This document shows positions 1 through 64,000 of a stretch of 64,000 nt of DNA, piece after piece (position 1 is the first letter of the stretch; each line of letters opens with the position of its first letter). Source of the DNA: Thamnidium elegans (lineage: Eukaryota > Mucoromycota > Mucoromycetes > Mucorales > Mucoraceae); contig JAIXMG010000027.1 in NCBI GenBank assembly GCA_025201345.1, forward strand, positions 337,501 to 401,500, in the 5' to 3' direction. The position numbers were made by a program, and so were the translations under genes. Under the pieces are notes generated by a model. The model saw only the letters and a list, made by a program, of their open reading frames with translations, was not told the DNA's origin and made no database searches.

Positions 1-1281
1 CAACAGGATTCACACATGTATAATAAAAATAATGTAACTAATGTATAAATACGAGTATATGAAACAAATATACAATATGTCGTCTTTGTTTATTCTTATA
101 CACTAATGCAGGCATTGATTTCATTCTAGTTTAGTCGCTACTTTGTGAATAAGTATCAGAGCACGTGTTTATTCAAGATTGGCCATTATTGTGTGAAATC
201 AGCGCTTTTTAAGACATTGAACGATTATCGGGATGATTGAGGTTTTATGAAGGTGTATAAATGAAAAGGAATAAATTGATGCCATTTTATTAATGGGGGT
301 GAATGAGGAAATAAAATAATCCTGTTATTTTTATGAACTAATATAGTATATAGTTTATGATGTGAGTATGATGATAGGATGGTAGAGGGGGGATATTAAC
401 TATTTGTATAAGTGCAATAAATTATTCTTAGCATTTTTTACGATCGTATTATTTGCTGTAGAAATCGAACTGCTTAATTTATTGGCAGAAGAAAGTTAGA
501 CCCAATTCACTGTTGCTGACGAGTAAATACTGCTGTAAAACCCTTGTACCGTAGACCTCTATAGTAAATACGAGGAGCATTTTTGAAACTTGATGTCACT
601 TGTCTTAAACTTGATATACTGATGTGTAAAGGATTTAATTTGAAGCCTTGAAACTTTTTCAACTTTTTGATTTCATCACATAGATTTTAAAGCTTATCAT
701 TGGAACCATCCGATTTTTCATATATAGTACATGGCATACGATTTTTGTATCCAGAAAATTCATCAGGAGCGGCTGTACAATTCGCACGTCTACGAATATT
801 ACCCAACGGTTGTCCGGGTGTTTGTTCTCTTGGTAACAATAGTAATGAGATCAATAATTTAATATCAGCTACATGCAAACCCCCTTTTTTATTTCTCCCG
901 CAACGGGGAACTTTTTTTTTTGAAAACATCAATAGTCTTATGATCTAAACTTTAAAAGCTTGGGAAAAAAAAATGAACCTTTTTTGTGTTTCATACGGAA
1001 ATAGTAAATAAACATCAGCTTTATTTACGTATAAAAAAGCCCACTGATTAAGGTTTCTGGCAATACCTTCGTTTAATACGCGACTTTGTTAATTGAAGCT
1101 AAACCTTTTTCTTTAATGATTTTGACAGACATTCTTTTATTTTCCCACAAAAAAAGATCATCCGTGGGAAACGGAAAAAAAAAAAAAAAAAGTGACTTTT
1201 AAAAAATGGTGATGCTGGGGATAACCTAAAAAAAAAAAACAAATAAAAAAACACTTCATTCTTACACTGTATATAAAATAA
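1..1281. other. Intergenic, no supported gene
   Basis: I see no recognisable gene here. Two opposite-strand open frames of about 80 codons overlap at 687-948, but neither resembles a known family and neither has convincing splice or start context. The last 150 bases before the threonine aldolase start are A-rich (runs near 1173-1191 and 1229-1240) and probably form its promoter and 5' leader. Confidence 0.5.
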
Positions 1282-2530
1282 ATGCTTGCTATTAGTAAAA
1301 GATTTTCACCTCTTCTTCTTTCGCATCGTCGATTATTTCAAACAATGCCACACCAACAACAAAAAGTGTATGATTTACAAAGTGATACAGCCACAGAACC
1401 AACTGATGCTATGTTTGATTTAATGAAATCAGCTAGTCGTGGTGATGATGTATTTGCTGTAAGGTTTTACATATTATCCGCCTAAAAAAGAAAGTAAATT
1501 AAACTTTTTCTTTTTTTTTTTATGTATGCAGGAAGATACAACTATTAATCAACTTGAATCGTATGTTGCTCAACTATTGGGTCAAGAAGCCGCATTATTT
1601 TGTGTCAGTGGATGCATGACAAACCAACTAGGTCTTCGTGTTTTATTAACTCAACCGCCTCACTCAGTTTTATGTGACTCACGCTCACATGTATTTAATT
1701 ACGAATGTGGAGGCATTGCATATCACTCACAAGCAAGCGTATCTCCCGTTATACCCAAAAATGGTCACCATCTTACTCTCGCAGATGTTGCATCTAATTT
1801 AATTACCGATACTTTATGCTCTCCTGTAACAAAAGTAGTTTCCTTAGAAAACACATTAAATGGTACAATTATGCCATTAGACGAAATCAAACGTATTCGA
1901 CAATTCACCAAGGAAAAAGGGTTAGCCTTACACTTGGATGGTGCTAGATTATGGAACGCAAGTGAAGCCACTGGTATTCCATTACATGAATACGGCTCTC
2001 AATTTGATACCATTTCAGTTTGCTTATCAAAGGGTGTTGGTGCACCTATTGGTTCCATGTTGGCTGGATCCAAGGAGAACATGCAACGCGCGCGTCAGCT
2101 TCGAAAATTGATGGGTGGTGGTTGGAGACAAGCTGGTCTTTTAGCTGCTGCTGCTCATCATTGTATTGATACCATTGTACCTACCATGTCTCAAACACAC
2201 GCCTTGGCAAAGCAATTAGCTGCTAGTTTTGAAAGCTTGGGTATGCAACTAACCACTCCCTGTGAAACCAATATGGTCTTTGTAGATACTGCACGTACTG
2301 GAATCACTGTAGATGACTTGTATCAAGCATTAAAGCAAAAGAATATTTTAATAGGTCCTGGTCCAGGAACACAAACTAGAATCGTATTACATTATCAGAT
2401 TACGCAACATGTTATTGATACAATGGTTCAAGTAGCTACTGAATTAGTAGAAAAGAGAAAGTTGGATCCTACTCCTATTGTTATCAATCAACAACAACAA
2501 CAATCTGTATATCCATCTTCTTTGAAATAA
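1282..2530 (+). CDS. GLY1: L-threonine (allo-threonine) aldolase, PLP-dependent
   Basis: This gene cleaves L-threonine/L-allo-threonine to glycine and acetaldehyde. There are two exons, 1282-1458 and 1532-2530, joined in phase 0 through a GTAAGG...TGCAG intron, giving 391 residues. Fold-type I PLP enzyme features are visible: LQSDTATEPT near residue 33, HLDGARLWNA, and the Schiff-base lysine in SVCLSKGVGAPIGS at about residue 226. The first 20 or so residues are basic and hydroxylated (RRLFQT) like a mitochondrial presequence. A second in-frame ATG follows at codon 22 (MPHQQQK), where conserved sequence begins, so two products with different location are possible. The Q-rich tail ends in ...QQQQQSVYPSSLK. 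Family assignment is confident; the targeting is inference. Confidence 0.93.
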
Positions 2531-4945
2531 ATTAATAATGAAATTTTAATGTTTATTATAAAAAAAGAATTATATATATATATATATAGTACTAATATTA
2601 TAAAGTTTTGTTGGGATATATGATACAAAAGAAGATGATTTGATTTTGGTATAGTATATGATCAAGATAAAGGACAATGGCTTTCATGAGAGAAAATGGA
2701 GACGTCAACGCCACACGATGGACAGAAAGAAAAGCCAGTTTCGCATTGAGAGTTTATAATAAACATCTTCTTTATTATTAAGATTCCTTGTTTATTTGAC
2801 ATTTTAGTTTTTAAGATAATATTGCACATAATTAAAAGTAATAAGAAAGAATTTATTTGTTTTATTCATTAACCTTTTTATAACAAAAAAATAAAATAAA
2901 TAGTGAACCAATAAAACGTGTAATTTTGAAACCAACGGTTAAAAAAGCTCAATTTGTGCCAGCTGCAACTGGATATGAAAGTTACTTCATTTGGAATTTT
3001 CTCTACGATTGGTAGAAAAAAACTTTTTACTGCTGTTTATTACTTTGATTGGTGTATATATTAAAAGAAAAAAAAAAAAAAAAAAAAACGTCTTGGTTAA
3101 ATAAAATGATCTAGAGTACGCCGTATATTCTATCTCTGATTACTTATTACAAATGCTCGATCAAATTATATTTTACTCAAATCGTCGATCCTGTTAAAAC
3201 TCCTCGACATACCCGTTCTTTTTTTCATTAATTAAATAACAATTTCAATAAAACAGAATATAATTGAGCTTTACATTTTTTAGTGGCGTAATACCAATTT
3301 ATAACTATATTAAGGAAACCAGCCCAAGCCCAACTAAAACCATTTACACACCTTCCTTACAAAAATAATATAGAATTTTTTTTTTTTGTTGTAGCAAATC
3401 GAAAGTATTCTATTCGTCAAGTAAATAGAACCCGCAACTCCTCCCGCAAAGGGAAAAGAAAAAAAAGAAAAAGATTAGGGTCGGATTAAGCTGAAATCAA
3501 ATCGAAAAAAAAAGGGTTTCATTCTAACTACAGAAAAAAAAAAAAAAGGTGACAGGAACAACCCGAAAAATGTACGTAAAAAGAATGCAATATCATGTAA
3601 CAACGACTAGCAGACTTGATCGTTTAAAAATACATCTTAGACGTTGACATTACGCTCGGATACTACTATAAACGTTGACTATCTGGATATAGTATCGGCT
3701 CTATGCTAAAGAAAAAGGCTCACTGAGCCATCGGAGTTTAAACAATTGCTCACATAAGAAATCACTGTTAATGTAAGCAGTTACAATAAACAGTGGGTTT
3801 TAATTTATTAAGAAACATAAAAAGCTTTTTGGATCCAGGTTGCATAATAGTAAATAATTGTTTTGGCGACGCGATTTTACCCGCTTTTTTAATTTACGTG
3901 ATTACATAAAATATAATTTTCTACTACGATTTTTGGTTATAGCTACGGTTAATAGTCCTTTATTGTTTATTTATAATTGAAAGTGCTACAACCCAAAATG
4001 CTCAAAAATGGCCAAAAATGACCATCGAAAAAAAAAGTATAGAACAGCAACCAGTCTTTAATATTTATTAATTGATATTATATAACTGGACTCGAAGAAT
4101 AATTTCCTGGTGTCTAATTATACAAAGAAAACATCTTAATGAATATATTTTTTGAAACATTGAAATAGCTGTACTTGTACACTAGCGCTTTATTTTCTCG
4201 AATGTTGTGTATGTACAAACATCATCAAAAGAGCATATAACAGCAAAAGTGATTTTTTTCTTGGTAGAGAACAAATAAACAGTAGTTGCATTGATTGATT
4301 TAACTCCTCTGTATACATCCGTATGTTCACTATTAAGGATAAACGTCGAGAACAATAGTGTTAGTAAGGTCTGACATGTCAAGTAAGGGTCTCAAATAAT
4401 TTTTTTTTTTTTTAGAAGGTGGAGGTTATAAATCATAATTAAGGTTAGCAGGAGGACGAGAAATATTGACACTATCGTTGACACTATCGCTAACACTGAT
4501 ATTTCCAGTTACAAATAACATTAACAATGTTACCGGTGTCATTGTAAAATAATATTTAAATGTTCGTTTTTCTTCTTTTCTTCATTAACACAATAATTTT
4601 GCTTATCATTTTTTATTCAAGATCAATTAATATGTTTCATGAAGCAAATAAGGTTTAGGGAGGCCAACTCTTATGGTACACCAAAAAAAAAAAAGTGTTT
4701 CAGAGCATCCGCAGCGATGCACTTAAAATAGTCACTACACTTAATAAGTGATCAATCCTAATGACTTTCGCTTGCAGAGGTTGCATTAGAATAGTCACTA
4801 CATCTAGTGTGCACATTTCCTCGACTTTATTTTTTCTTAATAAACTTTACTTATCAAATGAGCAAGATGGATACCGAATATTCTTAGCAAAGTATTGCTT
4901 ATACAAAGGTTTTTTTTTTCTTTACCTTTCTGCTTAACCTTTAAA
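2531..4945. other. Gene-poor AT-rich intergenic region
   Basis: No coding region is supported here. The stretch holds a (TA)n tract at about 2573-2587, several poly(A) runs (3067-3087, 3534-3547) and scattered short frames without family resemblance. A diverged direct repeat lies at about 4711-4750 and 4774-4811, both copies carrying AGTCACTACA; it precedes the doubtful gene and transposase relic that follow. Confidence 0.5.
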
Positions 4946-5429
4946 ATGTCTATTTCTGAAATCAACTTAAAGGAAATGAAGGAGTCAATCGATATCCAGC
5001 TTTCCTTGGGAGTTGGTAACCCTCGGTCTCTTGGTCTGCTGGTTGAGGGTTCGCATATATACAACTTCCCAGGATTTTTTTTTTTTGAGACTCATGCATT
5101 TACTTTGATAGGCTTTAATTGCACACTGTTTTATACAATATTGTTTGTTGACGGGATTTACTGCCCCATAGTCATAAAGCGTTTCTGTTTGGTTGAGGGA
5201 ATCTACGACCTCATAAACTTACCTTCTGTTGTCGAGGTTTTTACTTATGTAAAGGTAACTAAGATATATCGAACAATTTTTTTTAAATTTTTTTTTACTA
5301 ATATGCTATTTAAAGAATGAGTTGGATAAGTTTGTGGAAGAAGTAGAAAATAAGAGGAAGAGAAAAGAAAAAGAAAAGATGGAGGAGCGTATCTGCCCTT
5401 CTTTTGTAACAAACTTTGTCAATAAATAG
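4946..5429 (+). CDS. Hypothetical two-exon protein, lysine/glutamate-rich tail
   Basis: I do not recognise this product. A two-exon model, 4946-5254 and 5316-5429, joins in phase 0 across a GTAACT...TAAAG intron and gives 140 residues. The start chosen is MSISEINLKEMKES; an upstream in-frame ATG at 4895 only adds a phenylalanine-rich stretch from a poly(T) run. The middle is hydrophobic and the second exon is charged (VEEVENKRKRKEKEKMEER), suggesting a coiled coil. The internal FFFF at a poly(T) run could be a corrupted splice site. It lies just upstream of a decayed transposase, so it may be part of the same mobile-element debris or a lineage-specific gene. Confidence is low. Confidence 0.3.
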
Positions 5430-5627
5430 ATTAATTTGTCCTTGTAATTGCCATTCTAATATAAATACTATAATGAGTCTCTACTTCAAAAAGGAAAATA
5501 CATTGATGATATTTAATCATTTACATAACGCTTTTCTTAAAGAACAAATATTCAGGAAAAAGATTTCGCATAAGAATCAGAACTCTTTTTCTCTTAGAGT
5601 ATTTTGTAATGAGTTACTCGTTTTATT

Positions 5628-6115
5628 TTGAGGAATGTTTTGGGTGAAGATGGAAATGATCCAATGGATATCACTGAGAATGAAGATCCGTACAAGTTAG
5701 ATGAACTTACATCTTATAGCGCTTATGTTGCAGCTAGAGACAAGTTTATGATGGAAGTTGATCAGGATCCAAACTGCTCAGAACAGAAGACGACTAAGAA
5801 ACAAAAACAATATGATAAAGAACGAAGGCGTCAGTAATGAAATTAAGGTACATGCCGTTCACTTAGTGGATGTTCATTCAAAAAAACAGCGCTAGAGCAG
5901 TTGCTCTAGATTTAGGCCTAGAGCCGAGAAGTGTACAACGGTAGTATATCAACTGGAAAAAAAGACCCAGACTCCTTGTTCAAAGCTATCGGTCGACCAA
6001 GCAGATGGAGACCTAGCAGAAGCAACGAAGAATGCTGTTACAGAGTTTCATTACAAACAGCCTACCGCTACTGCTGACCAGCTACTTGATCGGTTGACTA
6101 GTACTTTTGAAGGTC
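5628..6115 (+). pseudogene. Decayed DDE-type transposase N-terminal part (Tc1/mariner-like)
   Basis: This is a broken open frame. The intact part (5628-5837) reads VLGEDGNDPMDITENEDPYK and ends in a basic KERRRQ stop. After a frame change the reading continues as VSNEIKVHAVHLVDVHSKK, changes frame again, and then gives ARAVALDLGLEPRSVQR followed by a stop where a tryptophan would be expected (TAG for TGG) and YINWKK. That is a helix-turn-helix typical of transposase DNA-binding domains. Near 6060-6115 a further fragment, YKQPTATADQLLDRLT, fits the linker region. No catalytic DDE core, terminal inverted repeats or target-site duplication was found. The superfamily assignment is tentative; the decay is directly visible. 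Confidence 0.5.
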
Positions 6116-6253
6116 TGTTGATTTCGTTTTTGGTACCTTTTTACAGGTTGATGAACGGAGCACGAATTAAAAAAAAAAAGCGCGACTTGGTTCTTTTCGC
6201 AACAAAACAAAAAAACGCGTTTAAATTTTTTTTTCCTTCTTAAATTAAAAAAT

Positions 6254-7240
6254 ATGTCACGACCTTTCAAACGTAGTAGAGAAAGTTCTGAAGACGATAA
6301 AGGGAAGCAACAAGATCCTAACCAAATAAGTATCCATCGAGCTTTGAAACAACGTTCCACTTCTACCAGACGCTTTGGTAGAACATTTAACGGTAAAACA
6401 TTATAATTCGATACGTTATAGCTCCCTCATAACTCATTTTTTTTTTTTTAAAAAAAAAGTCTCTGCTAGATTTGTTTTACCTTTATTTCAATGCCCTAGT
6501 AATAACATCTTTCAATTTATTTTCCCCGATCATGAGTTATGTACACCATTCTATTGCGATTACTCGCATCAAGCATATGATGGTCAATTGCTAGCTGTTG
6601 CTGATGAAGATGGACGACTTTCGATTTTGAGAACGGATAAGGATAATCATGTCAGTAACTTGGAGTATCATAACTCATTCTATTGTCATCGACATGCTAT
6701 GACTGACGTCAAGTGGAGTAAGGACGATACCATGTTAGCTACTGCTTCTATTGATAAGGTAATTCGATTATGGGACGCAGAAATGAGAACCAGTTTAGCT
6801 GAATTTGCTGGACATAATGATTGTGTAAGGTCTGTAAACTGGCATCCTACAAATGAACGTAAGTAACCGATATATCCTCCCCTTGAGGCGGTATACTTAT
6901 ATTTTTATGTAATAGATTTGATTATCACTGGGTCAAAAGATGGGTCATACAAGATTTGGGATACTCGATTTAACCAAAAAGTGTCTGATGATACCAGTAT
7001 GTAAATTTACACATATGTATATATTATCAGTAAAGGTACTAATATATTTTTTTTATCTCTTAGGTGATGTTACAACTGTTCCAGTATACTCTGCTATCAA
7101 GACAGTAACTGACGCACACAGTGATGTAAAAACCATGAATAAAATCTCAAAGAAATCTGGATTTCAATCCTTGGTAAGTTTATACACAGTAAAAAAAAAA
7201 AAAAAAAAGTATGTTTACTAGAGTATTAACTGCAGCACAC

Positions 7241-7271
<31 letters not shown>

Positions 7272-7786
7272 TTATTCGTTCAGTAACATGTGCTATGTTT
7301 CTAAACGCTGATGAAGACAAAGTGATATCTTCGGGCAGTGTAGATGGAACAGTTAAATTATGGGACGTTAGAGTCGGAAGAACACCTAAACCCATTGAAA
7401 CTGCAGTATTTGAAAATGAGCAGGGTAGAAAGTACGGTATTACAGACATGAAGATAGACCATTCTGGTACACGCCTCTTTAGTTCGTGCTTGGACAACAG
7501 TATTTATATGAACTACTTATCGGACCTATCCCAACCCGCACGAAGATTTACCGATCCCGACTATAAAGTAGGAAGTTACGATATCAAGATATCTTTATCT
7601 CCAGACGACCAATTTTTATTATCTGGCTCACTCGATAAAAATGTTTTCGCTTGGGAAGTAGATGGTCCGTTTGATAAAGCACATCAATACCAAGGCCATT
7701 CGAAAAAAGTCACTGGCGTAGCATGGAATAAACGAAATATTAATCAAGTAAGTTGTGTTTTTATTTTTAATTGATTACTAAAAAAC

Positions 7787-7822
<36 letters not shown>

Positions 7823-7910
7823 ACGTTGTTTACGTTGTTTGTAGTTTGCTAGTTGTTCCGAAGATTTTACTACTAGAATTTGGAAACTCGGTACTGGAAT
7901 TGATGTATAG
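6254..7910 (+). CDS. cdt2: CDT2/DTL-type WD40 substrate receptor of CRL4 ubiquitin ligase
   Basis: CDT2 recruits PCNA-bound substrates such as Cdt1 to the Cul4-Ddb1 ligase in S phase and after DNA damage. Six exons are modelled: 6254-6392, 6460-6858, 6916-6996, 7064-7173, 7271-7747, 7845-7910, giving 423 residues. WD repeats end in IRLWDAEMR, YKIWDTRFN, VKLWDVRVGR, VFAWEVDG and TRIWKLGTG. The loop DAHSDVKTMNKISKKSGFQS and the sequences DNSIYMNYLSDL and SLSPDDQFLLSGSLDKN match the order and spacing of DTL/Cdt2 better than generic WD40 proteins. There is no long C-terminal extension, unlike metazoan DTL. The acceptor at 7270/7271 follows a run of about 28 A with no pyrimidine tract, and the one at 6459/6460 follows nine A; both were chosen by phase and need RNA evidence. 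Confidence 0.85.
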
Positions 7911-8005
7911 TTTTTTTTTTTTTTTTTTTTTTTTTTTCTTGTTCAATTGTAAATATAATGATCATACCCCTCTTTTTCGTTATTTGGTGAATGTGAGTGA
8001 GTGAG

Positions 8006-8055
<50 letters not shown>

Positions 8056-8225
8056 GTTTATTTGAATGTTGTATATATAAAAATGCATGCTTGTACAGAA
8101 AGGTATAAAAAAGATTTATTTTTTTGGTGGTAGGTTGGGATTAACAGCGCACCTATAAATTATGTTTGTGTAATATGAATAAATTTATCACATGTAAAAA
8201 GAAAAATATACAAACAAAAAAGCAC
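7911..8225. repeat. 3' flank with poly(T) and (GT)n microsatellite
   Basis: This spacer between the convergent CDT2 and PSP1-domain genes starts with a run of about 27 T (7911-7937) and contains an alternating GT tract at about 7993-8054. Both are length-variable sequences by nature. No gene is seen. Confidence 0.8.
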
Positions 8226-9890
8226 TTACATCCAAATACGAGTCTTGTATATTTTAAAGAGTTCACGTACAAGTTCTCTAAAATCGATTCTTCTTTCAGC
8301 AATAAAATAAAAGGTTAATTTACGTCTATCCCTATTAAAAAGAGATGTTAATTTCTTGATGGTTACATTATTTATGCAAATTTTTGTACCATTGAAATTC
8401 AGCGTCTACAACTTCCATTGGTAACTTTCTGTTTTTAATCTTTTGTAAGCAAACAGATAAGGCCTTTTGCTCATCTTGGTCCTTTAAATTCAACATATTG
8501 ATTTCATCTTGCAAAGCCTGTCTATAAATTCTTTTTACGTGCGAGTCATTGGTTGGTTTTTCCATGTCATCATTACTTGAAATAACTTTTGTCTTGGTTT
8601 GTAATAACACAACTTGATCAACACTAAGTATATCTGTAGCCACTTTACCGAGGTCTTTCCCACGATCCGCTTCAACAATCACTAAATCGTCTATACTTAA
8701 TTTAACTAATGGGTCCGATACATAATAAAAATCCGTACGACCTGATTTAAATTCTACCATATAGAGTGGAATATGAGCTGGTAATCGTAAAAGTAGCATT
8801 CCTTTTCCTACTGGTGTACCCTCTTGTTGCGGTGTACTAAGTGATCCAGTCATGTTCTCTGATACAATGGTAGGTTGTTTAATAATAGAAGAAGAAACTG
8901 ATTTACTTGGATTGACTTTCTCTGATAATTGATGATGACGCATTAAAAATGAACTACTATAGAATTATAAAAAATTAAGGTTACTCCTGCATGAACTTGT
9001 CTCTCTCATTTAAATTTATCATAAGACTTTTTTGTTTCTGTGTAACTTACTTGGGTGGTCCATTGGGAATAATATCACTAAAATTATGTTCTGGTTGAGA
9101 CATACGACGATGTTGAGAATTTGAAATAACCGTACTTGTAGCTTCTTTTTCAGTTAATGATAAAAATGAAACAAAACCAAGTGAAGAGCGTCTATTGGGC
9201 ATAGTAGGTCTATGAGTTGTATTCCAGTAAGAAGCTGGATTATTATTAATACCAAATGCAACGTTAGAAGATTGTGATCGATTACGAAGGTAAGCATCAT
9301 CAAAGGAATCATGTTCTTCATCTTCTTCCATAGTAGGAGCTAAAGCACTTCTAGCATACATTTCACTATTATTATCGTATCCGAAAAAATTAGGTTCTTG
9401 TCCCATTGAAAAAGAAAGACTACGTTGTGGTCTATAAGACGGTTCAAGAGATGGATTGGGTAACATGGGTACGGATAATATAGAGGTAGGATCATATAAT
9501 GAATCAGGTGTGTTAGGAGGTAAAGGTGTTTTGGGTACTGTATTTAATTCTTCATCAAATATAGATGGTCCTTCCCATTGAAATCCACCAAAGGAACCCC
9601 ATCCTTTATCAGATGATACAGAACTACGCCTATTATTATATTCTTGTTGTTGTAGTGGTACACTGAATGCAGATTGATTTGAATTCGGTGGTGAGTCTAA
9701 TACACGAAAAGATGAACTTTCTCGACGAGAAGGGCTACCCACTATTTTCCAATCTGGCTCCTCTTCTACTTCTTTTGATATCTCTATAGCCTATTTGGTG
9801 GGGGGTTTTTTTTTATTTAGTATATATAATATAAAACACGTTGATTTATTAGTATCTTTTTACTTCGTCTTCTTTCCATTTCGCTAGCTA

Positions 9891-9924
<34 letters not shown>

Positions 9925-9989
9925 GTATTAGTGTTATTATCATTATTATTATTATTATTTATCGCTGTCCATTCACTCACCAAAGTCAT
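8226..9989 (-). CDS. PSP1 C-terminal domain protein
   Basis: Four exons on the minus strand, 9989-9981, 9790-9051, 8956-8390 and 8331-8226, give 473 residues. The C-terminal part is a clear PSP1 domain: VEFKSGRTDFYYV, DLVIVEADRGKDLGKV, VKRIYRQALQDE, KLPMEVVDAEFQWDRRKL and a final exon rich in aromatic and basic residues ending KTRIWM. The tryptophan codon of FQWDRRK is split by the last intron, which fixes that junction. The N-terminal 300 residues are Ser/Asn/Pro-rich and probably disordered. The first exon is a nine-base micro-exon (MTL) chosen because GTGAGT follows it and phase 0 is kept; it is the least certain part. Related fungal proteins include yeast Psp1, a suppressor of DNA polymerase mutants found in mRNA granules. 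The biochemical role is not established from sequence. Confidence 0.85.
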
Positions 9990-10138
9990 TTCTTTAAAGC
10001 AAACAAATAAAAAAAAAAGAGAGATAGGGTGAGAGAAAAAAAAAGAAAAGAAAAGAAAAAGGAAGAAAAAAAGAAAAAGGCGCACAAAATTATACTCGGA
10101 TCAATCAGTTTTTAGGTGACCCGATTTTATTTATTTAT

Positions 10139-10960
10139 TTATTTTTCTTCATGCTGTTCAACTTCTTTCAATGCAGCTAAAACAGCTTCTTCTTGCACAG
10201 TCACATCATTGTGTTGTTGTTCACTCAGCTTTTGAATAGCTTCAGCTTCTAAAGCAAGTTTAGCTAATTCTTCTTCTTTTAATCTACGTTCAGCTTCTTC
10301 CTTTGCCACTCTTTCAGCTTCTTCTTTTGCCTTTTGTTCTTGTTCCAAACGAATCTTTTCTTGTTCTTGTTCCATCTTTAATTTACGTTCAGCTTCTTCC
10401 AACTCTAACTTTTTCTGTTCTTGTTCAATTCTAGCCTTTTCTTTTGCTACTTGTTCTCTGCGACTTGCTTCCTTCTTAGCTTTTACATTAGCTGTATCTA
10501 ACCTACGAAACAACCCCTCAATAGCTTCAATAATATTACGTTTCTTGGACTTAATATTTGACACTAATTGATTTTCAAATTCAGTAGGTTCCTTTTCAAT
10601 GTCACCACCCAAAACAACTGTTAAAGGTCGAATAGCATCTAATTTTTCCATCAGTTGAAGCAAAAGTTCGTTGGCGTGAGCTAAAGTGTATTCTTTCTTT
10701 CTAAAGTCCTTGTCAGTACAACTTTGATCTTCAATCGTATCTTCGGAACTCTTCATACTGGCTTCAATCTTTTCTTGTTGTTCTTTGATTTGTTGCAAGA
10801 TACGTAAAGTGGCTCGCTCGGCCTTACGTGCTTCCTTTCTACGCTTTGCTCTTTTATCATCCTCAAGAATATAATAGGTAATACTTGTTCCTAATATAGC
10901 TAAAGAGACTGCTGCGGCTCCATAAATTAATGTGGAGCGATTCTTTTGTAAGTCCAACAT
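10139..10960 (-). CDS. Membrane-anchored BAG-domain co-chaperone (Snl1-like)
   Basis: A single exon encodes 273 residues. One transmembrane segment lies at about 12-32 (LIYGAAAVSLAILGTSITYY) behind a short N-terminus, followed by a basic stop-transfer (KRAKRRKEARK). Residues of about 90-165 (YTLAHANELLLQLMEKLDAI ... NIIEAIEGLFRRLD) look like a three-helix BAG domain that binds the Hsp70 ATPase domain as nucleotide-exchange factor. A long Glu/Lys/Arg coiled coil follows to the end. The arrangement of membrane anchor plus BAG matches yeast Snl1 of the ER/nuclear envelope; the long coiled coil is additional. The BAG call rests on pattern and architecture, not on a profile search. Confidence 0.62.
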   Translation of the reverse strand: MLDLQKNRSTLIYGAAAVSLAILGTSITYYILEDDKRAKRRKEARKAERATLRILQQIKEQQEKIEASMKSSEDTIEDQSCTDKDFRKKEYTLAHANELLLQLMEKLDAIRPLTVVLGGDIEKEPTEFENQLVSNIKSKKRNIIEAIEGLFRRLDTANVKAKKEASRREQVAKEKARIEQEQKKLELEEAERKLKMEQEQEKIRLEQEQKAKEEAERVAKEEAERRLKEEELAKLALEAEAIQKLSEQQHNDVTVQEEAVLAALKEVEQHEEK

Positions 10961-11699
10961 GGGTGTAAAAAAAAAAAAAAAAAAAAGTAAACTAAAAAAG
11001 AGAGAGAGAAAAAAAGAGAAAAAAATAGAAAAAGTGACAGCAGAAAAATCTGTCTTTTAAAACATGGCATGTTGCTTGTAAAAAAAAGTGAACATCGCCA
11101 TAGGATAAGCAAAGTAAGGTGATTGGATAAAATGAAAGATGACGTTAGCTTTAAATTTTTTAATGAACTCTTACCTAATTAAAGGGGAGCAAAGGCCAAA
11201 CAGTGTCGAAAACGCGTCTAATGAAACTTTTCTAGGTTTCCTCGTTAACTTGTATGTCTTGATATGGCAATGGCAAAGTCCTTGTTCCAAAACTAATAAA
11301 TAATTTTTGTAAGTAAAGATGTACATATAGATAAGCGTTATATTACATACCAATGAATCAGAGTTATTACCCACTGGACACTGGGGGAACAGTTTTAATG
11401 AGTAAATTATCATAATATATTGTTTTTAAGAGAGTAAAACAATATATGTAAGATTAATTTAGACTAAATATGCTGGGCCTTAAGTTACATAATATTTATA
11501 TCTTACCTGTACTAAGCTCTAATTACATTTCTGTTTTACCACCCCCTTACTATGGTTATATGGCCTGGGGAAATAAGTGCATGCAGTAAATTGGCATAGA
11601 AGTATACGTCATACCTTTTTGGTTTTTGGATCAAAAAAGGCGTTGTATAATATATGTATAAAGAATATTTTTTATTTTTTATTATGTGACAAAAAAAAT
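10961..11699. other. Intergenic, no supported gene
   Basis: This holds a purine-rich tract upstream of the BAG-domain gene (about 10968-11035) and the 3' flank of LSG1. A minus-strand open frame of 80 codons at 11171-11413 has no family resemblance and is not called. Confidence 0.5.
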
Positions 11700-13917
11700 T
11701 TACAAGTAATCATAACCAGCACCACTTCTAACCTTGACGTGCTTCTTTCCCTTCTTATGTTTCTTTGAAGCAACGTCACCCACGTCACCTAAATTAGCTT
11801 GAACCAAAGCCATACGAGCCTTTCTGGTCATAGGTAAAGGTGTACCATCATCCGCAAGTACACGTTGATGGGGATATAATGTAACACGACCACCTGTCAT
11901 AGAAGATCCAACCGATTGCTTTCCGCTTACATTAGTTGCCACTAAATTTTTATGGAAAAATGCTTTATCCACTGCATCCGTTTTAGATCCAGCTTGAGTT
12001 TTAGTACCGTCAGAAGGTGCAACATAATTTAATGCTGTAGATGGTACACGTGTTGTAGGTGCCAATTTCTTGAATACCTTGAGTGCTGCTGCGTTAATTT
12101 CTGCGTTGAATTCCTCTGCTGAAATACCAGGAGGAGGATGACAGAACAAAAGTTTACCCTATTATTACAACTGTTAATTTCTCCCTCTTTTATATATATT
12201 ACATAGTATACTTACATTGACATAATCCTTCAAAATATATCTTGCTGCACGAGCTTCATCAGGATTACCTTGACTAGAACGAACATAACCTCTTGCAATA
12301 GCATAAGTAGAACATAATTCTGCACTACTAGGAAGACCAGTTCCACCATCCTCTACAGGAACTGTACGAATACGAATACCATAAGTAGCTTCAAGTACAT
12401 TTTGAGGAATACGTTTAGTAACTAAGTCACAAGGACCAGTATGCTCACGAAGTTGATCAATAGGTAAAACACCGTTACAGACTTGATCAGCTTTAGTGGT
12501 AGAGAAAGTAGGGAAAACCAAACCAGGACAATCACAAAGAACAAGACCAGGTGTCAAATGAATAGTTTGGAAATGCTTGGTCTTACCAGGAGTAGAAGAA
12601 ACGGATACACGCTTTTCACCAATAATAGCATTAATGGTACTAGATTTACCTACATTAGGATAACCAACTAAACCAATGGTAATCTTTTCGATCTCACCAT
12701 TTTCGTCTATACAAAAAGTTAGTCTAACTTGTATTTATATACGCAGCAACAAAAAATACTTACTCTTGACGACTGGTGTTTGTTCAATCAATAAATCCAA
12801 CAAATCAGTGGTAGTACGAAGACGAGTACGCTCATCATCCTTTTCTTCACTTTCAACATTAAGAGAAACCTTTGACAAAAAGTCGGTGATCTTTTCAACA
12901 GCTTCCTTCTTTTCCTCGATCTCCTTGGCTTGTTCAACAACATCCTCATCACTATCTTCTTCATCATCATCGTCATTATCATTGGCTTTAGCAGCATCAG
13001 CCTTCAAAGAAGCTTCCAACTCTTGACGTTGTCTTTCCTCTTCTTCTTCTTGCATAGTTTGAGCAGCAAGCGCAGCTGAGAAGAAAGTATACTTAATACC
13101 TTGAGAATCGAAATAATCAGCCCACTTCTTTCTTTGCTTGACGGTCAAGAAATCGGCCTTATTAATCAACAACAAATTGGTTTTGTTTTCGTCTACTTCA
13201 ACTACGTATTTCTCAAGATCGGCAGATCTAAATAACATGGGGTTACGTGCATCGACAATTTGAACAATGAGTTGCGACCTTTCAATAACTCTCCATAATT
13301 GACGCCAGACTTCAAGATTCTTTTCGAACGGTGTTAATAATAAACCTTCTTCGTCTTCTAATGTTGCCATTGATCGTCTCCAGTTCAAAAACGCTTCACG
13401 TTCATTACGTTGTACTTGCTCTCCAGTCATGGTTTTATCCCAATGAGGTCGGCGAGGTACTGATAATTTATCAATGTTGGCGTCTTGCTTTACAATTCTT
13501 TCCTTTTCTTCTTGTTCGGAAATCAAGAAAGGATTTTGATAATCGTTTTGAATAACTTTGACATTTAATCTTTCTAAATAATAATAAAAAAAAATTAGAT
13601 CAGGTCATAACTTTTACGTTATTTTTATTATTACCAGCTGTGAAATCGGTACCAGCAAGTGCTGCGGTACTCAAGAAAGCATCTAAATCGTTTTCTTGTG
13701 TAATACTTTGCATTTTAACCCATTTAGGTCCTTCAGCAACTTCAGTTGTATGCTACGGTTAGCAAAAAGAAAATTAGAATAAAAAAAAAAAATCTCGAGA
13801 AACAATTCAACTTACAAGGATACCTTCGTCAAGGGCAATAGCCTTTTGACCTTGGAAACGAGATTTAATAACAGCTCTACCGAGGGAACTAGTTTGCTTC
13901 TTCTTTGGTGGAGGCAT
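11700..13917 (-). CDS. LSG1: Large-subunit GTPase 1 (60S export/maturation GTPase)
   Basis: LSG1 is a cytoplasmic circularly permuted GTPase that releases the Nmd3 export adaptor from 60S subunits. Five minus-strand exons, 13917-13816, 13752-13635, 13573-12764, 12706-12216 and 12158-11700, give 659 residues. G motifs occur in permuted order: the G4 motif NKAD in LLLINKADFLTVKQ comes before the P-loop GYPNVGKSSTINAI, and the G3 motif is DCPGLVFPTFSTTKADQ. HFQTIHL, VCNGVLPIDQLREH and FCHPPPG are typical of LSG1 and separate it from NOG2 and other YlqF-family GTPases. An acidic insert (NDNDDDDEEDSDED) sits between G4 and the P-loop, as in the yeast protein. The start MPPPKKKQTSSLGRAVIK is the only ATG that gives the conserved basic N-terminus. 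Confidence 0.95.
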
Positions 13918-16482
13918 ATTTTTATTTTTTTAATACGTAGTGATAAAAAAAAGGAAACTAAGAAAAAAAAAAGGAAAAACCGAAATAGACCTTTTTTTTA
14001 TTAGTAAAAGCCGTCACAAGCCACTACGACTGAGTAAGCATTATACGCTGTTCTTTTTAAGAAAAGAAGAATAACTCTAAAATGAAACTCTAAAAGAAGC
14101 TTTGGATTAGTAGGAAGTAGTAGTTGGTCTTTTTTTCTCGAGAGAAGGAGAGTTTTTTTTTTTTATTATAAGATACATGTAGCTTAATAAAGAAGTAAAA
14201 GGTGGATAGACATTATGTCACTCTTGGCCTAAATGTGCGTTTTTACGTACGAGTATCAAGTACTTTACTTCTTATTAAAGATGTATTCTATCTATAAATA
14301 ACGAGTCTTTAAATATCAAGGTTCAGATGACCTTTTGCTTGTATCTAAGCCAATTGAGATAGCTTACTTAGTAAATGAGGACAGCATAATTTTTTTTTTA
14401 AATAGCTGAATCCATATATGTTTTTCTTTTCTTTCTCACCTTACTTTCCCCCTCCCCCTCCCCCAGAACTATATATCTTGCTCCAACTACGGTAAGTACC
14501 TCTTTTAAAAAAATAATCTTATCTGATTTATCTCATGGTCTTCATATATTCTTTAACTCGTCTATTTTTTTTTTTTTTTATGAATAGTGTTTATACAATT
14601 ATCCTAAAATTACAAACCACTATCCTTAAAACCAAATCATCATTATTAGATCCCATCTTGGTTAAACTTCATCCACAAGTAAAGATAACATATGCCAAGT
14701 TGACAGTCTGTCGAATACAAAACTTCGCTGTTGGTGGTATCCCTTTACTAAGGTTATTTATTAGCCGTAGGCATTTATTCAAGGCCCTGTCTTGGCGAAA
14801 GTATATTGCTTGATAAAAGCGTATTATGGTTGTTTATATTACTCCTAACGCCAACAAGCTTTGTCGGTGTTAGATGTGTTAAACGTAAGGAGCCCAAAGC
14901 TTTCCCAAGATATCACGAACTCTGTTGGATATAAGAATATTGTAAAATCAAAAAAGGAGAATTGTTCAAAGACGTTTAAAAAATTATTCACCTCCTATTA
15001 ATTCATAGAGCTTTTAATGGTATTTATCATTCATTCCCCAATCCCACCGTCTGTGGTATTATTTTTGCGAAGGCTACCAGTTACCTAGACCATGTCTTTC
15101 CCAAGGTATATCGCTTGATAAAACTTATTAAGTTGAACCACTAAATCGAGCGACTACTGTAGTTTTTAATCAATCTGTTCAGTTTCACATTATTGTAAAA
15201 TACTTTTTTTTACGTTTCTTACTTATCTTGAAGAATCCAAAACTCCAAATTTACATTACATGCGTTCAAGTAAACTATTTACGTGCCTTCGATAGTTTTT
15301 TTTTTTTTTTTTTTAAAAAAAGTAGGCTAAACATAAACTAAAAGATTAATTCTAAAACGCAAAGAAAAATATGGGATTTTTACATGTACATGGCGCTTTC
15401 TATTAATAATAATCGTTTCTGCTATCACGCCGTTTATTAAGTTTATAAAGATGTCAATTTATAGTTTTTTTTTTTTTTTTTTTTTTTTTGTACAATACAC
15501 TTCCATCATTCTGTTTAATCGTGCTACTGTAACGCAATACGCTGTATTACCAACCGAACATTGTTAATATCTTTAAACCTCCGCAAAATAAAATAAAAAC
15601 ATAGACAGCAAGACAAACTCGAAAAGGTGTGAAAGTTATTACTGCTTATCAAATATTACATAAAATAAAATACATTGTCAAAAGATATAGACATTAGGAT
15701 ATTTTTGCTACAAGTAAAAAAAAAAAAAAGGCAAAGCAGCTACACAAAAAAAAAATGCCTTTTTTATCTACTGCGCCATACATTATTTATAAAACTTCAA
15801 CTGTTTATCCTAAAAAAGAAACTGAATTATTCGATGAATGGAAGCCGTGGTAGCGTACAACAACGTTTTGGGCCTCTCGGGTAAGTAAGCGAAAGTTTCT
15901 CTTGGGGTTTATTAGCTGTTAATTACGTCTCACAAAAAAAAAAAAAAAAAAAGAAGCTTCTTGATTGAAACCAACAAAATATAATTACCATTTTAACACT
16001 AATACTTCACATGCAAACTTTATACTGTTTTTGAATACAAATCGATAAACCTCCTCGGTAATACGATATATCCTTGGCTTAAAGCGGATTAACTTAACCT
16101 TAAAAAAAAAGCTTCACCCCACGTTATTGCACTTTTATCATTTTGATATAGTTCTCTCTTTTTTTGATAAGACACGTATAGAAATAAACTTAGCGGTGCT
16201 TTATTCACATCTAATACAGCCCTGAGCACAAACATCAATTTATAAAAAGAAAAAAAAAGTTACCAAAGCGTAGTTTAGAACCGTTCCATATATTCTACTT
16301 CAGCAAAGGGGAGAAAAAAAAATACTCACATAACTTAATTTTGGCTGGTGCAACTACTACTTAAAGATATATACTTCTTGTGTATCCTATCAATTGATAC
16401 AAGAACGTGCTATTTTTTTTTTCTGTTATCTTTTTTTTTCTCTCTTCTTCCTTTATCAATTTTTTATAAAAAAAAACAAAGT
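13918..16482. other. Gene-poor region with weak diverged repeats
   Basis: About 2.5 kb without a supported gene. Two related segments are visible at about 14730-14816 and 15050-15130: both have GTGGTAT early and a CTTGATAAAA end preceded by GTATAT(T/C)G. An open frame at 14535-14813 covers the first and has no recognisable family. Poly(T) or T(n)A(n) tracts occur at 15296-15321 and 15464-15489. The 3' end of the region (16400-16475) is pyrimidine-rich and is probably the leader of the first SDR gene. Confidence 0.45.
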
Positions 16483-17698
16483 ATGGAAGGATACGTTTGC
16501 ATTATTACAGGAGCTAACTCTTTAACCGGTATTGGGTAAGTTATACTAACACACACACAAAAAAAAAAGCGAAACATTTATTAACTCTTTTTCTATAGCC
16601 GTGCCGCTGCCTACTCTTTTGCCAAAAAGAACGCCAAGGTTATCTACGTTACTGATATCAAGGATGATAATCTCTATTCTTTAGCTGAGGATGTTAAGAC
16701 CACTACTGGTGTTGACTGTATTGGCATGAAGGCTGATGCTAGTTGTGACGAGGATATCTTAGCTGTCATTAATGCTGCTATGGATAAGTATGGCCGCCTT
16801 GACGTTTTCTTCGCTAACGCCGGTGTTGCTGGTCGTCACCCCTTCGTTAATCAAACCAAAGAAGCCTATATGGAAATGATGAGCGTTAACGCCTGGAGGT
16901 AAGTTTTTTTTTTTTTTAAAAAAAAGAGAGTTCAAAAAAAGAAAAAAAAAAGTGAGTTTTAATTATTTATTTTAATAGTGCTTTCGCTGCTTGTAAATAT
17001 GCTTCTATTGCTATGCAAAAGACCTCCGAAGAAAAGCCTGTCAGTGGTGGTGCCATTATCTGTACCGCTTCCGGTATGTATAAATATATCAGTTTTTTAC
17101 TTGCGTTGTTATTAACAACTCGTATTTTATTATTATTAGTCGGTGGTGTTAGATCCGGTGGTGGACCCATGTCTTATTCCGCATCAAAGGCTGCGTAAGT
17201 ATTCCGGATAACAAAAGAAAATGTAGGTTGATGTGTCTAATAATTATATTTTATAGCGTCATCAACACTGTTCAAACCGCTGCTTGGAGGTTACACGGAA
17301 CCAACATCAGAGTCAACGCTGTCTGTCCCGTAAGTTATCATTAAAAAAAAAATATGTTACTTAAATATTCAACCTTCTTTTTAATTACTCAGGGTCTTAT
17401 TAAAACCGAAATGACTGATGTCGTTTTCGCTGCTATTGAGGGTCGTCCCGAGTTGGAAAAATCTCTTATGAGAACTATTGCTTTGGAAAGATACGGTAGA
17501 CCCGAAGAAGTAAGTGAACAAACATTGAAGAAGAAAAAAAAAACTAGTAACTAATAATACTTTTGTTTCTTTTAGGTTTCCGAAACTGTTGCTTTCTTGG
17601 CTAGTTCTGCTGGTTCTTATATTACCGGTCAAGATATCAAGGTTGATGGCGGTATCTCTGCCGCTATGCCTTACAGTGTTTTCTTCGGTGAAAGCTAA
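16483..17698 (+). CDS. Short-chain dehydrogenase/reductase, tandem copy 1
   Basis: Classical SDR, NAD(P)-dependent, substrate unknown. Seven exons, 16483-16535, 16599-16898, 16979-17073, 17140-17194, 17257-17329, 17393-17509 and 17576-17698, give 271 residues. The cofactor loop reads ITGANSLTGIG, two residues longer between the first and last glycines than the usual TGxxxGIG. NAG occurs in FFANAGVAG, the catalytic Ser is near CTASVGG, and the YxxxK motif is in PMSYSASKAA. The C-terminus carries the usual ITGQDIKVDGG. It is the first of three paralogs in direct tandem with exons of exactly the same lengths and phases, so they arose by gene duplication. A role in secondary metabolism or sex-hormone (trisporoid) oxidoreduction is only a possibility. 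Confidence 0.9.
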
Positions 17699-18208
17699 AT
17701 AACTCACATTCCCATTCCATGATTCTATCAAACTTTTTTTTATACATCTACCTTAATTCCCTACCCCCAGTAAATAAAAAACCAATTCTTTATAAAGATT
17801 TGTAATATTAATTTATATCTACCATGTATGACACAAAGGTTTCAATGGACTTTTCTAAAAAAATTTGTGTTCCTGATATTATATTTGCATGTCGTACAAA
17901 TAAAATATACTTTCTATAACATGATTTCTTCTGAAGCTTGTGCTCATAGTCCGACAAGTAAAAAAGTTAGTTGGATAAAAAGAAGTATTTACTAGTCAGC
18001 CACAAACATAAGCGTTTAAATGCATCTTTCATGAGCGTTTCAAGACAAACATGCAGCCCTATCCCACTATTCACGTGACAAGAAGAGAATTTTTGTTCAA
18101 AAATGAAAAAAAAGGATCAACCACAAACAAAGAAAACATCGACATAAATACTTTAAATTGATTCGTTCTTTACTCTTTTTATTATTCTCGCATACTAAAA
18201 AGAGAAAA
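17699..18208. other. Intergenic spacer between SDR copies 1 and 2
   Basis: The spacer is AT-rich. An AATAAA-like signal occurs at about 17770 (AGTAAATAAAAAACC). No gene is seen; the last 60 bases are the probable core promoter and leader of copy 2. Confidence 0.5.
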
Positions 18209-19380
18209 ATGGAAAATTTTGTAGGAATCATTACAGGTTGTAACTCTTTAGCCGGTATTGGGTAAATTGGGGGGGGTTTTTTTTTTTAAAAAAAATATAT
18301 ATACTTTTATTAAACAGTAAATGTTTGTAGTCGTGCATCTGCTTATTCTATTGCTAAAAGGAACCCCAAGATTATTTATGTTACTGATATCAACGATAGT
18401 AATCTTTTTACTTTAGCCAAAGATATAACCAAGACTACAAGTGTTGAATGTATTCCAAAACGTATGGATGCCAGCTCAGACGAAGATATTCAAAGTGTTA
18501 TTGCTGAAGCTATGAAAGAATACGGTCGCCTTGATTTTTACTACGCCAATGCAGGTATTGGTAACGGAACTGCATTGACTGAACATACAAAAGATATGTT
18601 TACTAAATTAATGACTATCAATTGTTGGAGGTATATATTGTTATAGTATATTAAAATTCTTTTTGTAGTAACAAACATAAAATACAGTGTGTTTGCAGCA
18701 ATCAAATATGCGTCGGCAGCAATGGAACAAACTTCAACTCAGAAGCCAAAGTCAGGCGGCTCAATTGTAGCTACAGCTTCAAGTAATATTAAAAACATAT
18801 CTGATCATACACTTTGTTAAATTTTATATACGTTAGTTGCGGGTACAAGGTCGGGGGCTGGGTCAATATCCTATGCAGCTTCCAAGGCAGCGTAAGTGCA
18901 ATATATGAACGTAGAGTCTTCCTAGAGTACATTTTGATTATTTTATTTTTTCGTAGTGTTATTAACCTCTGTCAAACTGGAGCTTGGAGATTACACGGGA
19001 AGAATATTCGAGTTAATTCCGTTTGCCCAGTAAGAAACCATTATACGTATACATATGTATATATGCTAACGTGTTGTATCAAGGGTGTTATTGAAACAGA
19101 AATGACTGGAACTCTATTAGCTACTATCGCCCAAGACCCTGAAAAGCATAAACTAATAATGAGACATAATGCATTAGAAAGATACGGGAAACCAGAAGAA
19201 GTAAGTATACAGATTAAGAGAAAAAAAAATCCTTTGAATATTAACAACTACTTTTAGATCGGCGCTATGGTAGCCTTTTTAGCTAGTGATGAAGCTTCCT
19301 TTATAACAGGACAAACTATCAAAGTAGATGGCGGAGCAACTGCTGCGTTACCGTACCTTCCTTTATTCGCTGAGGGATAA
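18209..19380 (+). CDS. Short-chain dehydrogenase/reductase, tandem copy 2
   Basis: Seven exons, 18209-18261, 18331-18630, 18688-18782, 18837-18891, 18957-19029, 19084-19200 and 19258-19380, give 271 residues, each exon the same length as in copies 1 and 3. It starts [18 protein letters not shown], carries [12 protein letters not shown], a catalytic serine near [16 protein letters not shown] as the YxxxK motif, and ends [14 protein letters not shown]. It is closer to copy 3 than to copy 1 in the N-terminus and in the shared C-terminus ALPYLPLFA. All catalytic residues are present, so it looks functional. Substrate is unknown. Confidence 0.9.
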
Positions 19381-20316
19381 ATAAAATAAAGCGAACTTTC
19401 TTCTAGTAATTCTGTTCATAAATACGAAAATCTCAATAAGTATACATTTCGTTTGCATTAATTATGAAGGTTGGTTTTTGAGAATGATATACATTTTTTT
19501 TTTTTTTTTTGCATAACCCAATAATTGCCGGAAACAAGATTTGCTTCTTTTTTTTTTTTAGCTATGTTTGAATGGGATCATCAAAGATTGATACGTGTAA
19601 CCTTTGAAAAAAACAAGGTATTAAGTATTTATCGACCATTTCAGTCAAGTCCTCTTTTAATCGGCATTTATAGCATCCAAATTTAATAAGTAGTTATGAT
19701 TCTTTATGTTTAACATATCTTTTCGCATCAGAAGAACATCACTCTCAGATTGTCTTTGAAGTGTTGTGTTTTAAACATTTTATAACTACCGGTTTTTCTT
19801 TTAAAGATACTCCCGTTTACTTTTTTTTTGAAATTAAATTATTATAAATCTTTCATTCCTGCAAATGTTTATATGAAATCATTTAAATAGTTAGCATAAT
19901 TGGCAACGCTTGTGGCAATCACAGTAGGCTTTAGTTTACTTATGCGCCGTTTACTAAAATAAATGCACTAATAACGACTATGTGTATATATCTGTTCAGC
20001 TTTGGAGAGGATATACTTTTCAAAAGCCTTATATACTAGAGAATACTACTTTTTTTTTTTTAAAAAAAAAAAGTAGTATTCTCTAGTATAAGATAAGCTA
20101 CAAGGAAAAAAAAAGGAGAGGCCTGATAATAATTTAATACATACACATGACTAAAATACTTTCTTCACACGAAAAAAGGTGTTTGTAAAACGGAACGAAA
20201 GATGGATGTAAAAGTCTGATCTCGAACATACCGAAATGGCAATATAAATACTTTCAATCTTTACGTTCTTTCCTCTTGTTATTTTATCTAAATAGATTAC
20301 AAAAAAAAGAAAAAAA
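19381..20316. other. Intergenic spacer between SDR copies 2 and 3
   Basis: No gene is seen in this spacer. Poly(T) runs occur at 19495-19510 and 19549-19559. A perfect 59-nt palindrome at 20032-20090 is listed separately. Confidence 0.5.
20032..20090. repeat. Perfect 59-nt palindrome with T/A core
   Basis: Two 29-nt arms are exact reverse complements around a single central T at 20061. The outer part of each arm is TATACTAGAGAATACTACT or its complement, and the inner part is a run of about ten T followed by the matching A run. It lies 227 bases upstream of SDR copy 3. It could extrude as a cruciform or, if transcribed, form a single hairpin. I cannot tell whether it is a mobile remnant, a terminator or a sequence-specific element. 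Confidence 0.9.
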
Positions 20317-21485
20317 ATGGAAAACTTTGTAGGGATCATTACAGGCTGTAACGCTTTAACTGGTATTGGGTAAATTTTCTTATAACTTCATATACATACT
20401 ATCGATAATAATTAATTTCATACAGCCGAGCAACTGCTTACTCTATCGCTAAAAAGAACCCAAAAGCTATTTATGTTACTGATATCAAGGATAGCGATCT
20501 TTCTACTTTAGCTAAAGATATCACTAATACTACAGGTGTTGAATGTATTGCTAAAAGTGTGGATGCAAGCTCTGATGAAGATATTAAAGGTGTTATTGAC
20601 GATGCCATGAAGAGATATGGTCGTCTTGATTTCTTTTACGCTAACGCAGGTATTGGTAACGCAAAGTCTATGGCCGAACAAACTAAAGAAGTGTTCACAG
20701 AAATGATGGTTAACAACACTTGGAGGTATAGTTATCTATTTCTTTAGTGATGCTGATATGTACATAGTAACAAATAGAATACATTTAGTGTCTTTGCAGC
20801 CGTCAAATATGCATCGGCAGCAATGGAAATAACATCGTCTGAAAAGCCAAAGTCAGCCGGTTCAATTGTTGCCACTGCTTCCAGTAAGTTTACTAATATA
20901 TTTGATCAGATGGTTTACTAAATTTTGTATCTTAAAGTTGCTGCCGCAAGATCAGGCGCTGGATCAATGTCTTATGCAGCTTCAAAGGCAGCGTATGTAG
21001 TACAATCTTTCTCTCCTTTGAGACTGTATATATTGACTTTTTTTATAGTGTCGTTAATATTTGTCAAACTGGCGCTTGGAGATTGCATGGAAAAAATATC
21101 CGTGTCAATGCTGTCTGTCCTGTAAGGAAAAAAATGATACGCGCGCTTTACAATTGATATGCTAATTTATTGTACCTAGGGAGTCATTGAAACCGAAATG
21201 ACCAAACCCCTCTTAGAAGCTATTGCCAAGGATCCTCGAAAGCAGAGATTAGCAAAACTTCACACTGCTTTAGAAAGGTACGGCAAACCAGAAGAGGTAA
21301 GTAGACGTATACACACACACATAAATTTTTTGAATAGTAACATTTTTTCTATTTTTAAAAAGGTCGGTGCTATGGTAGCATTTTTAATCAGCAAAGATGC
21401 CTCTTTTATAACTGGACAGGCTATCACGGTCGATGGTGGAGCCACAGCCGCATTACCTTATCTTCCATTATTCGCAGATAGTTAA
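20317..21485 (+). CDS. Short-chain dehydrogenase/reductase, tandem copy 3
   Basis: Seven exons, 20317-20369, 20426-20725, 20789-20883, 20938-20992, 21049-21121, 21180-21296 and 21363-21485, give 271 residues, in the same architecture as the two upstream paralogs. Motifs: [50 protein letters not shown] (YxxxK), [16 protein letters not shown] and ITGQAITVDGG. All SDR catalytic residues are conserved. The gene converges on the minus-strand GNAT gene with only 71 bases between their stop codons, so the 3' UTRs probably overlap. Confidence 0.9.
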
Positions 21486-21556
21486 TAGACTTCTTCTTCT
21501 TTTATATATATATAAATATAAATACATAGTCTAAATAGTTTTTATTACATGATATA

Positions 21557-22229
21557 TTAATTTGTGACAGTGCCACCATATACATACTTATCATAAGCAA
21601 AAGGCTTGAAAGAAGGAATTGTCATTCCTTCTTCTACTTGGACATCAGTGATATACTCTAAAAATACAACATCCAAGTATCTTCCGAATTTATATCCGAC
21701 ATCATGAAAATGTCCAACGTTTTTAAATCCAAACTTATCAAACAAGATCACCGACCCCTCATTTTCGGCGGTGATACCAGCGATCAAATTACGGAATTTC
21801 ATTTCTATAGCAATACGCAACATTTCAGTCAACATGAGCCTACCCAATCCTCTACGTTGATGGTTTTGATGGATATATAAAGAAATTTCTGTAGTTCTAA
21901 CATATACAAGTTAATAAAATACTATATTATGCATATATATATATATATATGTGTATATAAGCTTACAAGATAAAAGCAGTATGAGGTCTAAACCCACCAT
22001 AATTAGCATATGCAATAGCTTTATTTGTCTCTTTTTCAGCAGCAACAATAATAGGATAACCCTTTGTCTTCGTTTCCATAAACCAAGTTAAGCGATTGTC
22101 AAGTGGAACTTGATCGTACATGAAGAGACATGTCGAGTTGGCAATGCGTTCATTGTAAATTTCGAGGATTTGAGGAACGTCTGACTCAACAGCAGCACGG
22201 ACAGTATACAGGTCAAGAGGGTTACCCAT
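21557..22229 (-). CDS. GNAT N-acetyltransferase, phosphinothricin/methionine-sulfoximine acetyltransferase-like
   Basis: Two exons on the minus strand, 22229-21967 and 21896-21557, give 200 residues. The start MGNPLDLYTVRAA is used; an upstream in-frame ATG adds an unconserved 22 residues. The first half (VRAAVESDVPQILEIYNERI, GYPIIVAAE, AYANYGGFRPHTAF) is the pattern of the PAT/Bar/MddA subgroup. The acetyl-CoA loop HQRRGLGRLML follows at the exon 2 start, then GSVILFDKFGFKNVGHFHDVGYKFGRYLDV. This subgroup N-acetylates small amino-acid-like substrates such as methionine sulfoximine; the actual substrate here is unknown. It is divergent from the FEX gene, sharing a 157-base promoter interval. 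Confidence 0.85.
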
Positions 22230-22386
22230 TTTAATATTAAAAAGAAAGAAAGAAAGGGGAACTTTCGTATGATTCAGATGCAACCTTATCAACAAGATGG
22301 GGAAATGCAGTCACTATCTCCGTGTCTTCGGATTTTATTTAAGCTTGTGGTTGTTAATGCACTCATAGAATCCATACAACAATACT

Positions 22387-23417
22387 ATGGAAGAGCCACA
22401 GAAGAAAATAATCGAAATAAACGAAAATAAACTTGCCATTGCAGCACTAATTGTACCAATGTCCATTGTTGGTACTTTGATTCGAATTGCTTTAACTCGA
22501 TTGGAAACTTTTCCTGGCATGCCAGTATTTAGTCTGGTATACGCTCAATGGGTCGGCTGTCTTATTATAGGAATAGTAGCAAAGAATAAAAGTCATTTAT
22601 TTTCATGGTAAAAAAAAAAGACCTTATATTGTCCTTTTTCAGTTAATTTATACTAAATCATATTAATTTTAGGTACTACCCTTTACATCCTGGTATTTCT
22701 ACTGGCTTATGCGGTTCAATCACAACTTTTTCTTCATGGCAATTAGGAATTTTTAAAGAATTTGCCAACTATGACGCTAACCCTCATACAAGAGGAAAGA
22801 ATGTATTGGCTGCTTTATCTGTATTTCTTGTTACTTTGGCCATGTCTTTAAACGGCCTTACAGTTGGACACCACATCGGTGAAATAACTGAACCAAAAGA
22901 CACACGAGTAGAACATAAAATTATACCACGGGGATTTTCAATCCGATACATGACTACTGTTGATTACATAACCATTGTTTTGGGTATCGTTAGTTGGTTA
23001 GCGGTTATTTTCGCTGCTATTTTTGGTAAAGGTCAAAAAGATTTAGCTTTTGCTTGTGTATTTGCCCCTGTAGGTGCTTTAACTCGTTGGTATTTATCCT
23101 TTTATAATGGAAAATTGCCACATTTCCCAATTGGTACTTTTTCTGCAAATATTTTTGGAACCGCTGTTTTGGCTGCTTTGACTTTGATTCAGTCGGGTGT
23201 TTATGTCATTCCTATTGGTTGCGATGTAATACAAGGTTTAGCGGATGGTTACTGTGGCTGCTTAACTACTATATCTACATTTACGGTTGAGCTAACTAGT
23301 TTAGCTAAAAGACATGCTTATTTTTATGGTTTATTGTCTGTGGTTATAGCTCAGTGCTGCATGTTTATAATCCTAGGCTCCTACATTTGGTCACAGGGCA
23401 TACATTCATACTGCTAA
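22387..23417 (+). CDS. FEX1: Fluoride exporter, double CrcB/FEX type
   Basis: FEX proteins let fluoride leave the cytoplasm through the plasma membrane. Two exons, 22387-22607 and 22673-23417, give 321 residues with about nine membrane segments. Both CrcB halves are visible: the first has GISTGLCGSITTFSSW, the second DGYCGCLTTISTFTVE, and each half has the N-terminal arginine context (GTLIRIALTRL, GALTRWYLSFY). The fusion of two domains in one chain is normal for fungal FEX. The gene shares its upstream interval with the divergent GNAT acetyltransferase. Confidence 0.93.
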
Positions 23418-23592
23418 ACAATACATTTCTCATAGTCGTCATATTACTCCATTTAAGATGAAATAGAATTTTCTCTTTCTACTATTTTAATCTAAACACC
23501 GAACTCGCGTTTTTTTTTATATATATAAAAAGGCTCGTTTTCTTTTTTTAAAATTCCCTTTTTTTTTTTCTTTATTTTATTCTTTAAAAAAT

Positions 23593-24753
23593 ATGAAAGG
23601 ATTGTTTACTATTTCCGCAATTTCTTTGTTTGTAGCTTCCATTGCTGCTACTCATTGTGACCCAGGCCAAATATTTAAGTCTGATGATGGTTGTAATACC
23701 TGTCTGTGTCCCGAAAGTGGCTTAAAATTCGGTGCTGGTTGTACTCGCATGTTCTGTTTTGATTCTTCCAAGTGTACTCCTGGTGAATCTTTTACTGCTA
23801 AAGACGGCTGTAACACCTGTATATGCCCTGATAGCGGTTCAAAGGAGGATAATGCTGCTTGTACTGCAATGGCCTGTGGTCCAATTGACTCAGGTAACCA
23901 GTGCGATCCTGGATCAATATTTACAGCTGCTGACGATTGTAACATTTGTAAATGTCCTCCTTCCGGAAAAAAAGATGCCGCTCCATGTACCTTAAAGGCC
24001 TGTCCTCCACCAGACGACCCAAGTAACAGTTGCACTCCTAGAGACTCTTTTGTGGCTAGCGATGGTTGCAACACTTGTAGATGTCCCGATAGTGGATTGA
24101 AAACCGATGCCCCTTGTACTAAAATGGGATGTGCTGTAAATAACGAAACTTGTACTCCTGGTACTTCTTTCTTAGCCGCCGATAATTGTAATGAGTGTTC
24201 TTGTCCTTCTAGTGGATTGAAGAGAGACGCCGCTTGTACCTTGAAAGAATGTTCACCATCCGCAAATGAGGATATGTGCACTCCTGGTTCTTCATTCACG
24301 GCTCTTGACGGATGTAACACTTGCACTTGCCCTGAAAGTGGGATTATGAGCCAAGCTGCATGTACTGTTACTGAATGTGATCCAACTGCAACCATTGGAC
24401 ATTGTACACCCGGAGAGTCTTTCACTGCTAAAGATGGTTGTAACACTTGTACTTGTCCCGAATCTGGTTTTAAGGTAGATGCTGGTTGTACTCGTAAGGC
24501 TTGTCCTCCAGTTGAAGATAATAACCAATGTACACCTGGAGAATCCTTCCCTGCCGATGATGGTTGTAACTCTTGCAGCTGCCCTGATAGCGGAAATAAA
24601 TCTGAAGCTGCTTGTACCAGTAAGTCTTGCGCTCCAGTAGAGAAATGTACACCTGGAGAATCCTTCTCTGCCGATGATGGTTGTAACTCTTGCAGCTGCC
24701 CTGATAGCGGTATTAAATCAGAGGCTGGTTGTACCTTAAAGGCCTGCCCTTAA
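23593..24753 (+). CDS. Secreted protein of nine tandem pacifastin-type (LCMII) inhibitor domains
   Basis: A single exon of 386 residues begins with a signal peptide (about 1-20, MKGLFTISAISLFVASIAAT). Nine cysteine-rich units follow, starting at C22, C61, C104, C147, C187, C229, C271, C313 and C352, most of them 34 residues long. Each has six cysteines in the order C-x9-11-C-N-x-C-x-C-x3-G-x6-7-C-T-x3-C, which is the pacifastin light-chain consensus of serine-protease inhibitors known best from arthropods. By analogy with locust inhibitors the residue after the CT of each unit is the P1 residue; here these are R52, A92, L134, K177, L217, V259, R301, S343 and L382. Units 8 and 9 are nearly identical in DNA, indicating recent duplication. 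Protease inhibition is inferred from the domain pattern. Confidence 0.85.
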   Translation: MKGLFTISAISLFVASIAATHCDPGQIFKSDDGCNTCLCPESGLKFGAGCTRMFCFDSSKCTPGESFTAKDGCNTCICPDSGSKEDNAACTAMACGPIDSGNQCDPGSIFTAADDCNICKCPPSGKKDAAPCTLKACPPPDDPSNSCTPRDSFVASDGCNTCRCPDSGLKTDAPCTKMGCAVNNETCTPGTSFLAADNCNECSCPSSGLKRDAACTLKECSPSANEDMCTPGSSFTALDGCNTCTCPESGIMSQAACTVTECDPTATIGHCTPGESFTAKDGCNTCTCPESGFKVDAGCTRKACPPVEDNNQCTPGESFPADDGCNSCSCPDSGNKSEAACTSKSCAPVEKCTPGESFSADDGCNSCSCPDSGIKSEAGCTLKACP

Positions 24754-25506
24754 AAAAAAAATTACGATACGATTACCCCCCTTCAACACCATTAAACTAT
24801 ATATAGTTCCTTTCTACCCCCTAAGTGAATTTTGATTTTCTTTATATGATTATTGTCTCCCTTTTTCGAACAATTCCCATTTGTAAATAAACTTTTTTTT
24901 TTATCAGTTCATTTACGCGTATATTTTGATAGGTTGTGCTACAAGGTTTTGGGCGCTTTCCTAATTTTCTGTTAAAACGTTAAAAGCGTCATAACGCCAA
25001 GCACTTAAACTATACATGTAGTTTTTAGTGTGAACACAATTACTATTTTTCTTTTTATACTTTTTCCTTTTCTTTTTTTCTCTTAGTTACAGTAAAAAAA
25101 AACCCTAAAAATATAATTCATAGAAAAATAAAACTATAAATATGCTGTATTAAATAGATATTACCAAGTAAACAACAACAAGCAAATAGATTTCCTTATT
25201 TACTTGTTCCGATCAAAGGTACAGAAAACCCGAATTAGCGGTGTACAAAATCAATTCATCAATCTGAGTGTCTATTTTGACGAAACAGAACAGGTGAGCT
25301 TATTGTTACTCAAACTATTACAGTAAGCCCGGTTTTCCTTTATACAGAACTCCTTATTCTGGTCTATAGAGTTCTATGAAAGAACCCTATTTATAGAACT
25401 ATGTTAAACCTTAAATATATAACCAGAGTAATGGTACAAACGTTTTAAGCAGAAAATGTTTCGGAAATGTACAAGAATCGTAGTTTATTAAAGTTAAAAA
25501 ACGTAG
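24754..25506. other. Intergenic, no gene seen
   Basis: This spacer begins with the 3' UTR of the pacifastin-like gene (GTAAATAAAC near 24881 is a likely poly(A) signal). The rest is AT-rich with no supported coding or RNA feature. Confidence 0.5.
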
Positions 25507-26905
25507 CTAGCTTTTACTCCTAAAGTATTTAACCATGATATCGTTTTCAAAGTCAATATCTAAATGACTTTTACCTGACCATCGTCGTTTTCTTTTTTCA
25601 ATCATAATTGATAATATCCCTTCGTAAAAATTGGGTTTATACCATGCGATTATAACCAGTATTAGGTTAATAAATAAGTCTCCTTTTTTATATACGTACG
25701 GGTGATATTTTCCCCAAATCACGCTCCATTTGAAGACATTCAGAAAACGATAGCCTAGAACCTCTGCCTATTATTTCTAAAGTAAGAGCTTCGGAAATAA
25801 GAAATCCTCGACATATTTGATCGATCGTGTCTAGCAAAAATTTAGAGCCTTCTCTCTCTCTCTAGAACTTAAAGTATTTCTAATATAGTGTCAAATATAA
25901 AACATTTGATTTGAAATAATTTTAAATGTAAACTTATGTGTATTTTTTTATTTTTTTTATTTGTACCTATTAATGATGGTTTTATTTTTTCCGTGTAAAA
26001 GGTTACTAGTAGGAATACCGTATAGTCCAATAAATAAATAAAAAAAAACTTGCCTAAAACTTTACAAATGTTATAGTGAGTCGGCTGATTAAAATTTACT
26101 AAACAATCTTCAATATATGGCAACTGTCTAGAAGACACAAAGTGGGTGGCTAATCCCGAAAGCCTAGCTAGAAGAGAAAAAGTATTTTAAAAAGGGTAAA
26201 ATACACGCAAATAATAATAATAATAATTATAGAACATCCTCTGTATGAATAGTTTGTGCTGTCAGGGCAATGTATTTCCCTATGTTTCCATTTAAACTTG
26301 GCAAATAAAAACTTGAAGTCACATCACAAAAATGCTCAAATCAAGTCTCAGGCATAATTACTGTTGTATTCTCAGTTGCTACATGCTCCGTCAACTAAAA
26401 TGAGAATCTGTGTGTAATTCTTCAAGAAACGTCCCTTCTAAGTGTACCTGTGAGACCATTCATAAACGTAACAAGTGGCGTTTTTATCCTTTCAATAAAC
26501 TGAGTCGTTTCAATAAAAGTATCCAACTCATGGTGCTTACAAGGGCCCTTTATAATAGAAGATAGAGCTTTTATCAGTGTGTTCGTAGTTATTTTAGAAT
26601 ACTATGTTCCTGTAATCAATATGCATACCTTTGATATCAGCGTAGGAACCTAGGGCACGTCCCCGACTTTTTAGAAGTATCATACTAACATTTTTGGACC
26701 TTTCTCACTCCTTAAACTTAATCATAATAACGATAAAGTTAAATTATGTCAATTACTATATATTTAGTTTGCATTTAAACGAGCGAATATCATTTCTATC
26801 ATAGGGATATTGAAAGCATTAGTTAAGCTGTTTGGGGCGATTGAATATCATAGTACGAGAGCTTTTATGACTTTTCGTTAAATTGGGCATCTTCTACTGC
26901 TATTA
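25507..26905 (-). pseudogene. Decayed 3-hydroxyisobutyryl-CoA hydrolase-like copy
   Basis: Most of the length of the neighbouring intact gene (27157-28777) can be recognised here in the same order, but the reading is broken throughout. Visible pieces are the last exon (NFYEGILSIMIEKRKRRWSG and SHLDIDFENDIMVKYF at about 25507-25640), the preceding exon (about 25715-25860), the segment LPYIEDCLVNFNQPTHYNI (about 26070-26130), the central exon (26230-26400), the exon around 26450-26600, the GRGRALGTG-equivalent region (about 26640-26700) and the NRPKKLNA exon (about 26790-26905). Stops and frameshifts separate them and splice sites are degraded. The presequence exon was not found. Confidence 0.8.
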
Positions 26906-27156
26906 CTACATTTTCATTTTTTTAATACTAAATAGTCAAAGGTAGTCTCTTACGCAGTTTTTTTTACTCTTATTTGCATAAATATATATACAACATTTAT
27001 TCATTGTTTTTTTTTTACTCTTTATTATAGAATTAGAAATGTACATAATGAAGCTTAAAACACTGATCTTATATTTAAGAGAAAAAAAAAAGATGACATG
27101 ATACGCTAAGCCTTAAAAAAAACATATTCCATCTTTTTGTTAAATTCTAAGATAAT

Positions 27157-28777
27157 CTATTTAGTTTCATCCCCAAAGAATTTAGCCACAATGTCTCTTT
27201 CAAAATCAACCTCTAAATGACTTTTACGTGACCATTGAGGTTTTCTCTTTTCTATCATAGTTGCTACCACTCCTTCATTGAAATCAGGTTCGAGCTATAA
27301 TTTCAATTGATACTTATTAGTTTCTGTTTTTCTTTTTAAAAAACAAGACTTTTACGTACAGGCGTTATTTTCCAAGATTTGTATTCCATTTGAAGGCATT
27401 CAGAGTATGTCATTTTTGACCCTTTACGCATTTGCTCCAAAGTAAGAGCTGCAGAAATAGGAGACCCTTGACATATTTGCTCAATTGTATCTAGTGAAAA
27501 TCTAGATCCTTCATCCTGCAAAGCCGCCAGTATTTCTGCAATTGTGTCGAACCGAAAGCACCTAAGTTAGAATAACTTAACTTATGAAATCCATCTTTTT
27601 ATATTTGGACACATACCTATCGATAATACTTTTATTTCTATCATGCATCATTTTACCAGTGGCAATATCATCTAGTTTAATAGAAAATCTGTCAATGGTT
27701 GCACGGATATTTTCGTCACTAGGTCTATCTAGATTGATTAAACAATCTTCGACATAATCTAGCCTATCAGCTGGTACGAAATGAGTAGCTAACCCGAAAT
27801 GTCTAATATTTAATGTCAATAAATGTCAATAAATGTATTTAAAGTCCTTACAAGGCATCTTCTGCATGAATCATTTGAGCAGTTAAAGCAATATATTTTC
27901 CTATATTTCCTTTCAGGCGAGGTAAATAAAAATTAGCGCCCACATCACAAAAATGTCCAAAGCGAGTTTCAGGCATCATAATTTTCGTATTCTCAGTAGC
28001 CACATTGAAACGAGATAAGATACTGAAACTAAATGCCCCGCCGACTAAACCGGTAATTAGTATAATAATTTTAAACGAAAGTATGCACTACTTTTTAACA
28101 TACCCGCCAGACCATCCATAAGTGTAACAACCGGTTTTTTTGCTGTTTCAAATGCATGGAATGCGCTATAAGCAACATCTATAAAACCATCCAGCTCGTG
28201 TCTTCTAGAGGGATCATTTATAGCATCGGTGAGAGCTTTTATAGTATATCCGTCAGCATTTTAGAATAGAATAGTATGTCTTTTATAAACATCCTTTTTT
28301 TTTTTACCTTTGATATCAGCACCCGTTCCTAAAGCCCGTCCGCGGCCCTTTAAAATTATCAATTGGACATCTTGTGCGTTTTCCCATTCCTCAATTAAAA
28401 AAATACTTAAAAAATCTGTTTCATTTTATCAAATATAATAACCAACCTTAAAATACGAAGCCATCATTTTAATCATAGGAAGAGTAAAAGCATTGAGTTT
28501 TTTTGGACGATTGAGGATCATAGTACGAGTACTCTGATGGCTTTCCGTTAAAACGGGTTCCTCCTATGAGTATTGAGAATAAGTACACTTTTTTTTTTTT
28601 AAAAAAAAAAACATTTATTACTTCAGTAAGAGTATTCTTAAGAATAGGTACTTGAGTAAACTATGTTATAAAAGTCTAAGTATTGTTTGTCTTTAACACA
28701 GTTCGTAATTTTACCAAACGCTTGTGAATCAGCGGTAACTGTTTAAAAATAGAAGGAGATACAATAAACTTGTTCAT
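27157..28777 (-). CDS. 3-hydroxyisobutyryl-CoA hydrolase-like protein (crotonase superfamily), mitochondrial
   Basis: HIBCH removes CoA from 3-hydroxyisobutyryl-CoA in mitochondrial valine breakdown. Eight minus-strand exons, 28777-28715, 28563-28447, 28389-28308, 28235-28104, 28044-27852, 27802-27617, 27561-27360 and 27294-27157, give 370 residues. The first exon (MNKFIVSPSIFKQLPLIHKR) looks like a mitochondrial presequence. MILNRPKKLNA, LKGRGRALGTGADIK, MPETRFGHFCDVGANFYLPR, HFGLATHFVPADRLDYVE and the C-terminal FNEGVVATMIEKRKPQWS follow the HIBCH/Ehd3 pattern, with the conserved Glu and Asp of MPE...DVG present. The oxyanion region reads AGGVGGAFS. It is the only intact member of a local three-copy family. 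Generic enoyl-CoA hydratase is the alternative; length and the C-terminal MIEKRK..W motif favour HIBCH. Confidence 0.87.
28601..28611. repeat. T(n)A(n) tract inside the first intron
   Basis: A T run at 28589-28600 is followed directly by an A run to 28611, a self-complementary tract in intron 1 of the HIBCH-like gene. Tracts of this kind recur in the window. Confidence 0.7.
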
Positions 28778-29486
28778 TTTGTTTTTTTAAAAAAAAAGGT
28801 CCCCAGTCCCTGAATCTTTAGTCTATCTATTATTTATACCAAATTGAACGATATTATATTTCTCACGATCTTGCAAATAAGAGTGGTCATAATAGTTGGA
28901 CTTTTAATTTTCGTGTGTGAATGTTACACAGTGATGATATATAGTGCCATTTATTTTTTTAAAACGGATAAAATTTAAAAAGCTTACAGCCAGTTTTTTT
29001 ACATACTATATTAAGAAAACAGTAGAAAGGGACATGCAAAAAAGATAAATATTGTGGTGTATATTAAACAGAGTTATTATATCAATTCAAGTTCTTATTT
29101 TTCTATTTATTTTTGAATTTTCTTGCGCGAAATAAGTTGGAACGAAATTTTTGGCGTGTTAAAATATGTTGTAACAACAAATTGTAAACATGTATATATA
29201 AATGATTAAATAGATAATAAAATCAGTCTTTTTTTAAGATAATAACTTTTCTTTCTCTTTTTCTTTATACTATGTTTACTTTTTAAAGGAGCTTACATTT
29301 CGTATTCATTTACTATTCTGCTTTTTTTTTTAAGCATTTTCGTTTTTTTTATGTCCGTACAAAAGGATATGTCAAATATAAAGAGTAGCAATAGTTGTTG
29401 GTCGTATATCTCCATCATATCATATGCAGGACCACAGGGTTGGTAGCCAATCAAAAAACTTTGAAGTAATTGTATAAATAGCATGA
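28778..29486. other. Spacer between HIBCH-like copies, no gene seen
   Basis: The spacer is AT-rich. A minus-strand open frame at 29293-29484 shows no family resemblance, and no further HIBCH-like sequence is evident between the intact gene and the remnant. Confidence 0.4.
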
Positions 29487-29812
29487 ATTAAGTTGTAACA
29501 ACAAAAATAGGCGAATCTTGACATATTTCATCAATTGCTTTTAGTGAAAATTCAGAACCTTCTTTTTCCAAAGCGTTGAGGTGCTTCGGTCGATTGAGTA
29601 TTATAGTGCGGGTACTCTTATGTTCTTTTATTATAATGGGTTCCTCCTATTATAACTAAGTATAGGCATACTAAAGTATTCGACTATTTGTTATGTAAGT
29701 TACCTCGATTAAAGGAGTGATTTAAACCAAATAATAAGTACGCTTCTATTTTACTTTTTAAAAAAAATAATTACCAAACGCTTTTGGGTTAACAGAAACG
29801 GCTTGGAAATGG
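29487..29812 (-). pseudogene. Third HIBCH-like copy: internally deleted remnant
   Basis: Two pieces of the HIBCH-like gene remain. The first (about 29810-29745) corresponds to the presequence exon, but its start codon position reads ACG instead of ATG, and it still ends KRL before a GTAATT donor. The second (about 29650-29487) starts like exon 2 (EEPIIIKEHKSTRTIILNRP) and after LNA jumps in frame into the exon-7 sequence (LEKEGSEFSLKAIDEICQDS), ending soon after at a stop. The intact gene has GCTTT at both break points, so the deletion probably arose at that microhomology. Exons 3-6 are absent. Confidence 0.75.
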
Positions 29813-30123
29813 ATATAGGCACAATTAGTTTAATCGTTGTAAAAGTAAGGGCGCGCGAGTATTAATAGTCCCTGATTGGAATAAGAAACAGTTTTGTTTG
29901 CTTATCGTATTTTTACACTAAACTTACAATTTTGAAAACAAAAGAAAGAAAACCGCGTTTATATGATCATCCTTAAACTACAACTCTTTTTTTTTTTCTT
30001 TGTTCTGGACCAAATAGATATAGTTTCTTAGCTTTTGAGCAGAAAACTTAATATTGGTAAATACCGATTACACGGGATTATTTATAACCGCTATTGGGAG
30101 TAATCGACACTGAATTATTTATT

Positions 30124-32608
30124 TTAAAGTGTAGAAAACATTTCATGATATTTTGGCAAAGGCCAGTACTTGTCAGCACAAATACGTTCCAATTGATCAG
30201 ACAACAAACGGGTCTTTTCAATAAGTGGTGACAAACTGTAACATGCGTAATCAGCAGCAGCATTTATATCTTCAATCTCAAGAGCTTTAACAAGGTGTTC
30301 TTCTAACGTCTCTGCAGATTCTTGTAATCCAACGCAAAGAGGTGTCAATTGCTTCAAATACTTCATCTCTGGTCCAGATTCTTCTCCCAATTGCTTCAAG
30401 AAAGAAGCAGACTCGGAAAGCTCACGACGATAACTGAATGCAGAAGGTATCACGTGCTGAATCAACATATCAATTAAAGTCTGCGCTTCCATTTGTATAT
30501 CTTTAGTGTATTTCTCTGACAAAATATGGAATCTTGATTCTAATTCTGGTTCAGTAAATACACCCAGTCTTGTAAACATAGACTTGTTCTTCTCACTTAA
30601 AATACGTCCGAATGCTTCAGGACTCTTGACAATATTAGGAAGTCCTCTCTTAGCTGCTTCTTGTACCCATTCCTCGGTATAATTATCTCCTTCGAATCTA
30701 ACGTTTTTAGTTTCAATAATATACTTACGGATGACAACAAGCATATCTTCTGTAGAAGCAATAGGTTTATCACCCATCTGTTTCTTAAGATCATCTCGAA
30801 TTGAAATTAAAGCAGAAGCAATAACAGAATTAAGGATTGTAACAGGGAATGAAGGTGATTGTTTAGATCCAACAGCACGGAATTCAAACTTGTTACCAGT
30901 GAAAGCAAATGGTGAGGTACGATTACGATCGGTCATATCACGACTTAACTTGGGTAAAGTAGCAACCTTGAGATCGACTGTAGTACCCGTAACACGAATA
31001 TTTTTGGTTTCAGTACCTGCCAAAAACTTATTTACTGGACGTCCTTCCTCAATAGCGTTCAATACCTCATTCAATTCAGAGCCCAAGAAAGCAGAGATGA
31101 TACCTGGAGGAGCTTCTTGCGCACCTAAACGATGATCATTAGAAGCAGAAGCAACACCAGCACGTAAAAGGTCACCGTGATCATGTACACCCTTAAGACA
31201 AGCAACCAAAAAGATCAAGAAACGATAATTGGTTTCGGGAGACGATGTGGGAGTTAAAAGATTGTCTCCGCGATCAGTAGATAAACTCCAGTTACAATGT
31301 TTACCTGATCCGTTAACTCCCTTAAATGGTTTTTCGTGAAACAAACATTTGAGTTTATACTTGTGTGCAACACGATGCATGATGTCCATCGTCAACAAGT
31401 TGTGGTCAACCGCAAGCATGGCTTCCTCAAAGATGGGAGCTGCTTCAAATTGACATGGTGCTACTTCATTATGTCTTGTCTTGATAGGAACACCCAATTT
31501 AGCCAATTCGAGCTCAATTTCACTCATAGCGGCCAAAACACGGGTAGGAATCTTACCAAAATAATGATCTTCCATTTGTTGATGACGAGCAGGTAATCCA
31601 CCGATTAAAGTACGACCACAGTTTTTAAGATCTGGACGCAAAGAATACAAAGCTCTATCAATCAAGAAATATTCTTGTTCTGTTCCTAACGTAGTGAAAA
31701 TCTCCTTGGTACGAGGGACATCTAAAAAAAAAAAAAAAAAAAAAGTTAATCTATCTCCATCTCTATATATATCTCTTTACTGAACTCATCAGTTGTGTGT
31801 GCTTACCATCCTCGATTGGCTCAATAAGGTTAAGAACTTCTAATGCTACCTTAGAAATTACTGAAGAAGATTTCAAGAGAACAGACTTTTCATCAAGTGC
31901 TTCACCATTATAAGAGATAAAAACAGATGGAATATAAAGAATCATAGTACCATGAGGCCCTTCTTGAAGGAACATAGGACTAAAGACAAAAAAAAAAAAT
32001 TTGTACTGTTAGTAGCTACTTACTTATTTTTATTCACACACAATTTATTTACCTTTTCGTATCCCAAACTGTATATCCACGAGCCTCAAATGTTGTACGC
32101 ATACCTCCTGAAGGGAAAGAAGAAGCATCAGGTTCAGATTGTAATAATTCTGATCCAGAAAAAGTTTCAAGGGCAGTAACCTAAAGAGAAGTTAATTTAC
32201 CAATGAATTTTTTTTAATATGTAGATATATATTTACATCAGGCAAACCATTAGTAAAAGTGGTTTTTAAAGACAGGAAAGAATCATGTTTTTCAGCAGTA
32301 GAATCATTTAAAGGTTGGAACCAATGGGTGAAATGTGTGGCGTTACGTTCCAGAGCCCAAACTTTGGCTGCATGAGCAATAGCGTCCGCCGTGACCTTAT
32401 CTAAAGTTTGACCACCACGCAGCTGGTTTGAGAACGTCTTAAACACAGGCTTAGGTAACCTATTCGACATTTCCCTGGTACCAAAGACATTTTTACCAAA
32501 TATTTCGGAAATAAGTTCATGTTTACCATTAACAGAAGGAAAATCGACCTCACGTTGAGTTCTAGCGTATACACCAGTAACAATATTTACACGAGCTTGT
32601 TGAGACAT
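30124..32608 (-). CDS. Glutamine synthetase type III
   Basis: GS makes glutamine from glutamate, ammonia and ATP. Four minus-strand exons, 32608-32237, 32180-32053, 31979-31807 and 31721-30124, give 756 residues, the size of the GSIII (GlnN) class and about twice the eukaryotic GSII. GSIII signatures are visible: [36 protein letters not shown], the nucleotide/ammonium region [19 protein letters not shown], the [19 protein letters not shown] box, and [20 protein letters not shown]. The C-terminal helical part ends [14 protein letters not shown], again as in GSIII. No targeting peptide is obvious, so a cytosolic enzyme is likely. The introns show it is a normal nuclear gene, not contamination. 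Whether the genome also has GSII cannot be seen here. Confidence 0.95.
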
Positions 32609-32669
32609 TGCTATTAAGTAAAATAAAATAAAGAAGAAGAAAAGAAGTTTATTTGAATTGATCTTTATT

Positions 32670-32708
<39 letters not shown>

Positions 32709-33997
32709 AAAAAAAGATAAAGATAAAGATGTCAAGTCACACGCATAATATATAGATAACCTCACTTTGTTTTCTATCAATAAAACAAATATTCATTTTG
32801 GTCTGGAACGATATAAAGTTTTCCCACTAGCTTAAAAAAAACTTGGCAGATCAAAAAATCAATTTTAGGAGTTTATAAAAATGCCTAGCAAATAGTACTG
32901 TTTTTGCTCTATATTCATTTATGTAAAGAGTCTGCTTTTTTATTTCAATTAATATATACGTAAATATATACATATATCACTGCGTGAACTTGCTTTCTTT
33001 TTTTTTCTTTTTTTTTTTAACGAGGTCATTTATGACTGGACGATTACATCAGTGTAACTATACATTATAGGTCAATTATCGATCATATCTTAATTGATTA
33101 CGTCCATTTACATAAAAGCTTCCCCTCCTCCCCCTAACGAATTCTTGGAATAATATCACACCAATGAATGATCAGAAAGTAATATATATATAAAAAAAAC
33201 TACGTGTAGTTTAAAAAAAACCGCTATAAAAACTAGACACGGGAATAAACGCACTAGGTGATCGGGTTTTCGCAATCAGTTGAAACTAAACCAAAAAAAG
33301 AACTTTTTTTTTTTTTAGTATATGCACTATTTAGTAATTAAATTGGCACTTACTTTTTTTGTCTTATAATGAAATTACCAGGAATAATAGTGCTTTATAA
33401 TTATTTCCTTACATATTTACATATTAAAACAAGGTGTATCTTTTTTTATTTTATAAAATAGTCTATCTCTACACGTGAAATATTCATCAAATTATACTGT
33501 CATTAGCAGCCTTATTTAATTGAAGCACTAACTAGGTCACATGAATGATGTACAGTGCTGACTGGTTCAAATGGAAGATAAATACATTTGTATCCTCTAC
33601 TAGCAATTAAACTATTAGCTTCCATGGAAGAAATAATAGCTATTCAGAGATTGATATGACAGTGCTATTATAAACAGGTTATGATTAAAGTTAAAGTTTA
33701 TCTAGATTGGCATATTCATGTATATTGGTTATTTGAAAAAAAGTAAATTATAAAAAAATATACATTATTCTTATTAGTATTCTTTCAAGACTTAAAATTA
33801 AAGATGATAATTACTGTTGTACTATCTTTTCACAGTCTCAAAGTAACACACATGGTCAAAATTTTATTAAATTCGGACAACCCTTTTTTCTTCTTCTTGA
33901 TTATAAAGAGTACGCACATATCAATAATTTCTATGATGAATTATATCGTGTATTTAAAAAAATACAAAGAAAATTGGAACAAAGATGATGAATTCTT
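32609..33997. other. Gene-poor region
   Basis: The GS upstream region has a run of about 34 A near 32673-32706. Beyond it no coding or RNA gene is supported. A pyrimidine-rich run occurs at 32991-33019. Confidence 0.4.
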
Positions 33998-34351
33998 TTA
34001 ATCAGAATATATAAATTTACTAATGAAAGATATGAAAGATATGATAGAAGATTCAGTCATGCCAATCAATTCTCTATATCTTTGTGTCGTATTATTCAGT
34101 TTTGTTTTTCCTGAGCTTCTACCATCGCGGACTTGGTTGTCAATGAGGCTTAGGAATACTTCAACAAAAAAGGCCTTGTCGACAAAGCTGTTCAAGTCGA
34201 ATTCAATATCTATCGCTAGTTCCTTTAAAAAGATATATTTGACAAAGGCAAATGTATGTGTGACCGCTTTGTTTATTATATCCACTAATTCATGCAACGG
34301 CTGAATATATGACGGCTTCCGTATATTATTTATAGTTATTTTTACTACCAT
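33998..34351 (-). pseudogene. Orphan ORF, possible fragment of a repeated or mobile-element gene
   Basis: An uninterrupted minus-strand frame of 117 codons reads MVVKITINNIRKPSYIQPLH, then FVKYIFLKELAIDIEFDLNS and FFVEVFLSLIDNQVRDG, ending QRYRELIGMTESS and a hydrophobic tail. The composition looks protein-like and predicted helical, but I do not recognise a domain. There is no conserved start context, no matching gene on either side and no visible introns. Its isolation in a gene-poor, low-complexity stretch suggests a fragment of a lineage-specific or transposon-linked gene. Function is unknown. Confidence 0.3.
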
Positions 34352-35227
34352 GACTTGTTTACTTGTTATGTTTACAGGTCGGACTGTATATAGTTATCCT
34401 ATCCACTATTCGATATAAGGGTAAATTCGATTGAAGGGTGTATTTCCTCACCCTTAAATAGAGCCGCTACTGTAACGTGTTTAATATGCCAAACGGCAGA
34501 CAATTAAATTTTACATGCCGTGCCTATAATATACGATATTACATTATGGATACCCGTGGCACTATATCGAACTAAATAAGAAGAGTACGAGTTCTGTTTA
34601 AAAGCTTACAGATATGGGTTACATAGCTCTTGACTATTAATAAGAATTTTTTCTTCACTGGAAAATAAAGTCTCTGGCCCTTATGCTTATTTACCATTTG
34701 TAGGACTATTTGGCGTTTGAATGCATACATTATTTTCTAGGTCATTCGTGATATATAATCATAGGAAATACTTCGTTTATTGTATTCGCGCGCCTGGATG
34801 AATCACTTTACGTGTATAATAGCGAATGTTGTATTTTAATATCACCAGGATCAGCTTTGACCTATTCAATTTAAGTAGAGGTACATAGTTTAGATATAGA
34901 CTGTTTAAAACGTTCCTGAGCTATATTCAAAGAAAATATAATTTCAATTTCTAATTCGTCGAAGGTACACGAATTTCAGATCCATTTGAAAAAGAAGCAC
35001 CTTCCTTTCTATTTAGCCAAGAGGCTTAGATCAAGTTCGTAATAGGTAGGTTATTATGATACTGAAAGAATCATACACTTTATGAACCAGCCCTACCAAA
35101 ACTTTGATTTCAAGTTACACCGTAAAAGCCACACCTGAACCGCATTCTCCCCCTTTTTCTTTCGCTAAACTTCATTGTTTCTGACTCTTTTCTTTTTCAC
35201 GCCATCCACCTGATTAGAATCAACGTA
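34352..35227. other. Intergenic, no gene seen
   Basis: No supported gene. The last 100 bases are CT-rich (CCCCTTTTTCTTTCG and following) and resemble a fungal core promoter for the membrane protein gene that follows. Confidence 0.4.
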
Positions 35228-35667
35228 ATGGGTTATACTGAAAAGGTGTGCTGTTGCGTTCCTGTTAGAATGGGTGTATTCATCATGTCATTCTTAATAT
35301 TTGTAAGTTAAACCCGGGAAAACTTACTTTTTTTTTTCGAGAACAATAGAACAATCACAACATAAGGATTAGAATGATTTCCAACTAACTTTAGTTCTCT
35401 TTATCTAGTTTGTTTATTTCTCAGTAACTTGTATTATGTTTTACTATAGAACGGGTATATAAAAAAATAAGGCAAAAATAGTCAAGGATATTCTAATTTT
35501 AATTCAACTCTTAGAATTTACTCAGTGGTCAACACTTCAACAAAATGTTGATGCGCCCTTGACTGTAGAGGTTTTCAACGGAGTATTCTTTTCTTTTATA
35601 ACAGCATTTATTATTTATTGTATTGTATCCATTGTGGGTATGGTAGCTATTGTTTTGGTAAGAGATC

Positions 35668-35698
<31 letters not shown>

Positions 35699-36228
35699 CG
35701 GTAGATATATTTTAACAATGTACAATAGCAACATAGAAAACTAGTTCGTATATACCACATTGTCAACTGGTTTTTTGTTTTATTATTATTTACTACGACT
35801 ATTGCATTTTGGAGTTACTTTAAAACAAAGCAGAATGCTTATGTTAATGACTGTCAGGATATTTACAATATACGAAACAATGCCACTTCAAATCCAATTT
35901 ATACATCAATTCAAATACCCGGGAAACAAATCGTGGCTGGTGGATCAGATAAGTCCGAGTGTATGCAATTCATCAAGACCTTGGTGATCGCTTCTGGTGT
36001 GTGTGTCTTCTTATTTGACTTTTTACAGGTAAATAATAATTATTATTATCATTATTTTGATATTATTATCATTATTTTGATATTAATATCTTTTTTTTTT
36101 CTTTTTTACAAATTAAGCTTTATTGGGCTCGTTCCATCGGTAAGTACGCAATTACGCTAAAGAAACACTATCAACACCAAAGATTGCAAGTAAACGATGA
36201 TGATTTGCTTTCTGTGAGAAGTGATTAA
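35228..36228 (+). CDS. Four-span membrane protein, unknown function
   Basis: Five exons, 35228-35302, 35409-35454, 35515-35657, 35729-36028 and 36118-36228, join in consistent phase to 224 residues. The N-terminus MGYTEKVCCCVPVRMG has a cysteine cluster next to a basic residue, a pattern open to lipidation, before the first membrane segment (FIMSFLIFFVYFSVTCIMFY). Further segments are VFFSFITAFIIYCIVSIVGM, IVNWFFVLLLFTTTIAFWSY and FIKTLVIASGVCVFLFDF. A loop between spans 3 and 4 carries several possible N-glycosylation and cysteine sites (DCQDIYNIRNNATSN ... KSECMQ). The C-terminus is short, basic then acidic (QHQRLQVNDDDLLSVRSD). The topology resembles LAPTM/tetraspan-like proteins, but I cannot name a family. 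The poly(A) run in intron 3 makes that junction less sure. Confidence 0.65.
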
Positions 36229-36905
36229 ATATACCAAACAGCTATATCATTTTTAAATCATATCTACTTTTCTTTTCTGTAAAACGCACACTGTATTCTA
36301 AATAAAAATAAACGCATACCAAATCAACCTTCGTACCCGTCTATTAATAGACAATAGTCAAATGTAGCGCCACAAATTTTCTCACACTTCAATCTCGGAG
36401 ACGATTCGAAATTAAGAGAGGGGTGGTTTATTAGATATACTTTCGAACATGTTTATATTTCGAATAAAGGGGTTTAACGAAATCTTGCTAAAGCGTTTAA
36501 GAGAAGTAAATAGGAAGAACTGGCTTAAAAGTTCTCTGCCAAATAGCCACCCGCCGATATATATAAAAAAAGGGGTTTCCTTTGAATATCGACCAGAAAT
36601 TCTGAGAATATAAATGCATTAATGTATTACAATCGTTACCCATAGCAGCGATAGAAATATTATTCAATATAAGTATTACTTTAACTCTTTTTTCTCCCTT
36701 TTACTAATGTATCCGCAATATTCTTAATGAAGCTTATTGTTCTCTAATAATAAACTTACGTTCGTTTTTAATGTACCGATACTATTTAACACTTATGATT
36801 ATGTAATACATTCAGGGAAAACAAAATGCTTCTAACGATATATTCGATTAAAATAGATCAATGTCATTATATTCTGAAATACTTTATCTGCTTTATTTGG
36901 ATAAT
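36229..36905. other. Convergent intergenic region, no gene seen
   Basis: This contains the 3' flanks of the four-span protein gene (+) and the SDR (-). A run TAAATAAAAATAAAC at about 36299-36313 could be the poly(A) signal of the plus-strand gene. Nothing else is supported. Confidence 0.5.
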
Positions 36906-37874
36906 TTACATTTTTTCTGCTACTAAACGCTCAGAGATATCCCATAGCTTTTTAGCCAATTCTTCATTTTCAACTTCTTCGTGTAAAAAGTCTGTATTGA
37001 TGGCATTATCGCAATAGAATTTACCTTTGACAACATTATCCGAGATAGAGCAAAAGACTCCTGTTGATGCACCAACTGTCAAATCCTTTCGTGTCACTAC
37101 TTCACGTATACATAATTTATAGTTTCTCATATTACTAAGGATATCCCAAACCATTGCAACTGAAATATCACGAAGTAAACTTGAGTCTAACATGACGTTT
37201 CCAGGATGGATACTAACAGCAGTAATATCTACTCCCTCTGCATCAAATCGACGCTGCAATTCGTTGGCGTGATAAATATTGGCAAGTTTTGTTTGTCCGT
37301 AACTTATCATGGTGCTAAATCCATCTTTCTCGCCATTTAAATTATCAAAATCAAGTCCTTTCTTTGGTAAGAACTGAGAATTGGTACAAGAGCTCACATT
37401 GATGATCCGAGAAGGTGCACTAGCCTTGATCTTTTCTGTAAGGAGTTGGACAAGAAGAAAATGACCTAAATGACCCACACCAAATGTCATTTCAAAACCA
37501 TCTTTGGTAAATGCTTTAGTGGAAGAAATTACCCCAGCGTTATTCATAAGTACGTGCAATGGAAGATCAAGTTCTAGAAACGATTGCGCAAATAGTTTGA
37601 TCGATGAAATATCAGATAAATCCAATTGCATAGGAACTAAATCAGCTTCAGGTACAGTTTTTTTAATATGTTCTATTGCTCCATAGGCCTTTTCAAGAGT
37701 ACGACACGGAATGATTATTTTTGCACCCGTACTGGATAGAATACGAGCGGTTTCTAATCCTATACCAGAATTGGAACCAGTAATAATGAATACTTTTCCT
37801 GTTAGGTTGGTATTGTAGATTTTAACTAGCTCTTCGCCAGAAGTGTTCCATTTAATTTTTGTATTCGTTGTCAT
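36906..37874 (-). CDS. Short-chain dehydrogenase, retinol dehydrogenase/WWOX-like
   Basis: A single exon of 322 residues. The N-terminus has the cofactor motif TGSNSGIG (residues 33-40) after TGKVFIITGSNSG, then the NNAG motif in LHVLMNNAGVISS, the catalytic serine in RIINVSSCTNSQ and the YxxxK motif in SYGQTKLANIYHANELQRR. This extended arrangement with HPGNVMLDSSL after the active site is the pattern of the retinol dehydrogenase 11-14/WW-domain oxidoreductase group and its many fungal relatives. Substrate is unknown. It is not close to the three tandem SDRs, which are shorter and intron-rich. A strong inverted repeat lies about 140 bases upstream of the start. Confidence 0.9.
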   Translation of the reverse strand: MTTNTKIKWNTSGEELVKIYNTNLTGKVFIITGSNSGIGLETARILSSTGAKIIIPCRTLEKAYGAIEHIKKTVPEADLVPMQLDLSDISSIKLFAQSFLELDLPLHVLMNNAGVISSTKAFTKDGFEMTFGVGHLGHFLLVQLLTEKIKASAPSRIINVSSCTNSQFLPKKGLDFDNLNGEKDGFSTMISYGQTKLANIYHANELQRRFDAEGVDITAVSIHPGNVMLDSSLLRDISVAMVWDILSNMRNYKLCIREVVTRKDLTVGASTGVFCSISDNVVKGKFYCDNAINTDFLHEEVENEELAKKLWDISERLVAEKM

Positions 37875-38999
37875 ACCGATTTTTTAAAGATAAAAGAAAG
37901 AAAAAGAAAAGAATGTATTTAATTGGAAAGATATACTAATCGTAATCCAGGTACACAAAAATAGTGCAGAGGAAGAGATCACAGGCCCATTTTCCTAAAA
38001 ACAGGAGTTTTTCGTCATATTGTACTTCCACTCTCAATTTACCAGAATCTGGTAAATTGGGAGTGGAAGTACAATATATAAAAAAAACGGTTTATATATT
38101 TTTAAAAGACACGAGAAGATAACTATTATAGGCAAAATTAAATGACATGTGTGTTTCGATCGAAGATGGTAGTGTATCACCAACCTAATCTCTCTCTCTC
38201 TCTTTCTTCTTACAAACAGGACTTTAAGCAATCTTGATATAGGTTTTTGGGGCTTGTTGGCATTCGGTTATATTATGGTAATAGGAAAAGAATAAAACAG
38301 ACATGTGGATTAAATATAGCTTTTTTTTTTCGTGTATCTAACATGATCAAATTTCCTCTCCTATGACGTTGTTCCTAGACGATTAAAACGAAAATTGTGT
38401 CATATTTAAATACAAAAAAAGCGGAAATATGCGGATTGTATTTTTTTTTTTCGCGGCAGTCGTAATAAGATCTATGATTTGCTAGGTGTTTCTGGTACCT
38501 GAATTTTATAATTTGATATGTCACAGATCAATTCGGGGAAGGAGAGGCGGGTTTAAGTGTGATTATGTCGTGCATGAATTTACATATACAATACTTTTCT
38601 TTTTTTTTTACTGTTGGAAGCTGTTATAAAATACAATTGAAAAAATAATAAATGGGTATCGGTATACATTTGTCTCGCTACTGAAAAAAAAAAATAGTTG
38701 CGTTTTTTTTTTGTCAAGTACTGTTGTTGGCGTAATCTATATATATCTCAAAGTAAATAAATGAAATAAAAAGGTACAAGATTCTCGTTTGATCATTGCA
38801 AGCTCTTTTGTAAACTAATGGAGAAAAATACGCTTTAAAAGAAGAAGGGACATTCAATTGCGTTTTACACCTTACGTGACTCGTATTAAGGGAAAATAAA
38901 AAATTTTAGGTGTGCAATGTGGCTTAGAATACAGCCAAAATCAAGGCGGGATACAGGAAAATTTTTGCTCCCTCTCTTTTTCTCATAGAAATTTCAACC
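37875..38999. other. Divergent intergenic region between SDR and L16
   Basis: Apart from the inverted repeat at 38017-38077 (listed separately) I see a CT repeat at about 38190-38204 and several poly(A)/poly(T) tracts. No gene is supported. The 100 bases before 39000 are the L16 promoter and leader. Confidence 0.5.
38017..38077. repeat. Long inverted repeat, 29-nt arms, 3-nt loop
   Basis: The arms 38017-38045 and 38049-38077 are reverse complements with one mismatch (a T/C difference near the middle), separated by AAT. The arm contains GTACTTCCACTCTCAATTTA. The sequence would fold into a single tight hairpin in RNA or a cruciform in DNA. It lies 143-203 bases upstream of the SDR start codon, close to a TATATAAAAAA stretch, so it may fall in the promoter or the 5' leader. 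Confidence 0.92.
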
Positions 39000-39059
39000 A
39001 TGTCTACTTTCGAAAAGGTAAATTTTGAAAACATAAATTCGAAACTCATCAAGTGTGTT

Positions 39060-39096
<37 letters not shown>

Positions 39097-40073
39097 AGTG
39101 TCAGCATTAAGTGGTTACTAACATGTTTTGCCTTTGTTTTTATTAGACTATTGTTATCGATGGCAAAGGTAAAAAGAGAGAGAGAGAGAGATATGAAACA
39201 AGTGGAGTGTAAAAAAAAAAAAAGAGAAATTGCAATGACTGATACGTTTATACACGCTTTAAATAGGTCATTTGTTAGGTCGTCTTGCCAGTATCATTTC
39301 TAAGCAAGCTCTCAATGGCCAAAAGGTTGTTGTTGTTAGATGTGAAGCCTTAAACGTTTCCGGTGAATTCTTCCGTAACAAGTGTATGTAAACTATTTAT
39401 TTTTATTTTCACAGAGAGAGCGAGAGAGAGAGAGAAATTTGATGACCAACGAGGTACACGTAAAAGAAAAAGCAATCGAGTTTTCAGTTCACTCGTAGAA
39501 AAAAAATAATGTTGGCATTAAACAAAATACGCGCACATAGAGAGATAAATAGAGAGAGAGAGAGAGAGAGAGAAAGGGAGGAACCTTGTTTTTTGTATTA
39601 ATGTTTTTTATTTGTTATTAGTGAAGTACCATGCTTACCTCAACAAGCGTTGTCTTGTCAACCCCACTCGTGGTCCTTTCCATTTCCGTGCTCCTTCTCG
39701 TATCTTGTATAAGGCTATCCGTGGTATGGTTCCCCATAAGACTGCCCGTGGTGCCGCTGCCTTAGATCGCATTAAGCTTTTCGAAGGTGTCCCCGCTCCT
39801 TATGACCGTGTTAAGCGTATGGTTATCCCTGCCGCTCTTCGTGTTCTCCGTCTTAAGCCCGGTCGTAAGTATACCACCATTGGTCGTATCTCTCACGAAG
39901 TTGGATGGAAGTACCAAGATGTTGTTGCCAAGCTCGAAGAGAAGCGTAAGGCCAAGTCTGCTGCTTACTACCAACGTAAGACCGCTCTCGCTGCCATCCA
40001 AAAGAAGGCTGTTGAGTCCAAGGCTGATTCCCTCAAGGAAATCAACTCTGCCATCGCTGCTCTCGGCTATTAA
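39000..40073 (+). CDS. RPL16: 60S ribosomal protein L16 (uL13, L13a)
   Basis: A structural protein of the large cytosolic subunit. Four exons, 39000-39017, 39147-39168, 39267-39383 and 39622-40073, give 202 residues, the usual eukaryotic length (yeast 199). The first two exons are very small (MSTFEK, then TIVIDGKG), typical of fungal ribosomal protein genes. [75 protein letters not shown] and the basic C-terminal helix are uL13 hallmarks. Codon use is markedly more C-ending (GTC, ATC, CGT, AAG) than in neighbouring genes, as expected for high expression. Introns carry GA-repeat tracts. Confidence 0.97.
39173..39576. repeat. GA dinucleotide repeats in L16 introns
   Basis: Three separate (GA)n/(AG)n tracts sit in introns 2 and 3 of L16, at about 39174-39191, 39413-39435 and 39550-39574. 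They are intronic and purine-rich on the coding strand. Confidence 0.85.
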
Positions 40074-41160
40074 ATTCCTTTTTGGTTTTCAATTCTTTGA
40101 GAAATTAAAAATAAATGATACTTAAAAAAACATTATTTTTGACAGTTGCGTAAAATCATGATCTGATTATCGGAGTTTTCAATATTTTTTGAAGTGATTT
40201 TAAAAAGGCTTTTGGTCTTCATGTAGTTAGCGTCTGGACGACTGAAAAAACCGTCCGGGCGCTGACTGGGGGAAGACCTTTTGTATGTTCTAAAGAGCTG
40301 TGAGGGGGAGATTTTTTTTTTTGATAAAAAGGATAAGCATCGTACAAGAAATGTAGACATAATTATCGTCGCATGAAATAAGTTCGATAAGTACAGACGA
40401 GCGTATAGATAGATACAAAACAAAATTGTGGTATAATACGTCTTAAATCTTTTTTTATCAACGTACTTATTCCAACCATATCAAATTGATATTTTCCCTT
40501 CGCTTACTCGCAGCGAAAAAAAAAAGATAACCCTGTTAAGATGGTTCCATACACTACGCTGTGTTTTTTAATTATCTCTTTCTTGGTATTGCATGCAAGT
40601 ATGAAACTTTGTACTCAAGTGTTAAAACAGATATATCTACTCTAAACTGTCTATGTGTTATGGGCCGTGTAAATCGTCTTTATTTCTTTGAGATACGGAA
40701 AGAGCTTGAAGTTCTGGGGGAAACGCGCTTAAAAGCACATGTATTTGAATTAACTAAACTACTGTCTACGTTATCAATGTAACTATATCAGATGATACCG
40801 TCGCTAATTCCAGACTCAAAATTTATTATAATGTATAAACGTCTAAGATCAAATAAAGGCTGATGTAATAATGCATTGGTTAGTCACAAGTGAGACATAA
40901 ACCAGGTGCAACCATATAAACATTTGTACCAAGATTATGTTGCACAATTAGATGGGAACCTTGGAATCCCTTGAAAAAGCCGTTTTGACCCGGGTAGTAG
41001 GTATATAAAATATAGATCTATTTATTCTATAGAAAAGTATACCCAACAAATATTTCTAGATATATCATAGGTATTTTTATACAAATAAGTTATTGAGTTT
41101 GATACAAAAGAACCTTTCGGCAAAGTAATTTTATTAAAAGAGAAAAAAGAAATGACATGG
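40074..41160. other. Convergent interval between L16 and THI4
   Basis: Two short open frames (minus 40133-40423 and plus 40561-40782) lack any family resemblance and are not called; the second, with KELEVLGETRLKAHVFELTK, reads like a helical protein fragment and might be gene debris. A candidate THI4 poly(A) signal AATAAA on the minus strand lies at 41130-41135, just beyond the riboswitch aptamer. Confidence 0.45.
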
Positions 41161-41252
41161 GCTAACTTCCGTGCGCTGCTATTATGCAGAAAATCACGTT
41201 CGAAGGGTATGATCTCAGCAAGGAATTAAAAATTCCAAGCACCCCTAGTGCC
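41161..41252 (-). promoter_or_regulatory. TPP (thiamine pyrophosphate) riboswitch aptamer, in the THI4 3' UTR
   Basis: Read on the minus strand, this segment has the thi-box elements in the right order: GGCACUAGGGGUGCU, a short hairpin (GGAAUU-UUU-AAUUCC), CUGAGA, AUACCCUU closing P2, GAACGUGAU, CUGCAUAAUAGCAGCG and CACGGAAGU with UAGCC closing P1. P4 is built from CGUG/CACG where the bacterial thiM aptamer uses CCU/AGG, so the helix is kept by compensating bases. THI4 is on the same strand and its stop codon is 98 bases upstream, so the aptamer is in the 3' UTR. Thiamine pyrophosphate presumably binds and lowers THI4 expression, by splicing or 3'-end processing. Recognition is by consensus pattern; no covariance-model score was computed. 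Confidence 0.92.
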
Positions 41253-41349
41253 GGTCGAGAAGAAATGAACCAATTCCAACCAACAAAAAAACCTGCTTAA
41301 AAAAAGAGAAAGAAAGAAAGAAAGTTAACGCCAAATATCATTAGAAAAT

Positions 41350-42983
<1,634 letters not shown>

Positions 42984-45900
42984 TTATGGCAGTTCTCCAT
43001 CTTCCATTTCTATTCTTCTGTTAGAACTTCGTGCTTTTGGTTCAGATATTATATCTCTACCTTCCATGTCTATTCTTCTCTTTACACCACAAGTTTTGGA
43101 ATCAGGCTCCATATCTTCGTCATCATCTACAATAAAGATAAACCCGCTCTCATCCATTATCTCATCATTGGCTTTATTTCGTTGATTATCCACCACCGAT
43201 ATATGACTCTCATCATGATTTCCTTCATCAAACCCAAACTTAAACCATCGTACGTATGTATTATCAACTCGTTTCGATTTTCTGGCACTGAACAAGCTTA
43301 GACTGATCGGTCCATCGTTATCATGCGGTGGATCACTGGCATAATCCTCAAGCCATTCCCATGGTTTGCTTTGATCTAAACAGGTTTCCAAGTGTTGTTG
43401 TTGTAATTGAGGGTCATTGGTTGGCGGTAATCCAAGCATTGAAGACGCTAATCGGGTATTGGCCAAGTAAACATTATGTGTCAAGAATGGCATAATACGT
43501 TTGACTCGGCTGTGAAACATGGCTGGTACAGACGTTAATTCGCTATGCATAGAACCAAGTAAAATCAAGCTAGCCTTCTTCAATTCTTTAGGAACCTCTA
43601 TTTTTTTAAAAAAATAAAAAGGTTTAAATGTGAGTAATTACTATCTTCTTAAAAAATAAAATAATATTACACATTACCATCAATCAATAATGATACAAAA
43701 TCAAGTGCAAATTCAAAGAAACGTTCTTGACTACCGTTACCATGTACAACAGGATTCTATAATAAATAAAGTTAGTTTATGTGACATTGATATTAAGAAA
43801 AAAAAAAAAACTTACGCCAAGTAACGGAACAAGAACTCGAATCCACTCTAAAATATCGCATTCATCTTCTTTTGGGTGTTCCCAAATTAAAGATGCAAAA
43901 GGCACAACAAGTCGTAATCGAATCAACAAACTAAAAAAAATAAATATATAGTTTAGTATGGTGACATCTTAAGTAATTTTTTTTTTTTGATATTTACCTG
44001 GCACGAATATCTTGTAAAGAAAGCTTCATAGCATCTATCACTTCATCACCCATACTCTCTGGTAATCCTTCTGTGACTAATAATGCAATTGCCATATCCT
44101 ATTTTTTTTTTTAAAAAAAAAGAGGGGTTAAAATAAAATCACTGTAACGCAGCAAAAACTACTTACCACATTATTTTTAACAAGTAAAAGTGCATTAGCA
44201 GCATCTGAATAACAAACATTACTGCCTTGCATTACTTTATAAATAGACATGCCACTCTTAAACCGACTAATCTGTCTAAATACAGTTTTGACAAGATCAA
44301 TCTTCTTTTCATTTGACCAAACATTTTCAGCCAACATGTGTTGTGTAATATTCAAAAAAGCTTGGCTTCGGTAAGCATATTTGGTAGAATCAAATGGTTT
44401 GCCAGGTTCTGTTACTTGCATAAGTAACACATTGTTAGGGAAACTCTGCGTAGGGTCTCCAGCTAATAATCGCTCACCATGATGCAAGAGTTCCAGCAAA
44501 ACTGGCTCACGTAACTCATGTATTAAATTCTTAAAGAACTGGAATCGTCGTTGTGCTTTTACGGGATCTGTATCTTCTTTACCGTCTAATAAAACCACAT
44601 CGTAGAAAAAGTAAACAAATGATTGCAAGTCCTTATTGGGTGAAGACACCGTTTCTGTAGGTGTAGTCATATCCATTGAAATATCATCTCCAAGAATATG
44701 CGGGTTATTGGGATTTTGTGAACTTCCGTCTGATAAAGAAATGTTATCCAGTAACAGATTGACTTGAACCCGACATTGTGCTTCGTTCCACTGACTAACG
44801 TTTAAAAACACTCTATGAAGTTTATCTACAAAATCAGGTGTACTCTCCTGCACAATACCACGTTCACTGACTAGGTTATTACCTCCGATCAGTTCATCGA
44901 CGATATTTAACATTTTCTTCTTCATACGCTTTTCTGTTGTAGCTTCGGCTTCACGTGCTGCAAATCGCTGATATACTCCGTTCAAATCTCGAAGACATGC
45001 TTGTCTAAACCAAGCAATTTGTAGTAAATCTGCTCGAAGCATCACCAGGTCCTGTAATAAACTAGAACTCAACGGTAAATTCGTGGCAATCATGACTAGT
45101 CGTTCCATTAATCCAAACATGGGCTCAATACGATCTAAGCTACTAGCAAGTTGAGACTGTCGCTGTACTTCTAATCGATAAAACTCTTCTATGTGTAGCT
45201 GCCAAGGTGAAAAAGTAGATACCTCTTCTGCTTTGCATTGATTACCAGTTTGTACAATTAAAAGTCGAATCAAAGCAATCAAATTTTGACAAAATACGAC
45301 CAATTTACTTTCCTCTGCATAATTCTGTTGCCCTTCGCGCCCTACGCGTTCAAACCAAGGCAGTGCAAATTGTCTTACCACTGTCCCAAGACTGACAACA
45401 TTATAAGATACAAGAATAGCTACAAAAATAGGAATCCAAGAGCATTCTTGATTCATATCCTCAAAAACGACCTCATTGTTACAAAGCCAATGTATGACTG
45501 GTTCGTCTGCTTGGCCAGTCAGCACGGTATGATTAGCAACATCTTTAATGACACTAGCAAAGACACGCAAGATACGATGAAAATCAAATAAAGCGGGCGA
45601 TATCGATTTTTGATGTAATTTAACTTCTTCTGTAATATTTCTTTCTTTGGCGACGATACGTAATACATCCCCAGCGCTTTCTAAAATGGCACCGATCCAG
45701 CCGGTAGCATTTTGAGACGGTACGCATAAAGATTCAGATACTAGTTGTAATAAATTGGTGACAGGTTCCTTGGCAAGTTGTGAAAGTTCATCTTTGACAG
45801 AGACACCACTGCTATACCGACCTCTCAGTTTTGATTTCACTTGTAAATCTTGTTGTAATTGCGATCGAACCATTTCGTCCATTTGATATCCTTCTTGTAC

Positions 45901-48900
45901 AAGTTGAACCATATACATCATAATACATCGTTCTCGGTTACCACGACTGCTAAGGCTTACGTGTTTCGACCATACTGTATTAGCAACTCGAATTCCATTA
46001 TTTGTAAGTTTCCAATAATTAGAGTATTTACGAAGTGTATCAATGATATAGGGATACAAGCTGGGATCGTTTGATTTCTCTAATACCCATAATGCTGTTT
46101 CGGTAATACTAAGATAATCTTTAGCGTATTCCATAATCCGAATGATGGTAACGTATTGTCTAGTATTTAATAAGCAAGACCCAGGCGATGTCATGACTCT
46201 CCAATTATCTTCTCCAATTCTAAAAAAAAAAGTATGTGAGGTTAGATGAAATTGATACGATTTTTTTTTTTTTGCACTTACTGTATACTTTTGACAACAA
46301 ATTTCTTTACTTCATTTAATAGCCAATAACTAGTAAAATTCAATACTGAATAACGAGTAGTAGAATCCATAATATGTACAAAGTCATTCTTTATCTCGTC
46401 AGAAAAAGCCAATTCATACGATTGTAAAGAGTCTGTAGGTACAGGCTGTGTCATTTCTTTAGCTTCAGCTCCAAACAAACAATCGGTATTTTGGTGGTCG
46501 AAACCAGTGACAGCAAGTCTAGCTAGATGTTTTAATTTATCTAGAGCTTCTATCTCTACTTTACTATCGCTGTCATTTTTAGTTCCATATAATGCTACAC
46601 GTCTTTGATTCACCAAGTAAGGCGGCGCTGGATTCAGTAAAGGGAAAGATGCCAAATGATGTAAGCATTGTTGGATATGACGCACATTACGACGTTTTGG
46701 TTCAAGATCACCTCTAGCAATTAATCTTAATAAATACTTTTGATAAGAGAATAAATGTAATCGGATCAAAACATCGAATAAATAAATAATGGGTGTATTG
46801 GCTTTTTCTTCTTCTGACAAAGATTGTAAATCTATATCAGTCTTACTTTTTGCAGCAGCTTCATCATCAAGGAATCGGATTAAAGCATCTTGTAATAAAA
46901 CCTTATTCTCTTGTGTTTTGTCTTGTTCTCTCCATTTTAACAAGATAGAAGCAACAAGGTATGCTTTCCAATCACCATAACGAGATTCACTAGTAGCCCA
47001 ACGACACATGATGTTAATCAACTTGATAAATGTTTGTGGTTGTAGTCGAGTAGTTCCAAATATTGATTTTGCAGCTGACTTTGCAGAATGACCACGTATA
47101 TCAACCCAGGTATCGTTATCTAATAACAAACCAGTAATACTATCTACATTTCTACCAATACTATCTAAAATATGTACCACACGCTCTTCATAAACCCCTT
47201 CGTGTATAGTTGTTGATGTGGGTAAAGATTCTTCCACATGTGTTTGTTTGGTTGGTTCCACATGATCTGGTCTCATCTCGTTTTCCTCCAATGTGCCACA
47301 AAATACTTCGTTACGTGCTTTTATCATTGTCCAGTATACTTTCATTACCCGTGAAACGTCGGGTAAGTTATTTGTTAATTTTTGTTTATTTTCATCACCC
47401 AAGATCATATCGAATAAATATCTGTATTGGTGATACAATTTAGGTACTACAAACATGTCTGGTGTAGAAAGAAATAGAGACTACATATATAGAAAAGTAT
47501 TTTAAGCCCACCTTGAATTAATCACTGTTATATTTATATATCTAACCTGTAATAAATTCTCAATATCATTTTGTAAACCTCGATGTACACCTAATCCTAT
47601 CGAATCCATTTGTGATTGACCCATATATTGTGCAAGCTATAATGTGATATTAATAACAGAAATAATAGCCGGTAATATTTTAACTTACAGCACTGTATGA
47701 CTTGATCAAGGTCTCAATCAATAGTTTTGTAAGTGTTCTGTTTCTCTTATACTCATCTACATAATCTTGAATGATGCCTGTCAATACTAACCACATGACT
47801 TCAAATGATCCACTTCCAGCCAATGTGTCCAATGTCCATTTTAAAAAGGTCCTTTGATCCAGTAAACCTTCGAAATATTGCCAGCGCGCCAATTTTACAC
47901 TATATGACCATCTCTGCTCAAACCTAGTTCTATGTTCAGGTGTTACCCAAGGTTTAGGTGTACTATCATGATGATTGGATTGATTATAACTTTTAAATCC
48001 ACGTCCAGGCGTACCAACAGGTGGATGAGGACTAGCTGCATTATTTGATATAGGTATTAACTCGCTCAATTGCTTTCTTAAATGACTAGTTACTGTAGCT
48101 GTCCATTGAATAGGTTGAGATCCCATTGATGTAGCTGCATTACTAGCACTACGTTGACTCTACAAGTACATACACAACATAATTTTTTTTAGTTTCTTCC
48201 ATCCTTTTATATTATTCATTTACTCACCATTTCCGAAAGGCCGACAATCTTTATATACCAAGTTGCTCTTAAAAATGGAACTTGCTTTGATGCTAATGTC
48301 TCTAATAATTTTTCACCTTTAAACCCGTGAGGTACGTTTCGAGCAAGCTTCCGTAATGGCACAACACCTTCGGCTAATTCCTGCATCCATTGCTCTCGCT
48401 TTGAATCAATTAAGGTGGTTCGAATAGGTGCTTTAAACGATGAAGGTCTAATAATGCAAGTTAACTAATTGATTTTCCGCTTCATCATATGTTTATCTTT
48501 TGTAGTAACTTACCCAGTAATACAAGCTGCTCTACTTTGACGCTGTAATACATCCACCATAAAGTTACCTAATTCCCCAAGTAAGCGTTGATCATCTTGC
48601 AATTTTCCGTAAACAATGTCATGAGCGCATGTATGTTCATTCTACATACACAAAAAAAAAAAAAAAAATAAGGGGTTACAAACAAAAACAAAAAATGACA
48701 TTTCACTTCGAAAAATAGAACTAATTCTTACAGAAACTACAGGCCTATCAACAAAACCATGACGAACATTAGATTCAGTTAAATTGTCTTCGTCCTGTCC
48801 AGGTCGTTGGGGAAACATGCCCGGAAAGCCCAAAGAGGGCATTGTTTTACTGAGAGGTGGTTTACGAGGAGGAGGTTGTAATGTATACTTCTTTAACGGT

Positions 48901-49217
48901 ATATTTTGAGTATGCTTAGGAATGTTGGGTGAATGGTAGCCGGGGGAAGATGAAGTTGAATAAGGAGAGGCCATGGATGGAGTATTACCATATTGAGTCT
49001 GTTGATTAGCATACTGCACATTGTTACTTTGTTGTGGAAATGGAATATTCAAATTCTTATTGTTTCCTGCCGCATTTTGATAAGGTTGATTAGAAGTATA
49101 ACGCGCGTATTGAGCTAATAACGAGTATGTAATTAGTAATTCCTTTTTTTTTTTTTTTTTTTTTTTTACTAAATAAAAAAACTGGTTGTATAATTTACGT
49201 TGATGTCTACCCGCCAT
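42984..49217 (-). CDS. MED12: Mediator complex subunit 12 (kinase module)
   Basis: MED12 (Srb8) links cyclin C-CDK8 to Mediator and activates the kinase. Twelve minus-strand exons, 49217-49199, 49114-48732, 48641-48514, 48447-48228, 48159-47689, 47636-47547, 47480-46282, 46219-44167, 44098-43998, 43930-43816, 43756-43678 and 43597-42984, close in phase to 1823 residues. The N-terminal MED12 domain (VPHGFKGEKLLETLASKQVP, FLRATWYIKIVGLSEM, FLKWTLDTLAGS, LDQRTF) and the LCEWAV-type central region (RHIQQCLHHLASFPLLNP, GDWKAYLVASILLKWREQDK) are recognisable. Before them is a Gln/Asn/Pro/Ser-rich, probably disordered stretch. A nuclear role is expected. The first-exon junction (MAGRHQ/PQYARY) crosses a poly(T) run and is the weakest; the exon 7 acceptor was set by phase. 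Confidence 0.9.
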
Positions 49218-49444
49218 CGTCTTTTTTTTTTTTGCGTTTTTTTATTTTTTTTTAATTACTATTTTCTGGTATTCTTCACTTGCTAATACTTGTTTTTTGA
49301 GAATATTTTACTCTTTTCTATTTATTTCGTCCTTAAAAAGAAACAGGTTGTATTATACAAAAGAGAAAAAACAGCAAAAAAAAAACCACACGCACAATTA
49401 GAACGATTGAATTTATTAGCGGGGAGTGGAATTTTTTTTTATAA

Positions 49445-49559
49445 TTATAAATTTGCAACATCCACACGATCATTATCATCACCAAGAAGATGGTGATGAT
49501 TGACACTTGTTTCGTCATCTTCATCCTTTTTTAATTCAGTTGATACTGACTCTGCCTCC

Positions 49560-49595
<36 letters not shown>

Positions 49596-50528
49596 AATTT
49601 AGCTTTTCTGGCAGCTCTAAAATGAACCATTTTACGATGCTTGGTCAATTGACCTGTGGTAACGAAACTCTTATGACAACCATCAATACCACAAACTAAT
49701 TTCTTTGTGCCGTGCATATTCGTTTCATGTGTTTGAAGTTGATCAAAAGTAGTAAAGGATTTAGAACAACCAGGTTGCGTACAAAGAAATGGACGGAAAT
49801 CTTTTTCACCAGAGGTAGAAGAAAATAATTGATCAATTTCGGCTACTGACATTGGTTCTGTTGTATTCTTATTTATAGTCATACTTTCATCTACACATAT
49901 AAAAGTAGTCAGTAATACTATATATACTAATATCTTTTTTGCATTTTACCGGACTGCCAGCTAGGCAATTGAATTTCTGATCCATCCAATGTATAAAATA
50001 CAAGTGGTTTACTAGCCCATTTTCGAACTTTGGTATCCTTGTATTTTAATAATTCTTTCCGAGATATCGATCCACTACCAGCTCCTAAATTACTAGCTTG
50101 ATTTCCACCTCCACCGCCACCTCCTCCAATCCCACCTCCTCGTCTATGAGTATGATTTGAGACTACATATTCAACATTAGTATACATATATTTTTCATCC
50201 AAGATGTTAGGTTTTTTAATTACCTTCTTCTGTTCCTGTAGTATCATCGTCAACTGTACTTTGGCTTTATATAAAATAAAAATAAACCCATTAGTGTATA
50301 CATTTATATATTGACATCATTACTACTCCTATTTTACGTGTCAAGCATAGGTGTTCCTTCATGTTTTGGTTTTCTACTACGACCATTTGTTTTAGCTCGT
50401 TTACGAGGACTCTCCGTTGCGAAACTATCGTCTTCTCTAGTAATTTTAACAGGTGCAGGCGATGGTGATAACCCTGTTGGTGGTCTAGGTCCGGATAATT
50501 TTAATGTGATTTTTAATGGGGAAGTCAT
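49445..50528 (-). CDS. C2H2 zinc-finger protein, possible chromatin factor
   Basis: Four minus-strand exons, 50528-50338, 50264-50224, 50162-49950 and 49890-49445, give 296 residues; the 41-base exon 2 (QSTVDDDTTGTEE) was found because the simpler joins do not keep phase. The protein starts MTSPLKITLKLSGPRPPTG, has a basic stretch PRKRAKTNGRSRKPK (possible nuclear signal), a glycine-rich loop, then KELLKYKDTKVRKWASKPL with FYTLDGSEIQLPSW, and two C2H2 fingers (CTQPGCSKSFTTFDQLQTHETNMH and CGIDGCHKSFVTTGQLTKHRKMVH). A poly-alanine run and an acidic tail end it. The layout recalls small INO80-associated C2H2 subunits such as fission yeast Iec1, but that is only a suggestion. Confidence 0.72.
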
Positions 50529-50826
50529 TGAGAAAGTTAAATATTAATCATACAACGCGATAAAAAAATAAAATAAAAAAAAAACGCTTAATTTTATACA
50601 GTGTAAGTCACGTATATCGGACTTGAAGAGAGGAAAAAGCTTCAAAAAGGGGAAATAACAATCATGCTCTGGATTAAAATAGTTATATCACTTACTTTTT
50701 GTCTGTATTGAAAGGACCGCTTACGCCTTCAATAGATGGAAATTTTATTATGTTGTATATATACCGTAAAGAAAAATAACGGGATAATACAAATTATTTA
50801 TATATATACAGAGATGTAAAAAGAGA

Positions 50827-53800
50827 TTATAATTTCATTAAACACCAATCAACAGCTTCAGATAATGCAACCAACTGTTGTTCATGAGCTACATTTTTGA
50901 ACACCTTAATCTTTCGTTCAAGTTCTGGTTTACTCAACGTATTAGAGTATTGTGTTCCACATTTATCACACTGTAACATCAAATTCTCCTTCTTGACAGT
51001 ATGACATCGGTGACACCTTAAATCTTGTAATTGATATGCAGTTACCCATCGTTGAATTTGTGTAATCATACGTTCTTCAATAAAATATTTATCATATTCA
51101 GAGTGACATCCTTTACAGCGCCAAGGTTGTACTTGACCCTTCATTGGCATCAATTCACTATCTCTGCAGAAATCAAGATCTGCTGTATAGTTACAGTATA
51201 CACAAATAACTTCGGTCAATTTAAAGTATTCGCATGGATTACGGAACTGTGCTGCTTGGCTAAAATCACTTAACCCACCCACTAATTCAAGTGCACTACG
51301 CTTTAAAATACGTACTTCATCCTCAATTCGATTATCCAAATTCAAGACAGCACATACAGATTTGACGTATTCTAACGCTGTGTTATCCATCTCTAAATGA
51401 GAACCAGCTAATTGTGGGAACACCATATCTTCATCGTGATTATGATTTTGTTCTTCTTGACGACGTACAAGTGCAGGAACAGCACGAAGCATCTTTCTTG
51501 CTACCTCATGCTTCACATAATTTTGTAAATTTTGTAAACGAGGATCAGGTTTTGATTCATCTACTCCCTTGACCACACTACTAATGTCACGAGGGAACTG
51601 TCGCTTAAGTGTAAGCATTTTATGAATAAATGCAGAGGTTTGTTTACTAAACACAAGACGACCTGCTTCAGGTAAATAATCTTCAATATTCCACTTCTTG
51701 GTGATGGTAGAGATCTTTTTGTTGGCAGTATCATATGGATTAGCAACCATGACACCAGCATAATTCTTTTCATCCATCCAAATTAAGACATCCCAGTAGT
51801 ACGTAGCTTCCAGTTCAAGAATTTCAAACACTTGTTTACGTTGAATCGATCGACACAAGTAATCAAAGTAAGGTAAAGCACTTTCAAATGTTTCTTTACT
51901 CGTAGTCAATACGATCTTGTGAAAGTTGGCAAAAATAATGTTGGCTCCTAATCGCTTGAATTCTGCTACAAGTTGCATAAATACTTTTTTCATCATACCG
52001 TGAACCAAACCATATAAAGAAGGATCATGCATATAAGAGGAAGGACTCAACAACCAACGATGTAATGTATCAATCATTTGTTCACCAAACGCGTTATTTT
52101 TATCTGTAGTAGCCTGTTTAAACCATTGAAGTACAAGACTACGCAACATGGAAAACGTTTTAGCAGAAATCATGCCTTCACCAAACGCCGCTGTATTACT
52201 GACTGCACCCTTTGAATATTCATCCAAAGTATGAATCGTGTTATCAAAAGTAGCCATTCCAGAAGTACCTTCCAATTCGTTAATAACAGGAGCTTCCATT
52301 AAAGTATTCAAACAAAGTCTAATCACTTCAATTTCAATACATACTGTTTCATATGCGCCAGGATAACTCAATTCAGTACTAAGGACCTCACTCGTCATAT
52401 TTAAATTTTCATCTTCTTCACGACCACCAAGATCAGGCATGTTGGAAGAAGACCACCAAAGAACCATATCATTTTCAGTCAATTTACGAGCAAACATGAT
52501 ATCTGACATGTACAAATAAGGATCATCAGGAATATTACAGAACGGTATATTAGCATAACGCGCTTGTGAAGTCTTCTCTTTAATCCAGGCGCCCAGCTCA
52601 AAGTAATGTTTAAACATACGCTTGACAGTAGGCACAGTCCAATTCAATGCTTCAAATCGATTATCCTCAGGTAACGAAGGAATTCTTACGAATGGTAACG
52701 AAGTAATTTGTCTGGCATGTTGAATTAAATAAGATGAAGAACGGGGAGAGTTGATGGCTAAGATGGTTTTACCCTTTCTAGAGTCCAAGTACTTTGTCAA
52801 TACCTTGTTGATGGCACGAAGAGCATCTGATTCCGTAATAAAGTAGTTGGTTTCAAACTCTAATTCATCAAGCATATCAACCGTATCACAGCTTCCTTTG
52901 GACTCGAATGTCTCCTTGTAAATGCGAGCGACATTTGGCATCTGTTGGTTTTTCTTGGACAAACCTACAATGAATACTTGTGAAATGGGCATAGAAGCGC
53001 CCATCAAAGAAAAGAAATGACGGCTCTCCGAGTGAGCATGGAACAAGGAGATATATTGAAAGGATTTTGGGTTTTTAAAGTAGTGGCTAGTTGCCTCAGG
53101 GCGCGGTACTAAATCATTTAAATTAAATTGGTCTTCAATACGACGGTTAGATCCACCAAACGTCTTATCAAATTGACAGGTAGCACCTAATTGTAAAATA
53201 GCACGGACTGTCAATGGCACCTGTGTTTCGTATACTCCTTCAGTTGTAGGATGGTTAAAGATATTTGAAAACTTCTTCAACTCTTCTTGATAAGTTGTTT
53301 CAGGCATCACCATTTGATATAAATTAGCGCAAGGGTGAGACCGAGGTAAAACACGGGAGCATTTAATCATATGACAGGATGGATTTTGATTTACGACAGA
53401 CATGGGCTCTTTATCGGAACTGTTAAGATAAAAGGTACGAGGTACAGTCAAACGAATGTTAAATAGTTGTTCCTGCACAATAATCCACAGACGGTATTCA
53501 CCTGGAATATCTGTCTCTACAACTTGAAGTACTTCCCATACACTCATAACAAGTGACCCTGTTTGTTTTCTAAAGAAACTAGCTGCACCACTTGATTGTG
53601 GTTGCATACCAATTTCACGGTTATGGTCATGGATTAAACGTTGTCGCTTCCATTTACGCTTTTGGAACTCTAACCAGGCAGGATAATCTTCATTCCAATC
53701 TGGCATATTCACTTGTAAATCCTTTTCAGGCAAAGGTTCTTCAATGTCGAAAACAGGTAAACCGTGTTTACGCTTAGTTACTTTTGCAATCTTGGGTAAT

Positions 53801-56800
53801 ACACCATTGCTAGCAGTACCAGAGATGTTGAGTTCTTCGATATCATCCACTTCCATCATATCAAGTAAAGGTTGATCAGTTTTAGAAAACATATCAGTAA
53901 TACGATGTTGTTTAAATTTATCATCTTTAGCAGCGACACGTTTAAATAACCAATCTGGATGACGGATACGAGGCACAGGGTTACGCACCTTTTGCATAGC
54001 AGCAGGAATTGTAATCAACTTTTGAATGACAGAACCAAAACGTTCAAGATAATAATCCCAATCCAAGATATCTCTAATATCAAATGTTTCCAAAGAATTA
54101 TCACGTAACCATTTTCTTAAATAGTGTTTCTTGACACTAGGTTCAGCTTGGAAAATAGCAACAGGGATAGCACGTTCAGACACAGGAATACCATGAGGAC
54201 GAGCAGAGATAATAAATTTACATGCCAAACCTTTATCTTTAATCATTTGATCACCTAAAAACTCTGCTAAACGCTTTGCAGTACTAATCGAAGTTGATTT
54301 TTGAGAACCATATTCTTCTAATGTCTTGGACATACTTCTGTTTTCTGAAATCAATTCAAATAACTCGTCATCTTCTAAATTAATCGCTTTACTGTACAAT
54401 ACATCAAGCCATCTATCAGCAACCCTAGCAACAGCGGAGTAACATTCTTCTAATGTTTGACCTTCCAAGAAGACATTGAAAATTTCAGACTGGAAAATCT
54501 TGATCAATTTAAGTTCACCACGACGCTTGATTTCAAAACCCTTTAATTCAGCCAAGGATCCATCTTTATTAAACACAGCATAACGCTTCTTGAGTAGCTT
54601 ATCTTCAGCAGTAGACGAAGGCAAGACCATAGCACGATAGGGACCATCAATTTCGAAAAAGATACTATTTTCCTTACTGACAGTATATTCGAATGTCTCT
54701 GGGTTAGATAATCTTTGGTATTGATCATTGGTAAATTCTGCATGAACTAAATGATTCAACATAGTACAAGGGTAATCAATACGAAACTTTTTACCGTTAG
54801 TCATAGTAAATGTAAATGTTTCCGGGAAACTTTTCGGTAAGATACACCAAATACCATCAGTATCTAATTCCAAAGGACGGCCAATTCTTTCAACAAGTTT
54901 ACGAGCCATTTGAATAATTTTGGAACCTGTCAAACAAACGATACCAGCCATTTCTAGTGAATGCCAACGAGCACCCTTTCTCATAACATAACCATAAAAT
55001 GAATTTAAAATAACCTTGTGAGCTAATTGTAAAGAATCATATAAAACAATCATATTCTTTGCCTCTGCAATCTTGGTAGCAGATCCATCCTTAACAGCTT
55101 CGTCTAGTTTACCCTTCCAAGTTTTGTGAAGTCCCTTGTATTCATAACGACGATCACGGAAAGCACGTACAGTTTCAATATAGAAAGGATTTTCTCTTTG
55201 ACAGATAATGGATTCACGTTCTACCATTTTAGTTTCCTTGACCTTTTTATAAGCTCTTCTACTATAATCAGTTAAACGTGCACGTAATAGAGTTGACTTC
55301 TCAGACTCAGTTAAAGCGTTCCAAGTACGTTGTGGACCACTGGGATATTTAGGAGGGAAATTTTCGATACTAAGCTGACTCTCAATCATACGATATTCAT
55401 TCATTTTTGCAGGAGAATACTCACCACGCCATAACCATTTCATACGACGATCACATGTTTTATCCGTAACATTGAATTCACAAGTAGCACATTGTGATTC
55501 ATCTACCATAGCATCGGGTTGTAAACGATTGGTTAAAATAATATTTGGGTACATTGCAGCTACGTCCAAATGATAAATTAAAGGCGGTTCTTGGCGCATA
55601 GGTCTATCACGTATTTCCTCTAATTCCTTTTTGATTTGTGCTTTGATTTCCTCATAATTGGCAATATCTTCCATTTTCTTATTTTCTTCTACTTGAATTG
55701 TAAATTTCAACGCATCGTCTAATTGATCAATCAACTCTTGAGCAGCGGTAGGATCCACTTTAAAATCACTATTAATATCACTACGGAATACACCTGCCTC
55801 TAAAGCTTCAACATGACCACCGACATAAGTTTCACTTTCTAACAGATGTCCATCATAAAACTGGGTTACTTCATCCACATGCTTATTAGGCATAATTACA
55901 TTGACTCTATAGGCTTCTACCATCAACAAAAGTTCACATAGTGTGCCTGTACCTTTTCTCAACACTTCATCCGGTACCAAAGGAATAATATTACACAAGG
56001 AGAAAATGAATGGATGTACATACTTCATATACAAATAGTAAGTAGCAACAGCATCTGAAACAGAGTATTGAGCTAAAGTCTGTGGTTGTTCATTTGCAAA
56101 TCGAGTCATATCTTCGGGATCCAATTCCATCGGATTATAGCCTAATTTGGTAGTTGTAACTGCTTTCAAACCTTGACTACCTTGAGGCAAATAAGAATCA
56201 CGTTTGACCCAACGGAACGCATCCATATGAGTAGCATGTTTACACTTGTATTCGTCCTCGTCATCTCTATATACACCAATTTCTTGATACATGTCAATAC
56301 CATGTACTTTTGCTCTTCCTTCAACAAACGGCCAATCAAAGAAATCACCGTTATAAGTGACATAAATCGTAGGTTTTGCTTCTTGAATATGTTCAAAAAA
56401 TCTTCTTAGTAACGCTTCCTCATCCGCTTCGTTAAAGATAGTGAAAGGTCCTTCGAATTCAGGTTTAGGTGTATAATCGAAATCTTCAATATCTTGACTG
56501 ACAATATCTCGATTCGTAATCAAATAACCTCTACCGTCAATCATATACGAAATCATCATAATAGAATCAATAGCGACATCAGGAAACTTTAATGGAAGTT
56601 TGGTAGTTTCAATATCGAAAGCTAAAATCACAGGTTCTGGACGATGGACTAATTCTGGACGTCTGGTAAGTACAATTGTGCCATTATGACTAGCTTTTGC
56701 TGTATACCAAAGACCCACACGAATATCTAAATCAATAGCAGCACGAACGTAATAAGGAACATCGTATTCACGAATATCCAAAATATTATCTAACGTTTCC

Positions 56801-57779
56801 TCTGGGTTTTTACGAGATGACATTGCAGCCAAGTAAGATCCATTTTCGTAACCTATATTGTTTGAAGCGCTACACACATAACAAAAATTAGCAATTATAT
56901 CCCTTCTCTCGTTTTTATATTCGTATATACTTACTTGACAACCTCTGCATAACTGTCTACAGTATTTGCCTTTTCTTTATTCTTCTTTGCTACAGGCATT
57001 ACAACTCTTCTGACAGAAAATAAATCCGATTGATTTCTAAAAAAAAGTTGAATATATGTACGGGTATTACCAATTAAATGGTTGGGCTAATTTAAATAAT
57101 ATTTAGTACATTGGTATATGTATTGGTAGATATTTGGCAACATTTACTTGTTTCAAGTCTTCTTTTTTAACACGGGCCATTTTCTCTATAACACGTTCAA
57201 ATCGACGATGTAAGTAATCTTCAACTTCCTCTTCCGTACCAGGCTAAAACAAAAAGAATTATGCTTTAATATAACTCTCTAAACATGTTTTCAATCGTCA
57301 TTTACCTTGCAATGAATAAAAAAGTACGGGCTGTGTAATAATGTTGTTTTGAACGTTTCTCCATTATCATTAATAAAATAAAAGTCGACGCCAGATCTAC
57401 CTGTAGGCCAGTCTGAGTCTTTAATAAGTGTCTATCAAATAAGCTGTCAATAAAGGAATGTTTTCTTTTTTGAGTGCGTATATCTTAAGTTTACCTCGTG
57501 CATATTCAAAAGCCAACCTAATCGTTCAGGCCCTTCTTGATATCTCTCAAACCCAAATGGAACTTCTAAACTATCTAATACACGCACATCTTCGAATTTC
57601 TGATCAACATTAGAGGCTTCACTATTACCGCCACCTGAAGGTAAACCATATCTCTGAAACGAAGTTGTTGAACGAGCTGCTCCTCCTCCTCCTCCACGAC
57701 CTCTATATCCTCCACGGCCTCCTCTTTGGCCTGCTCCAAACTTTGATGAAGATACACCAAATTCAGGTTTCGAAGCCAT
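50827..57779 (-). CDS. POL2: DNA polymerase epsilon catalytic subunit
   Basis: POL2 is the leading-strand replicative polymerase and proofreading exonuclease. Five minus-strand exons, 57779-57495, 57431-57306, 57243-57148, 57086-56935 and 56869-50827, give 2233 residues (yeast 2222). The N-terminus is RG-rich (GGRGGYRGRGGGGG). The exonuclease motif FDIETTKLP has Asp/Glu at 305/307, matching yeast 290/292. Polymerase motif A is LDVAAMYPNI (Asp about 655) and motif C is LDTDGIW (Asp 889/891), the variant specific to Pol epsilon. The inactive second polymerase half follows, and the C-terminus has two cysteine clusters (CVYCNY...CKGC and CHRC...CDKC). The exon 4 acceptor is supported by PNHLIG, a conserved Pol epsilon stretch. 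No sign of damage. Confidence 0.97.
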
Positions 57780-58266
57780 ATTCTATATGTTTTTGTGAAT
57801 TTATATATAAAAAAGAAAGGAAAAAAAAAATTCAAAAAAAAAACGCGACCTTTGGTTAAATTTTTTCGTAATCCGAAACCTCGACCGCGTTCATACGTGT
57901 TTTAGTTAAGGTACAAATAGAGTCATGCCTTATAATTGCGCTTGAGACGAGCTAATTTTATAGCTATACCATATACCCAAATTAAAAAAAAAGTATACAT
58001 ATATATTAAAAAGGAAAGAGGAGACGAAATTAACCAAGATGCTTATGCGTTATCATTAGCTGTCAAATATAAAAAAGGGACTGGATCCCCCTTAGGCCCA
58101 ATGCAGGCTAAAACCTACGGACACACCGAATTTTCTACCCAATTGGCTTTGTGGCTTGCTATGTGACTTGGTTTCTCTTATTTTTCGGGCTTCTTTTTAT
58201 CTTGAAATTCACAGAAAAAAAAAAGAAAAAAAAATAACCTTATTCATCTAGATCAAGTATTTAAAC
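57780..58266. other. Divergent promoter interval POL2/PUF6
   Basis: The 487 bases between the POL2 and PUF6 start codons should contain both promoters. A plus-strand open frame (57936-58166) has no family resemblance. The sequence immediately upstream of PUF6 is A-rich. Confidence 0.6.
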
Positions 58267-60122
58267 ATGTCTGAAATTGGAGAAAAGAGATACAACAACG
58301 AGGAAAAGCCTCAAGCCAACAAGAAGAGCAAAGTTGGTAAGTTTGTTAATAACCCGTGCCTTCTTTTTAGAAAATAAGTACTAACCGACCCTTTATCAAT
58401 AGATGCCCGTAACGAGCAAAAGTCTACTCTTTATGCCAGAAAGTCTCAAGATAAGAACTTTGAAATGATCGCCAATGCCAAGAAGACTTGGGAACAACTT
58501 CGTCGTAGTGATATCAATCGTGATGAACAAAAACACTTGATGGCTAAAATGATGTCCCTTATTGGTGGTAGAGTTCAAGACGTAAGTAACTGAAAAAATA
58601 AAGAAGGAATCTTTTTTTGATCTGACATTTCCTCTAGGTTATTTTCAAACATGATGCTTCTCGTATGATTCAAACCTGTCTTAAGAAGGGTAATGCCGAA
58701 CAAAGAAATCAAATTGTTGAGGAACTTAAGGGTAAATACGTTGAACTCTCCAAGTCCATGTATGGTAAATTTATTGTTATTAAGGCTATTGAATACTGGT
58801 AAAGTACTTTTAAAAAGAAATACGTAGTAGTAGACATTCATACTAACAATTATTTTTCTTTCATGTGTAGTCATAAGCAGAGAGACAATATTTTAGCTGA
58901 ATTCAGAAACCATATCCGTAAATTAATTCGTCACAAGGAAGCTTCATCTGTTGTTGAGACCTTTTACTCTCAATATGCCAATGCAGCACAAAGACATGAA
59001 TTATTAGCTGAATTTTACGGTCCTGAAATGACCTTGTTCAACCGTGGTGATGGAGCCAAGACTTTGGACGACTTATTAGTATCATTCCCTGAAAAGAAGG
59101 AATCCATTTTAAGATTTATGGCTGAAATGCTTCAAGGATGTTTGGATAAGGGTACTATTGTTAACAGCATTGTACACAAGGCCATGTACCAATACTTGGT
59201 TTTAGCTGATGATAAGGGTCGCGAAGAAATGATGGGTCACCTTAAGGAATCTTTGCAAGAAATTGTTCACACTCGTGAAGGTTCTTGGGTTGCTATGATT
59301 TGTCTTTCTATTGCTAAGCCCAAGGATCGTAAAAACATTATCAAGGCATTCAAGCCTTTCTTACAAAAGATTGCTTCTGACGAATACGGTTACCTCGTTT
59401 TACTTCGTTTGTTAGATGTTACTGATGATACCGTATTGATTTCCAAGGCTGTTCTCGGTGAATTAAGTAAGCATGCTAAGGAATTATTTGCTGATAAATT
59501 TGGTCGTCGTTTCTTCATGTATATCTTGGCCGGTCGTAATACTAGATACTTGTCCCCTGAAACTGTTCAACTCTTGAAGGAAGGTGATAAGATTAGAGTC
59601 AGTAAGAAAGAACCTGAGATCAGAGCTAAAGAAATTTTGGAAGCTACTTCTCCTCAGTTGATCAAATTGGTTACAGATGATGCCTCTACTCTTATGAGAG
59701 AAAAGCTTTCTTCTCAAGTTGTTCAAGAAATTATGCTCCATGCTGTTGGTGATAAGACTGCTGCTATTAACTCTATCTTGACTTTAGTTGCTGAAGATAT
59801 TCACAATGGAAACCATATTATTGAAGATCGTTTTGCTAACCGTATTATCAAGGCTATGATTAAGGCTGATACTGCTGAAACTGAAAATGACAAGGCTATT
59901 GAACCTCTTGAATTTGCTCCCAAGTTACTTGAAGTTATTAAGCCTAACCTTGCTCACTTTGCCTGTAACCATGGTAGCTACATTGTTCTTTCTCTTGCTG
60001 AAGAGCCTTCTACTATGAAGGAAGTTAAGAAAGAACTTAAAGCTCACAAGAAAGAAATTGAAGCCGCTGCTGAATCTAATTCTGGCTCCAAATTATTGTT
60101 GGAAGCTCTTTCCAGCAAGTAA
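58267..60122 (+). CDS. PUF6: Pumilio-family ribosome biogenesis/mRNA-binding protein PUF6 (PUM3)
   Basis: Puf6/PUM3 proteins are nucleolar, bind structured RNA and DNA with an L-shaped set of PUM repeats, and help 60S assembly and ASH1-type mRNA repression in yeast. Four exons, 58267-58336, 58403-58581, 58638-58798 and 58871-60122, give 553 residues. Recognisable pieces are KTWEQLRRSDINRDEQKHLM, IFKHDASRMIQTCLKKGNAE, YGKFIVIKAIEYCHKQ, HKEASSVVETFYSQYANAAQ and EFYGPEMTLF, all characteristic of the PUF6/CPL subfamily rather than classical Pumilio. The C-terminal CPL domain ends SNSGSKLLLEALSSK. A short basic N-terminus (ANKKSKV) may act in nuclear import. Exon junctions keep phase throughout. 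Confidence 0.93.
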
Positions 60123-60902
60123 AGCAAGCCAATTATCCATAATATTTCCCTTTCCATGCCCTTTTTTTTTCTTTCTTTTTTTGTTTGATGATTAATCTCA
60201 ACATGTACATTTCTTTTCATATCAAATCTTAGTTTTTGATTAACAAAAAAACAAATCATCAATCTTTCTCTCTTTCTCTCTTTTACGACTATTTTTTCAC
60301 TAGAATATATAAATAAATAAATAAAAAAAAACTTTTTTATCTTAACAATTTGTTTATTTTTTTCGTTAAAGATGAGGGGTATCAAATGATATTTTATTTC
60401 GTCATGTGGGTGGAACCTACAACTGTTCTTATGATTATTTTCCTTACGCCACGATATGTGGTTGGTTTAGTTAGTCTACAACCTTAATGGAAAAGTATAT
60501 TTGAAATATCTTCATCAGATTAACACAAGGTCGATATTAACACCAACTGTCAAGCTTTATATATGTATATACTTTACTCTTACGACAAGTTAGTCTTTCG
60601 GCTTCATAACTCGCGTACGTTGCAGATTGAAAAAAAAAGAGGGCAGGAGGAGTAATGGGATATAAAGAACAGGCAGTAGTAGTATCTATTCTCAAACGCT
60701 GTACTATTATTTTGCCAAATCAGATTACTTTAATCACAAACTAAATTCATGCTGTAAACACCACAAGTCACAAACCTTTTTTTTTTTCGGTGGTATAGTT
60801 TTGAAATAAAAAACGCTTCGTAGTTTCAAAAGGGCATTTTTTTTTTTTCTTCTTCTTTACCTAATATACATATAATATATATATTTATTAAACCCTCAAA
60901 TA
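60123..60902. other. Intergenic, no supported gene
   Basis: This contains the PUF6 3' UTR (T-rich) and the promoter of the OSBP-related gene, with poly(T) near 60777-60788 and 60838-60849. Nothing else is recognised. Confidence 0.5.
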
Positions 60903-62450
60903 ATGGCAATTTTCGGCAGAAGCAAAACTCATAACCAAGAAGAAGTTGAGCCTACAGTTAATGATGTTGATAAATTAAAAATTAAAGGTCCAGAACCTGG
61001 TTTTGGTGGACAATTCAAAGACTTTTTAAAGACGGTGATTAGTTTTACTGGTGATCTTTCTTCTCTCACTTGCCCTGCTTTCTTTTTAAACGGTTTGTCC
61101 TTGCTAGAATATGGGTAAATAAAACATATCTCTCGGTCCAATATAAAATTTTGTTAACCTAATTATTTAGTACTTATTGGGGCGATCATCCTACGTGGTA
61201 TGTATTTTTGCATAAAAACCTTTTTGTCTCCGAGGGTTGTTTATTGTTAGTTATTTAACACTTTTTTTTTTTTAGCTTTACAGCTGTGACTGAATCAGAT
61301 GATCCAGAAGGTAATAGTTATATATTTTAAAAAATGCGACAATAACAATATGTACTTATATATATATATATATATATATCAGAACGTATGTTGGCTGTGA
61401 CTAGATGGTTTATGTCCACTTTATGGGGTAGTTATGCATCACGTTGTACCAATGGATTAACTGAGAAGAAACCCTACAATCCAATTCTTGGAGAACAGTT
61501 TAATTGTCACATGGGAGACGTAAAATGTATTTGTGAACAAGGTAAATATAACGATATATGTATACATATAAGCATTCGTATTCACAATTTATGTAGTATG
61601 CCATCATCCGCCTATTTCTGCATTTTACCTTGAAAGTGCGAAGGAAGGTGTATCCCTGAATGGACATTGTAAGTCACCTGAGAGTAACACATGTTTTTTT
61701 AAAAAAAAAGCAAATAATAAATAACTCTTTTATCATCTAGGTGGTCAAAAATCTAAATTCAAAGGAACTACCATTAAGGTAGAACAAGTAGGTCGTGCTG
61801 TACTAAACTTAAAGAAATTTGATGAACAGTATGTCATCACTTACCCAGACTTATTGATCCGTGGCGTATTAAGTGGCTCTTGCTATCTTGAGCTAAGTGG
61901 CGTATGTACGATCGTGAGTAATAGTGGTGCAAAAACTGTGATTGAATTCACACCAAAGCCATGGTTTGGAGGTGAGTACCATCGCATCAAGGGTCATATT
62001 ACGTACAATGATGAGGAATATTGCAAGTTATCTGGTAAATGGGCTAGTGAATCATTTTATACTAAATCTGGATCTTCATCGAAAGAATTACTATTTGACG
62101 CTGGAGCTGAAGCTATGGCAGAGCGTAAGACACCTCCATTAGAACAACAAAAAGAAATAGAATCTCACCGAGTCTGGGGTCCTGTGACCGAAGCACTTAA
62201 AACAAAGAACTATTCTGTAGCAAATGCTGAAAAATCAAAGATCGAGGACTGGCAGAGAAAGATTAGAAAGGAGCGTGAGATGAAGGTAATTGAAGAATTC
62301 AAACCCGAACTCTTTACTTTCACAAAAGATTCCGAAGCTTCTGATGACTACTCCAAGCGCACTGTGTCTTTATTGAGCAGTATCATTGGTAAGCCTTTAC
62401 TTGATGAAGGTGCTTGGACATACAATCATTCTCTCCATAAGCTTAACTAG
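60903..62450 (+). CDS. Oxysterol-binding protein-related protein (KES1/OSH4-like)
   Basis: Short OSBP-related proteins exchange sterol and PI4P between membranes. Seven exons, 60903-61114, 61171-61197, 61276-61310, 61383-61541, 61597-61668 and 61741-62450 (six junction-defined pieces, the second and third being only 27 and 35 bases), total 404 residues without PH or ankyrin domains, as in Kes1. GEQFNCH in [31 protein letters not shown] and GKWASE fit the ORD fold. The family signature EQVSHHPP reads [12 protein letters not shown] here, with the codon for Val split by an intron and TGC for the usual Ser; both histidines and prolines are intact. The correct exon number is six. Confidence 0.92.
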
Positions 62451-63144
62451 ACCCTTTTTTTTTTTTTATTCCTTTCTCTCTTTTTTATAGGCATATATTG
62501 CTTCATCTGTTGTTTTTTTCTTTCGTAGCTCCCCATAGAAGTATACAGAATAAATCCCTAAATATTTTTTTTTTCTTGATAAACTGACGGAATAGAGTCT
62601 AATTACGAATTCTTGTGTCAATAATGATTTAGCGTATTGTCATTAACAATGCCACTAACCAAAATAAAACTAGATTGTAATTCCGTAATAAAAATCCGCT
62701 CGTTTTCCGTTACGAAGACAACTTCTATGATCAATGATACTGCTATTATAATAAAACGTCAAAGAAAAAATCCTTTGATATCATCTTTCCTTTTTTGTTT
62801 TATTAATTGTGTATACTCAAGCAGTTGTATTTAACTTTAATTGTTAGTTTATAAAAAGTGAAGATAAAGCTTTAAACTCTGATAATAAGAAAATAAAAAG
62901 AAGAAGGATAAAATGTAACTAATATGGGAATTGCAAAAGTATGCAATGTATAAACAACTAATACAATTTTCTGCAAGTACAAGTTGCTTTTTTGGTCATT
63001 TTAATTACTATCGGATAACTGGGGAGTCTACTGAAACAATTCATAAAAAGAAAAAATATATATAAAACGAATAATTTTTCCCTTTTGGTCATTTGTTTTC
63101 TTTTTCTTTTTCAAAAATATATAATATAAAAAATAAAAAATAAA
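62451..63144. other. Intergenic, no supported gene
   Basis: A T-rich 3' flank of the OSBP-related gene is followed by AT-rich sequence. A plus-strand frame at 62637-62834 is not protein-like enough to call. The last 80 bases are T- then A-rich and lead into the kinase start. Confidence 0.5.
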
Positions 63145-64000
63145 ATGCCAAACATGATAAGTAAATTTATAGATAAAGCAAAACCTAGGTTTTCCTTTCA
63201 CCATAATAATGACGAAAATAATAACAGTAAAATTAACGGCGCCGAGCATCATCACAAAATGTTTCATTTGAGTAACAATTTAGCTGCCACATCTATTTCA
63301 ACGCATGTATTTGGGTATAGAGACGATATAAGAGATACTTATATTGAACCTCCAGCAAGTAGGATAATATCAATTTAATTTATTTGATTTATTGACTAAT
63401 ACATATATATTAGTTGCTCCTACAGAAATCGAACCAACAAAACCTGTAAATATTAATCAAATCAAACCTCCTAGTCCTACCACTATCAGCAATGCGCAAT
63501 CGCTCAAAGAATCTAATAGAAAAGAATCAAATACGACGCATTATTGTAAGTATAATATCTATATAAAAATAAATTACTGACAAATAAACTTTATTACGTA
63601 GCGCCATTTTATCCCGAGCATATTCCTTCAACGCCACCAAAAACTCCGGGAGGATCATTTCTAGTATCAAACGCACAAGCATCAGCAGACCATACATCAC
63701 CTGCAGGAATTGACCATTCAGACGTGACACGTCCACACTGCGAGCTTAAGCTAACCCAGTTTAAGTTAGAACGAACTTTGGGTACAGGATCATTTGGTAG
63801 AGTTCACCTGGTGCAATCGAAAATCAACAATCGCTTCTATGCTCTTAAAGTACTGAAAAAGGCCGAAATTGTGCAATTAAAGCAAGTGGAACATACCAAC
63901 AATGAACGTGCCGTTTTAACTAATATTCAACATCCATTCCTTGTAAATTTTTGGGGAAGTTTTCAAGACAGCCTTAATTTATACATGGTTCTGGATTATG
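63145..64000 (+). CDS. cAMP-dependent protein kinase catalytic subunit (5' part, cut by window end)
   Basis: PKA phosphorylates targets in response to cAMP. Exons 63145-63358, 63414-63545 and 63602 onward are in phase, and the frame runs off the window end. The first 170 residues are poorly conserved and rich in Asn, His, Pro and Ser, with [20 protein letters not shown] before the kinase domain. The kinase domain starts [20 protein letters not shown] (glycine loop), has the catalytic lysine in [20 protein letters not shown] and the helix C glutamate in [16 protein letters not shown], and is cut after LNLYMVLDY in the hinge. GTGSFGRV together with [13 protein letters not shown] is typical of the PKA catalytic group of AGC kinases. 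Confidence 0.9.

What the first reader, a model, noticed from the sequence alone, without database searches (positions are those of the whole stretch)
41161..41252. TPP riboswitch located in the 3' UTR of THI4
Seen: on the THI4 strand, 98 nt after the stop codon, all conserved elements of the thi-box aptamer occur in order (GGGGUGCU, a P3 hairpin, CUGAGA, AUACCCUU, GAACGUGAU, AUAAU, AGCAGCG, CGGAAGU), and P1, P2, P3, P4 and P5 can all pair; P4 is changed to CGUG/CACG with compensation. Known: TPP riboswitches in filamentous fungi mostly act from 5' introns of thiamine genes, whereas the plant THIC riboswitch acts from the 3' UTR. Inference: this fungus controls THI4 from its 3' end, an independent parallel to plants. 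An AATAAA lies 25 nt beyond the aptamer, and no aptamer was found upstream of THI4.
Basis: partly seen in the sequence, partly recalled or inferred. Interest (0 to 1): 0.9.

Follow-up and report, generated by a model that had tools for sequence, protein, structure and literature searches.

The report
Fungal vitamin-B1 riboswitches at gene ends
In this mould the vitamin-B1 sensor RNA of the gene THI4 lies behind the gene instead of in front of it, as do the four other such sensors found in the genome, and part of the THI4 sensor exactly mirrors a stretch of the gene's last intron, which suggests that it controls the gene from its tail end.

Summary
Confirmed and extended. The element at 41256-41151 (-) is a TPP aptamer: RF00059 gives 46.7 bits, below the gathering score of 54.3, but E = 6.8e-7 over the 34-Mb genome. 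It starts about 100 nt after the THI4 stop codon, and the next gene is convergent.

The finding is wider than reported. The genome has five RF00059 matches, and all 5 of 5 lie 3' of a stop codon on the sense strand: THI4, NMT1/THI5 and three MFS transporters. A 2024 survey places the Mucoromycota sugar-transporter group in 5' UTRs.

A candidate mechanism emerged for THI4. Twelve nt of the P4-P5 5' strand (41199-41188) perfectly complement the last coding intron beside its branch point (41476-41465): 2 of 2000 intron shuffles, 3 of 1000 upstream shuffles, 0 of 76 other introns reach this. The adjoining aptamer bases complement that intron's donor. Six THI4 models of other Mucorales end where that intron would be retained.

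Aptamer and 3' position are shown; TPP response and the sign of the splicing effect are inferred. The other four genes lack such a match.

The parts
41151..41256 (-). TPP aptamer in the THI4 3' flank (core 41252-41160)
   Evidence: RF00059; fold
41188..41199 (-). P4-P5 5' strand ACGTGATTTTCT, 12-nt perfect complement of intron 2
41200..41210 (-). aptamer P2 3' strand and J2-4 (ATACCCTTCGA), complement with one mismatch of the intron-2 donor region
41446..41515 (-). THI4 intron 2, last coding intron; retention gives ...DGAPRMV and a stop
41465..41476 (-). intron-2 segment AGAAAATCACGT complementary to P4-P5
41459..41465 (-). intron-2 branch point TACTAAC
   Evidence: sequence; motif as in the introns
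41512..41522 (-). intron-2 donor region TCGAATGGTAT, 10 of 11 pairs with the aptamer
41350..42396 (-). THI4 coding region (exons 42396-41611, 41554-41516, 41445-41350)
41555..41610 (-). THI4 intron 1
41293..41344 (-). acceptor-like signal after the stop: TTCTAAT ... TTTTTTTAAGCAG (8.1 bits, 61st percentile of the training acceptors)
41130..41135 (-). AATAAA downstream of the aptamer

Best explanation
A TPP riboswitch in the 3' UTR controls THI4 by acting backwards on the last coding intron. Without TPP, aptamer strands that would form P2, P4 and P5 pair with intron 2 (12 nt beside the branch point, and the donor). With TPP they close into the aptamer and let the intron go. I commit to negative feedback: contact at low TPP favours productive splicing, and loss of contact at high TPP leads to intron-2 retention and a protein that stops at ...DGAPRMV without its conserved C-terminal end. 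Shown: aptamer, 3' position, complementarity, and that retention truncates the protein. Inferred: TPP binding, the contact in vivo, and its sign; the sign is chosen from feedback logic, and plain occlusion would predict the opposite. The other four genes also carry the aptamer 3' of the stop, but their output step must differ; NMT1 resembles the plant layout.
For: Aptamer. Position 3' of the stop in 5 of 5 genes; the stops of NMT1 and both sugar transporters agree with public T. elegans proteins. Complement: 12 nt, the longest in the 1.18 kb upstream; 12 or more in 2 of 2000 intron-2 shuffles, 3 of 1000 upstream shuffles, 0 of 76 other introns, best 9. Ten-mers with at most one mismatch: 9 in intron 2 plus 10 nt of exon, against 0 of 300 shuffles with as many; the donor match alone recurs in 13 of 1000 shuffles. 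Without ligand energy the duplex state is 9.7-11.8 kcal/mol better than the folded aptamer in 5 of 5 windows, with branch accessibility 0.76 against 0.11-0.44. Six Mucorales THI4 models stop just after DGAPRM (P0019, P0020, P0024, P0044, P0050, P0054), five of them with a normal intron-1 junction. Precedent: in N. crassa aptamer segments pair with splicing elements without TPP, and in NCU01977 this promotes the productive site (PMC5997356, passages).
Against: Plain occlusion of donor and branch by the unliganded aptamer would block splicing at low TPP, the wrong sign for feedback. The two contacts cross if formed together (pseudoknot) or exclude each other. Local folds with 60 or 100 nt of flank leave the branch point open without any contact (0.76 and 0.77, rank 71 and 72 of 76) and blocking the 12 nt hardly changes it. 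Duplex probability in the free ensemble depends on the window (0.505, 0.870, 0.009, 0.020, 0.341). About 10 kcal/mol for the duplex may be too much for TPP to reverse at equilibrium. The 12-nt match was first seen among 16 tested windows. The other four aptamers have no comparable upstream complement. Truncated gene models may be annotation errors, and two NCBI models end in intron 1 instead (P0032, P0033). No RNA data and no DNA of relatives were at hand.
Confidence: 0.38

Rival explanations
1. Plant-like mechanism: the aptamer controls splicing of a 3'-UTR intron or 3'-end formation, giving unstable or differently ended mRNAs at high TPP.
For: 5 of 5 aptamers are 3' of the stop, a placement common to genes without a nearby coding intron. 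NMT1: GTAAGT directly after TGA (7.5 bits; as good within 12 nt of the stop in 1 of 94 control flanks), TACTAAT at +50, AATAATAG at +160 = aptamer edge (5.9 bits). L016: donor over the stop (6.2), branch motif +74, acceptor +102 (6.6). Plants: stop codon directly followed by an intron in most species, 7 bases of the aptamer removed by splicing (PMC5853225, passages).
Against: No donor passed the threshold in the THI4 3' UTR and the L017 signals are weak. The NMT1 branch-to-AG distance of about 110 nt is long for this genome. The AG in P2 scores below the training acceptors in THI4 and NMT1 (0.00 percentile). NMT1 donor-aptamer pairing is no better than shuffles (95 of 200). The public L016 protein ends at the unspliced stop.
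Confidence: 0.33
2. The aptamer acts in the mature mRNA, on poly(A) site choice, stability or translation, without splicing.
For: AATAAA follows the THI4 aptamer by 25 nt; AATAAA lies between stop and aptamer in the three transporters.
Against: AATAAA is common in 3' flanks here; accessibility of these sites did not separate free from bound; [quoted passage not shown]
Confidence: 0.17
3. The aptamers are silent relics or have lost regulation, as reported for diatom THIC.
For: Diatom 3'-UTR aptamers with strong conservation did not respond to thiamine (PMC9544697, passages).
Against: Five aptamers with different but re-paired P4 and P5 sequences keep the binding core, which suggests selection.
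Confidence: 0.08
4. The aptamer is a 5' leader of an unannotated or downstream gene.
For: For the two sugar transporters a same-strand gene follows at about 1.1 kb (PHO4 family) and 0.55 kb (PRP39).
Against: For THI4, NMT1 and the MFS_1 gene the next sizeable ORF is on the opposite strand; the five upstream genes are the thiamine or transporter genes known to carry this switch.
Confidence: 0.04

Closest known systems
Plant THIC 3'-UTR TPP riboswitch (and THI1 in mosses and some gymnosperms)
   Same: Aptamer 3' of the stop codon of a thiamine biosynthesis gene; in NMT1 also a stop-adjacent donor and an AG at the aptamer edge.
   Different: THI4 here shows no 3'-UTR donor and its aptamer matches the last coding intron; other gene set (THI4, NMT1, transporters), other kingdom. 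Plant details from passages of PMC10226581 and PMC5853225.
Neurospora crassa NMT1 and NCU01977 TPP riboswitches (types I and II of PMC5882874)
   Same: Fungal aptamer, part of which pairs with a splicing element of the same pre-mRNA when TPP is absent; premature stop in the off state for NCU01977.
   Different: There the aptamer is inside the regulated intron; here it is downstream of it, beyond the stop codon.
Green algal TPP riboswitches predicted to pair with a branch point
   Same: Branch-point region as target; premature stops when unspliced (PMC5997356, passage).
   Different: Pairing there is predicted with TPP, not without it; [quoted passage not shown]
Mucoromycota TPPsw-THI4, -NMT1 and -SUGAR groups (PMC11683625)
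   Same: Same classes of target genes.
   Different: That survey says SUGAR aptamers are consistently in 5' UTRs and that most aptamers are type I; here 5 of 5 are 3' of the stop. Seen as passages only.
Postia placenta eIF5B 3'-UTR TPP riboswitch (PMC5882874)
   Same: The only earlier fungal 3'-UTR case met in the passages read.
   Different: Unrelated gene, not validated by its authors' folding, no mechanism.

Membership tests
TPP riboswitch (RF00059) | Match to the covariance model | tested here: met
   Full-length match, E = 6.8e-7 genome-wide; but 46.7 bits is below the gathering score 54.3
TPP riboswitch (RF00059) | P1-P5 fold with CUGAGA and the conserved J2-4 and L5 motifs | tested here: met
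   four of five fold so by MFE, NMT1 needs UGAGA kept unpaired (1.5 kcal/mol)
TPP riboswitch (RF00059) | P4 and P5 pairing kept through sequence change | tested here: met
   read by eye: P4 CGUG/CACG, CCU/AGG, ACG/CGU, GCG/CGC; P5 CUGC/GCAG, CAGG/CCUG, CAUGU/ACAUG; no formal covariation count was run
TPP riboswitch (RF00059) | Binds TPP and changes expression | not testable with these tools
   needs in-line probing and thiamine response
Plant THIC-type 3'-UTR switch | Aptamer downstream of the stop codon, sense strand | tested here: met
   5 of 5 genes
Plant THIC-type 3'-UTR switch | 3'-UTR intron with donor near the stop and acceptor at the aptamer edge | tested here: inconclusive
   NMT1 fits in outline; no THI4 3'-UTR donor passed the threshold
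[quoted passage not shown]
   NMT1 donor pairing no better than shuffles, 95 of 200
N. crassa-type aptamer-to-splice-element pairing | Aptamer strand complementary to a splicing element of the same pre-mRNA | tested here: met
   THI4 only: 12 nt at the intron-2 branch region and 10 of 11 at its donor; not found in the other four
N. crassa-type aptamer-to-splice-element pairing | Aptamer lies within the regulated intron | tested here: not met
   193 bases separate the end of intron 2 from the aptamer core

The most novel reading that the evidence does not exclude
A eukaryotic riboswitch that sits wholly in the 3' UTR and controls splicing of an upstream coding intron by base-pairing aptamer strands to that intron's branch region and donor, as one output of a lineage in which every detected TPP riboswitch lies behind its gene.
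Probability: 0.42. Interest if true: 0.88.

Novelty: new variant of a known kind. Interest (0 to 1): 0.74.

Why it matters
In the papers seen, fungal TPP riboswitches work from 5' UTRs or from introns before or within the coding region, with one unvalidated 3'-UTR exception (PMC5882874, PMC11683625; passages). A genome in which 5 of 5 lie 3' of the stop codon puts a plant-like placement into fungi, conflicts with a published statement on the Mucoromycota sugar-transporter group, and offers two testable outputs in one organism: a plant-like 3'-UTR layout (NMT1) and a backward contact with a coding intron (THI4). If the THI4 contact is real, a riboswitch need not lie inside the intron that it controls.

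Tried and rejected
1. I first read L002-L004 as transporters with 5' aptamers. That was an orientation error; strands and stop codons show 3' placement in all three, and entry 2 corrects it.

2. A local intron-2 hairpin TAGTAC/GTACTA hiding the branch point was proposed and not supported: helix probability 0 to 0.11 with the aptamer folded, and local folds leave the branch open.

3. A C-rich intron-2 stretch pairing with P2 looked good by eye but is worse than shuffles (176 of 200 as good or better).

4. Global duplex scans of aptamer against upstream RNA: THI4 7 of 60 shuffles as good; NMT1 0 of 60, best duplex in the coding region, not followed up. The observed scan used 5-nt steps and the shuffles 10-nt steps, which favours the observed value.

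5. Accessibility of splice and poly(A) sites with free and bound aptamers did not discriminate overall; the intron-2 branch went from 0.74 to 0.50.

6. A plant-type acceptor in P2 scores at the 0.00 percentile of the training acceptors in THI4 and NMT1.

7. A search for Mucorales DNA in genome contigs listed 80 loci with bacterial and archaeal titles, 45% identity or less, so no cross-species test of the 3' position or the 12-nt match was possible.

8. A C-terminal change of the L016 transporter by splicing across its stop codon is not seen in the public protein, which ends FGAK.

9. A GC-rich motif before T-runs in 3' flanks was looked for and left aside.

Literature: that no fungal 3'-UTR case for thiamine genes was met rests on searches in an open-access library. 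I saw passages of PMC5882874 (also part 1 of 2 of its section 7), PMC11683625, PMC9544697, PMC4260697, PMC4133162, PMC10226581, PMC5853225, PMC5997356, PMC7404189 and PMC8786325, and search listings for the rest. Supplements could not be opened. Moldovan 2018, Wachter 2007, Bocobza 2007, Croft 2007, Cheah 2007 and Li and Breaker 2013 were not read.

One search replaced a recalled gene name by a Pfam result.

Full report
What is there. On the minus strand, about 100 nt after the THI4 stop codon (TAA 41352-41350), the window holds a complete TPP aptamer. RF00059 matches 41256-41151 from first to last model position with 46.7 bits, E = 1.7e-7 in a 2-kb stretch and 6.8e-7 in the whole 34-Mb genome. 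The score is under Rfam's gathering value (54.3), so a gathering scan of the window shows nothing. I take this as a limit of the model for this lineage: 4 of the 5 matches in this genome are under the cut-off, and a survey reports that RF00059 often fails on fungal aptamers with long P3 (PMC11683625, passages). A degenerate pattern of the binding core hits the genome exactly five times, at the same five places, and the reversed control pattern 0 times. By minimum free energy the THI4 aptamer folds into P1-P5, with P4 changed to CGUG/CACG.

The gene and the organism. THI4 has two introns (41610-41555 and 41515-41446) and encodes 306 aa; the longest ORF matches Thi4 with E = 1.2e-97, and the protein is 95% identical to that of Mucor saturninus. 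It is the only locus of the genome with a long Thi4 match. NMT1 is 100% identical to a Thamnidium elegans protein over its whole length, and one transporter over 95% of the query. The longest contigs given for these clusters (1,218,868 and 1,349,789 bases), and 655,683 for a third T. elegans protein, equal the lengths of contigs C64, C45 and C13 of this genome. T. elegans belongs to Mucorales.

Five of five. The five RF00059 matches at E <= 0.001 all lie 3' of a stop codon on the sense strand: THI4 (about 100 nt after the stop), NMT1/THI5 (160), an MFS_1 transporter in L015 (118), and two Sugar_tr transporters in L016 (244) and L017 (335); distances are to the start or near the start of the aptamer. 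My stops for NMT1 and both sugar transporters agree with the C-termini of public T. elegans proteins; that of the MFS_1 gene was not checked in this way. For THI4, NMT1 and the MFS_1 gene the next sizeable ORF is on the opposite strand (a ribosomal L13-family ORF; a Paf67-family ORF; a 362-aa ORF without a Pfam match). For the two sugar transporters a same-strand gene follows at about 1.1 kb (PHO4 family) and 0.55 kb (PRP39), so a leader role is less firmly excluded there. This placement conflicts with PMC11683625, which says that the sugar-transporter group lies consistently in 5' UTRs; that survey covers medically relevant species, and I could not open its supplement. The Lichtheimia genome paper mentions a TPP riboswitch in all basal fungi without its position (PMC4133162, passage).

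Contact with the last intron of THI4. The 5' strand of P4-P5, ACGTGATTTTCT (41199-41188), is a perfect complement of AGAAAATCACGT in intron 2 (41476-41465), which abuts the branch point TACTAAC (41465-41459). It is the longest Watson-Crick complement between the aptamer and the 1.18 kb upstream. A match of 12 or more arises in 2 of 2000 dinucleotide shuffles of intron 2, in 3 of 1000 shuffles of the upstream stretch, and in 0 of 76 other introns of this genome, whose best is 9. Those introns come from an ORF-bridging harvest that gave 12 on reversed sequence, so some may be false. The match was first seen among 16 tested site windows; the upstream-wide test does not depend on that choice. In the same call the intron-2 donor window also paired unusually well (2 of 200 shuffles as good). 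One search shows why: the aptamer bases that directly precede the 12-mer, ATACCCTTCGA (41210-41200), pair with the donor region TCGAATGGTAT (41522-41512) in 10 of 11 positions. A 10-mer match at the donor recurs in 13 of 1000 shuffles. Intron 2 with 10 nt of exon holds 9 ten-mer matches with at most one mismatch, and 0 of 300 shuffles hold as many. The two contacts cross, so they would form a pseudoknot or exclude each other.

What retention would do. If intron 2 is kept, translation reads ...DGAPRMV and stops, losing the [12 protein letters not shown](K/R)AA end seen in the full-length sequences. Among the 120 listed homologues (of 3191), six Mucorales models end just after DGAPRM: Parasitella P0019, Mucor fragilis P0020, Rhizopus stolonifer P0024, Backusella P0044, Cunninghamella P0050 and P0054. 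Five of them have a normal intron-1 junction; P0044 does not (an alignment of 36 of the 120). About a dozen metagenomic models, and two NCBI models (P0032, P0033), end at intron 1 instead. Intron-2 retention may therefore be a recurrent isoform; this does not show dependence on TPP, and it may be annotation error.

The sign is open. Without ligand energy, the ensemble with the 12-nt duplex is 9.7 to 11.8 kcal/mol more stable than that with the folded aptamer in 5 of 5 windows, and the branch point is more open (0.76 against 0.11-0.44). Against this, folds with local flanks leave the branch open anyway (0.76 and 0.77) and blocking the 12 nt makes little difference, and duplex probability in the free ensemble swings from 0.009 to 0.870 with the window. 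Plain occlusion of donor and branch would block splicing without TPP, which is the wrong sign for feedback. In N. crassa NCU01977, by contrast, pairing near a splice site promotes its use (PMC5997356, passages). I choose feedback logic, with reduced confidence.

The other genes. No comparable complement was found upstream of the other four aptamers. NMT1 has the plant layout in outline: GTAAGT directly after TGA (7.5 bits; as good a donor within 12 nt of the stop in 1 of 94 control flanks), TACTAAT at +50, and AATAATAG at +160, the 5' edge of P1 (5.9 bits). In most plants studied the THIC stop is directly followed by an intron, and splicing removes 7 bases of the aptamer (PMC5853225, passages). 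But the branch-to-AG distance of about 110 nt is long, and donor-aptamer pairing is no better than shuffles (95 of 200). The L016 transporter has a complete intron signal across its stop codon, yet the public protein ends at the unspliced stop.

Verdict. The aptamer class is known, and 3'-UTR placement is known in plants, diatoms and prasinophyte algae. A fungal genome with all its detected TPP aptamers behind their genes, and a 3'-UTR aptamer with antisense matches to an upstream coding intron, were not met in my searches. I file it as a new variant of a known kind.

Noticed in passing
window 40214-40278 (-): Nested inverted repeats (GGTCTTC...GAAGACC and CCGGACG...CGTCCAG) within about 200 nt after the + strand L13-family ORF that ends at 40073, close to GGGGGAGA followed by a T-run; no Rfam match at gathering level.
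   Followed up: no
C45:789366-789381 (L016), C64:209117-209132 and others: A motif like CCGGGGAG before seven T: 13 genome hits with up to one mismatch against 2 for the reversed pattern; at least two lie in gene 3' flanks.
   Followed up: partly
L015 and L016, between stop codon and aptamer: Two transporters of different Pfam best match share TTAATAAATAGRTTCRCAA upstream of very similar aptamers, as if a 3' module had been copied between genes.
   Followed up: no
L014 near 3531 (P3 of the NMT1 aptamer): The best-scoring acceptor listed for the NMT1 3' region, ATTTTTCTATTTCAG (9.2 bits), lies inside P3 of the aptamer.
   Followed up: no
L014, about 46 nt after the NMT1 aptamer: A 12-nt A/T-only complement between P3 and an AATAAA-containing stretch (11 of 300 shuffles as long), possibly low-complexity chance.
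   Followed up: no
hit list: No T. elegans name among the 120 listed THI4 homologues, although T. elegans NMT1 and sugar transporters are held; the public THI4 model may be missing or misbuilt.
   Followed up: no
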